This document shows, piece after piece, positions 1 through 37,876 of a stretch of DNA of 37,876 nt. Origin of the DNA: a virus. Below the pieces are notes generated by a model. That model saw only the letters and a program-made list of their open reading frames with translations, did no database searches and had not been told where the DNA came from. A program made the translations under genes and the position numbers. The first letter of the stretch is position 1. Each line of letters opens with the position of its first letter. The stretch spans positions 1 to 37,876 of IMG/VR virus record IMGVR_UViG_3300032093_000371. One strand, written 5' to 3'.

Positions 1-1093
1 TTGCGTTCCATCCAATACTACTGTTATCTGGGATAAGGAGTGCGTCATTATACTGTGTTGCGATAGACACCAACATATTTCCAAACTGCTTAGTTTCTAC
101 TTTTCCCTTGTACTCTGCGACTTGGGTAGAGGTTTCTACATCAATTACATGGAAAGTTGAATAATCCTCACCATCTCCGCGGGCAACGTCTGCGCAAACA
201 ATATAAGTTTTAGACGGACTAGGATATTCCCATATCCAAAGATTTCCATCAAATCCTTCTTTAGATATTGGTTCTTGAACAAACGACGATTTATAAAACT
301 CTATGATTTCTGCAGGGATAACCGTATTACCGGAGAATATGAATGATGCATCATGTTCTTGAATTGCTTGTAGTTCACCCATCAGTTCTGTTTGGCGGTC
401 ACGCCATGCTTGGTCACGTTCTGGGTGAACTTTCCAATCTAATAAGATAGTATTAAAATTATTGGCATTTGTCTCTGCTTGTTGCCACATTTTATGGAAG
501 AAGTTACCAACACCGTTTGGCGTAGACAATAGAATTGCTTTACCACCCGTTGACAATGTACTGGATGCTGCGGTCCAAATAATATCTGCTGCGTCAATAA
601 ATGCAGCTTCGTCAAGAATGAGAAGAGACAGTGCTTCAGAACGGCCGGCGTCGGGACTGGAGGCAACTGCTTTAATCTGTGACCCGTTACCAAATTGTAA
701 TGATAACTTATTGTCTGTAATGACGTTACCCCGTAACCATACTGGAAGATTTTGATGCATGAACTTAACCTTTGTCACCAAGTTCTTTGCAGTTTCTTGC
801 TTGGTTGCGATAACAAGAATGTTTTTATCTTTGTGAAATAGCATCAACCACAATGAGTATCCCGCGACTAATGTGGAAATACCAATCTGACGACCTTTCA
901 GAACGATATTATAATCACAGTTCTCAAAATCTTTCAGTGCATCTTTCTGATAATGGTATAAATCAAACAACACCCGACCACGGATTGGGTGTTGAATGTA
1001 TGAATACCGTGATAAGAAGTATGCCGGGTCTACTGCACATTTCTTAAACTCTTCTTTAATTTTGTCACGTAACTGTTGTGATGTTGCGTTCAT
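1..1093 (-). CDS. 17: Terminase large subunit (gp17-like), 3' end cut by window
   Basis: This is the ATPase/nuclease motor that packages DNA into the prohead. The reading frame is open from ATG at 1093 to the window edge (364 codons), so the C-terminus is missing. Visible motifs are a Walker A-like loop LKGRQIGIST (about residues 65-74), a Walker B LLILDEAAF with D161/E162, a coupling motif LLSTPNG (about 188-194), and the first acidic motif of the RNase H-fold nuclease, CADVARGDGEDYS, with D302. This order and spacing are those of T4 gp17. T4 gp17 is about 610 residues, so roughly 40% of the protein lies beyond the window. It is the last gene seen in the leftward transcription order, and only 7 bases separate its start from the preceding gene's stop. 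The family assignment is very secure. Confidence 0.96.
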   Translation of the reverse strand, partial: MNATSQQLRDKIKEEFKKCAVDPAYFLSRYSYIQHPIRGRVLFDLYHYQKDALKDFENCDYNIVLKGRQIGISTLVAGYSLWLMLFHKDKNILVIATKQETAKNLVTKVKFMHQNLPVWLRGNVITDNKLSLQFGNGSQIKAVASSPDAGRSEALSLLILDEAAFIDAADIIWTAASSTLSTGGKAILLSTPNGVGNFFHKMWQQAETNANNFNTILLDWKVHPERDQAWRDRQTELMGELQAIQEHDASFIFSGNTVIPAEIIEFYKSSFVQEPISKEGFDGNLWIWEYPSPSKTYIVCADVARGDGEDYSTFHVIDVETSTQVAEYKGKVETKQFGNMLVSIATQYNDALLIPDNSSIGWNA

Positions 1094-1100
1094 AAAACCT

Positions 1101-1697
1101 CTACTTGATTACAAGAATCCCCGCTCCAAGTCCCATTGCTAAACCAACTGCAAACGATGCCTTACGACTTGGTAACTTAAATCCAAACATGCGGTTAGGA
1201 TTTTTTGGGGCAGGTGGAATAAGGTTGACCACCATTTGAAGACTATCACCGCGCATTAGTGCTAACTTTAATGCAGTATCCTTACTTTGTAATGCACTTT
1301 CAAGTTCTGTGACTTGTGTACCTTGTGCAGTAATGGTTTCCTTTTGCTTTGCAATAATCGAGTCTTTTAATGGTAATACTTGACGAGCTAGTTCTAATGT
1401 GTCAAGAAGCGTTTCCTTCATTACTTCTGCTCGTTCTTCCATACTCAAAGTTTCATTTTTCAATGAATTAACTTGACTACCTAATACTTTTGCACGACTT
1501 TCTGCGGCACGAGATTCATTATCTGCGATAGTAATCTCTACTTTCAAACTATCTGCCAATTCAGTGACCGAATCTGCTTTTGCTTGAAATTGTTTGTACT
1601 CTTCAATGTACTTGTCCATTGCGTCATCGCTGGTGGAGTCTTGCCAATATAAAACTCCTGCAAATGCTAGTAATAATCCTAACAGCTTAAGTTTCAT
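1101..1697 (-). CDS. Membrane-anchored coiled-coil protein, unknown function
   Basis: This 198-residue protein begins with a hydrophobic segment (KLLGLLLAFAGVLYW, residues 4-18) that could be a signal anchor. A long charged heptad-rich region follows (about 25-150, rich in E, K, L, S and A), and a second hydrophobic segment lies at the C-terminus (AVGLAMGLGAGILVI). The shape, two terminal membrane segments around a coiled coil, is seen in several phage envelope proteins including spanin-like ones. There is no lipobox and no diagnostic motif, so no function is assigned. It overlaps the upstream gene by 11 bases, so translation is probably coupled. It lies immediately before the terminase gene. 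Confidence 0.8.
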   Translation of the reverse strand: MKLKLLGLLLAFAGVLYWQDSTSDDAMDKYIEEYKQFQAKADSVTELADSLKVEITIADNESRAAESRAKVLGSQVNSLKNETLSMEERAEVMKETLLDTLELARQVLPLKDSIIAKQKETITAQGTQVTELESALQSKDTALKLALMRGDSLQMVVNLIPPAPKNPNRMFGFKLPSRKASFAVGLAMGLGAGILVIK

Positions 1698-2292
1698 TAT
1701 CTTCTCCAGTACCGTACTGTTCTATGGTTTCTGCCAAATTTTTTTTGATTAATTCAATTTCATCCGTTAAATCTTTTCTTACAGTGTCTAAATCAATATC
1801 CCACTTTTCAAACATCAATACAGTTTTTTCATGCTCATTCATTAGCAGATATTCTGGTTTACTGAGATTGTCGAGGTAATGTTGTAATTCTTGGAGTCTG
1901 TCTTTTGCCGCTGAGATATAATTGCGTAGCATCATTTTTTGTTCGAAATCTTTCCACTTACCTTGACGACGAAGCTCTGTTTCTAATTTGATATTACAGT
2001 CATAACAATGACCACGGATACGCCAGAACTTGATATCAAACCGGTGATTCATTGGCTTACTACATTTAGGACACCAATGTGGAGTTTTAGCATCGTCTAA
2101 CTTAGTTACAGTTTGACGAATACCATTTTTTACAGTCCACTTTTTACCATTGACATCTTCCCACACATCACCTTCTTTACGAGTGGGTTCAGCCTCTCCT
2201 CTCCAACCAAAGACTAGTCTGTTTCCGTCTTTATTTAACTTTTCTGCTACTTTCTTACGAACATCATTTAATGCTTCTTCATTTTTAAACAT
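1687..2292 (-). CDS. Zinc-finger protein, unknown function
   Basis: This 201-residue soluble protein has a clear four-cysteine zinc site: WCPKC (C74, C77) and HCYDC (C96, C99), 18 residues apart. The C-terminal half (about 110-195) is a charged, probably helical region. The N-terminal part contains a Trp-rich segment around WEDVNGKKWTVKNG. Proteins of this type occur near terminase and structural genes in T4-like phages, but I do not recognise a characterised member. The start ATG at 2292 lies 6 bases after the stop of the 963-residue protein gene. Its own end overlaps the next gene by 11 bases, so it belongs to one translationally linked block. Nucleic-acid binding is a fair inference from the zinc finger, but is not shown. 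Confidence 0.8.
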   Translation of the reverse strand: MFKNEEALNDVRKKVAEKLNKDGNRLVFGWRGEAEPTRKEGDVWEDVNGKKWTVKNGIRQTVTKLDDAKTPHWCPKCSKPMNHRFDIKFWRIRGHCYDCNIKLETELRRQGKWKDFEQKMMLRNYISAAKDRLQELQHYLDNLSKPEYLLMNEHEKTVLMFEKWDIDLDTVRKDLTDEIELIKKNLAETIEQYGTGEDNET

Positions 2293-2298
2293 ATAACC

Positions 2299-5190
2299 TC
2301 ACTTGGTTGCAAATGCCTTAGCTTTTTCTTCTGACCCGAAATACTTAATTTGATTCTTTTTATTTTTACCACCGAAGTTCCCACCAGCAGTTTGCCACGT
2401 TTCGCCTGGCTGATATTGTGATGCATCATCACTTGTAGTGGTATCCACTGGTTTTTTAACTCGTGGTTTCTTTTCTATTGGAGCTTCTGGTTTTTGTTTT
2501 GCTTTTTCTGGTTCTGCAAATTGCTTGGTAATCTTTAATTCTTCTTCTGACTTAGTAGTTGTTTTGACCACTTTGTTGAATATATCTTGGTCGAATTTAC
2601 CATACACCTTTGCGAAGATTTCCTGCTTGACTTCATCGGTAATGTTTGGGTTACCAAAGATTGCACGAAGTTGTGTACCACTTATATTCTTCCCATCAAT
2701 ATCAACCTCCAATTCTGGAGCGACCATAAAATATCCTTGGTCGGCAAATCCTTTCTTTGGACCCTTCTCATCATATGGTTGGAAATACTTACCACCCAAC
2801 CGTTCTGAGTCCTTTTGGCTGACCGCAGTTACATATACTGTCTCTGGTGGAAGCTTTTCCAAAATTTCTTTTGGTGCATATGGATTCTTGACTTGAACTA
2901 CCATATCTTCTGGAATATCGAACATCTGTGTCATTATTTCTTTTTTATCACTAAATTTAAACGGAGACTTACCAGCCTCTGTCTTATCACTTGATGCGAT
3001 ATATACATTCTCCTTACCAAACTTATCTACCATCGACTTATAAATACTATAGTGACCAGCATGGAATGGTTGGAAACGTCCAGTAAAGATAGCAACGGTA
3101 CGTTGTTCACCTTGTACTGGTTTTGTAGTTGGTTCTTCTTTTGGAGTTTCCTTTGGTTCGTCAACTAACTTTGCTTCACCCTTATCAAACTTTAACGTAC
3201 CCAAAATTTGGTTGACAGGAGCGAATGTCCCAGTGAACTTGTATGGCTTACCCTTATACATAAAGACCATACCTTCGGTTGGAACGATATTGTCCATTCC
3301 AATATCTTGTAAACGTTCTAATTGAATTTGTAACGCAGCTAATTTGTTTGTATCACCCGTTTGCTGAATTTGTTTAATGGTATCCAATACTTCAGCTTTC
3401 AACTTATTCGCAAGTTCTGGGTTATTTGCTGATAAGAAATCGGTAACCCGCTTAAGTGACATAGCACCCACTTGTAAGAATACACTTTCCAGCGGACGGA
3501 CTGCTTCACGTTGTGTTGCTTTTAGTTCACTTCCTTCAAACTGACGGAACCATTTTTTCTTTTCTGGGTCTTCAATATCAGCGACCTTAAACTTTTTATC
3601 GCCTAATGCCCAACGACGAACCATACCATCAAATTCTTGTTTAGTGAATTCGAGTCCGGTTTCTTGTGAGATTTGAATAATCTTATCTTCCCACCATTTT
3701 GTCTTATAATCTTCAATGGTAGACTTGTCATCTAAACCATATTCTTTTTGAAGTTGAGTTAAACGTGCTCCAATCTTTTTTAATGCATTTTTATTTTCAA
3801 CAGTTTGTGCATCACTAAAACTAATAGTCTTTGGACCCGAGATACCAAACGTTTTTTGCTTTTGCGCATTAACCTTAGTAAGTTGGTCAGATAATTCACG
3901 ACCATCTTCGACTGACCGCTTGATTTCGTTACCTTCGTCGTCATATTCAACGGTTCCGTGAAACACCAATACAGATTTGTCATATGGGATAACGTTCTTG
4001 GTATCCGGAAATACTATTTCGACATTCATAAACTTCGAACCATCAGAGAACATCTTATTACGTTCTTCTTCTGGAAGTGCGTCTATGGCATTTTGTAAGT
4101 CTTCTGCTGCACCAGTAAACGCCTTTTCAATATCACCACGACCAGCAAACATCTGACGTATACCAGCCGTGTCTAGCGCATTTTTACCTTTGTTTTTGAC
4201 TTGTCCTTTATTACGAGCGAAATATACTCGACCATCTCGAACGGTAAACATAATATTTTGACCGTCAAGTTTTTCTGTCACTGGTTCTTCTGCACCTAAA
4301 TCACCAACGAGTCCACGGGTAACCATATCCTTTACATCTGTAAAAGACAATGAATCATCTTCGTATGGGTGTGCCATATGTCCTGCGGCACCACCCTCGT
4401 ATATAAGAGTCCAACTACCATTTGGCACAACCCCTTCGGCTAGTTCAGACAAATACACATATTCAATATTCTCGTTCTTCTTATCTCGCCCGTGGTCTTT
4501 CTTTGCTAACTTCCAATTACCATTCTTTGCACCATTTGGATGATGCACATCGTGGTTTTTCATCTTAGCTTCACCGTGCTTTTCAACTGCCTTACGGCGG
4601 TCACGGTTACGAGCTACACGGTCGTCTTGGGTCTTTTTCAAGTACTGACGAACTTTTTCAGGATGACGCTTGTTGAATTTCCGCATCCGTTCCGTACTAG
4701 ACATTGCTTCGTCTTGTGGTTTTTGTTGATAATCATTTTCTGGACCGATGGACATTGGGAATGTGAATCGTGACCCAGCGATTCCCTTTCGTTCTGCTAT
4801 ACCACCAGCATCACCACCAGTTTCTCCACCACCTACATCCGCGCCACCATCAGTACCCGTGTCTGGTGTGGTTGGTTCCGGTTGAACATATCGATTCCAT
4901 ACAGGGGCGTAATGAATACCCCAGGTGTGTGCTTGTTTACACTTTTTACGAATCTTATTTCCAGAATCAGTTGGGTATATGGTACACTTCTTTCGTTTCT
5001 TTTCGTCCAACACTTCTAATTTCTTATTAAATACATCAATAATATTTTGTGTAGCTTTGGTTGCTTCAAACAAAATATCAACATCTTGAATTTTATGTTT
5101 TTCAATATAGCTCAATGCTCCAACTTGGAGTCTGTGTCCAGTTGGAAATTGCAATAAGAAACTAAGTTGTTCGTTAGTCAAATGTTTCAT
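2299..5190 (-). CDS. Multidomain nucleotidyltransferase: HNH-like, ligase-like and NMN adenylyltransferase-like modules
   Basis: This 963-residue protein is made of several modules. An N-terminal region leads through a Gly/Thr/Asp-rich linker (about 103-130) to a basic HNH-like segment with NHDVHHPNG near 214-222. Around residue 308 is EKLDGQN, which fits the KxDG nucleotidyl-lysine motif I of DNA/RNA ligases. NVEIVFPDTKN and similar strands downstream resemble later ligase motifs. Around 703-712 is GRFQPFHAGH, the HxGH nucleotide-binding signature of NMN adenylyltransferase/cytidylyltransferase enzymes. It is paired with ISGTQLR near 836, the ISxTxxR-type motif. The C-terminus is a Lys/Pro-rich linker and a short conserved tail. 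Such proteins are labelled cytidylyltransferase in some marine T4-like phages. The GRFQP form points more to NMNAT/NadR-like chemistry. The start overlaps the upstream stop as ATGA (5187-5190). The exact substrates are unknown. Confidence 0.85.
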   Translation of the reverse strand: MKHLTNEQLSFLLQFPTGHRLQVGALSYIEKHKIQDVDILFEATKATQNIIDVFNKKLEVLDEKKRKKCTIYPTDSGNKIRKKCKQAHTWGIHYAPVWNRYVQPEPTTPDTGTDGGADVGGGETGGDAGGIAERKGIAGSRFTFPMSIGPENDYQQKPQDEAMSSTERMRKFNKRHPEKVRQYLKKTQDDRVARNRDRRKAVEKHGEAKMKNHDVHHPNGAKNGNWKLAKKDHGRDKKNENIEYVYLSELAEGVVPNGSWTLIYEGGAAGHMAHPYEDDSLSFTDVKDMVTRGLVGDLGAEEPVTEKLDGQNIMFTVRDGRVYFARNKGQVKNKGKNALDTAGIRQMFAGRGDIEKAFTGAAEDLQNAIDALPEEERNKMFSDGSKFMNVEIVFPDTKNVIPYDKSVLVFHGTVEYDDEGNEIKRSVEDGRELSDQLTKVNAQKQKTFGISGPKTISFSDAQTVENKNALKKIGARLTQLQKEYGLDDKSTIEDYKTKWWEDKIIQISQETGLEFTKQEFDGMVRRWALGDKKFKVADIEDPEKKKWFRQFEGSELKATQREAVRPLESVFLQVGAMSLKRVTDFLSANNPELANKLKAEVLDTIKQIQQTGDTNKLAALQIQLERLQDIGMDNIVPTEGMVFMYKGKPYKFTGTFAPVNQILGTLKFDKGEAKLVDEPKETPKEEPTTKPVQGEQRTVAIFTGRFQPFHAGHYSIYKSMVDKFGKENVYIASSDKTEAGKSPFKFSDKKEIMTQMFDIPEDMVVQVKNPYAPKEILEKLPPETVYVTAVSQKDSERLGGKYFQPYDEKGPKKGFADQGYFMVAPELEVDIDGKNISGTQLRAIFGNPNITDEVKQEIFAKVYGKFDQDIFNKVVKTTTKSEEELKITKQFAEPEKAKQKPEAPIEKKPRVKKPVDTTTSDDASQYQPGETWQTAGGNFGGKNKKNQIKYFGSEEKAKAFATK

Positions 5191-7001
5191 GGTATTGTAC
5201 CCAAATCAATATTCGAGCCAGTAAAGAAGGTAGGAATAGATTCTATAGCTATATCTGTTGAATTACTATTGATATCAAAAAATTCTATCTTATGTTGTAA
5301 TAATTCATTATAATATTCTGTGTTTGGTACTAAAATTTGTGCTTCATCTGGTGCAAATAGTCTATCCGATGCTGGTTTTAATGATATTTCAGAAAAATAC
5401 CAGAATCCATTGCTTACAACGAATCGTATACCCACATTTCCAGCCGCAGCTAATTGTGGGGTAAAGTTAAGTTGCTGGTCTTGGTACCAATAAGTTTCTG
5501 CTCCGCTCGGTAAAGTTAATGTACCGATTTTTTGTCCTAAAGGATTGTTGTCAATAACTTTAGTGCCTTCTACCCCTATAAGATAAATATCAACCTTTGA
5601 GTCCACACCAGTTAAATTTACCGCTCCAACTGTCTTTTTATAAACCGCATCGAATTGCAAGGTATATTCTGTTGTTGGGAATAGTTGTACCGATTTTTTA
5701 TTTCCTATAAAGTATCCACTTGCCGATACATATCCTGCATAATTTGTATTGTTAAATGTCGGTATTACTGAACGAAGTGACCGCAATAATACATCATCAG
5801 TAATAGACATTGTAATTGGCGGATTTATACTAGTAACTGTTGGGTTATAGTAAGCAGCAGATCCTGATATTGTATATATCGCATTTGAACTAGTTTCTAG
5901 TCTATCAGAATACCAATTTGATGCTGTGGGTACTACATATAAATCACCTATTGGTAAATTACCACGAATAGAACTGGTCACCAATAATTCAGATGTAGCT
6001 ATCGGTACTTCCGCTACTAATTTATAATCGGATAGATTAGTAGAAACTTTACTGTACACTTTGAATTTAAATATTTCACCGCTTACTGTGTTCAAATTTA
6101 CTAAACGAAGTTTTGCATACGACACAGGAATATGATTATCCTTTATACTTGATGTATTATATACTAACTGAGCTGTGGTTTTTATTGCAGATGATGACCC
6201 AAATAATGATGTAGTATAGCTACCACTCCGTAAATAAATTTTATCTACAATTCGACCATCTGTTGTTTTAATTAATTCACCAGTGCTAAATGCTGTAGTT
6301 GTATTCAGTACATCTGTTATCGGTAGATACAGACTGGCGCTTATTCCATCTATAATCATAGAGCCAGTTATATACCCACCAAAGTAATCCTCCGAAAACA
6401 CCGTTGGTGACTCTGCTTTAATTGTATATCCAATTTGAAACCCAGAATATAGTGTAGGAGTCAAACTTGCTGTAAACGGTGTACTTGCGGTTACAAATGA
6501 AGAAGTTAATACACTATATAATCTATTTTCTTCAGAAAACACTGTTGGTGTGTCTCTTAATATAAGTGGAGAGGAATTTCTTAAGTTTCGCTCTACTAGT
6601 ATTTGTTTAGTCCAACGAACATTATATGAATTTTGCCAATCCGGTGGTACTGGTTGGCCATTCGGTAATACTGTAGCCTGCCCCAATATAACGATGGTAG
6701 CAAACCCAACAGCTGTGTTTTCTGTCACTTCTACGGAAACTAATCTAGAATTTCCTTGTACATATTTTTGTATTGGATTTTGGAAAATAGGTATCCCATC
6801 TGCGTCTATTATTTCTATTTGAATATTAGACGCAGATTTTAATGCGGATGACCCTGCCAGTAAAAACGAATTTCTACCACCAGTAAAAGATGGTGGTAGA
6901 TTCGTTACTTGAAAATATGTAGAAGACGCAGATCTATCTTCAATCAATACATCATATTGTGCTAAATTTTTTAATTGTATAGTCTTTTTTGTCTTTGCCA
7001 T
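5187..7001 (-). CDS. Putative virion structural (tail/fibre) protein
   Basis: This 604-residue protein is rich in Ser, Thr, Val, Tyr and Asn with few charged residues and no cysteine-rich site. That is the composition of beta-structured tail, neck or fibre proteins. No catalytic motif or recognised fold signature is visible. The sequence shows beta-strand-like alternation along its length and repeated phrases such as SPTVFSE/TPTVFSE (two copies around 160-210), suggesting tandem beta domains. Its ATG at 7001 is separated from the fused nuclease gene by a 27-base hairpin. Its stop overlaps the next start by 4 bases. Composition and neighbourhood support a structural role, but the part of the virion is not determined. 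Confidence 0.7.
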   Translation of the reverse strand: MAKTKKTIQLKNLAQYDVLIEDRSASSTYFQVTNLPPSFTGGRNSFLLAGSSALKSASNIQIEIIDADGIPIFQNPIQKYVQGNSRLVSVEVTENTAVGFATIVILGQATVLPNGQPVPPDWQNSYNVRWTKQILVERNLRNSSPLILRDTPTVFSEENRLYSVLTSSFVTASTPFTASLTPTLYSGFQIGYTIKAESPTVFSEDYFGGYITGSMIIDGISASLYLPITDVLNTTTAFSTGELIKTTDGRIVDKIYLRSGSYTTSLFGSSSAIKTTAQLVYNTSSIKDNHIPVSYAKLRLVNLNTVSGEIFKFKVYSKVSTNLSDYKLVAEVPIATSELLVTSSIRGNLPIGDLYVVPTASNWYSDRLETSSNAIYTISGSAAYYNPTVTSINPPITMSITDDVLLRSLRSVIPTFNNTNYAGYVSASGYFIGNKKSVQLFPTTEYTLQFDAVYKKTVGAVNLTGVDSKVDIYLIGVEGTKVIDNNPLGQKIGTLTLPSGAETYWYQDQQLNFTPQLAAAGNVGIRFVVSNGFWYFSEISLKPASDRLFAPDEAQILVPNTEYYNELLQHKIEFFDINSNSTDIAIESIPTFFTGSNIDLGTIP

Positions 7002-7019
7002 ACAGTCTCGTTTAGAGTC

Positions 7020-7046
7020 CTAACTCAATATAAATAGTTGAGTTAG
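7020..7046 (-). other. Perfect 9-bp hairpin across the fused-nuclease stop codon
   Basis: The arms CTAACTCAA and TTGAGTTAG are perfect inverted repeats enclosing a 9-base loop that reads CTATTTATA on the transcribed strand. The stop codon of the fused nuclease (7043-7045) is inside the first arm. No U-run follows, so it is not a standard intrinsic terminator. mRNA processing, stability or partial attenuation before the next gene is possible. The same loop sequence occurs in the hairpin at 27549-27577. Confidence 0.6.
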
Positions 7047-10000
7047 ACATTAATATACGAGAAACCGTCTTCCCGTTTGATTTCAATTACCTTGTCCACC
7101 ATATCCCGAGCGATGTCCAAGTGACTGATAACTACTAAGAAATCGAATTGACCCTTTAAGATACTGAACATTGTGTGCATAGCCGTCAGGTTTTCGGCAT
7201 CCAACGTACCCAACCCTTCGTCGATAATCATAAAGTTGGACTTTGGAAGATTTGAGGCGTTCAACAATGCCACACGGATAGCTAAACTACTAATAAACCG
7301 TTCCATACCAGACGAGTTTTCCAACGGCCAGATACGTTCGTGGTCGTAATTCAGCTTCCCAAGAATGTTCTTCCCGTCCACTTCAAGAGAAATGGTAAAC
7401 TCTGCAATCTGTGTTAAAATATTATTTATTTCAGATTCGATTGCTGGGATTGCCCGTGACATCAGTTCGTATGGCACCCCGTCACGACCCACGGCTTCCA
7501 TATAATACTTGTAAGCCTCGTAGGTATCCTCAAGCTCTTCGGCTTCCTTAATTTGGTTAAGAACATCAGCCTTAGTAGCTTCGAGTACCTTGATTTCTCC
7601 ATGCAATTCACGAAGTTGCTTCTCCAACTTGTCCATCGCCTTCTTACTTACATTGATATCATATTCCACGTGACCAATATGCATATCAATTTCTTTGTTG
7701 TGTCTGATATTGTCCTCGTTTGTCTTAAATAATTCAATATCTTTTTCTGTCTGTTCCCGCTGACGGTCACACTTTTCAATATTAGTAATCAACTTCTGGA
7801 TTTCCAACTCAACCGTACCTGCCTTCTTTTGGAACTGTTGGACTTCGTTTTGTAACTTCTCATAATGTGCACAGAGGTTGACCTTATCAACCAACGGTTC
7901 CATCTGTTGCTTAATTTCGTTGACCGCATCTTCTTGTTTGGATTGAAGTTCATATAAATCAACCAATTCGTGAGTGACCGACTCCATATCCTCAATAATT
8001 GACTTATTGTTTTCTACGCAGACGTTACAATCTGGATTATACTTGTAACTTTCCAGTTTGGTCTTGAACTTTTCTTTTTCAGTAACCTTCGAAGTGGTCA
8101 ACTTTAACGCACTACTGCCCTTGTTCAATAAGGCAGAAAGTTTATTATACTCTTCCACCGACTGACGAAGTTCTGGAATGTTTGCATCAACTATTGCTTG
8201 CGTACGTTCCTTAATACTAGTGTTGATAGCTTCCAGTCTCTTTTCCGCATCTACCTTGCCCTCAGAATATTCTAAGATTTGGTCAACAGACTTAGCCAAA
8301 GTAGAAATCAATACGTCCATATCTAGTGTAATGTTTGGTACTGGACGCTTTTGGTTTTGCCATTCCCTCAGCTTCTCATCCAACATATCTCGTTCTTCTT
8401 TAAGGTCGGTAATCGTAGTTTCGACCTTCTCATGCTTGACCTTATTATCTTCCAACTTTGTCTGAGCATCTGCGATTACTTGGTCAAAGTCAACTTTCTT
8501 GAACTTCTTTAACGCACCAGAGATTTCCTTACACTCTTCGTTTGCTGTATCAAACAATTTATCAAACACATTCAATCCCATAAATTGAATAAGTAAGTCC
8601 TTTCGTTCAGAATGTGACTTATCAATGAAGAGTGCATTTGCCGTTTGACTACTTAATGCAGTCAGTACGAAATCTTCATAACTACCCACATAGTTACGAA
8701 TATTAGCGTTAGTGTCCCGGCGGTCTTCGCCGTTTAATGACGTATGGGTACCATCTTCGTTCTCCTTCCAGAATGATACGTCTACCTTAACATCGCCAGT
8801 CTTTTTCCGTGTACCAGTTCTACGAATGAAATAGATGTCTTGGTCAATTTCAAACTTCAATTCACACTCAAATGTGTCCTTACGATTGTTCATAATATGG
8901 TCACCACGGAATGCCCGTGGGGTCTTATCGTACAAGCAGAAGATGAGGGCGTCCATCGACGAACTCTTTCCAGATGCGTTTGGGGCAAACACACCATGCA
9001 ATCCTTGCATATGTTCAAAATTGATTTCGTTACCCTCTCCATATGAGAACATATTAGAGAACGTAAACTTTAACGGACGCCAGTGAATGTTCCGTGAATG
9101 GTCATCGTGGTTGACTTGTGCATTCAACTTCGTGTTGACCGCAATAATCTTTTTCATCAACTCATCGTCAATCGTTTCGTGATTCCGCTCAATCCAATCT
9201 TGGATGAGAGAGTTCTGTGTATTAAGATTCGTAACATCCGTGGTAAGATGTGTTCCCTTCCGATATGACGGGCTGGATGTATTGAATCGGTTCTTGTTGA
9301 TACTCAGCTCAATAACATTATACCGTTTCCGTAATGCGGCGGTCGTCTTCTTGACGAGTGAGGTATCAGCATTCCCCGTAAACAAACGAAGTCGAACATT
9401 CTTCGGCATATCAGTTGGGAAGTTAATCTTACCTTCGACCAACTCCAATGTGTAATAACCGTATGCGTTAGGAAGTTCCTTGAATATATGTGTACAATCT
9501 TCAACATTCCACAAGCACCAACCGTGACCAGTAACCGACTCTCCGTGATTCTGTTGAATAAGTGACGAGGAGTATACGATAACTGGATTACTTTCTTGAA
9601 GAACTTGATACTTGTGAATGTCACCAAGCAACACGACATCATATCCTTCAAATGTATCCACACCTACATGACGATTGGTAATAACATACTTGACATCGGT
9701 TTGTGCGCCGTGAACAGGTCCGTGGTACAATGCAATTTTCTTTGCGTTCTTCCGACAGTTTTGAACATCGGGCCATTGTTCACGGTCATCTAATATAGAG
9801 AATACTGCGAAATCTATGTCAGCAACTTGGTAGATGTCGGAGTGCTTGAAGTAATGAAGATTTTGGTGATTGAGATTCTTAATAATCGGTGTCAAGCTGT
9901 CCAATCGGTTCATATTGGAGAGATTGAGGTCGTGGTTGCCGGCGATGACAAAGGTAGGAGCGATATCCGCAAGATTACGGAGGAACTCTGAGGCAAGTTC

Positions 10001-10207
10001 CACCATTTCTGGACTCATATCGGTCTTGGCATGAAGGATGTCACCAGCAACGACAATCACTCCATCGGTCAAATCTGTCTGACGGAGTTGCTCATAGAAT
10101 GTAGTAAATGCTCCTCGATATTCTTCGTGCCGCTTAAAGAGTCGAATATGAATGTCGGCACAATGTGCAATTGTTCGTAACTTCGTAAATGGTACAGTAA
10201 TTTTCAT
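7043..10207 (-). CDS. 47-46: Fused recombination nuclease: gp47 (Mre11/SbcD-like) joined to gp46 (Rad50/SbcC-like)
   Basis: In T4 the Mre11-like gp47 and Rad50-like gp46 are separate proteins that resect DNA ends for recombination-dependent replication. Here both lie in one uninterrupted 1054-codon frame. The N-terminal part (about 1-350) has the Mre11 phosphodiesterase motifs: CADIHIR (D18, H20), VVAGDILH (D56), AGNHD (N91, H92), ALYHGPVHG, and LLGDIH. The C-terminal part has the Rad50 head: Walker A FAPNASGKSS near 410, a long coiled coil broken by a zinc-hook CNVC near 728, the ABC signature SSGMERFISSL near 966, and Walker B MIIDEGLGTLD near 998. All catalytic elements appear intact, so this should be an active single-chain complex. 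The start ATG overlaps the primase stop as ATGA. Function is confidently inferred. The fusion is read directly from the sequence. Confidence 0.95.
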   Translation of the reverse strand: MKITVPFTKLRTIAHCADIHIRLFKRHEEYRGAFTTFYEQLRQTDLTDGVIVVAGDILHAKTDMSPEMVELASEFLRNLADIAPTFVIAGNHDLNLSNMNRLDSLTPIIKNLNHQNLHYFKHSDIYQVADIDFAVFSILDDREQWPDVQNCRKNAKKIALYHGPVHGAQTDVKYVITNRHVGVDTFEGYDVVLLGDIHKYQVLQESNPVIVYSSSLIQQNHGESVTGHGWCLWNVEDCTHIFKELPNAYGYYTLELVEGKINFPTDMPKNVRLRLFTGNADTSLVKKTTAALRKRYNVIELSINKNRFNTSSPSYRKGTHLTTDVTNLNTQNSLIQDWIERNHETIDDELMKKIIAVNTKLNAQVNHDDHSRNIHWRPLKFTFSNMFSYGEGNEINFEHMQGLHGVFAPNASGKSSSMDALIFCLYDKTPRAFRGDHIMNNRKDTFECELKFEIDQDIYFIRRTGTRKKTGDVKVDVSFWKENEDGTHTSLNGEDRRDTNANIRNYVGSYEDFVLTALSSQTANALFIDKSHSERKDLLIQFMGLNVFDKLFDTANEECKEISGALKKFKKVDFDQVIADAQTKLEDNKVKHEKVETTITDLKEERDMLDEKLREWQNQKRPVPNITLDMDVLISTLAKSVDQILEYSEGKVDAEKRLEAINTSIKERTQAIVDANIPELRQSVEEYNKLSALLNKGSSALKLTTSKVTEKEKFKTKLESYKYNPDCNVCVENNKSIIEDMESVTHELVDLYELQSKQEDAVNEIKQQMEPLVDKVNLCAHYEKLQNEVQQFQKKAGTVELEIQKLITNIEKCDRQREQTEKDIELFKTNEDNIRHNKEIDMHIGHVEYDINVSKKAMDKLEKQLRELHGEIKVLEATKADVLNQIKEAEELEDTYEAYKYYMEAVGRDGVPYELMSRAIPAIESEINNILTQIAEFTISLEVDGKNILGKLNYDHERIWPLENSSGMERFISSLAIRVALLNASNLPKSNFMIIDEGLGTLDAENLTAMHTMFSILKGQFDFLVVISHLDIARDMVDKVIEIKREDGFSYINV

Positions 10208-11115
10208 AGATTTTGTAACCTGCCACCAATATAGTCTTTAAAGGTTGTTGCGGTTCCTCGTTCAATACATTCCCATGTATCTTTGAAACCTAACTCCGAA
10301 GGGTCTTTCTTGTCAAGGTTTACTAACTTGACATTCATTTCATATGCATTCAGCGTTTGTTCTATTTCTCGTGCGTCATTTAGCGCATCATCATCCAATA
10401 CGACATACACATCTTTCACTTTGTTCTTGACCATTTCCTTCAACAGCTTTTTGGGTATGAACTTACCCAAAAGAGGTACGGCGTTTCGACGAATTGCGAT
10501 AGCATCGAACACACCTTCACACAATACCAAAGGCATCTTCCAGTTTATTTGGTTCTCGAACATCACCACATTCTTCGAAACTGGTGGATTCTTATACTTC
10601 ATTCCGTCATCATAGAAACTACGGGCGATGAAATAGTTTAGCTTGTTATTCTGGTCATATGAAGGAATAATAATCCGATTGGCATAAGGACCATCAATCG
10701 TATACCCCATTTGATAACGGATAATATCATATCCTGTGATTCCTCTCTTCGTTAAATATCGGAGAGCGTGCTTATACTGGAGACTCTTGGTTGGAATCCA
10801 GAGTGGTTTATACCCCGGCGGAAGATGTAGGTCGGTTACTTCATCTTCTGTTTCTTTGTAATTGCGAACTTGGTCATCGGACAATAGTGACCGTAGTTCC
10901 TTCATCTGGGACGGGGATACGTCCAATCTCTTAAATAATGTTATTAAAGAACGACCCTTAGCCCCACAATGCCAACAATGAAAAACATTTTTTAATAAAT
11001 TGACAGCGAACTTTCTCTTATGATTATGGCAAAACGGACATTGGAAATAGTGCTCACCATTTCCAAACTGTTTAAAATCACCTAATATTTGCGACAAAAG
11101 AGAGATTAGATTCAT
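10204..11115 (-). CDS. 61: DNA primase (gp61-like, CHC2 zinc finger plus Toprim)
   Basis: Primase makes the RNA primers for lagging-strand synthesis with the replicative helicase, which is not in this window. The 303-residue protein starts with a zinc finger, QCPFCHNH followed by FHCWHCGAKG (C26, C29, C47, C50). Such fingers read the template in DnaG/gp61 primases. A central region (about 95-180) includes KYKNPPVSKNVV and other segments typical of phage primases. The Toprim core follows: LCEGVFDAIA (catalytic Glu), VYVVLDDDA, and KKDPSELG. T4 gp61 is 342 residues, so the length is close. The ATG at 11115 lies just after a promoter-like TTGACA-N17-TAGATT. Its end overlaps the fused nuclease start. 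It forms a replication/recombination cassette with the genes on either side. Confidence 0.92.
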   Translation of the reverse strand: MNLISLLSQILGDFKQFGNGEHYFQCPFCHNHKRKFAVNLLKNVFHCWHCGAKGRSLITLFKRLDVSPSQMKELRSLLSDDQVRNYKETEDEVTDLHLPPGYKPLWIPTKSLQYKHALRYLTKRGITGYDIIRYQMGYTIDGPYANRIIIPSYDQNNKLNYFIARSFYDDGMKYKNPPVSKNVVMFENQINWKMPLVLCEGVFDAIAIRRNAVPLLGKFIPKKLLKEMVKNKVKDVYVVLDDDALNDAREIEQTLNAYEMNVKLVNLDKKDPSELGFKDTWECIERGTATTFKDYIGGRLQNL

Positions 11116-11121
11116 ACTACA

Positions 11122-11150
11122 AATCTAACCCCTCTTTAGTAAGTTGTCAA
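11122..11150 (-). promoter_or_regulatory. Sigma70-like promoter before primase
   Basis: On the minus strand a perfect TTGACA (11145-11150) is followed by exactly 17 bases and TAGATT (11122-11127). The first base of the upstream block, AAC, gives the same ACTTGACA context seen in the promoters at 31834 and 37654. The expected start of transcription, 6-7 bases after the -10, falls at or next to the primase ATG at 11115, so the transcript would have almost no leader. Confidence 0.6.
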
Positions 11151-11158
11151 GTTATTTT

Positions 11159-11509
11159 TTATTCAACTGTCTTTTTATTTACCAATTGAAAAAAGTGTTC
11201 TGCGGGAATAACCGCGTACACTGGCGTATTGTTTCTCTTAAAGAACAGAACGGGAGTCGTTCCTTCTTTCGTATTCGTTTCTGCTTGTTCCAGAGATGAC
11301 CAGATGTTCATCTTTTCTTGGTTCTTGCACTCTGGAGAGTAAGGAAATAGCTTCCGCGCCGCAGGTGACAACTTAATATCTGTTCCACTATCACCCATCA
11401 AAGTTGAAACCACATCATCTGGTTCCAGCTGTGTGAAGTTTTCCAAAATCATATCTCGTATAGCATTTTGTAACCGTTTACCTTTGTTTTTAGCCGAACG
11501 TGGCTTCAT
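11159..11509 (-). CDS. Putative PD-(D/E)XK nuclease, Holliday-junction-resolvase-like
   Basis: This 116-residue protein has the spacing of a minimal PD-(D/E)XK fold. It has an N-terminal basic helix, GDSGTDIKLS with D44, then SPECKNQE giving E60-x-K62, then a helix (about 68-80) and a strand PVLFFKRNN. Hjc-type resolvases and other small phage nucleases share this arrangement. Resolving branched DNA would fit its place directly before the primase and Mre11-Rad50-like genes. T4 itself uses an unrelated endonuclease VII for this job. The assignment rests on motif reading only, and another PD-(D/E)XK activity is possible. The ATG at 11509 is preceded by a GAGG-type ribosome binding site. Confidence 0.65.
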   Translation of the reverse strand: MKPRSAKNKGKRLQNAIRDMILENFTQLEPDDVVSTLMGDSGTDIKLSPAARKLFPYSPECKNQEKMNIWSSLEQAETNTKEGTTPVLFFKRNNTPVYAVIPAEHFFQLVNKKTVE

Positions 11510-11528
11510 AATAACCTCTTTATTTTAA

Positions 11529-11909
11529 TTATTCTGCTGCGGATACTTCGGGACTAATGTATAGTGCACCTGGAGTATTCTTTATTTGTGTTGAATCCAA
11601 AAATGTTTTGTTTGTGGCTGAGTTATATTTGTGAATAACTCTGGACTTATATGCTTTAAGCGGACTATTAACTAATGTTGAATAATACCCCAATGCGGCG
11701 GTATTAAATTCTCCAACAGTTGCATTGTCTGCGGTTGCTTGTGTTACCACCTTATCACCAGGTGTACGATTTGCTACTTCATTTTGATAAGTGTTTTGTA
11801 AAAAATCTACTGAAAACTTACCTTCTGACTGAGTGCGTGGATTACCCGCTGCGCCTACTCCGGCTAGTGGTTTAAACGCCCAGTTATCATAAATATCTTT
11901 GAGTGCCAT
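11529..11909 (-). CDS. Small protein at the end of the tail cluster, unknown
   Basis: The protein has 126 residues, starts MALKDIYDNWAF, and is rich in Ala, Thr, Asn and Ser. It lacks cysteines, membrane segments and recognisable motifs. It follows the tail-protein genes by 8 bases and has similar composition, so it is most likely a small virion or assembly protein. I do not recognise the family. Confidence 0.65.
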   Translation of the reverse strand: MALKDIYDNWAFKPLAGVGAAGNPRTQSEGKFSVDFLQNTYQNEVANRTPGDKVVTQATADNATVGEFNTAALGYYSTLVNSPLKAYKSRVIHKYNSATNKTFLDSTQIKNTPGALYISPEVSAAE

Positions 11910-11917
11910 AAGAATCC

Positions 11918-12745
11918 TCAGGTGTCAAATTTGACAACAAATGTTTGAACGGAATAATCGGTTCGTTGAATTGGATTTGATACTTTTGCAACTGCGACTA
12001 ACTCGTTATCTGGATTATATAAACCGATTGTCGTAATATATGGATATAGACTTTGTGATGTCATCAATTCTAGTGGGGTACTAAATGACCCCGTAAACAT
12101 ATTCTTGTTTGCCGACGGATTATATACTGAATATAAGAAATCGGTTGGGTTTAGTTTCACCCGAATATTATGTTCAAATAATTTGACAGACGAAGTAAGT
12201 TGCACTTGAACATTTGTTCCACTAACAATACAAATACCATTTTTAGTTAATCCGCCACCAGCAATACTTGATATTGGTTTGATGATGGCGATGCCCTTGT
12301 CGTAGAAAATACGACCAATCTTAGAGCCTGTACCCGATTCTGATACGATTAAGTTACCATATCCATCATCGATAGAAGATGATGTACCTACTTGTACAGT
12401 AAATGTGCCTGGTTTTACTTCTTCACCAAATATATCTTGTGTTGCACTTATAACAAACACAGAACCTGTTGGGTGATACGATGATGATTGTATACCATAC
12501 GATGCATATGGAATTGATGAGTAGAATGTTTGTACAATTGAATCAAACAATTCATACTTGTCATCTTCTACACGCAATCCTTGGGATGCCGTGTCAAATT
12601 TAATACCTAATGAAACCTGAACATCTACAGAATTGTTCGTAGACCCAGACACATATGTGTATACATGTGAAGCATACGTCCGAAACGGAGTTATTGTATA
12701 TTCGTTCGGTGATAGAGATTTATACGCAGTAACAGGTATGGTCAT
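11918..12745 (-). CDS. Putative tail/fibre structural protein, paralogue of the upstream gene
   Basis: This 275-residue beta-rich protein is dominated by Ser, Thr, Val, Tyr and Gly. Its C-terminal segment, YITTIGLYNPDNELVAVAKV followed by a Pro-x-x-Arg/Lys stretch, is closely matched by the C-terminus of the next upstream protein (YVTTIGLYNDSNELLAVAKL). The two genes are therefore likely duplicated or share an attachment domain. No enzyme motif is present. It sits within the distal-tail gene run, 21 bases after its paralogue. A structural function is a strong inference, but its exact place in the virion is unknown. Confidence 0.72.
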   Translation of the reverse strand: MTIPVTAYKSLSPNEYTITPFRTYASHVYTYVSGSTNNSVDVQVSLGIKFDTASQGLRVEDDKYELFDSIVQTFYSSIPYASYGIQSSSYHPTGSVFVISATQDIFGEEVKPGTFTVQVGTSSSIDDGYGNLIVSESGTGSKIGRIFYDKGIAIIKPISSIAGGGLTKNGICIVSGTNVQVQLTSSVKLFEHNIRVKLNPTDFLYSVYNPSANKNMFTGSFSTPLELMTSQSLYPYITTIGLYNPDNELVAVAKVSNPIQRTDYSVQTFVVKFDT

Positions 12746-12766
12746 GGGTTATCCATCCTGTACGAC

Positions 12767-13825
12767 TTAGTAATCTAAGCGAACGCGAACTAATGCTTCC
12801 TTATCGGTACTCTTTTGGACTGGTCTACTGAGTTTTGCTACTGCCAACAATTCGTTTGAATCATTATACAAACCAATGGTGGTTACGTATGAAATTGGTT
12901 TGACACGGAATGGTTCTAATACATTTTGTGGGTTTGAACCAGTGAAGTATGTTGGGTTATTTGAAAAATTGTACTGAGTATTTCTTAAACGAATGAAATA
13001 GTTGGTTGATGTAATTGTTTCAGCCGAACGAGCTTGGAAATCTCCACCCAACTTTATTGAACGCAACAAACCTTCGTGGTCATTTTGATAAGTAGTAATC
13101 CCACTTCCTGTGTATGGTGCGAATGGAAGTGCCGTTAATGTTCTACCGTTATTTGCGGGAGCAACAAATCCTACTGCCGATCTAATTGCCGGTGGATGGA
13201 GAATAATTACTCCGTAATCTGGGAACGCGAGTCCGTATACTGTAGAGTTACCCGTTGCAAATCCATCATCAATAGTACCAGATCGAATATTGTATACATT
13301 GTTTGCAACTAGATTACCTTGTACTGCGGTACTAAGTCCACTATCATCAATAAAAGTACTTTTGCCAGTTGAACCAGAAAGGTTTAATTGCCAGTTGCCA
13401 GGGTCAATTGCTTGGCGAAGTCTTGAGCGTTGTATATTGATGACATAAATATCGTTTGATGTTGTTTGGTCGAATGTGAATAATTCGGTATCTTTATTCA
13501 ACAAAATATTACGATACTGTGCATAAATTACTTGTGTTGGTAACGTGGATGTATCTAATGTACTGAGTGGTGGAGAACCACTTCCACTTACATGTCCATA
13601 TGCAACTGCAAATTGTGCTTCTGCGGAGTCACTACCGCCTGCATTCGGGTTTAGATTAAATACGTCGTAGTAGAATTCACCAGAGGTTGCTACTTGTGTA
13701 CTAGAGGTGAAGAATGTAGAAAGACTTCCTGTGTCTCCCGACCACATCCCCGTGGTAACTTCGGTACCACCGAGTGATGTAATATCATCATTTTGACTAA
13801 GTTGTGTAAAGATATTATATGCCAT
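12767..13825 (-). CDS. Putative tail/fibre structural protein, paralogue of the downstream gene
   Basis: This 352-residue protein starts MAYNIFTQLSQNDDIT, a low-charge, Ser/Thr/Asn/Gly-rich sequence with strand-like alternation. Its last 50 residues contain TTIGLYNDSNELLAVAKLSRPV, which repeats in the C-terminal domain of the following gene. The rest diverges, although both share a phrase near 'DDSG'/'DDG' and an 'YGLAFPDYGVIILHPP'-type segment that aligns with 'IGRIFYDKGIAIIKP' of the shorter paralogue. No catalytic signature is seen. The position between the small domain protein at 13846 and its paralogue suggests a complex of related fibre or baseplate-peripheral proteins. Confidence 0.72.
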   Translation of the reverse strand: MAYNIFTQLSQNDDITSLGGTEVTTGMWSGDTGSLSTFFTSSTQVATSGEFYYDVFNLNPNAGGSDSAEAQFAVAYGHVSGSGSPPLSTLDTSTLPTQVIYAQYRNILLNKDTELFTFDQTTSNDIYVINIQRSRLRQAIDPGNWQLNLSGSTGKSTFIDDSGLSTAVQGNLVANNVYNIRSGTIDDGFATGNSTVYGLAFPDYGVIILHPPAIRSAVGFVAPANNGRTLTALPFAPYTGSGITTYQNDHEGLLRSIKLGGDFQARSAETITSTNYFIRLRNTQYNFSNNPTYFTGSNPQNVLEPFRVKPISYVTTIGLYNDSNELLAVAKLSRPVQKSTDKEALVRVRLDY

Positions 13826-13845
13826 AAGATATTCCTAGGGGTTGA

Positions 13846-14505
13846 TTATGCGGAAGCGTTGGTGGACAGCGTAAAGTTATACACAGCCCCAGAGGTTCCA
13901 CCAAAGATAGTTACTGAGGTTGAACCGGTCTTATTGAGAGCGGTTATAGTAAATTCTAATCCATTTGCTGATATGGAACCACGGTTATTTGCTTGTATTA
14001 CACCTGTTGCAGGAGTTTTTACTTCTACTGTCGCTAATGTACTGTCTGCTAAAAGTAATGTGTAACTACTTTCCGTTTCTGATACCGTAGATGTGAATGT
14101 TGTGGTTGGTCGTATAGTAATAGTAGTTTGTCCAGAGGTTGGACTAAAATAAAGACTTACGATTCCGTTTGAAGGAATTGCTGTACCTTGGATTTGAATT
14201 TGTGGGATAACAATACTACCAAAACGGGTTAAGTCTTCACCAGTAATACTGACCAACTTGTAGCGCATGATTTGAGTTTCATCAGGAGTTGCTTCTAATA
14301 CAGGCATATTTTCAATAATAGACCCATAATAGTTTGACCCAAGTGGATGAGCGGTATTATAAAGACCGTAATCTACTTCGTCATCTGAAACTGCGAACTT
14401 GGTAATTTGAAAATTACCCGTGCCGGTGCCTTGCGACAAAAGCTCCCGACCACGATTGGTTAAAATAGCGTCCACGGTAATTGTGGATTTGTCTAGGTAT
14501 CCCAT
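13846..14505 (-). CDS. Putative tail-associated structural protein
   Basis: This 219-residue protein begins MGYLDKSTITVDAILTNRGR, a start I associate with structural proteins encoded in tail regions of large myophages. A C-terminal part (about 110-215) resembles an Ig-like beta sandwich: alternating Val/Thr/Ser strands and the phrase TVEVKTPATGVIQANNRGS. No enzymatic motif is visible. The ATG at 14505 lies after a 63-base AT-rich gap, one of the few real gaps in the tail cluster, with an AGGAG site close to the start. A new late transcription start in this gap is possible, but no clear promoter is seen. Confidence 0.7.
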   Translation of the reverse strand: MGYLDKSTITVDAILTNRGRELLSQGTGTGNFQITKFAVSDDEVDYGLYNTAHPLGSNYYGSIIENMPVLEATPDETQIMRYKLVSITGEDLTRFGSIVIPQIQIQGTAIPSNGIVSLYFSPTSGQTTITIRPTTTFTSTVSETESSYTLLLADSTLATVEVKTPATGVIQANNRGSISANGLEFTITALNKTGSTSVTIFGGTSGAVYNFTLSTNASA

Positions 14506-14568
14506 AGTCTAAATTCTCCTGAGTGAAGTACAACTAATATAAGTATAAAGTATTTTAATTTAAATCCA

Positions 14569-17500
14569 TTATTCGACGCCTAACCGACCTCTACCCCCAA
14601 ATCTAATTCCAGGATTTTCGGTAGGAATTTTAACTGTTCCCGTGCCAGCGGCCGCTTGAGTTGCAAAGGTATTTACTACAACTGTATTTTCTGTCGAAAT
14701 AGACACTGTAAATGGTGATTGTCCGTCAAATGTTTTATTCACACTTCTACAACCCAAATAGTTTCTTCTCTTAATAGAAGTTCCATTATCTCTACTAAAT
14801 TTATAATGTCTTGGTAAGTATCCGCGTGGATATAAATTATCGGGGTCGTATGCGAAATAATTGAATATTATCGAAGAACTTATTGGACTTGCTGTTAAAT
14901 TATCTATTGTATAGTAAATTATTGAATTAGTAGTTTGGGCCATAACATATGGAAACACATCGGCTGACCCAGCTAATAATCCATCAAATAATACGCCGTG
15001 ACTTCCTGTAGGTAATGTATAGAAATCTCTTGTGGAATCAAGAGATTGTTTGGTTTGGTCATTATATAAGCGTAAGCGTAATCCCGTAGGCCCATTTAAT
15101 CCATATAGTGTAAATAAATTAGCAATAAGTATACTTCCAACAACTTGTTCTCCACCGGCATAACTAGCGGTAGATATGAATGTTGCATTTCTTCCATATT
15201 CTTCTGGTAACGACCCCGTTTCTACTAATGTTAACGGAGAGAGTTCACGCTCTGTTGGTGAGTCTAAGTTGATTTGACCTAGTGTCCCATCATCAAATTT
15301 AACTATATACGGTTTTTTATACAAGGTGTAAATATCATACGAATATACACCATTTTGTTTATGGAAATAACTAAATGATCCCACATCTTTAAAGTCTGAA
15401 CGAGGTGGTATATCGTAGAACGGAATTAATGTTCCTTCTTCACTTGGGAACCTTCTTGGAAGACTTCCCGATGCTGGAATACCGACAAACGGATTTCTAG
15501 GATATCCAGAACCAGTTGTACCTACAGATGTTTCTGTATCTATTGGTAATGCTTCCAGTGTAGCAAATGAACTATTTTGGTCTAAAAATGATGATGTTAC
15601 ATAATCATTACCAACTTTTTGTACTACACGCTGAAATGGAGGTAATTTGGTCGATTTAGTACTTTCCTTAATATCAATACTACTTGACATTGGAAGAATT
15701 GCGGTAATAGGCAATGTATCCGCAAACGGTACAGGAAGTGGTTTTATATATTCATCGGAATCTAAGAAAGAGTATGCCCCTACGGTAGTTATACTATCCC
15801 ACGATGAACCAGACCCAGAAGCATATGCTTCAAACTTTTTAGTTGCCGTACCATTAACCGTGATAGAGCGCACCAATGTGTCTTTATTGCGAGATAATAC
15901 AGGCGATTCTATTACTATACCGTCCAATAACTTAGCACGGGCCGGGCTCATCTCATCTGCCATTTCACTTGGACCTTGTGTTAAGTCCTTAAAGAAACGG
16001 ATAAAATCATTTGGCTTTACTGTTTGATTGAAATATTCAATATAATCCTTTCTTATGGATTCTAAGTTTGAATAGCCAGATCCCGTAATATAGCGTGGAC
16101 TACCAATGATATTATTAACATCAACCACACCCATTGACCGAATAATGTTTTGATTAATAAAGTCCGTTGGAGATACCGCAAACGATACTACATTTTGACC
16201 ACTATTATATTGTTTTTCTTCTATTTGCTTAATACTTGTTAATCTACTTAATATCTTTGTATCATTTTCATCAACAAATTGCTGGTTGAATACTGGTGGG
16301 TCTGCGACCACTACCTTCTTATTTGTGTAAATAGTAGACCCTACAATTGGTGTAAATTGCTTAATACTTCTTAGTACTCTCGTAAATGATGCCGTAGTGA
16401 ATCCGTTAGCAGGTAATGTTGCTACAATAGATACGTTTTGATAAGGACTCTCATTTGTTACCGACGAAGTAATTGATGACAGTGGTTGACTAAACGGGAG
16501 GTGGATATACAGACTTGTGTATGACGAGGTATAGTTTGCTCCGTAATATGAACCTGGATCGTATGCTTGTGATACAAAATCATCATTTGAGATGTTTTCT
16601 CCCCACACACGCACTTCATCTACAACGCCATCAAACTGATTATCAAGTTGGGTTGACCCCGAGCCACCAACATGAATGAAAGTAGTACTGTTCCATAGTA
16701 ATCCTAAACTTGCGGTAACAGATTCTTGGAACAGAATTTGGTCACCATCAGTTTGAATAATTGAAATATCACTTGATTGACTGCGTAACATCAAGTTGGT
16801 ATAGTCATCACTAAAGAGTGGAAAGTAACTACTGGTTGCTATAATGGTGCGACCAGACCCACTGACTACGTGAATTCTTCCATAGTCTAACTTAGACGCA
16901 GATGGATGTGGTACTAAATCAATTGCCCAATTTGTTGCAGTAACTAATGAAGAACTACGACGAAGTGTTGGATTAAATGATAATTGAACACTTGAGGCCG
17001 TTAGTGATGATGATACAAACGGTACTCTAATAAAATTATCAACAGACCCAGTAAATGTCAATCCATATGTTAATTCGTCAGAGCGGATATAATTTCCAGC
17101 CGATGGACTTGTAGTTTCTTTAATTTGTAGAACTGGCGAGTTAATACCATATGTGTTTAGCAACGCATCAAATGAGGTGCGTGACCCCTTTGTTTTGTTA
17201 AAGTACACCATACTGTGAAGGAATCGCTTCCAGGTTTCTGCCACATAGGACCGTGACCCACTTTCACCAGCAAACTGTGCATTGAATGTTTGTAGATTTT
17301 CAAGTGCGTACACATTAGGTAGCTTCAACCCAAATGATTGTGCAACTTCATATACTTGGTCCATCGACAATTCTTCTAATGGATTGATATTCGTTGAATA
17401 AATATTTGGAAATTGATCGATGTATACCTTGATATTATCTACTAAGTGACCAACCATTTCAAATAAAGTTAAGAAATCAGTGGAATCTGTATCTTCTCGG

Positions 17501-19455
17501 ATATATCGTGGTAAGTTCAGTGTAAGATAATTTGGATTATTATCGTCGTATCGTTGAGCGATAGCAGATTGTGCCGTCAACCAGTTTGTAGCGATAGTAC
17601 TATATGGACTATATGGTGTTCCATCTACTTGCTTTGGCCACGATCCCGTAGCATTATATTCTACTTCGTTGTTTACATAAAACGCACTAGCAGAATAAGC
17701 TGTAGACCCAGTTGCGTAATACAAGAATTGTTCGTATGGGTCAAAGTTTCTGATAATATTTTCTTTTTCTCTTGCCTTAAACTTTAGAGATATAGTACTA
17801 CTTGATACACTTGACGAAATACTTGCCGATGTCAATTCATCAATCTTTATAAGCTTTTCGTTGAATGCTTGAAGTCTCTTATAGGCAGACCCGAAATGTA
17901 CAAAATTGTTGTAATCAGTGAATTCAATATTAAGTTCTGATGATTTGAAGTCACCGGTAAACCAACGACGGAACACCGTATCGTCAAATGAAATTGTTGT
18001 ACCATTAATTATTGCGCCTTCTGATCCTGTTGCTAAACCTAGACTGGTCAAAGTCGTGTTGGTTGCAAACATCTTACCATCTATATAATTTCTGGAGTCT
18101 ATATTATATGGGCGTAAGTATGGGGTAGTGTCTCGTAGCGGTCCTAATGCGAAATTAACAATATCAACTACTGTTTCTGCAATTTCTCTACTGATAAAGG
18201 AAGGGGTGTCTGTAGCAATATCCGTATCAAGAGGTCTGGTAAGTTTTAATTGTACAGACCCAGTATCTTTTGGAGCGATACGCCATGCCTCAGCAACATA
18301 TTGTCTATCGTTACCGAAGTTAAGTAATGTCTTATATTCTCTATTTTCATCAAAGAATGTCAGTACTTTTTCACGAACTACTTGACGAGCGGTTTGTGAA
18401 AGTGCATTAAATAATTGAACATTCGCAGTAGATAAACTAATACGAAGTGGAATATTAATTAATGCTTGTTCTACGTCAGGTGAACGTGATAATGATTGTT
18501 GTTGTAAATTTAAGATGTTATCAATTAGTTCAATATATGATTTAAGATATATTAAACCATTAACATAAGTGCGTTCTAATCTATCGTCACCAGATGTTAC
18601 GTGTGTAAATGGGAAGTGACGCTTTAATGCATCTTTATTTACCCACTTTTCTGCATTACCATTTCCACCAGGACCAGGATGTTCTGGTGATGTTATACCC
18701 GTACCATTTGGGGTTGATGTACAGAAGAGTGCATCAGCCAAACTTTCACGAATAAGTAGTGCAATAGCTTCTTGGGTACTAACATCAAATGTTTTAATTC
18801 CTCCTCGGTCATCATATAATCGTTCAATTGACCGACGAGTAGATGAGTTTTGAATTGCTTGTGCGGTAATATTAGGGAAATCCGCGCGCGTCATTTTCCA
18901 AGGCGCAGCATTATCTTCTCTATTTGTCTGTGCGTTTGATTTTAGAATATTAGCTACGGCCACTATTCCAGATATAACTCCTGCATATGGGAGAAGAAAT
19001 CTTGCTATACCCAACGCACCAGTAGTTCCTGCCAATAGTGCACCAGTTGATACCCCAAAAACTCCCGCGGGGGCCGAAAGTGCAAGTGCTCCCGCAACTC
19101 CAGTCCCTACTACACCTGCTGTAGCTACTGTATTTGTTAAATTAGTATTAGCTCTAGCACTTGCTACTTCTAGTTCTATGTCACTTATATATTTTTGTAC
19201 TTTATCAATTTTAACCGCACCGTCACCGAAAAACTTTGGGTCGGTGAAACTGTCAAAAATGATTTGTATTTTTCGTTTCTTTTCCCGTAAATCATCGGCA
19301 CTAAAATATATTTCGTATGCCAATTGTTGTAGTTCAATACGCTCATCGTCACTTAATTCTGTAGGTATACCTAACCCAAATTGAAATCCTTTGGAATTAT
19401 TTACGACCCTTTTATATGTTTCATTTTGGGTATTTACAAATATTCTATGGCTCAT
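14569..19455 (-). CDS. Giant (1628-residue) baseplate/tail-fibre-type structural protein with LamG-like domain
   Basis: This is the largest gene of the window. The N-terminal 100 residues are charged and helical. A Gly/Ala-rich hydrophobic stretch at about 108-170 could span a membrane or pack in a helical bundle. The region at about 630-770 contains FLTLFEMVGHLVDNIKVYI and KTKGSRTSFDALLNTYGI, phrases typical of large myophage tail proteins. At about 790-1000 lies a concanavalin/LamG-like beta sandwich ending FDGVVDEVRVWGENIS, whose DEVRVW strand is the usual hallmark. The C-terminal third is beta-rich. By size and location after gp6-type genes it may replace T4 gp7/gp10-class wedge or fibre proteins, but no direct homology is claimed. 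The carbohydrate-binding-type fold suggests host-surface contact. Confidence 0.8.
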   Translation of the reverse strand: MSHRIFVNTQNETYKRVVNNSKGFQFGLGIPTELSDDERIELQQLAYEIYFSADDLREKKRKIQIIFDSFTDPKFFGDGAVKIDKVQKYISDIELEVASARANTNLTNTVATAGVVGTGVAGALALSAPAGVFGVSTGALLAGTTGALGIARFLLPYAGVISGIVAVANILKSNAQTNREDNAAPWKMTRADFPNITAQAIQNSSTRRSIERLYDDRGGIKTFDVSTQEAIALLIRESLADALFCTSTPNGTGITSPEHPGPGGNGNAEKWVNKDALKRHFPFTHVTSGDDRLERTYVNGLIYLKSYIELIDNILNLQQQSLSRSPDVEQALINIPLRISLSTANVQLFNALSQTARQVVREKVLTFFDENREYKTLLNFGNDRQYVAEAWRIAPKDTGSVQLKLTRPLDTDIATDTPSFISREIAETVVDIVNFALGPLRDTTPYLRPYNIDSRNYIDGKMFATNTTLTSLGLATGSEGAIINGTTISFDDTVFRRWFTGDFKSSELNIEFTDYNNFVHFGSAYKRLQAFNEKLIKIDELTSASISSSVSSSTISLKFKAREKENIIRNFDPYEQFLYYATGSTAYSASAFYVNNEVEYNATGSWPKQVDGTPYSPYSTIATNWLTAQSAIAQRYDDNNPNYLTLNLPRYIREDTDSTDFLTLFEMVGHLVDNIKVYIDQFPNIYSTNINPLEELSMDQVYEVAQSFGLKLPNVYALENLQTFNAQFAGESGSRSYVAETWKRFLHSMVYFNKTKGSRTSFDALLNTYGINSPVLQIKETTSPSAGNYIRSDELTYGLTFTGSVDNFIRVPFVSSSLTASSVQLSFNPTLRRSSSLVTATNWAIDLVPHPSASKLDYGRIHVVSGSGRTIIATSSYFPLFSDDYTNLMLRSQSSDISIIQTDGDQILFQESVTASLGLLWNSTTFIHVGGSGSTQLDNQFDGVVDEVRVWGENISNDDFVSQAYDPGSYYGANYTSSYTSLYIHLPFSQPLSSITSSVTNESPYQNVSIVATLPANGFTTASFTRVLRSIKQFTPIVGSTIYTNKKVVVADPPVFNQQFVDENDTKILSRLTSIKQIEEKQYNSGQNVVSFAVSPTDFINQNIIRSMGVVDVNNIIGSPRYITGSGYSNLESIRKDYIEYFNQTVKPNDFIRFFKDLTQGPSEMADEMSPARAKLLDGIVIESPVLSRNKDTLVRSITVNGTATKKFEAYASGSGSSWDSITTVGAYSFLDSDEYIKPLPVPFADTLPITAILPMSSSIDIKESTKSTKLPPFQRVVQKVGNDYVTSSFLDQNSSFATLEALPIDTETSVGTTGSGYPRNPFVGIPASGSLPRRFPSEEGTLIPFYDIPPRSDFKDVGSFSYFHKQNGVYSYDIYTLYKKPYIVKFDDGTLGQINLDSPTERELSPLTLVETGSLPEEYGRNATFISTASYAGGEQVVGSILIANLFTLYGLNGPTGLRLRLYNDQTKQSLDSTRDFYTLPTGSHGVLFDGLLAGSADVFPYVMAQTTNSIIYYTIDNLTASPISSSIIFNYFAYDPDNLYPRGYLPRHYKFSRDNGTSIKRRNYLGCRSVNKTFDGQSPFTVSISTENTVVVNTFATQAAAGTGTVKIPTENPGIRFGGRGRLGVE

Positions 19456-19461
19456 GTTATA

Positions 19462-20226
19462 TTACTCGACCACTGTAGAAGTTCTGGGTTGATTTTGCCC
19501 ATCGCCTGGTTGTTGTGGACCAGCTGATGATGAAGTGTCTCGTACAATAAAGGTTATACTAGTTTCTCTTTCTGGTCCTGCGGTAATAGTAACCGTTGTT
19601 TCTCCAGAAGATATACCTCGTATAATTCGTGGAGTATATGGATTGTAATCTATTTGAGTATTCTCTGGTTCTTCTACTTGAACAATACTTGTATTATTTG
19701 ACTTCCAAACTACATCTGGTACATTCTTAACTGGATTACCATCAACATCATATACAGTAATATCGACTTGAACCCGTTCGCCTGGGTCTATTGTATAAGT
19801 ACTTTGTGGTACCGTTATAGTATTTTTATTATTTGCTTGACTACCCGTTGGCGCAGGAGGAGATATTATAGGAAAACTACCCGACTTAATATCTAAACTT
19901 ATGTCTGGATATATCGACGAGGATGGTACATTTTCTATTTCAGGCGGTAAATCAATTTTTACCAAAACTACACTAGTACTTGTAGGCCCTAATACAACAT
20001 TTCCACTTGGGAATTTTAAATTAGCCCCAGTTGTGGGGTTAACAATTTGTATCCACGGTACTGTGGTGGTTATGTTGACCGTAATAGGCACTTCCGTATC
20101 ACTATTTGCCATAGCCAAAGGAATATCAGTGACCGTGGAAGTATTAAAATTATAGTTTCTGATATATTCAATACTACTCGTAGCTAATACATACGAAAAT
20201 TTTTCACGGATATTGTAAGTACTCAT
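19462..20226 (-). CDS. Virion protein with BIG2-like Ig domain
   Basis: This 254-residue protein has a beta-rich N-terminal half. At about 135-230 there is a domain with the bacterial Ig-like group 2 pattern: ITVPQSTYTIDPGERVQVDI, then VVWKSNNTSIVQV, then IRGISSGETTVTITAG. The tail is Gly/Gln/Pro/Ser-rich. BIG2 domains in phage virions decorate tails or capsids and can bind surface sugars. The ATG overlaps the stop of the previous gene (ATGA, 20223-20226), and the giant tail protein starts 6 bases after its stop, so it is part of the same baseplate/fibre operon. Confidence 0.75.
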   Translation of the reverse strand: MSTYNIREKFSYVLATSSIEYIRNYNFNTSTVTDIPLAMANSDTEVPITVNITTTVPWIQIVNPTTGANLKFPSGNVVLGPTSTSVVLVKIDLPPEIENVPSSSIYPDISLDIKSGSFPIISPPAPTGSQANNKNTITVPQSTYTIDPGERVQVDITVYDVDGNPVKNVPDVVWKSNNTSIVQVEEPENTQIDYNPYTPRIIRGISSGETTVTITAGPERETSITFIVRDTSSSAGPQQPGDGQNQPRTSTVVE

Positions 20227-21098
20227 ATTAAGTCAAACCGATAATTTTGTGGATTTTGTGCTTCATCATTTAGTGCAGCATCATACGCGATATCAATTGC
20301 GTTGACAACATATTCAGACAACTCTGTTTCGGTGAAACTGGTACTACCCGATAACAACACCATATCTTCTACAGTTTGTAATGCAATCGGATACGCATCA
20401 TCAAGTACGTTTTGCATAATAGTATTAATACCAATACGACTTCCATCATCATCGTCAAAATTATATTGAATAAGCTTTTCACCAGACCCACTTGCAAAGT
20501 TTTGATAGAGTGATGCACTATTAATTTTTATTGGGCTGGTTGGTAGTACTAATTCGTCTGACCCTTCTTGGTTAAAGATTTGACGTAATATTGGTTTTAT
20601 AAATTCTGCCGGTATTAATGGGGTTGCAAATTGTTCTAATACTTTTTGTTGTGTGGTATCGGTTAATTTTAATTCTACTTCGGTGCGTGATGTTGATATT
20701 CTATTGACTTTTAAGATTCTATTGTCGTATGCACCGATTTCATCTGCAAAAAAGTTAAGTGTAACTGAATATTGCCCAGACGGTAAATCTAATCCTGGTA
20801 CTTTAGCAAAATCAATATATAATAACTTACGCAAACTGTTGTCATTATATTGTAATGTTTCGGTGAAGATTGAACCACTAACATTTCGCACAACATCTGA
20901 AAATATTATAGAATTATCGGATAAACTATATAAGTTAATTTCAACATTATTTTGGAGTAACGCTTCAGAAAAATCCGCCGGAACCTCCATATCAAGTAAA
21001 TCATCTTTTTTATTTGCTATAATACGAGACACCGTATATCTAGTATACGCATCTGATAGTTCTTGTAGGTTACTTTGGTAATTTTGCTGTTCTGCCAT
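20223..21098 (-). CDS. Putative baseplate/tail structural protein, unknown
   Basis: This 291-residue protein has an N-terminal helical part (MAEQQNYQSNLQELSDAYTR). A beta domain at about 60-150 includes GQYSVTLNFFADEIGAYDNRI, and the C-terminal part is more acidic and helical (LSEYVVNAIDIAYDAALND). The phrase LPSGQYSVTLNFF resembles a ligand-free beta sandwich used for docking in tail proteins. No catalytic motif was found. It has a 1-base overlap with the upstream gene (TAATG) and a 4-base overlap with the downstream one, placing it firmly within the baseplate cluster. Confidence 0.72.
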   Translation of the reverse strand: MAEQQNYQSNLQELSDAYTRYTVSRIIANKKDDLLDMEVPADFSEALLQNNVEINLYSLSDNSIIFSDVVRNVSGSIFTETLQYNDNSLRKLLYIDFAKVPGLDLPSGQYSVTLNFFADEIGAYDNRILKVNRISTSRTEVELKLTDTTQQKVLEQFATPLIPAEFIKPILRQIFNQEGSDELVLPTSPIKINSASLYQNFASGSGEKLIQYNFDDDDGSRIGINTIMQNVLDDAYPIALQTVEDMVLLSGSTSFTETELSEYVVNAIDIAYDAALNDEAQNPQNYRFDLI

Positions 21099-21373
21099 TA
21101 GTCTAACTCTTCAAAATTTTTATTGATTCTGGTTAACCATACATTATAGTCCAACTTTTCTTTGTAAATTGGAGTGTAATATACACTACGGTCCATCAAT
21201 CCTTCTTCGGGCAACGTCACGGTTTGCACTGTTGCCGAATAATTAGTATGGATTGATGCACTTTGTCCAGATGCTGACACATCAAATAAAGACAATGAGA
21301 TATCAATCTGTTCTTTATTGACTATACTTCCACTATCTGGACTAACACTACTTGATAAAAATGTTGTTGCCAT
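21098..21373 (-). CDS. Small tail-cluster protein, unknown
   Basis: The protein has 91 residues and starts MATTFLSSSVSPDSG. It has a Ser/Thr/Val-rich first half and a C-terminal YNVWLTRINKNFEELD helix. No motif is recognised. It is sandwiched with 1- to 3-base junctions between the DNRLRE-like protein gene and the 291-residue structural gene, so co-translation and a structural or assembly role are likely. Confidence 0.68.
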   Translation of the reverse strand: MATTFLSSSVSPDSGSIVNKEQIDISLSLFDVSASGQSASIHTNYSATVQTVTLPEEGLMDRSVYYTPIYKEKLDYNVWLTRINKNFEELD

Positions 21374-21376
21374 AAA

Positions 21377-22417
21377 TTATTTAACTTTAAATAGAGTGTC
21401 GGTGTCGATTACTCTAGAATAATCGCCGTTTACAACTTTTAATTTTAATGTATAAAATCTGCCTGGGTATAGTGGTGCTGTATCGAGAATTACATACGAT
21501 CCTGTTGCGTCGGTGTTTATTTTACTATAGTTATCAAATGGTATAACAGTTGTGTTGCTTTGTACATCGACCACAGAAAAATATGATGATGTTGGTAAGT
21601 AATACTTGTTCTTATATCGTAGCACAGAATCAAATGATTTTAATGGGTATTGGTCACGAACTACCAAAGTTACCTTATCGACATCACCTTTTGTATATGT
21701 TTCTCGTAAATTAGATGCAACAACTTTTACATTTAGTGTTGAAATTGGTAATAAACTTCCCGTGACTACTGTTTGTGTTTCCCATACAACTTCTAATGTT
21801 GGTTGATGTATAGTGTGCGTTTGTGTTGAAAATATTTTAATATTTCCTTTATTTGTAGAATCTTGTTCATCGGCAATTGGAAAACGTAATCCCAACCCAT
21901 GAAAGGTATTTTGTATAGATTGACTAACGAATGGTTGTAGAATGTTTGTAACATCTACGCGAATATCTTGAAGTGGGTATGATGATAGAACGACACTTTG
22001 GCTAGTTGACCCCGTTAAGAAATCACCACCCGCACTACTCCACGACACCGCAGAAGTACATCTTGCCCACGATGCACCGTCTTCTACATTTTCTATATCT
22101 TGATAAAAGAATCCACTACCTTCATCCCACGACCGAGAAACTTTATAAATAAGAATTTGTTGATTTCTCTTAACATTATCTGCATTTGCTAACTTTAAGT
22201 TCAAGAAATAACTAGCGGTTGCTGGTACACTTGCTGTGGTTGGTAATTCAAAATATAGCAACGACCGCGCTGAACCCGTTGCATATGCAGTCGAGCTAGT
22301 AGGTTCGGATATATCTATGACCTTACCTATTTCAAGTATTTCATCTAATCCAGCGTTGTTGTTTACAAACGCTTGGTATAATGTAGTATCTTTACTGGCG
22401 GTTAATATGGTTCTCAT
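21377..22417 (-). CDS. DNRLRE-like virion protein
   Basis: In this 346-residue protein the first 210 residues have the pattern of a DNRLRE/TGF-beta-propeptide-like beta sandwich. They include TLYQAFVNNNAGLDEILEIG, a RSLLYFELPTT strand, YKVSRSWDEGSGFFYQDIEN, and the later DIRVDVTNILQPFV. In bacterial surface proteins this domain contains 'SWdEgs' and 'vtDVTdlV' phrases of just this type. The remaining 130 residues look like an additional Ig-like domain. It is likely a tail-peripheral or adhesin component. The start overlaps the gp6 stop by 4 bases (22414-22417), linking it to baseplate expression. Confidence 0.78.
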   Translation of the reverse strand: MRTILTASKDTTLYQAFVNNNAGLDEILEIGKVIDISEPTSSTAYATGSARSLLYFELPTTASVPATASYFLNLKLANADNVKRNQQILIYKVSRSWDEGSGFFYQDIENVEDGASWARCTSAVSWSSAGGDFLTGSTSQSVVLSSYPLQDIRVDVTNILQPFVSQSIQNTFHGLGLRFPIADEQDSTNKGNIKIFSTQTHTIHQPTLEVVWETQTVVTGSLLPISTLNVKVVASNLRETYTKGDVDKVTLVVRDQYPLKSFDSVLRYKNKYYLPTSSYFSVVDVQSNTTVIPFDNYSKINTDATGSYVILDTAPLYPGRFYTLKLKVVNGDYSRVIDTDTLFKVK

Positions 22418-24339
22418 TGGGTAGCGTTTCCTATAATATCAGTTGTTGGATATTTCAACTCAAAGATACTTGGGTCGAGACTTGGATAGATAACCCCATT
22501 GATTGTGGCTTCGTCAATATTATATCGATAATTTTGATATCCAAGACCATCTCTGTATTCATATCTGTTGAAGATACGAACACTCTTTACTGTCTGGACC
22601 CCCTCTACCAATCCAATATTGTATGACAAATCTGCTAAGATGATTGGTTGATTGATGTTCCATTTACTTGTATCAAAAAAATCTTGTACAGCCCCAATAC
22701 TTCGTGCGACAACATCATTTACATTGTAATTTCTTAGTACAGAGATGTCAAATTGTACGCCGATATTGATAATAAATGCATCGAGAATATTAACATCATC
22801 GGTTAACATTCTAAACTGTTCAAGATATCGTGCTAAATTTTCTTTAACCAATGTATTTAATTCATCTAAATTACCATTAGTATCATATCCTAATGTGTAC
22901 AAGTTTATTACATTTGGACGCACTGGATTATCTACATACACTTTGTCATTTTGTGCTGCTAATATTCTGTTAATCTGTTCATCTCTTACTGCAAAGGCTT
23001 TTGCTATACGACCAAACCGTGAAGGTAGTGCGTAAGAACGAACTGCATAATCTTCTACAGTAACTACACGATTTTGTGCATTAAAGAACGCCAATGCGTT
23101 TTCACGAATTTCGTCTATAGATTCACCTTCACCACCGCCAGTAGCTGGTAGGTCGTTGTTAATAGTGATACTTTGCACTGCTGCATTAAATGTACTAAGT
23201 TCTGCTTGTGTATAATCCGTTGTGTCATTTAATGTGGTTGTTTCAGCTACAACATTAATTGTATTGGAAGGAGTATTGGCATTTACCCCACCGCCAACCA
23301 AATAAGTTACTGTTAGTGTTATGTTCGCTGGAGCTATTCCGTAAGCATTGCTATTAAGAAAGTTTACATTATTAATAGCTACATTACCTAATGTATCTTC
23401 TATAGTATTTCCATACTGAGAATTTGCTACTTGTCTAGAGTCTAATGTCGTATTTACTTCGGCTTCGTTATCGGTTCCCGAACCAAAGACTAATTCCATT
23501 CGTGAATCTCTGTTCAGTCTGGTAACAAATCTGCGAGGAACTCTGCGAAGTCGTAACTTAGATGATGGTAAAATTCCTGTTTCACCATTATCAGTAACAT
23601 CTAGGTCATCCATAATCACATCTTGTGCTAAGTAGTCAACTTCGTACCAAGTATTACCGTTCGAATCAACCACACTTTCAATACCAATGATAGATTCCTC
23701 TGGCATTAGTACAGAGGTAAACTTTTGTGCGCTTCCAAAAGAAAATGTGGTTGTTCTTTCTTCAGCTGATACCAATAGGGCCGGTTTACTAACAATAAAT
23801 GTGTCAGGATTACCACCACCAGTAAATGTATTAATTATATAGTTTTCTGCGGTAATGTCTGAGAAATATACATCCTCACCCAATCTGAATTGAACTGAGG
23901 TTTGTCCGCTTGTAGTGAATGTACTTCCCCGTGCTACTTTAATCAAATATCGTGGGTCCGGTACATAAACACCATTATCAAGTATTGCTGGTGCTAATTG
24001 ATATAATGTTGCTACCACTGTAGACGGTGAAACTAATTTTGGTTTGTATCCGAGGAATTGTGAGATAGAAATGACATTTTCTTGTTGTTCAGCATATGCT
24101 AACAAGTTTTCTTTAAATTGATTATCAATATAAAATGAAAGGACATCACCAATATATGATGCCATTTCAATAAACATCATACCAGGTGAAGTTTCATTAA
24201 AATCTGAGTATGCGTTTGGGTAATATGCTTTAGCAAATTCTATTAAGTTTTGTCTAAAGTCCGTGAACGTCTTTGAGACATAATTAATTTGCTTGACATT
24301 TGGTCTTGGTTGTATAATTACTGATTGATTTGTTGCCAT
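22414..24339 (-). CDS. 6: Baseplate wedge protein gp6 (baseplate J-like)
   Basis: gp6 forms the inner ring of the baseplate wedge and controls its sheath-triggering rearrangement. The 641-residue protein (T4 gp6 is 660) starts with the family's hallmark segment, including FTDFRQNLIEFAKAYYPN, SDFNETSPGMMFIEM and YIGDVLSFYIDNQF. A helical section DIRENALAFFNAQNRVVTVEDY (about 405-430) is typical of the baseplate_J core. The C-terminal domain also matches the family pattern, with ADLSYNIGLVEGVQTVKSV. It follows gp25 by 13 bases, an order common in T4-like and other contractile systems. This is a secure assignment. Confidence 0.95.
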   Translation of the reverse strand: MATNQSVIIQPRPNVKQINYVSKTFTDFRQNLIEFAKAYYPNAYSDFNETSPGMMFIEMASYIGDVLSFYIDNQFKENLLAYAEQQENVISISQFLGYKPKLVSPSTVVATLYQLAPAILDNGVYVPDPRYLIKVARGSTFTTSGQTSVQFRLGEDVYFSDITAENYIINTFTGGGNPDTFIVSKPALLVSAEERTTTFSFGSAQKFTSVLMPEESIIGIESVVDSNGNTWYEVDYLAQDVIMDDLDVTDNGETGILPSSKLRLRRVPRRFVTRLNRDSRMELVFGSGTDNEAEVNTTLDSRQVANSQYGNTIEDTLGNVAINNVNFLNSNAYGIAPANITLTVTYLVGGGVNANTPSNTINVVAETTTLNDTTDYTQAELSTFNAAVQSITINNDLPATGGGEGESIDEIRENALAFFNAQNRVVTVEDYAVRSYALPSRFGRIAKAFAVRDEQINRILAAQNDKVYVDNPVRPNVINLYTLGYDTNGNLDELNTLVKENLARYLEQFRMLTDDVNILDAFIINIGVQFDISVLRNYNVNDVVARSIGAVQDFFDTSKWNINQPIILADLSYNIGLVEGVQTVKSVRIFNRYEYRDGLGYQNYRYNIDEATINGVIYPSLDPSIFELKYPTTDIIGNATQ

Positions 24340-24352
24340 TTAAAACTCCAAA

Positions 24353-24838
24353 TTAATTAAGTCTTCTAATACGACGAGCGTTTTCAAGCGCTGTAATTTC
24401 TGCTTGTGTAGGTACAGCATCTTCTGGAACTTCTGTAAACCCAACTGTTGGTGCACCAAATTGTTGTGCTGCTAATGTTATTTGGTCGGTTACATTTGGG
24501 TTATTTCTGAATCTGTATAAACATTTTATACTGATAATATTTTCATCATCTGTTTTAGTAATTTGAAAATCTATTAATTCAATAAATGGTAACCACCGGT
24601 CTACTGCTTCCGCTACTGCTAATCGAGCATTTTCTAATGTCTCTTCAGTTAATGGTTCAAATAATATTTTCCACAAGTCGCACCCCAAATCTGGTTGCCC
24701 AACCCGTTCTCCCTTCTTCGTAAGAATCAAATTCTTAAAGTTAGAACGAACTTGTTGAATTACCGTTGTTGATTGGTCAAACATTCCTGTTTGTCCTAAC
24801 CGAACTGGTAATGTGATACCAATAAACTTCTGAGCCAT
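24353..24838 (-). CDS. 25: Baseplate wedge protein gp25
   Basis: gp25 belongs to the GPW/gp25 (TssE-like) family that links the baseplate wedge to the tail sheath. The 161-residue protein (T4 gp25 is 132) carries the conserved core QQVRSNFKNLILTKKGER followed by Gly-x-PDLGCDLWKILFEPL, matching the family's 'n.r.lLlt..GEr...p.fG..l...lfe' pattern. The remaining beta-strands match as well. An extra 25-30 residues at the C-terminus are charged. It sits directly before gp6, as expected for the conserved gp25-gp6 pair. Confidence 0.94.
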   Translation of the reverse strand: MAQKFIGITLPVRLGQTGMFDQSTTVIQQVRSNFKNLILTKKGERVGQPDLGCDLWKILFEPLTEETLENARLAVAEAVDRWLPFIELIDFQITKTDDENIISIKCLYRFRNNPNVTDQITLAAQQFGAPTVGFTEVPEDAVPTQAEITALENARRIRRLN

Positions 24839-24850
24839 TTATATCTCCAA

Positions 24851-25207
24851 TCAGGTCAACTTCATTGCTTTCATTAGAGCAGAATAGTCTCTATTGATAG
24901 CTTGTAGCGTAGGATTATCTTCAGTCATACCTTGTGGAGCTTGCATTACTGGACCCACATTCTTTGATGTTGCCGTAATGGTATCACCATGGCGTTCTAG
25001 TCCCATCATTGCAGCTAGTTGACTACGAGAAAGTTTTGGTTTAGCAGTAGCTGCTTCGTTTACCTTATTTGGTTGACTACTCTTAATTTCTGCAATAGCT
25101 TCCCCAAGAACTTCTGGAAGAATCTTTTTTACGGCCTTTTCAACCGATTCTTCAATTTGTTCTTTGACCAATTCCTTGACATACGCTCTGAATAATGCTT
25201 TATCCAT
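24851..25207 (-). CDS. Small helical protein of the baseplate cluster, unknown
   Basis: In this 118-residue protein residues 1-45 form a highly charged amphipathic helix (FRAYVKELVKEQIEESVEKAVKK). A linker and a short C-terminal helix (LQAINRDYSALMKAMKL) follow. It is probably a coiled-coil-forming accessory or assembly factor, but no family is recognised. The spacing to gp25 is 12 bases, and it sits between gp5-associated genes and gp25. Confidence 0.7.
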   Translation of the reverse strand: MDKALFRAYVKELVKEQIEESVEKAVKKILPEVLGEAIAEIKSSQPNKVNEAATAKPKLSRSQLAAMMGLERHGDTITATSKNVGPVMQAPQGMTEDNPTLQAINRDYSALMKAMKLT

Positions 25208-25218
25208 AATATTACCCT

Positions 25219-25773
25219 CTACTGGTTATTAAATCGTCCAAGAACCGTGCTTTTTGTTTCTTGGTTTTTTAACGACTGTCTATACTTGAACGGATTTTCT
25301 TGTTTTTTAAGTTCTGAATCTAATGCTTTTACAGATGCTTGTTGTTTTCGTTGTTTAATTCTGTCTATCTTAGTTTTGATATAGTTCTTAATTTGACCGT
25401 ATGATGGTATTCGAGGTCTTGATGGTATAAATGAATTTACTGTTGGAAGCGTTGGTAATGCCGGTAACCCACCGGTATATGTACTTGCTGCATTTAGGGT
25501 TCGTGCTCTAACTTGGTCAATACTTCCCGTAGTAAATAATCTATCTGGTATAACCGTGTTTAGTATTGAAAACTGTGGTATTTCGGGTATATTAGCTGTT
25601 GGTATATTTCCCGCCAACGATTGGAACGAACCAGAAATATTACTGGTGTTAACTGGTAGTAAATTACTTGGTACTCCCGAAACTCCAGTAGTTGGTGGTG
25701 ATATAGTTGGAAGTTCCTCTACCTCTGCTCTAAACGGATTATTTATTGGTAATAAGTTACTAGGTATTGCCAT
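25219..25773 (-). CDS. Pro-rich baseplate-cluster protein with internal N-terminal repeat
   Basis: This 184-residue protein begins with IPSNLLPINNPF and repeats the phrase as VPSNLLPVNTSN about 30 residues later. It continues as a Pro/Thr/Ile-rich extended stretch to about 125, and ends in a Lys/Gln-rich helical tail (KTKIDRIKQRKQQ). No catalytic signature is present. Its extended Pro-rich body suggests a linear peptide wrapped on another virion protein, such as the adjacent gp5 hub. It lies directly after gp5 (2-base gap). Confidence 0.68.
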   Translation of the reverse strand: MAIPSNLLPINNPFRAEVEELPTISPPTTGVSGVPSNLLPVNTSNISGSFQSLAGNIPTANIPEIPQFSILNTVIPDRLFTTGSIDQVRARTLNAASTYTGGLPALPTLPTVNSFIPSRPRIPSYGQIKNYIKTKIDRIKQRKQQASVKALDSELKKQENPFKYRQSLKNQETKSTVLGRFNNQ

Positions 25774-25775
25774 AA

Positions 25776-27152
25776 TCAGTCGTTAGTTTTAGAAGTAAAG
25801 TTACTAGTACTATTGAATATAGCCGCTTGTGGAATGCCCGGTGCTCCGAGTTTTATCCGTAATTCAGTTATAGCTTTGACAAATGGGACTGGATTTAGTG
25901 TAGCAATAGATTTAGGTATTTCTACAATAAATGCGTCCATTAAATTCTGTAACCATGCTGCCAACTCACCGCCCAACACCATTGGTTGTGTTGTATCGTT
26001 TGGTGACGCCCCTATAAATATCTTTTTACCCGATATTATGTAGTTTCCTGAGGTTCCCTGAGCTATATCATTTGTCACATTTATACTAACAGAACGGCCT
26101 GAGAGTACCAAATCTCTGGGCGTGGATATTTCAATATCTCGTTCTGCCGTAATAAACACTGATTTTGCTGAATCTATCGTAATTGACTCTACTGCACTTA
26201 GGTTGATTTCTTTTTTCGCAAACAACGATATTTCATTTACTTTACTGTTTAAAATGACTCTATCAGAATTTAGAAAAATCTGTGCTCCGGTGTATTTGGT
26301 AGAGTCGGATGATTCTGTTGACCGTAGGTGCGCTATAGTAGATTTGGTTGCGGGGTCAAGTACTATTTTTTCATCCACTACCATCCAAAAACTACTTTTA
26401 TCTTTATTGATATCTTCGTAGGTTAATCCGTATGGACCCCCAGCAACAGTTTCGTTAGTACCATCGTTATTAATATCAATAGATGTAACCTTATTTGGAC
26501 TTTGCCCAACCGAAAATATTAGATTTGGTTGTGGTGATGCGGTATTTGGATTACTGAACAAACTAGAACCAAACCGAACAGTATTCCCAAATCGTCCTTG
26601 TATGATTAAATCACCTTCATTTGGACGAACCATACGAACTGCAGGATTTTCACTAAATTCATCACCCAAACTAAATTGTTGTTTCATTCCCCACGGACGA
26701 TATGGAGTACCACCTTGTGCAGCAATTTGAGCTGCATCACTTCTATTGTCTGATCGAACTTGTGGCGAGAATCGTTCACTTAATCCTGGCCAAGAACTTT
26801 CCGTGGTTTTGTTTGTAGAATTAATTCTACGGGTATAAAACAATCTACCTAATGAATAAAACACCAATACTAGTTCGTTTTTTAACGGATATTCTCGTAT
26901 ACTGGAGTCTATCGGAGCTACCCAGTTTAATTTTTCTTTTGGAACACCACGGTCACCTGGAATGAATCGTACTTGCACCATACCTACATTACTTCCATCA
27001 GCTGCGTATTGTGGGTGTAACTCGTTTAGAATAACATCCTCAACTAATCCGTCTTGATATGGGGTTGGTTGTGATACAGCAAATCTTGGGAACTGTGAAG
27101 CTCCCAGTTGGTTGATATCTATGTTGTATGCAGTTGGTCCAAAAGATGACAC
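25776..27152 (-). CDS. 5: Baseplate hub/spike protein gp5-like, without a lysozyme domain
   Basis: gp5 makes the membrane-puncturing spike at the centre of the baseplate. This 458-residue form has the OB-fold N-domain (about 30-115: DGLVEDVILNELHPQY, MVQVRFIPGDRG, PLKNELVLVFYSLGRLFY) followed by a linker. The C-terminal region (about 290-400) is rich in short repeated strands (NEISLFAKKEINLSAVESIT, VFITAERDIEISTPRDLVL) typical of the triple-stranded beta-prism of gp5. There is no T4-type lysozyme insertion. The start is a GTG at 27152, with GGAG six bases upstream, immediately after the stop of the preceding gene. A separate lysozyme-like gene (28578-29105) nearby may provide the hydrolase. 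Confidence 0.87.
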   Translation of the reverse strand: MSSFGPTAYNIDINQLGASQFPRFAVSQPTPYQDGLVEDVILNELHPQYAADGSNVGMVQVRFIPGDRGVPKEKLNWVAPIDSSIREYPLKNELVLVFYSLGRLFYTRRINSTNKTTESSWPGLSERFSPQVRSDNRSDAAQIAAQGGTPYRPWGMKQQFSLGDEFSENPAVRMVRPNEGDLIIQGRFGNTVRFGSSLFSNPNTASPQPNLIFSVGQSPNKVTSIDINNDGTNETVAGGPYGLTYEDINKDKSSFWMVVDEKIVLDPATKSTIAHLRSTESSDSTKYTGAQIFLNSDRVILNSKVNEISLFAKKEINLSAVESITIDSAKSVFITAERDIEISTPRDLVLSGRSVSINVTNDIAQGTSGNYIISGKKIFIGASPNDTTQPMVLGGELAAWLQNLMDAFIVEIPKSIATLNPVPFVKAITELRIKLGAPGIPQAAIFNSTSNFTSKTND

Positions 27153-27536
27153 TTACTTCTCCGCAAAAACATCATCCAAGTCCTTCACATCTTCTTGAAG
27201 GTCTTGGATTTCCGTTGTGATATCCTTAAGTAATGCTTCCTTCTCTGATTCTGATAGTAATCCCTCTAATGATGCGTTGGATTTGACCCCAACTGACACG
27301 ATTCGTTGTGCAATTTGTGCGACACGAACCAAGTGTTCGTCATTTTTGACGTTCACTTCCAAGAATCCCTGCACAATTGGTCCAATCACAGCCGCATCTT
27401 CTGGAGTGCGAATGAGTTGGACCATTTTCATAATAAACGAGTTGATTTGTGCCCGTTTACTGTCAGTGTTTTTGTGTATTTCGGTGAAGATGTCGGCTAA
27501 ACTCTTCCCATCATACAGTTCCGAATTGATATCCAT
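27153..27536 (-). CDS. Conserved-looking helical protein between gp55 and gp5, unknown
   Basis: The protein has 127 residues and is mainly alpha-helical by composition. A central hydrophobic section (AQINSFIMKMVQLIRTPEDAA) and an acidic C-terminal helix (EIQDLQEDVKDLDDVFAEK) stand out. No motif is recognised. Its ATG at 27536 has a GGGGG ribosome binding site, and its stop abuts the gp5 GTG without a gap, suggesting translational coupling. A role in tail/hub assembly is plausible by position only. Confidence 0.68.
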   Translation of the reverse strand: MDINSELYDGKSLADIFTEIHKNTDSKRAQINSFIMKMVQLIRTPEDAAVIGPIVQGFLEVNVKNDEHLVRVAQIAQRIVSVGVKSNASLEGLLSESEKEALLKDITTEIQDLQEDVKDLDDVFAEK

Positions 27537-27548
27537 AAAGACCCCCTA

Positions 27549-27577
27549 AAATCCTATATTATAAATAGATAGGATTT
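27549..27577 (-). terminator. Hairpin after gp55, possible weak terminator
   Basis: Perfect 9-bp arms AAATCCTAT and ATAGGATTT enclose an 11-base loop that contains CTATTTATA on the transcribed strand. The hairpin begins at the gp55 stop codon and ends in TTTTAG before the GGGGG ribosome binding site of the next gene. A short U-run makes partial termination possible. An alternative is an RNA-processing or protein-binding site, since the loop is the same as at 7020-7046. Confidence 0.5.
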
Positions 27578-28322
27578 ACTTTTTATATGAGAAATATGTA
27601 GTAGGGTCTGAAATATGTCCGTTTCGTCTAAATTCCCTCAACATCTTCAAAATTTGGGGTCGCATCTTGTTAATAACCTTCGTGATATGAGCAGTCTTAT
27701 AATTGGTCATTTCCCTTACCATAAGATAGAGGGCCTTTTTGTTGAAATTGTCAATATTATCAATACGTTCGATGAGTTTAACTATCGCAGCTGCAATTTC
27801 CTTGTCTCGTTTCTTCTTAAAAAAGCGGTCAAGATTGAATTCCCAGTATTCTACCAACAGTTTTAGGAATTCCTTCATGTCTACTGTAGAATCCCGTGTT
27901 TCCGGCTCTACGACAAGCATTTCTTCCAAACTAAATGAATCTTCCGTTTGGTCTGAGAAGTACAGTACTCGTTTTTCTTCCTTATAGGAGTTATTATTGT
28001 GTAAAATCAAATAATTTTTAGCAATAACACTAAAATATGAAAACGCTTTACCCTTATCTTCAGTAAATTTATGAAGATTGATAACCAGAAAGGAGACTAC
28101 CTGCGCTTTGATTTCATCGAAGGTACCCTCCATATATGGAAATTTGAACCGATTGATAACATTCTCTGCTAGCTTATCAAGCGGTCCTTGTATTTTACTT
28201 CTAAATAATTGTTCTCTTACATCTAAATCTTCAGATTTATTGTATGCGATTATTGCCTTTTCAGTTTCTTCTGTGAAATAGACCTTATCGTTCTTCTTCC
28301 TCGCTGGAGTTGTTGTCGCCAT
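27576..28322 (-). CDS. 55: Late-transcription sigma factor gp55-like
   Basis: gp55 redirects host RNA polymerase to phage late promoters with help of the sliding clamp. The 248-residue protein (T4 gp55 is 185) shows a sigma region-2-like core (about 50-120): KLAENVINRFKFPYMEGTFD, followed by KAFSYFSVIAKNYLILHNN, the block that binds the -10 element and core polymerase. The C-terminal part (about 195-235) is an extra helical, basic region (RPQILKMLREFRRN), and the tail ends in an aromatic TTYFSYKK that could serve as the clamp-binding motif. Its first 38 bases overlap the preceding gene. The ATG at 28322 has a GGAG upstream at good spacing. Late structural genes surround it. Confidence 0.85.
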   Translation of the reverse strand: MATTTPARKKNDKVYFTEETEKAIIAYNKSEDLDVREQLFRSKIQGPLDKLAENVINRFKFPYMEGTFDEIKAQVVSFLVINLHKFTEDKGKAFSYFSVIAKNYLILHNNNSYKEEKRVLYFSDQTEDSFSLEEMLVVEPETRDSTVDMKEFLKLLVEYWEFNLDRFFKKKRDKEIAAAIVKLIERIDNIDNFNKKALYLMVREMTNYKTAHITKVINKMRPQILKMLREFRRNGHISDPTTYFSYKK

Positions 28323-28578
28323 TACGTGTCTCCGTAACGAATGCGTATAATAAATCTACACATTCTACCAATTGTTTAAAAACATTTCCTACTTCGTCAT
28401 CTTGTTCAAAGATTTGACGGTCATCAAAATGCCTCATCAGTCTTACAGTCGCATTTGTTCGACCATAAAACTGATTGATGACATCTTCTAATTCTTCGTT
28501 CTTTCTTAACAGGTTATATGTTGCGAAAGATAACACCGCAACTAGAATTGTCAAGAGTGCAACCAAAAATATTAACAT
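28285..28578 (-). CDS. Small single-span membrane protein, unknown
   Basis: The first 25 of the 97 residues form one hydrophobic segment (MLIFLVALLTILVAVLSFATY). A charged cytoplasmic-type domain follows (HFDDRQIFEQDDEVGNVFKQL) and ends in a Glu-rich tail. The 'DDEVGxxFxxL' phrase appears conserved in similar small membrane proteins of marine T4-like phages. The function is not known. Its end overlaps the gp55 start by 38 bases, and its start shares one base with the stop of the lysozyme-like gene. Confidence 0.75.
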   Translation of the reverse strand: MLIFLVALLTILVAVLSFATYNLLRKNEELEDVINQFYGRTNATVRLMRHFDDRQIFEQDDEVGNVFKQLVECVDLLYAFVTETRNGDNNSSEEEER

Positions 28579-29105
28579 TAGAAATTTTCCCGTAATTTAT
28601 ACTTGTTGAATTCTTCTAAATAATCACGAATTGAAGTTCCGTTTGCATCCGTTCGACCATGCATATCTCCGTTCACAAAATACTTCTTCACATTCCCCGC
28701 ACCAGCCAAATGAGCGGCGGCGAGAACACCAGAACGGGTAATACGAACTCCCTTAAACTTTTTACCTTCGTAATTTTCGATAATACGGTCCAGTAGAGAG
28801 TTATTCTCTCTCATATACTTCACCATCACGCTGTCCTGTAATTCAGGATTGCGTAGGAATTGATTCTTTGATATATTGAACCCCAGCACCTTAACCGTGC
28901 GTGGGTCAAATTGATACTTTCCCATCATACCAAACCGATTAACTACATGCGGAGTATTGTCGCTCTCCCTTTGCGCCATATGGTCAAGGAACTTTTCCAA
29001 TTCTGTTGGTTCTGACCGCACGATGCCATCTGGTATATGGACCTTCTTAATTGTCCCTGCTAACAAAACCATTAATGCTACCGTAAGAATAGAAAGGTAC
29101 TTCAT
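28578..29105 (-). CDS. Exported or membrane-anchored lysozyme/transglycosylase-like protein
   Basis: This 175-residue protein starts with a short basic residue and a hydrophobic stretch (YLSILTVALMVLLAG, 3-17) that would act as a signal anchor. The core begins LEKFLDHMAQRESDNTP, with E47 placed like the catalytic Glu of lytic transglycosylases. The family phrase GMMGKYQF follows, and a later helix has GVLAAAHLAGAGN, equivalent to the 'aA.ylGgGn' segment. Cell-wall cleavage at lysis, or at DNA entry since gp5 lacks a lysozyme domain, is likely. A strong AGGAGG site lies in front of ATG 29105. I am fairly sure of the class, less of the role. Confidence 0.75.
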   Translation of the reverse strand: MKYLSILTVALMVLLAGTIKKVHIPDGIVRSEPTELEKFLDHMAQRESDNTPHVVNRFGMMGKYQFDPRTVKVLGFNISKNQFLRNPELQDSVMVKYMRENNSLLDRIIENYEGKKFKGVRITRSGVLAAAHLAGAGNVKKYFVNGDMHGRTDANGTSIRDYLEEFNKYKLRENF

Positions 29106-29116
29106 ATATCCTCCTA

Positions 29117-30148
29117 TTAGAGTAAATGTGGTTGTGCCTCACGAACCCCGGCATTAGTCACCACCACATATTCTGGAAAATACTCCCGAAGATTGTTTGC
29201 ACCAGCATAAGATAATGCAGAACGCAATCCGTCAAGAAGTCCATCCACCACAAACTTCACCTTACCCTTAAATGGTACGATAGTTGATTCACCTTCAACA
29301 TTCCGTGTTGCTTGACCGTGGATACTCTTTGTTTCCAACGATGCCGCACCACGATACCGCTTATACAACCCATTTGCCTTCTCAATCATTGGACCTGGGG
29401 CTTCCTTCGTTCCTGCGATAAGTGAACCGAGGATAACGGAATTTGCTCCAACTCCCAGTGCCTTCGCAATGTCACCACCATTCCGAATACCACCACATGC
29501 GATAATCGGAACTTGGACTGCATGTGAACAATTAATCAACGATGTCACATTTGGAACACCAAATCCCGTTTTGATACGGGTAGTACAAAGTGACCCACCA
29601 CCAATCCCAACACGAATTGCATCAGCTCCTTCTTCTTGTAACCTAAGAGCCGCATCACCAGTTGCAACATTTCCTGCAACAATATCAATATGTGAAGGAA
29701 GAGTGTTCTTCATAGTACGAATTGCATCTACTACAAACTTATGGTACCCGTGTGCAACATCAATCAAAATAATATTGGCTCCGCTTTTAACCAATTCTTG
29801 TGCTCGTTCTAAGTAATCACCATTAGCACCGACTGCTGCCATCACATGCGGTGTAAACCAATCCTTGTTCTTTACATTATTGGCAACCTTAAGTACCTGT
29901 TCGGCTTCTTCTTCAATTGTATAAAAACGATGGATACATCCAATTCCACCAAGTGCTGCCATTGCGATTGCCATTTCACTATCACATACCGTGTCCATTG
30001 GAGATGCAACAAGTGGAACCCTAATCCTATAATTAGTAGTCAATTGGGTAGATAGGTCAATATTCTGACGAGATTCAATATCCGAGTATGCAGGAATCAA
30101 CTGGATATCGTCGTAGGTGAGTGCTTGTTTACCGTGTAATTGTGTCAT
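29117..30148 (-). CDS. guaB-like: IMP dehydrogenase/GMP reductase family protein
   Basis: This family converts IMP to XMP or GMP to IMP using NAD(P). The 343-residue TIM-barrel sequence has TYDDIQLIPAYSDI (N-terminal signature), the catalytic loop GIGGGSLCTTRIKTGFGVP with the active-site Cys near 188, GGIRNGGDIAKALGVGAN and YRGAASLET. The CBS pair that interrupts bacterial IMPDHs is absent, as in GMP reductases and some IMPDHs. The flap is short and lacks the Arg-Tyr dyad of classic IMPDH, while the C-terminus NAGVREAQPH resembles the IMPDH 'AGlrESHPH' end. The reaction direction is therefore open. ATG 30148 is preferred over an upstream TTG. It overlaps the glycosyltransferase gene by 20 bases and belongs to the UvdE operon. 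Confidence 0.93.
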   Translation of the reverse strand: MTQLHGKQALTYDDIQLIPAYSDIESRQNIDLSTQLTTNYRIRVPLVASPMDTVCDSEMAIAMAALGGIGCIHRFYTIEEEAEQVLKVANNVKNKDWFTPHVMAAVGANGDYLERAQELVKSGANIILIDVAHGYHKFVVDAIRTMKNTLPSHIDIVAGNVATGDAALRLQEEGADAIRVGIGGGSLCTTRIKTGFGVPNVTSLINCSHAVQVPIIACGGIRNGGDIAKALGVGANSVILGSLIAGTKEAPGPMIEKANGLYKRYRGAASLETKSIHGQATRNVEGESTIVPFKGKVKFVVDGLLDGLRSALSYAGANNLREYFPEYVVVTNAGVREAQPHLL

Positions 30149-30764
30149 AATAGTCGTTTTGTTTGCGTTGACGGTCAATATCCTTGATGTGATACAGACT
30201 CCATTCTTCTTCTGCTGGTAATGAAGCTGTGGTGTTATATCCTACAATGCGTTCGTGTACTGTTCCTTGCCACTTAATATGTTCAGCATTCTTATATAAA
30301 CGAGTCTGATAGTCTGGGAACATTACCCAACCCTTTTCATTGATTCTCCATCCCCAACGACGAATATCCTCATCAGTTAATCCACCCACAATATTCACGC
30401 GAGGAATCATAAACAAATCTACATGCTTATTGTTATCTACAATATCATGCATATAGTTGAGAAGATTACTATGAAACTTTTCGTCCGCATCAACTTGGAA
30501 AATGTATTCTCCGTTACACTTACTGTTCAAGAAATTCTTGTGTTCACCGAAGTTGTGATTAAGTTCGTGACTATACAGTTGGATTAAATCTGCGTTCTCA
30601 TAGTCATATAACATACTTGTGGTGAACGGGTCGGTAGAATTATCATCCACGACAACAATTTCATCGCCGGTTTGTTCACAGTGTGGAACAAGCTGGTCAA
30701 TCAGTTCACGAATATAGTCGCCTTCGTTATGCGTCGTAATAGCAAAAGAAATAAGCGGTGTCAT
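30129..30764 (-). CDS. Family 2 glycosyltransferase
   Basis: The protein has 211 residues and a GT-A fold. The N-terminal nucleotide-binding part has ISFAITTHNEGDYI and DEIVVVDDNSTD. NHNFGEHKNFLNSKCNGEYIFQVDADE contains the DxD-type metal site VDADE (about 92-96). The acceptor-side phrase is TRLYKNAEHIKWQGTVHERI, usual in small GT2 enzymes ('lRLFrn...f.g.vHE'). Possible acceptors are host surface glycans, phage DNA bases or virion proteins, and the sequence does not discriminate. It overlaps the upstream microgene by 4 bases and the IMPDH-family gene by 20 bases. Confidence 0.88.
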   Translation of the reverse strand: MTPLISFAITTHNEGDYIRELIDQLVPHCEQTGDEIVVVDDNSTDPFTTSMLYDYENADLIQLYSHELNHNFGEHKNFLNSKCNGEYIFQVDADEKFHSNLLNYMHDIVDNNKHVDLFMIPRVNIVGGLTDEDIRRWGWRINEKGWVMFPDYQTRLYKNAEHIKWQGTVHERIVGYNTTASLPAEEEWSLYHIKDIDRQRKQNDYYDTITR

Positions 30765-30910
30765 TGTAGTTTTTCTTTAAGGTACTTGAAAAGTTCTTGA
30801 AATAGAACAAAAGTCACAAATCCCAAATAGATAACCCCTAATACAGCGATTATTATAAGTGATACAATAACATATATCGTTCCCCGTAAAATGTCAAGTA
30901 GTGTATTCAT
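30761..30910 (-). CDS. 49-residue single-span membrane protein
   Basis: A 49-codon ORF starts MNTLLDILRGTIY, continues through a strongly hydrophobic helix (VIVSLIIIAVLGVIYLGF, about 14-31), and ends FKYLKEKLQ. Both junctions are ATGA 4-base overlaps: with the UvdE stop (30907-30910) and with the glycosyltransferase start (30761-30764). This is strong evidence that it is translated as part of the operon. Its function is unknown. It could anchor the small glycosyltransferase at the membrane, but that is inference from position. Confidence 0.78.
   Translation of the reverse strand: MNTLLDILRGTIYVIVSLIIIAVLGVIYLGFVTFVLFQELFKYLKEKLQ
30869..30897 (-). promoter_or_regulatory. Possible internal promoter within the 49-residue gene
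   Basis: Minus-strand TTGACA (30892-30897), 17 bases, then TATGTT (30869-30874), with the same ACTTGACA context as the other promoters. It lies inside codons of the small membrane protein and could give additional expression of the glycosyltransferase. The -10 is weaker and the site is within coding sequence, so confidence is low. Confidence 0.3.
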
Positions 30911-31806
30911 ACTAACTCCCGATATTTGAATAGTGCTAGTTCTTTAGCTTTTGCTTCGAGGTCAACATCCAACGTGAGTCCAAAATCGTCAATACGAGAA
31001 AAGACATAATCAGCATGAGCCCGAGGATTGCCTGTAACATTTTCATTGATATTTTTACTCTCACTATAATGGAAAAGTGGTGTGATACCTTCCGGCCAAG
31101 TGCCGGCGGCAAGTTCTGCTGCTTCTTGGGTGGTCAATCCATCGGGGTGAAACTGATGATGGAAATAGTCGAAGGTAAGCGGAATACCCAACTCTGTGTG
31201 TAGGTATGTAAAAAGTTGAATGATGGAAAATGAGTTTTCTTTGTCATCATTCTCGACCACCATACGAGCTTGAAGATTTGGTGACAACTTACGGAAATTA
31301 TCAATCCATCGTTGAGCAGTTTCTTCGGAAAAGTTCATACCCACATGAATATTGATTGCATTGTAGGGAGTTGTATCAAGCCCCATAAGGTCAAATACTT
31401 CGGAGTGAAGTTCCAAGTCTTTGATAGAATTCTCGACTGCTTTTGGATTGGTTGACCCCAACTTTACGAAATGGTCAGGATGAGCGGTAATGCGCTGACC
31501 AGTATGTTTTGCGAAGTTACCGCAGAGTCGTAAGGTACTGGCAATCTCAAAGAAATCTGGTAGGTTTGTGGACTTGTATTCGGTACCCCACGGGAATATA
31601 CCAGACCCCATACGGAATACTTTTACTCCGTTGTCGGCGTTCCACATAAGGATTTCAAGGAGGTCTTTGGCGTTTGCGAGTGCCAATTCAGATGCGTATT
31701 TAATACCCTTGGCTTCAAATGTGGCTTTACGCATAGCACGGCCAGTAGTAATGCCCTTCTTATTTAGTGTATTGTTGATGCAACAGTAACCAACGTTGAT
31801 AGGCAC
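30907..31806 (-). CDS. uvdE: UV-damage endonuclease (UvdE/UVDE family)
   Basis: UVDE nicks DNA immediately 5' of UV photoproducts and other lesions. The TIM-barrel protein carries the family's landmarks: VGYCCINNTL at the N-terminus, FRMGSGIFPWG (about 70), ITAHPDHFVKLGS (about 110), NIHVGM, VVENDD, TFDYFHHQFHPDG with clustered metal-binding His/Asp, and FHYSESK. I choose the GTG at 31806 (299 residues). It is preceded by GGGGG at good spacing, a start there begins MPINVGY as in homologues, and the promoter at 31834-31862 would put the mRNA start about 20 bases ahead. A TTG at 31818 would add four residues. T4 uses the unrelated glycosylase DenV instead, so this is an alternative UV-repair route. 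Confidence 0.93.
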   Translation of the reverse strand: MPINVGYCCINNTLNKKGITTGRAMRKATFEAKGIKYASELALANAKDLLEILMWNADNGVKVFRMGSGIFPWGTEYKSTNLPDFFEIASTLRLCGNFAKHTGQRITAHPDHFVKLGSTNPKAVENSIKDLELHSEVFDLMGLDTTPYNAINIHVGMNFSEETAQRWIDNFRKLSPNLQARMVVENDDKENSFSIIQLFTYLHTELGIPLTFDYFHHQFHPDGLTTQEAAELAAGTWPEGITPLFHYSESKNINENVTGNPRAHADYVFSRIDDFGLTLDVDLEAKAKELALFKYRELV

Positions 31807-31833
31807 AGAAACCCCCAATTAAGTAGTATACTA

Positions 31834-31862
31834 AATATACACCAAATTGGGGATTTTGTCAA
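31834..31862 (-). promoter_or_regulatory. Strong sigma70-like promoter for the uvdE operon
   Basis: Perfect TTGACA (31857-31862), a spacer of exactly 17 bases, and TATATT (31834-31839) on the minus strand. Predicted initiation near 31827 gives a short leader with a GGGGG SD before the GTG of uvdE. The same two hexamers and spacing occur at 37654-37682, suggesting early transcription by unmodified host polymerase. Confidence 0.75.
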
Positions 31863-31870
31863 GTGGTCTA

Positions 31871-32836
31871 TTAAAAGATATTAATATCTTTATGTTTAGC
31901 CATAGTTTTTTTCATCCAAAATTTTTCCAATACATCTTCGGTTTCTTCTTTTGTCATATACTGAGGAAATGGGTCATCTCCTTCTAATGTATCCATCAAA
32001 TCGTCAGACAATCTTCGTTCTTCAGGTATACTTTCTCCATATATTTCATATGATTTTTCTTCAGGTTGCTCCCGTTTCATTAAAAAATTATATGCAAGAA
32101 TTAAACAGATTGATAACGGGTCAAATACTAACACAATCACTAGTATAAACCATTTAACTACTGTATCTAATGGAACACCAATTGCGCGAGAAATATATAC
32201 GAATGTTCCGATATCTGAATTAGTTGTGATGGCAACATCTGTGGTCAAACTTTTTGCTTTTAAACTATCTCGTTGTGATGACGCTTGATTGATTTCTTTT
32301 TGTAATGTGTTTGCAGTTCTATTCAATTCTGTTAAACTATTTTGTGCTGACCGAATGGATGTATTAGAACCCGTGGTACTTTTACTGATAAGATTATCAA
32401 TACGATTTTCTTGTTGACCACGAAGCGCAATAATCTGGTCTAATCGTTGTGTCTTTCGTTGTATTTCTTGGTCAAGGGTTTGTGCTTGTGAATTCAAGAT
32501 TTGCACTTCTGCGTTCATCTTTAATGGGTCAGCTGCAACCTTTGCATATGCAGACGATAGATATCCATAGATACCCGCTGATGTAATACCGATAAGCACA
32601 ACGCTTGCCACCAACATATAACTCTTTAATGCTTTTGGTATTTCATTCCAATATCGGTAAAGAAATGAGATACCCACCAGCTTACCTAATTCCAAAGCAC
32701 CAGCCATCACCATCGCAGACACTGCTGCTCCTGCGAATAAGGTACCAATGCCCGTTACTGAGAACAGTGCTGCGCTTCCTGCAATTACTAACGCAGTAAA
32801 TGAAACCAGTGTTTTGAAATTAAAAAATTTACTCAT
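31871..32836 (-). CDS. Multi-span membrane protein with central coiled coil
   Basis: The protein has 321 residues. Hydrophobic segments at about 10-30, 32-55, 73-95 and 220-250 suggest four membrane spans. Between the third and fourth spans is a roughly 110-residue Gln/Ser/Leu-rich coiled coil (LNSQAQTLDQEIQRKTQRLD and onward). The C-terminal 70 residues are acidic and cytoplasmic-like. Similar membrane/coiled-coil proteins occur in marine T4-like phages without known function. Its ATG has GGAGAATAT directly upstream. It starts right after the terminator at 32845-32889 and ends just before the uvdE promoter, so it stands largely alone transcriptionally. Confidence 0.8.
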   Translation of the reverse strand: MSKFFNFKTLVSFTALVIAGSAALFSVTGIGTLFAGAAVSAMVMAGALELGKLVGISFLYRYWNEIPKALKSYMLVASVVLIGITSAGIYGYLSSAYAKVAADPLKMNAEVQILNSQAQTLDQEIQRKTQRLDQIIALRGQQENRIDNLISKSTTGSNTSIRSAQNSLTELNRTANTLQKEINQASSQRDSLKAKSLTTDVAITTNSDIGTFVYISRAIGVPLDTVVKWFILVIVLVFDPLSICLILAYNFLMKREQPEEKSYEIYGESIPEERRLSDDLMDTLEGDDPFPQYMTKEETEDVLEKFWMKKTMAKHKDINIF

Positions 32837-32844
32837 ATATTCTC

Positions 32845-32889
32845 CAAAAGAAAAACGAACCGAACCAGTAAGAACCAGTCCGGCTCGTT
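32845..32889 (-). terminator. Intrinsic terminator after the hsp20 / microprotein unit
   Basis: On the transcribed strand a 15-bp stem starts AACGAGCCGG, pairs (with four G-U pairs) to the arm ending CGGTTCGTT, and is followed by TTTTTCTTTT. This is a classic rho-independent terminator and ends the transcript that carries hsp20, the Cys-rich microgene and the SD-displaying hairpin. Confidence 0.85.
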
Positions 32890-32930
32890 ATATTTCTAGT
32901 TTATCTCCTTAAATTAAGGTTGGATACCAG

Positions 32931-32970
32931 ACATAACCGATGTGGATCACCTCCCGTTACTCGGTTATGT
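32931..32970 (-). ncRNA. Hairpin displaying an extended Shine-Dalgarno sequence in its loop
   Basis: Perfect 10-bp arms ACATAACCGA and TCGGTTATGT enclose a 20-base loop. In RNA sense the loop contains GGAGGTGATCCA (32943-32954), the exact complement of the last bases of bacterial 16S rRNA (TGGATCACCTCC) over 12 positions. No start codon lies at normal distance behind it. The only nearby frames are a 6-codon MSGIQP and a GTG that overlaps the SD itself. The hairpin includes the last codons and stop of the Cys-rich microgene, and the strong terminator follows 42 bases later. The structure is seen directly. A ribosome-binding, decoy or regulatory role is inference. Confidence 0.65.
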
Positions 32971-33013
32971 GGTTTACACAGCAACTACACTTACAATCTA
33001 CACAACAGCACAT
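32957..33013 (-). CDS. 18-residue cysteine-rich microprotein
   Basis: An ORF of 18 codons encodes MCCCVDCKCSCCVNHITE. Seven of the first twelve residues are cysteine, arranged CCC-x2-C-x-C-x-CC, plus one His near the end. A full AGGAGG site lies seven bases before the ATG, making translation likely despite the size. The composition suggests thiolate metal binding like a minimal metallothionein, or a redox-active peptide, but no family is recognised. It lies 27 bases after the hsp20 stop in the same transcript and ends inside the SD-displaying hairpin. Confidence 0.6.
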   Translation of the reverse strand: MCCCVDCKCSCCVNHITE

Positions 33014-33040
33014 ACAGACCTCCTGTTGGTTAAAGTGAAA

Positions 33041-33520
33041 TTACTTAATTGTAACCTTTGTACTAGCTGGTTCCTTTGTCAATTTTTGGATTGTTACAGT
33101 CAATAACCCATTATCAAACTGTGCATCTACTGCTGAGGCATCCAATTGGTCACCGAGCTTAAATGAACGACTGAACGAACTACGCTTGAGTTCACGAAGT
33201 AGATAAACGGATTTATCAGTTTGCTCGTTCAATTGAGATGCGCCACCCGAAATGGTCAAGACACCTTCCTTAACCTCAATATCAATTTCATTCTTCTTGT
33301 AACCAGCGAGTTCCGCTTCAATTGTCACAGACTCGTCATTTGAGATTACATTGACCTTCGGATATGCTGCCTTTCCAAAAGGTTCTGCTCCCCAATGTTG
33401 GAAAAACTCTGGGAAATCTTTTCGAGCAAATTCATCGAACATCTTATCGAATGTACTGATGAAGTTATCCCGATTGTTCAAAACCGTTGACCCGAATGGG
33501 CGAAATACTAAATGAGTCAT
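33041..33520 (-). CDS. hsp20: Small heat-shock protein (Hsp20/alpha-crystallin)
   Basis: Small Hsps hold unfolding proteins. T4-like marine phages often carry one. The 159-residue protein has the alpha-crystallin domain at about 55-150: YPKVNVISNDESVTIEAELAGY, EIDIEVKEGVLTISG, RSSFSRSFKLGDQLD, and the closing DNGLLTVTIQKL. The domain is flanked by an aromatic N-terminal arm and a short C-terminal tail. ATG 33520 is chosen because AGGAGG stands seven bases ahead. A longer GTG start at 33550 would place the AGGAGG within coding sequence. The leader between the upstream terminator and the ATG folds into two hairpins, so temperature or stress control of translation is possible. Confidence 0.93.
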   Translation of the reverse strand: MTHLVFRPFGSTVLNNRDNFISTFDKMFDEFARKDFPEFFQHWGAEPFGKAAYPKVNVISNDESVTIEAELAGYKKNEIDIEVKEGVLTISGGASQLNEQTDKSVYLLRELKRSSFSRSFKLGDQLDASAVDAQFDNGLLTVTIQKLTKEPASTKVTIK

Positions 33521-33592
33521 AAAATGACCTCCTATATTATGTGACCTCACTATTGAGCGTCACGTTGGTATGACCTCGCATTGTGCGCAGGT
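33521..33592 (-). promoter_or_regulatory. Structured hsp20 leader (two hairpins plus SD)
   Basis: From the 5' side the transcript has a hairpin at 33573-33592 (ACCT-bulge-CGC pairing with GCGAGGT around a 5-base loop). A second at 33541-33563 has GTGAC-bulge-CTCA pairing with TGAGGTCAC around a 4-base loop. AGGAGG then lies seven bases from the ATG. The phrase GAGGTCA occurs three times in the leader: once in each hairpin and once at the SD. This could allow alternative pairing that hides or frees the SD. Small-Hsp genes in bacteria are often controlled by RNA thermometers with bulged stems. Whether this is one is untested. Confidence 0.45.
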
Positions 33593-33594
33593 CT

Positions 33595-33636
33595 AATATA
33601 AATATAACCGTCCAAGTGATTTTGAACGGTTATATT
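33595..33636 (-). terminator. Intrinsic terminator after the HD-domain gene
   Basis: Arms AATATAACCGT and ACGGTTATATT pair over 11 bases and continue with a further 3 bp (TTG/CAA) after one mismatch. A U-rich TTTATATTA follows on the transcribed strand. It lies 8 bases after the stop of the HD gene (33645) and ahead of the hsp20 leader, so it separates the two units. Confidence 0.75.
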
Positions 33637-33644
33637 AAACAATA

Positions 33645-34268
33645 TTAAAATCGTGAATTATCGTTTTCTGATTGACTAGACATATGGTCAGCCCAGTGAA
33701 TAATACGAGGAAGGTTGGTTTTCATCGCATATGGAGCGTAGTTAATCAGATACGACTTTGCTCCCTCATCATAAATACCATCGGACAACTTGATACCAAT
33801 CCATTCCTTCTGTGTAATCTTGATATCATAGTGTTGAAGAAGATAGAGGGCGCGGTCGGGAACCTTCATATATTGAATGTTTTCGTTCTGCTTGTACATT
33901 TCACCACGTTTACGGTGCCAATCCGAATCTTGGTCAACATAATATGGCCCTTCAACTGGATTACCTAGCTTACCCAAATCGTGATGAAGCGCAGCGAACA
34001 CCAGCTCTTGCTTGGTGAAGTCTATATCACCGCCAATCTTCTTATATACCGACGCCAGCTGGAGTGCTGTTTCCGTCACCCGAACCACGTGGTCAAGATA
34101 TCCGCCGGGAAACGCATTATGAAAATAGGTTTTACCTGCAGCCGGAGCGGTGGTCAACTCCGTACTGAAATCTTCGTACATTGCGAGAAGTTGCTCAGAA
34201 CGTTCGTCAGCTTTGACAAACTCTAGAAACTTCTCGTACCGTTCTTTAAGTTGCTCTTCCGTAACCAT
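33645..34268 (-). CDS. HD-domain metal-dependent phosphohydrolase
   Basis: This 207-residue protein has the HD superfamily metal residues in order. They are H60 in FPGGYLDHVVRV, H95-H96-D97 in FAALHHDLGKLG, and a terminal D194 in HWADHMSS. The FPGGYLxH phrase is shared with HD domains of YhaM-type nucleases and phage HD hydrolases. Substrates of the fold include nucleotides, cyclic nucleotides and RNA ends, and the sequence alone does not decide. It follows the HNH endonuclease gene by 15 bases and is followed by a terminator. In a phage, nucleotide-pool or nucleic-acid processing is the simplest guess. Confidence 0.85.
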   Translation of the reverse strand: MVTEEQLKERYEKFLEFVKADERSEQLLAMYEDFSTELTTAPAAGKTYFHNAFPGGYLDHVVRVTETALQLASVYKKIGGDIDFTKQELVFAALHHDLGKLGNPVEGPYYVDQDSDWHRKRGEMYKQNENIQYMKVPDRALYLLQHYDIKITQKEWIGIKLSDGIYDEGAKSYLINYAPYAMKTNLPRIIHWADHMSSQSENDNSRF

Positions 34269-34283
34269 TGTGTTTATCCTTGT

Positions 34284-34796
34284 TTAGTGATAGTGTTTTT
34301 TCTGTTGCCTAGTCCACAATTCAAATATAGTAGGTGCTGCTGGAATTTTCAAGAGGGTCATATTAATATCTTCTAATAGATGATACGCCTTCTTGTTATT
34401 ACACGAATTACAGCAGGTGACCACGTTCTCCCAAATATCCTTACCCCCGATATGACGCGGAACTACGTGGTCACGGGTTAAGAATTCTGAGTGCTTAATT
34501 TGTTGTTTGTTTCGACCGCAGTACTGACAGGTGTACTGGTCACGAATAAATAAATTTCGTTGTGTCAGTAGTGCTTTAGTCCGAAATACCATACGACCCT
34601 TTACGAATTCCTTAAGCACAATGCTAATAGGAACAGGGAACGTCTGACTCGGTGACCGCACCACCAACTCTGGATGTTCTTCGACAATCATAGCTTTACC
34701 TTCAAGGTAAAGTACGAGTGCCCGTTTGGATGAGACAATTGTAATCGGTTCGTATGTGGCATTAAGAACTACGCATCGCGCAGATTCAAATCCCAT
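34284..34796 (-). CDS. HNH endonuclease
   Basis: The 170-residue protein has an N-terminal beta-rich domain (about 1-80) like that of common bacterial stand-alone HNH proteins (VLNATYEPITIVSSKRALVL). A zinc-supported HNH module follows: TCQYCGRN (C90, C93), LTRDHVVPRHIGG with catalytic H110, WENVVTCCNSC (N124; C129, C132) and NNKKAYHLL. It may be a homing-type or a cellular-type nuclease. There is no sign that it sits in an intron, since it is neatly spaced 2 bases after the preceding gene. Its target is unknown. Confidence 0.9.
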   Translation of the reverse strand: MGFESARCVVLNATYEPITIVSSKRALVLYLEGKAMIVEEHPELVVRSPSQTFPVPISIVLKEFVKGRMVFRTKALLTQRNLFIRDQYTCQYCGRNKQQIKHSEFLTRDHVVPRHIGGKDIWENVVTCCNSCNNKKAYHLLEDINMTLLKIPAAPTIFELWTRQQKKHYH

Positions 34797-34798
34797 AA

Positions 34799-35116
34799 CT
34801 ACTCCGTTGGTTTTTCGTTTATTACTTGTTCAATCTTCCACTTGTTTAACAAATCTCGTGCGAACGCAGCATGTTCATATTCTTCTGCGTCACTAAAATG
34901 CTTTATTGCATCAGACAATACTTGTTCGTAATCACTTTTCTTGACCACTGCGATATTTTCACTACTACCACCGAACGAAAATAATTCTGTCTTATCAGTA
35001 TTTTCCTTAATAGACTTTGAAATACTCAATGTCATATACCAGTATACTAATGCTTCGTTATCTTGAAGAAATTTTTGTATAACTTGGAATGGCTTATTTG
35101 GTGGTAATTGAAGCAT
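34799..35116 (-). CDS. Small acidic protein, unknown
   Basis: In this 105-residue protein a first helical section includes FLQDNEALVYWYMTLSISKS. The C-terminal half includes SDYEQVLSDAIKHFSDAEEY and a charged amphipathic helix. It has no cysteines, membrane span or catalytic motif. It is compactly placed: the upstream stop immediately precedes its ATG, and the HNH gene ATG follows its stop by 2 bases. Confidence 0.7.
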   Translation of the reverse strand: MLQLPPNKPFQVIQKFLQDNEALVYWYMTLSISKSIKENTDKTELFSFGGSSENIAVVKKSDYEQVLSDAIKHFSDAEEYEHAAFARDLLNKWKIEQVINEKPTE

Positions 35117-35485
35117 TTACTTTCTCCGCTTTGGAGTTTTTTTCTTTGCTGTTTTCTTTACAGTAATCTTTCTTTCCTTCTTTGGTTTTGGAGCTTCTGG
35201 TGTTTCAATTTCACCAGTATCCTTCCCCTTAATAAATACTCTACCATCTGTGTGAACATACCGTTGCTTCAATGCCCAACCACGGGGAAACTTCTCACCT
35301 TCCGGCTTTGGCTTGATACCAGCGGGAGGAGCGACTTGTCGTTGAACGCAATATGCACAAGTTACAGCTTTGATATCACTTGCCACTTCGACGGTAACCA
35401 CATCACAATCTTGGCATACCAGAGTCTTACGTTCTTTTGCTCTAAGTTTACCACCAGTAAATTTTGTAACCTTTTTCTTTAACAT
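35117..35485 (-). CDS. Zinc-ribbon protein with Lys-rich tail, unknown
   Basis: This 122-residue protein has a four-cysteine pattern near the N-terminus: VCQDC (about 24-27) and TCAYC (about 42-45), as in zinc ribbons. A middle section has RGWALKQRYVHTDGRVFIKG. The C-terminus is strongly basic and Lys/Pro-rich (KPKKERKITVKKTAKKKTPK). Nucleic-acid binding is likely, but no family is recognised. It overlaps the upstream gene by one base (TAATG). Confidence 0.72.
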   Translation of the reverse strand: MLKKKVTKFTGGKLRAKERKTLVCQDCDVVTVEVASDIKAVTCAYCVQRQVAPPAGIKPKPEGEKFPRGWALKQRYVHTDGRVFIKGKDTGEIETPEAPKPKKERKITVKKTAKKKTPKRRK

Positions 35486-35778
35486 TATTTACCTCTGCCT
35501 CTGATTCGTTTCCAGTATCTATACTTGATATTCCATGCTCGATGCAAATCCATCAGATATGGGCGAGTCCATTGTTCTTCCCCAACATCAATAGCGCCTT
35601 GTTGGAAGTCTCTAATAAGTTTACGAGATGCAAGCAACTTTGTCAAGTCGTCCGAACTTCTTACTTGTTCAAATATAAGTTTATATTCTTCAAGAATACA
35701 TTGCCGACGAAGTGAAGTATCATATCGTTCTTCTTTAAAGAATAATTTACGAATCTGCCCAAGAATTTTTTTGTACAT
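35485..35778 (-). CDS. Small basic helical protein, unknown
   Basis: This 97-residue protein is rich in Arg, Lys and aromatic residues. Helical segments include LRRQCILEEYKLIFEQVR and WNIKYRYWKRIRGRGK at the C-terminus. No motif is recognised. Its ATG at 35778 lies 34 bases after the tmRNA 3' end and has TTGGAG upstream, so it probably uses the transcript that continues past the tmRNA. Confidence 0.7.
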   Translation of the reverse strand: MYKKILGQIRKLFFKEERYDTSLRRQCILEEYKLIFEQVRSSDDLTKLLASRKLIRDFQQGAIDVGEEQWTRPYLMDLHRAWNIKYRYWKRIRGRGK

Positions 35779-35811
35779 AAGTTCTCCAAAAAAATTGTGA
35801 TTCGTAACTAT

Positions 35812-36148
35812 TAGTGGACCCGCAGGGAGTCGAACCCTGGTCCGAGACTGCTTCCTACTAAATGTTTATGTGTGTAGCTGATTGTTAGATGTTTCCGTGT
35901 TTTGAATAATCAGCGAAACCACACGGATAAGAGTTTGTAAATTTGATATCAGATACCAACTCATCTCTCCGATACTACACCACAGTTATGAACGATAGTA
36001 ACCCTATGTGGGTCAGATTACTTCGTCAGGCTGCTTACGCAGCGAGGGCTAATTGATTGCCAGTTGAAATTTTTAGTCTGTTTTACCAGTATTACTAAAC
36101 TGGACACAAAATCTAGTCATCTACATCCCGTCGAAACCGGTCGGGCCC
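35812..36148 (-). ncRNA. ssrA: tmRNA (one-piece), predicted tag AGNQLALAA
   Basis: tmRNA frees ribosomes stalled on broken mRNA and tags the nascent protein for proteolysis. The 5' end GGGCCCG (36148-36142) pairs with CGGGTCC at 35822-35816, including a G-U at the third pair, which is the alanyl-tRNA synthetase identity element. The conserved 5' phrase TTTCGACGGGAT and the T-arm CAGGG-TTCGACT-CCCTG are present. The discriminator is A (35815). The genome encodes CTA rather than CCA after it, so the CCA must be added. About 87 bases from the 5' end, GGC at 36061 starts the tag frame GNQLALAA followed by TAA (36037-36035). The ALAA end matches bacterial tags. A resume codon slightly upstream cannot be excluded. 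Confidence 0.93.
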
Positions 36149-36595
36149 TTATTTTACATCAAAAATCTTATCTGTAACTTTCCAAACACCTGCGATTCCA
36201 AATACTCGTTGGTACATTGAGATATCTTTGATACGCTTATTAGACGGGTCATAAATTGTTCCATCTTTTAACATCACCACCGCGTGCATTCCAGGCGGAT
36301 TCGTTGACCACACATCTACGATATGAATTGGAGCGAATGGTTTGACTGGCCATTTTGGAATTAACAACTTGTTAGGTTCGTATTCGTGACTAATACGCTG
36401 AATTGCGTATCCATTTTTAGAAAGATACTGGTCAACGATGTTATCTTCAATTCCTTGATATCGACCTTCGTTTTCCCAATGTTCGTAAATTTCTTTGATT
36501 ACTCTTGTGAGTGTTTTGCCCGTAACCATAGCGAGGCACGCAGGGACGCAACTATTTGTCAATGTTGCTTTTACATACTTAGTTGGTTTCTGCAT
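36149..36595 (-). CDS. Peptidase C39/papain-like-fold protein
   Basis: This 148-residue protein has the layout of small C39-like cysteine peptidases. NSCVPACLAMVTG places a likely nucleophile at C16 (with C20 close by) on the first helix. GMHAVVMLKDGTIYDPSNK follows with the His and Asp expected of the catalytic triad, on adjacent strands. No leader or membrane segment is present. Related folds cleave peptides, act as transglutaminases, or are inactive. Its TAA stop ends exactly one base before the tmRNA 5' end (36148). Expression with the tmRNA from one transcript, or release of the tmRNA by processing, is therefore implied. Confidence 0.75.
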   Translation of the reverse strand: MQKPTKYVKATLTNSCVPACLAMVTGKTLTRVIKEIYEHWENEGRYQGIEDNIVDQYLSKNGYAIQRISHEYEPNKLLIPKWPVKPFAPIHIVDVWSTNPPGMHAVVMLKDGTIYDPSNKRIKDISMYQRVFGIAGVWKVTDKIFDVK

Positions 36596-36631
36596 AACCG
36601 CTCCAAAATGTAGACTTATTTAAATATCAGT

Positions 36632-36764
36632 TTACTTTTGTTTTCTTTCTTTTTGACGAGAAATCTGGTCTTTTAGGGCTTCAACGTATCGTTCCCCAAG
36701 TTTTGTTGCTTCTTCCATAAAAGATTCTGTGTTCTGTAATACATTTAGTTCGTTTGGATGCATA
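36632..36764 (-). pseudogene. Small ORF interrupted by a frameshift at a T5 run
   Basis: A near-perfect AAAGGAGG site precedes ATG 36764, which opens a frame MHPNELNVLQNTESF. After a run of five T's (about 36720-36724) the frame continues FYGRSNK and stops after 26 codons. The other frame, entered by removing one T, reads MEEATKLGERYVEALKDQIS and ends at 36632 with a Lys/Gln-rich tail. Joined, the two halves give a coherent 43-residue charged helical protein. The split may be a true mutation, a programmed +1 (or -2) shift, or a sequence/assembly error in the homopolymer. Confidence 0.45.
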
Positions 36765-36783
36765 ATAACCTCCTTTTAGGTGA

Positions 36784-36816
36784 AAAGGGATTCCATCGAA
36801 AAGACAGAATCCCTTT
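36784..36816 (-). terminator. Terminator-like hairpin after the aberrant tRNA-Gly
   Basis: Perfect 10-bp arms AAAGGGATTC and GAATCCCTTT enclose a 13-base loop, beginning 3 bases after the tRNA-Gly-like gene and followed by TTTTCACC. It could end or pause transcription and define the 3' end of the tRNA precursor. The small ORF with the strong SD follows. Confidence 0.6.
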
Positions 36817-36819
36817 AAG

Positions 36820-36890
36820 AGCGGTTCCACGGAGTTGCACCGGACCTGTAAGCTGGACGCCTACCGTGCTATCTATTACACTAGAACCGC
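36820..36890 (-). tRNA. Aberrant tRNA-Gly(UCC)
   Basis: The gene can be folded into a cloverleaf: acceptor GCGGTTC with GAACCGC (perfect), D-stem GTGT with GCAC, and anticodon stem GTAGG with CTTAC around CGTCCAG (anticodon UCC). The T-stem has one mismatch. The discriminator is U, as usual for tRNA-Gly. Three nearly universal bases are changed: position 33 is G, not U; the T-loop reads TGCAACT, so position 55 is G instead of U; and the D-loop AATAGATA lacks G19. Together these would weaken the D-loop/T-loop contact and the U-turn. It may be decaying, or serve a non-standard purpose. CCA is not encoded. Confidence 0.7.
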
Positions 36891-36894
36891 AGGA

Positions 36895-36917
36895 GACTGT
36901 GGGTATTAGCCACAGTC
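36895..36917 (-). other. Hairpin between lipoprotein gene and tRNA-Gly
   Basis: Arms GACTGTGG and CCACAGTC (8 bp) surround a 7-base loop, directly after the lipoprotein stop and 4 bases before the tRNA-Gly-like 5' end. It lacks a U-run, so it is more likely a processing or stability element than a terminator. Confidence 0.45.
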
Positions 36918-36924
36918 CGAAATA

Positions 36925-37116
36925 TTACTTAGCTGCTTCGCCTTCTACTACTGGCTTTACTTCTGGTGACTTGATTGAATCGGTATCAATCTTGGTTGAA
37001 TCTGCAACAACTGGTGCTACAACTGTTGAATCAGCTGCAACTTCACCTTGAACTTCTTCCTTTGCTGCACATGCTGAAAGACTGATTACTGCTACTGCGA
37101 GAATGAACTTGTACAT
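36925..37116 (-). CDS. Small lipoprotein
   Basis: The 63-residue precursor has a basic start MYK, a hydrophobic h-region FILAVAVISL and the lipobox LSAC (cleavage before Cys16). The remaining 48 residues are acidic, rich in Val, Ala, Glu, Pro and Asp (VAADSTVVAPVVADSTKIDT), with a repeated VxADST phrase. Phage lipoproteins of this type can block superinfection or alter the envelope, but nothing specifies this here. GGAGAG lies before ATG 37116. It sits between tRNA-Gln and the aberrant tRNA-Gly and so shares their transcript. Confidence 0.82.
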   Translation of the reverse strand: MYKFILAVAVISLSACAAKEEVQGEVAADSTVVAPVVADSTKIDTDSIKSPEVKPVVEGEAAK

Positions 37117-37156
37117 GGTGTACTCTCCATAAAGGGTAAAATGTAACCTACTTCAA

Positions 37157-37229
37157 GTTGCCCCCCGTGGATTCGAACCACGATAGCCAGGTCCAAAGCC
37201 TGGCGTCCTGCCATTGAACGAGAGGGCAA
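37157..37229 (-). tRNA. trnQ: tRNA-Gln(UUG)
   Basis: Cloverleaf: acceptor TTGCCCT with GGGGCAA, including the U1-A72 pair typical of tRNA-Gln. D-stem GTTC with GGAC and G18-G19 present. Anticodon arm CCAGG-CTTTGGA-CCTGG gives anticodon UUG. T-arm contains TTCGAAT. The discriminator is C and the CCA is not encoded. The promoter at 37270-37299 lies about 40 bases upstream. Confidence 0.92.
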
Positions 37230-37269
37230 TGCGGGGGATGTGTTATGAGATATCAGCTCACTCATTAAA

Positions 37270-37299
37270 AATATATAGGCGGACACACCACTTCGTCAA
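37270..37299 (-). promoter_or_regulatory. Promoter-like element before tRNA-Gln
   Basis: On the minus strand TTGACG (37294-37299), an 18-base spacer, and TATATT (37270-37275). It differs from the consensus by one base in the -35 and by one in spacing. A transcript starting near 37263 would contain tRNA-Gln, the lipoprotein gene and further downstream RNA genes. Confidence 0.5.
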
Positions 37300-37450
37300 G
37301 CTTCCCCAAACCGCCTGCTAGTTTCCATACTAAACTAGCCAAAACGTCTCTAGGCCTAACGACCCTAGAACCCGCCCTATCATTTTTAAAAGTCTTTCCA
37401 TTCGCCCAAAGGCTGTTAACGAGGTGAAAGGTAGGGAAAAGGCCTCGGAT
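37300..37450 (-). ncRNA. Candidate structured non-coding RNA, unknown family
   Basis: The roughly 150 bases between the basic microgene and the tRNA-Gln promoter contain perfect inverted repeats. One is GCTAGTTT/AAACTAGC at 37317-37339 (8 bp, 7-base loop). Another is TCTAGG/CCTAGA at 37349-37369. A short GCC/GGC hairpin lies near 37410. An ORF of 80 codons crosses the region, but it needs a TTG start and overlaps the microgene, so coding is unlikely. T4 also has stable RNAs of unknown function within its tRNA cluster. I do not recognise the family. Confidence 0.4.
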
Positions 37451-37454
37451 AGTA

Positions 37455-37547
37455 CTAATGTTTACGCTTTCTATTTTTCCAACGATTGTTGCGTTTCTTT
37501 GAGCCAATCTTACGACGACCCTTTCCGCACTTTTTTGGATGTGGCAT
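37455..37547 (-). CDS. 30-residue highly basic microprotein
   Basis: A 30-codon ORF starts MPHPKKCGKGRRKIGS and continues with KKRNNRWKNRKRKH to the stop TAG. About half of all residues are Lys or Arg, with no acidic ones. An ACGGAG site stands before ATG 37547, and the gene is flanked by tRNA-Glu and the structured stretch. The shape recalls small ribosomal proteins such as bL34/bL36 or an RNA-condensing peptide, but no family is claimed. Binding to rRNA, tRNA or DNA is the natural inference. Confidence 0.65.
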   Translation of the reverse strand: MPHPKKCGKGRRKIGSKKRNNRWKNRKRKH

Positions 37548-37568
37548 ATTTGACTCCGTGAATATTCA

Positions 37569-37640
37569 TACCGCGTACGGGAATCGAACCCGTCTTACCA
37601 GAGTGAAAGTCTAGCGTCCTAGCCGATAGACGAACGCGGC
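37569..37640 (-). tRNA. trnE: tRNA-Glu(UUC)
   Basis: Acceptor GCCGCGT with ACGCGGT (first pair G-U). The D-loop has GG. Anticodon arm CTAGA-CTTTCAC-TCTGG gives UUC. T-arm is GACGGGTTCGATTCCCGT, and the discriminator is A. CCA is not encoded. The 5' end is about 7 bases from the predicted start of the promoter at 37654-37682. Confidence 0.94.
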
Positions 37641-37653
37641 GTATAGAAATATA

Positions 37654-37682
37654 AATATAAACAACCAATTCAAATTTGTCAA
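37654..37682 (-). promoter_or_regulatory. Sigma70-like promoter inside the tRNA cluster
   Basis: On the minus strand TTGACA (37677-37682), exactly 17 bases, and TATATT (37654-37659), in the ACTTGACA context. It lies in the gap between tRNA-Leu and tRNA-Glu and would start RNA synthesis close to 37647. It is essentially the same as the uvdE promoter. Confidence 0.72.
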
Positions 37683-37683
37683 G

Positions 37684-37765
37684 TGCTCCCGGTGAGACTC
37701 GAACTCACAAGCCTTTAGGGCAGAAGTTTTTGAGACTTCCGTGTATACCATTCCACCACAAGAGC
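37684..37765 (-). tRNA. trnL: tRNA-Leu(CAA)
   Basis: A class II tRNA of 82 bases: acceptor GCTCTTG with CGGGAGC, anticodon arm GAAGT-CTCAAAA-ACTTC (anticodon CAA), a long variable arm including GCCCTAAAGGC, T-arm GTGAGTTCGAGTCTCAC, and discriminator A. It reads the UUG leucine codon. Confidence 0.93.
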
Positions 37766-37769
37766 AAAG

Positions 37770-37841
37770 AGCGAGTGGCGGGAGTCGAACCCGCGTCTCT
37801 AGCTTGGAAGGCTAGGATAATAGCCGTTATATGACACTCGC
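37770..37841 (-). tRNA. trnG: tRNA-Gly(UCC), canonical
   Basis: Acceptor GCGAGTG with CACTCGC, D-loop with GG, anticodon arm CTAGC-CTTCCAA-GCTAG (U33, anticodon UCC), T-arm GCGGGTTCGACTCCCGC, and discriminator U. All conserved tRNA positions are normal, in contrast with the second tRNA-Gly(UCC) at 36820-36890. Confidence 0.95.
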
Positions 37842-37842
37842 A

Positions 37843-37876
37843 TGGGTAGTGAGGGACTCGAACCCCCGACCCTCTC
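37843..37876 (-). tRNA. tRNA, 3' part only (cut by window end), identity unknown
   Basis: Only the T-arm and 3' acceptor strand are inside the window. The T-arm is GGGGG-TTCGAGT-CCCTC. The acceptor strand is ACTACCC with discriminator A, so the 5' strand should read GGGTAGT. The anticodon lies beyond the edge. Confidence 0.85.

Follow-up and report, generated by a model that had tools for sequence, protein, structure and literature searches.

A covarying hairpin of T4-like lake phages presents an extended Shine-Dalgarno sequence beside a stop codon and with no conserved start codon

To our knowledge, Shine-Dalgarno (SD) sequences that lack a start codon are rare, and the known case, STAB-SD, protects 5' ends. 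In the STAB-SD of the Bacillus thuringiensis cry3A mRNA, a 30S subunit bound to a start-less SD protects the message (Agaisse & Lereclus 1996, reviewed in PMC4113751). The site lies near the 5' end, where the 30S blocks the exonuclease RNase J1 (PMC4113751). A second system is the extended SD of Flavobacteriales rpsU, which forms a 9–13 bp SD–anti-SD helix and very stable ribosome complexes (PMC9976891). The Flavobacterium extended SD binds ribosomes even without initiator tRNA, and that of rpsU precedes a start codon and autoregulates bS21 (PMC9976891). The phage locus described here shares features with both and matches neither.

The window is the whole 37,876-nt stretch analysed, IMG/VR record IMGVR_UViG_3300032093_000371. 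The features of the locus, in the order of transcription, are:

33041..33520 (-): Hsp20/alpha-crystallin small heat-shock protein gene, ATG at 33520 (Pfam HSP20, E = 5e-20)
33018..33024 (-): Shine-Dalgarno sequence AGGAGGT of a short ORF (sequence; conserved in relatives)
32957..33013 (-): short ORF MCCCVDCKCSCCVNHITE, ending in a stop codon (sequence; homologous Cys-rich ORFs in 33 elements)
32961..32970 (-): 5' arm of the hairpin, ACATAACCGA (sequence, RNAfold, covariation)
32944..32954 (-): putative start-less extended SD GGAGGUGAUCC in the loop (16S-tail duplex energy and substitution pattern)
32931..32940 (-): 3' arm of the hairpin, TCGGTTATGT, with a non-conserved ATG at 32934-32932 (sequence, RNAfold, covariation)
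32902..32921 (-): second conserved motif AACCTTAATTTAAGGAGATA, anti-SD-like AACCY and then GGAGA (nearly all relatives)
32854..32889 (-): intrinsic terminator, a 16-bp stem and then a T-run (fold; relatives)
31871..32836 (-): gene encoding a membrane/coiled-coil protein of 321 aa, led by an SD of its own, TTGGAG (flank marker)

Read on the minus strand from 32970 to 32931, the hairpin is ACATAACCGA-GTAACGGGAGGTGATCCACA-TCGGTTATGT. The first-pass annotation had described a perfect 10-bp stem with a 20-base loop that complements the 16S rRNA tail over 12 bases without a mismatch, and both parts of this description hold. RNAfold yields the same stem from the 33040-32845 RNA, as that annotation had proposed checking, and this 196-nt region folds with z = -2.9 against dinucleotide shuffles. 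The loop segment GGAGGUGAUCCA is the window's best match to the 16S tail. Its duplex with UGGAUCACCUCCUUA reaches -24.8 kcal/mol with 13 contiguous pairs, the SD pairing being extendable to 32955 and 32943, whereas the runner-up independent site on either strand reaches -15.5 kcal/mol (25,238 sampled 20-nt windows). GGAGGTGATCC occurs once in the record. Copies with up to two mismatches are found at chance level in the window (5 against 4.9 expected), so the exact copy stands alone. A chance origin of the loop match is ruled out, since the match is unique in the window and conserved in 33 distinct relatives.

In order to follow the element across phages, IMG/VR was searched with the two flanking proteins, giving 32 loci each, and a divergent clade was added through pattern scans and a wider profile search. 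The collection comprises 33 distinct copies, with each phage genome contributing one. Every complete region downstream of hsp20 in the hsp20-protein search has the same layout, and a covariance model, the search suggested in the first-pass annotation, finds the element once per genome with E values of 1e-15 to 1e-6. The record of the window is a fragment; among its relatives, longer records (146–148 kb) carry a T4-type gp23, which bears out the earlier assignment to T4-like phages, and their gp23 and baseplate proteins are nearest to those of Flavobacterium phage immuto and Microcystis phage Mel-JY01. The covariance model finds no element in three cultured or assembled relatives, immuto, Mel-JY01 and LR756508, and Hsp20 relatives of other phages, at roughly 47% identity or less, are without it; the element is therefore a feature of one clade. 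A blastn search against INPHARED returned nothing similar among known phages, and a pattern for the commonest element forms found no cellular copies in genome contigs. The claim that no such element had been described agrees with our searches: Rfam gave no family at the gathering threshold in 32840-33060 (best E = 0.16, below the cut-off), and literature searches for a phage start-less SD hairpin returned nothing described.

The stem is conserved as a structure. Its eight outer pairs hold in almost every one of the 33 distinct elements, and two of them change on both sides: pair 3 is A-U in 22, G-C in 10 and G-U in 1, and pair 8 is C-G in 21 and U-A in 11. Because the elements share ancestry, these counts cannot be read as independent events. 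In a 26-sequence alignment, the covariation score of the outer stem was reached in 0 of 500 shuffles and fell sharply when the partner was slid. Stems of quite different sequence enclose the same SD in L411/L412 and in L414, modified stems occur in L417, L420 and L422, and L598 has an additional U-A pair at position 2 (read by eye). The loop sequence and the stem covariation, on whose presence in close relatives the first-pass annotation had staked its reading, are thus both there. By this comparative evidence, the element is a real RNA family in uncultured T4-like lake phages.

The loop evolves as if its partner were fixed. As the 33 elements had been screened with a core pattern, we re-derived the loop claim only from loci fetched through flanking-gene homology, in which low-scoring "loops" are loci without the element or with the true element elsewhere. 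Their consensus is RGGRGGUGRUYN, with seven G/U positions invariant. Changes in genuine elements are A to G at three positions and C to U at two, plus three exceptions at the two ends (the first position to U in L414, and the last position to A or G). G-U wobble keeps pairing, so the A to G and C to U changes fit a fixed partner 3'-UCCUCCACUAGG-5'. Eight substitution types were seen, and five of these are the only five allowed among 36 possible, a bias of about 1.5e-4 by hypergeometric arithmetic that ignores relatedness. Across all 33 elements, the 16S-tail duplexes range from -19.9 to -25.4 kcal/mol with at least 11 consecutive pairs. An inner GGA/UCC stem was rejected as the cause of loop conservation: it gives no covariation signal (106 of 500 shuffles reach its score), which means that self-pairing is not what preserves the loop sequence. 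The apical A to G change in L011 is compatible with the 16S partner and has no inner-stem role. Nor is the arrangement a generic property of GGRGGTGRT sites, as the other sites in these genomes form weak stems and show nothing of the layout. The substitution pattern, with the stem covariation, supports the earlier proposal that the loop is made to pair with the 16S tail, and selection for this pairing is very probable.

The predicted fold exposes the SD rather than hiding it. Its mean unpaired probability is 0.53 when the whole element is folded and 0.37 with the 5' arm masked, the latter close to a control with shuffled downstream sequence (0.38). As openness rises with an intact 5' arm, the stem presents the SD, with a predicted openness of only about half. 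ROSE-like RNA thermometers are common on hsp20 mRNAs. A thermometer, in which a hairpin hides the SD of a downstream start, was rejected here, as no start follows and the stem increases SD exposure.

The surrounding genes suggest where this RNA ends. The hsp20 gene, with an SD (AGGAGGT) upstream of its ATG, precedes the element in most relatives. The terminator lies 30–46 nt beyond the 3' arm in 28 of 33 relatives, and the 321-aa gene sits past it, separate from the hsp20/short-ORF unit. We judge from this arrangement that the element closes the hsp20/short-ORF transcript unit at its 3' end.

Several loci vary the arrangement. In L239, 1120-1400 (+), the short ORF, hairpin and terminator occur as a unit behind another gene's terminator, with no hsp20 directly upstream. 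L034/L031 have an extra gene inserted between the element and the 321-aa gene, and in L221 a deletion in the same interval removes the terminator. At 33602-33635 in the window, the AACCG/CGGTT stem recurs in the terminator hairpin of an HD-domain gene, and the model matches this hairpin weakly (E = 9e-4). Past the hairpin, the AACCY...GGAGA motif contains an SD-like piece, likewise without a conserved start codon.

The first-pass annotation overlooked that the hairpin overlaps the end of an SD-led short ORF whose stop lies inside the loop. This Cys-rich ORF of 18 aa is unannotated and absent from automatic ORF lists. The 5' arm is made up of its last codons, CAC ATA ACC GAG, and 2 nt separate its TAA (32959-32957) from GGAGG. 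The distance from the in-frame stop to GGRGG is -1 to 4 nt in 35 of 35 contexts counted, and exactly 3 in 24. Deeper relatives have unrelated ORFs (MLR, MVNVLLLPLCCNTQTII, MFVFFSDSGIVKHRY, MRGSSPEAVELVKLVM, MSMLLLPEKTNCNH and MIRSFKSAVVNHKNYNRYN, each closed by a stop that again adjoins the SD). There, the ORF sequence and the stem differ, while the short ORF, the stop beside the extended SD and the enclosing hairpin are kept. This adjacency across unrelated ORFs argues that the delivery of a terminating ribosome is conserved, not the peptide, although the Cys codons of the main clade (MCxC...) also look to be under selection. Going by known footprints, we infer that a terminating 70S and an SD-bound 30S would be mutually exclusive: the 70S would cover the SD and the SD-bound 30S the last codons of the ORF, so both could not coexist.

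We tentatively propose, with somewhat less than even confidence, that the element offers a start-less, over-long SD to 30S subunits behind the stop of a translated short ORF and so parks ribosomes in cis. The short ORF, with its strong SD, would recruit ribosomes that translate to the stop and melt the 5' arm. Once the 70S departs, the hairpin would reform, and its loop would make 11–13 nt available for the 16S tail, whether of the post-termination 30S or of a free one nearby. The 16S pairing is backed by the conservation pattern, and from it we infer the capture of the 30S. Lacking a start codon at the usual distance, the 30S could not proceed and would stay parked between the short ORF and the terminator. 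Its effect there would be in cis: most likely it would protect the hsp20/short-ORF mRNA at its 3' end, on the model of STAB-SD, where the 30S guards a 5' end. Alternatively, the parked 30S could block the next ribosome at the last codons of the short ORF. Several points weigh on the parking reading: a 12-bp helix inside a 16–20 nt loop may be strained, the SD is predicted to be only about half open, and the second conserved motif, AACCY..GGAGA, falls outside what parking explains and counts against it.

A bolder and more doubtful version makes the element a phage 30S trap, in which the short ORF feeds terminating ribosomes to the start-less SD, possibly tuned to ribosomes carrying phage bS21. 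The gene for bS21 was found in 5 of 6 relative records checked first and in 1 of 3 further ones, near gp23 and tens of kb from the element. If true, the trap would be a dedicated ribosome-parking device at a transcript 3' end. A covarying hairpin, maintained across a phage clade, in which an over-long SD is tied to a stop codon would represent a new means by which an RNA retains ribosomes once translation has ended, and it would give the phage control over the 30S in a clade that often encodes bS21, a ribosomal protein of the anti-SD region.

A strongly conserved 16S complementarity in a presented loop near a terminator could also belong to a decoy acting in trans, an abundant terminated or processed 3' RNA that would tie up 30S subunits or 16S tails and so reduce initiation on host or early phage mRNAs. 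The L239 unit, which is independent of a directly upstream hsp20, would suit such an RNA. A decoy does not need a translated ORF with its stop fixed by the SD, yet this is the most constant feature of the family, and a single locus would have to approach ribosome numbers. It would also harm the phage itself, as 27 of 37 phage genes carry an SD match of 4 nt or longer. A decoy is possible and less likely than parking, given stop-codon geometry that it does not need, and we consider it unlikely overall. The stop directly before the SD core in every relative favors a cis role tied to termination over a free decoy RNA, one of three candidate roles, with a stall site and a localization handle, put forward in the first-pass annotation.

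It is decidedly unlikely that the SD instead initiates a small ORF in the 3' arm, or uses an unusual start, coupled to termination of the short ORF. The earlier statement that no usable start follows needs partial correction, as the ATG at 32934-32932 opens the frame MSGIQP and a stop; this ATG is not conserved in relatives. It lies 15 nt past GGAGG inside the 3' arm, most elements of the A-U clade have an ATG 14–15 nt past GGAGG, and the closeness of stop and SD recalls termination-reinitiation. However, in many relatives (the G-C clade) a G-C pair has replaced A-U in the stem and the ATG reads ACG, which indicates that pairing was retained at the expense of the start codon. The spacing is too long, and the products of 6–13 codons have no common sequence and share no open frame downstream. 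MSGIQP was rejected as a product since its start codon is missing in the G-C clade.

Hairpins with GGA in the loop are a known protein target of the CsrA type, and a CsrA-like protein, a RegA-like protein or a ribosomal protein such as phage bS21 could read the loop GGA, its likeness to the 16S complement being incidental. That relatives encode bS21, a neighbor of the anti-SD on the 30S, would fit such a site. Nevertheless, the invariance extends over UGRUY past the SD core and the variation obeys the G-U wobble rule for an RNA partner, which a GGA-binding protein would not predict; we regard this reading as improbable. The least probable is a sequestration or attenuation switch, in which the SD would be intermittently paired to GGUUAY of the 3' arm or to AACCY downstream and short-ORF translation would toggle access: both motifs are kept across clades and the predicted fold of L411/L412 has GGUUACUUC paired to the SD, yet the switch was rejected because, with the 5' arm masked, the SD is hidden no more than in the shuffled control.

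The host can be approached through other genes. Cellular relatives of the 321-aa protein (L330-L351) are almost all from Opitutales/Verrucomicrobiota, a possible hint of the host. Phage bS21 genes (L284, L285, L324-L329) mostly have strong SDs, and by eye their products match neither Flavobacterium nor Opitutales/Verrucomicrobiota bS21 well. In Bacteroidetes bS21, an aromatic residue reportedly holds the anti-SD (PMC9723584); in a visual alignment, phage bS21 is unlike that of F. johnsoniae and has no such residue. In spite of the gp23 and baseplate similarity to immuto and Mel-JY01, a Bacteroidota host with a hidden anti-SD is disfavored by the divergent phage bS21, the SD-bearing genes and the Opitutales/Verrucomicrobiota homologues. 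The window also carries a tmRNA gene at 35812-36148 (-) (Rfam RF00023, 114 bits; missed by ARAGORN), whose tag, in our own reading, ends GNQLALAA before the stop and which is unusual phage cargo, and four tRNA genes (Gln, Glu, Leu, Gly) at 37157-37841 (-). IMP dehydrogenase/GMP reductase-like and UvdE UV-endonuclease genes at 29117-30178 and 30907-31818 (-) are likely auxiliary host-type genes.

Set against known systems, the element differs from each. The strong SD AGGAGGTGATC offers a simple comparison, since ordinary sites have the same letters after a stop codon: at 51 of 74 such sites a start codon follows GGAGG by 4–13 nt, and none of the 74 combines a hairpin with a short ORF except L489, a copy of the same family. 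Lambda bar represents the bacterial minigene type; here, no conserved few-codon ORF is read from the SD, as the ATG is lost in the G-C clade and the products are unrelated. CsrB/RsmZ-type RNAs present GGA in many repeated short hairpin loops, whereas the phage element is one 12-nt loop whose variation follows RNA pairing. Side by side with this family, we noted a start-less extended SD, AGGAGGTGATCC, between a stop and a terminator-like hairpin in L494 and L471, two unrelated phage contigs; start-less SDs ahead of terminators may be more widespread.

With the rpsU-type SD, the element shares a run of at least 11 pairs, within the 9–13 consecutive pairs of that class; it differs in having neither a start codon behind the loop SD nor a neighboring rpsU. 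STAB-SD is the closest working analogue. Both have a 16S-complementary, SD-like stretch that is proposed to bind 30S subunits and does not direct initiation, the absence of initiation in the phage element being deduced from its lack of a conserved start. STAB-SD lies at a 5' location and is not described as a hairpin loop by a stop codon, whereas the phage element is a covarying hairpin between a stop codon and an intrinsic terminator, and the literature searched describes no 3'-end counterpart. From these comparisons, the element appears to be a further form of start-less, presumably 30S-binding SD, at the wrong end of the RNA for STAB-SD and without the start codon of the rpsU type.
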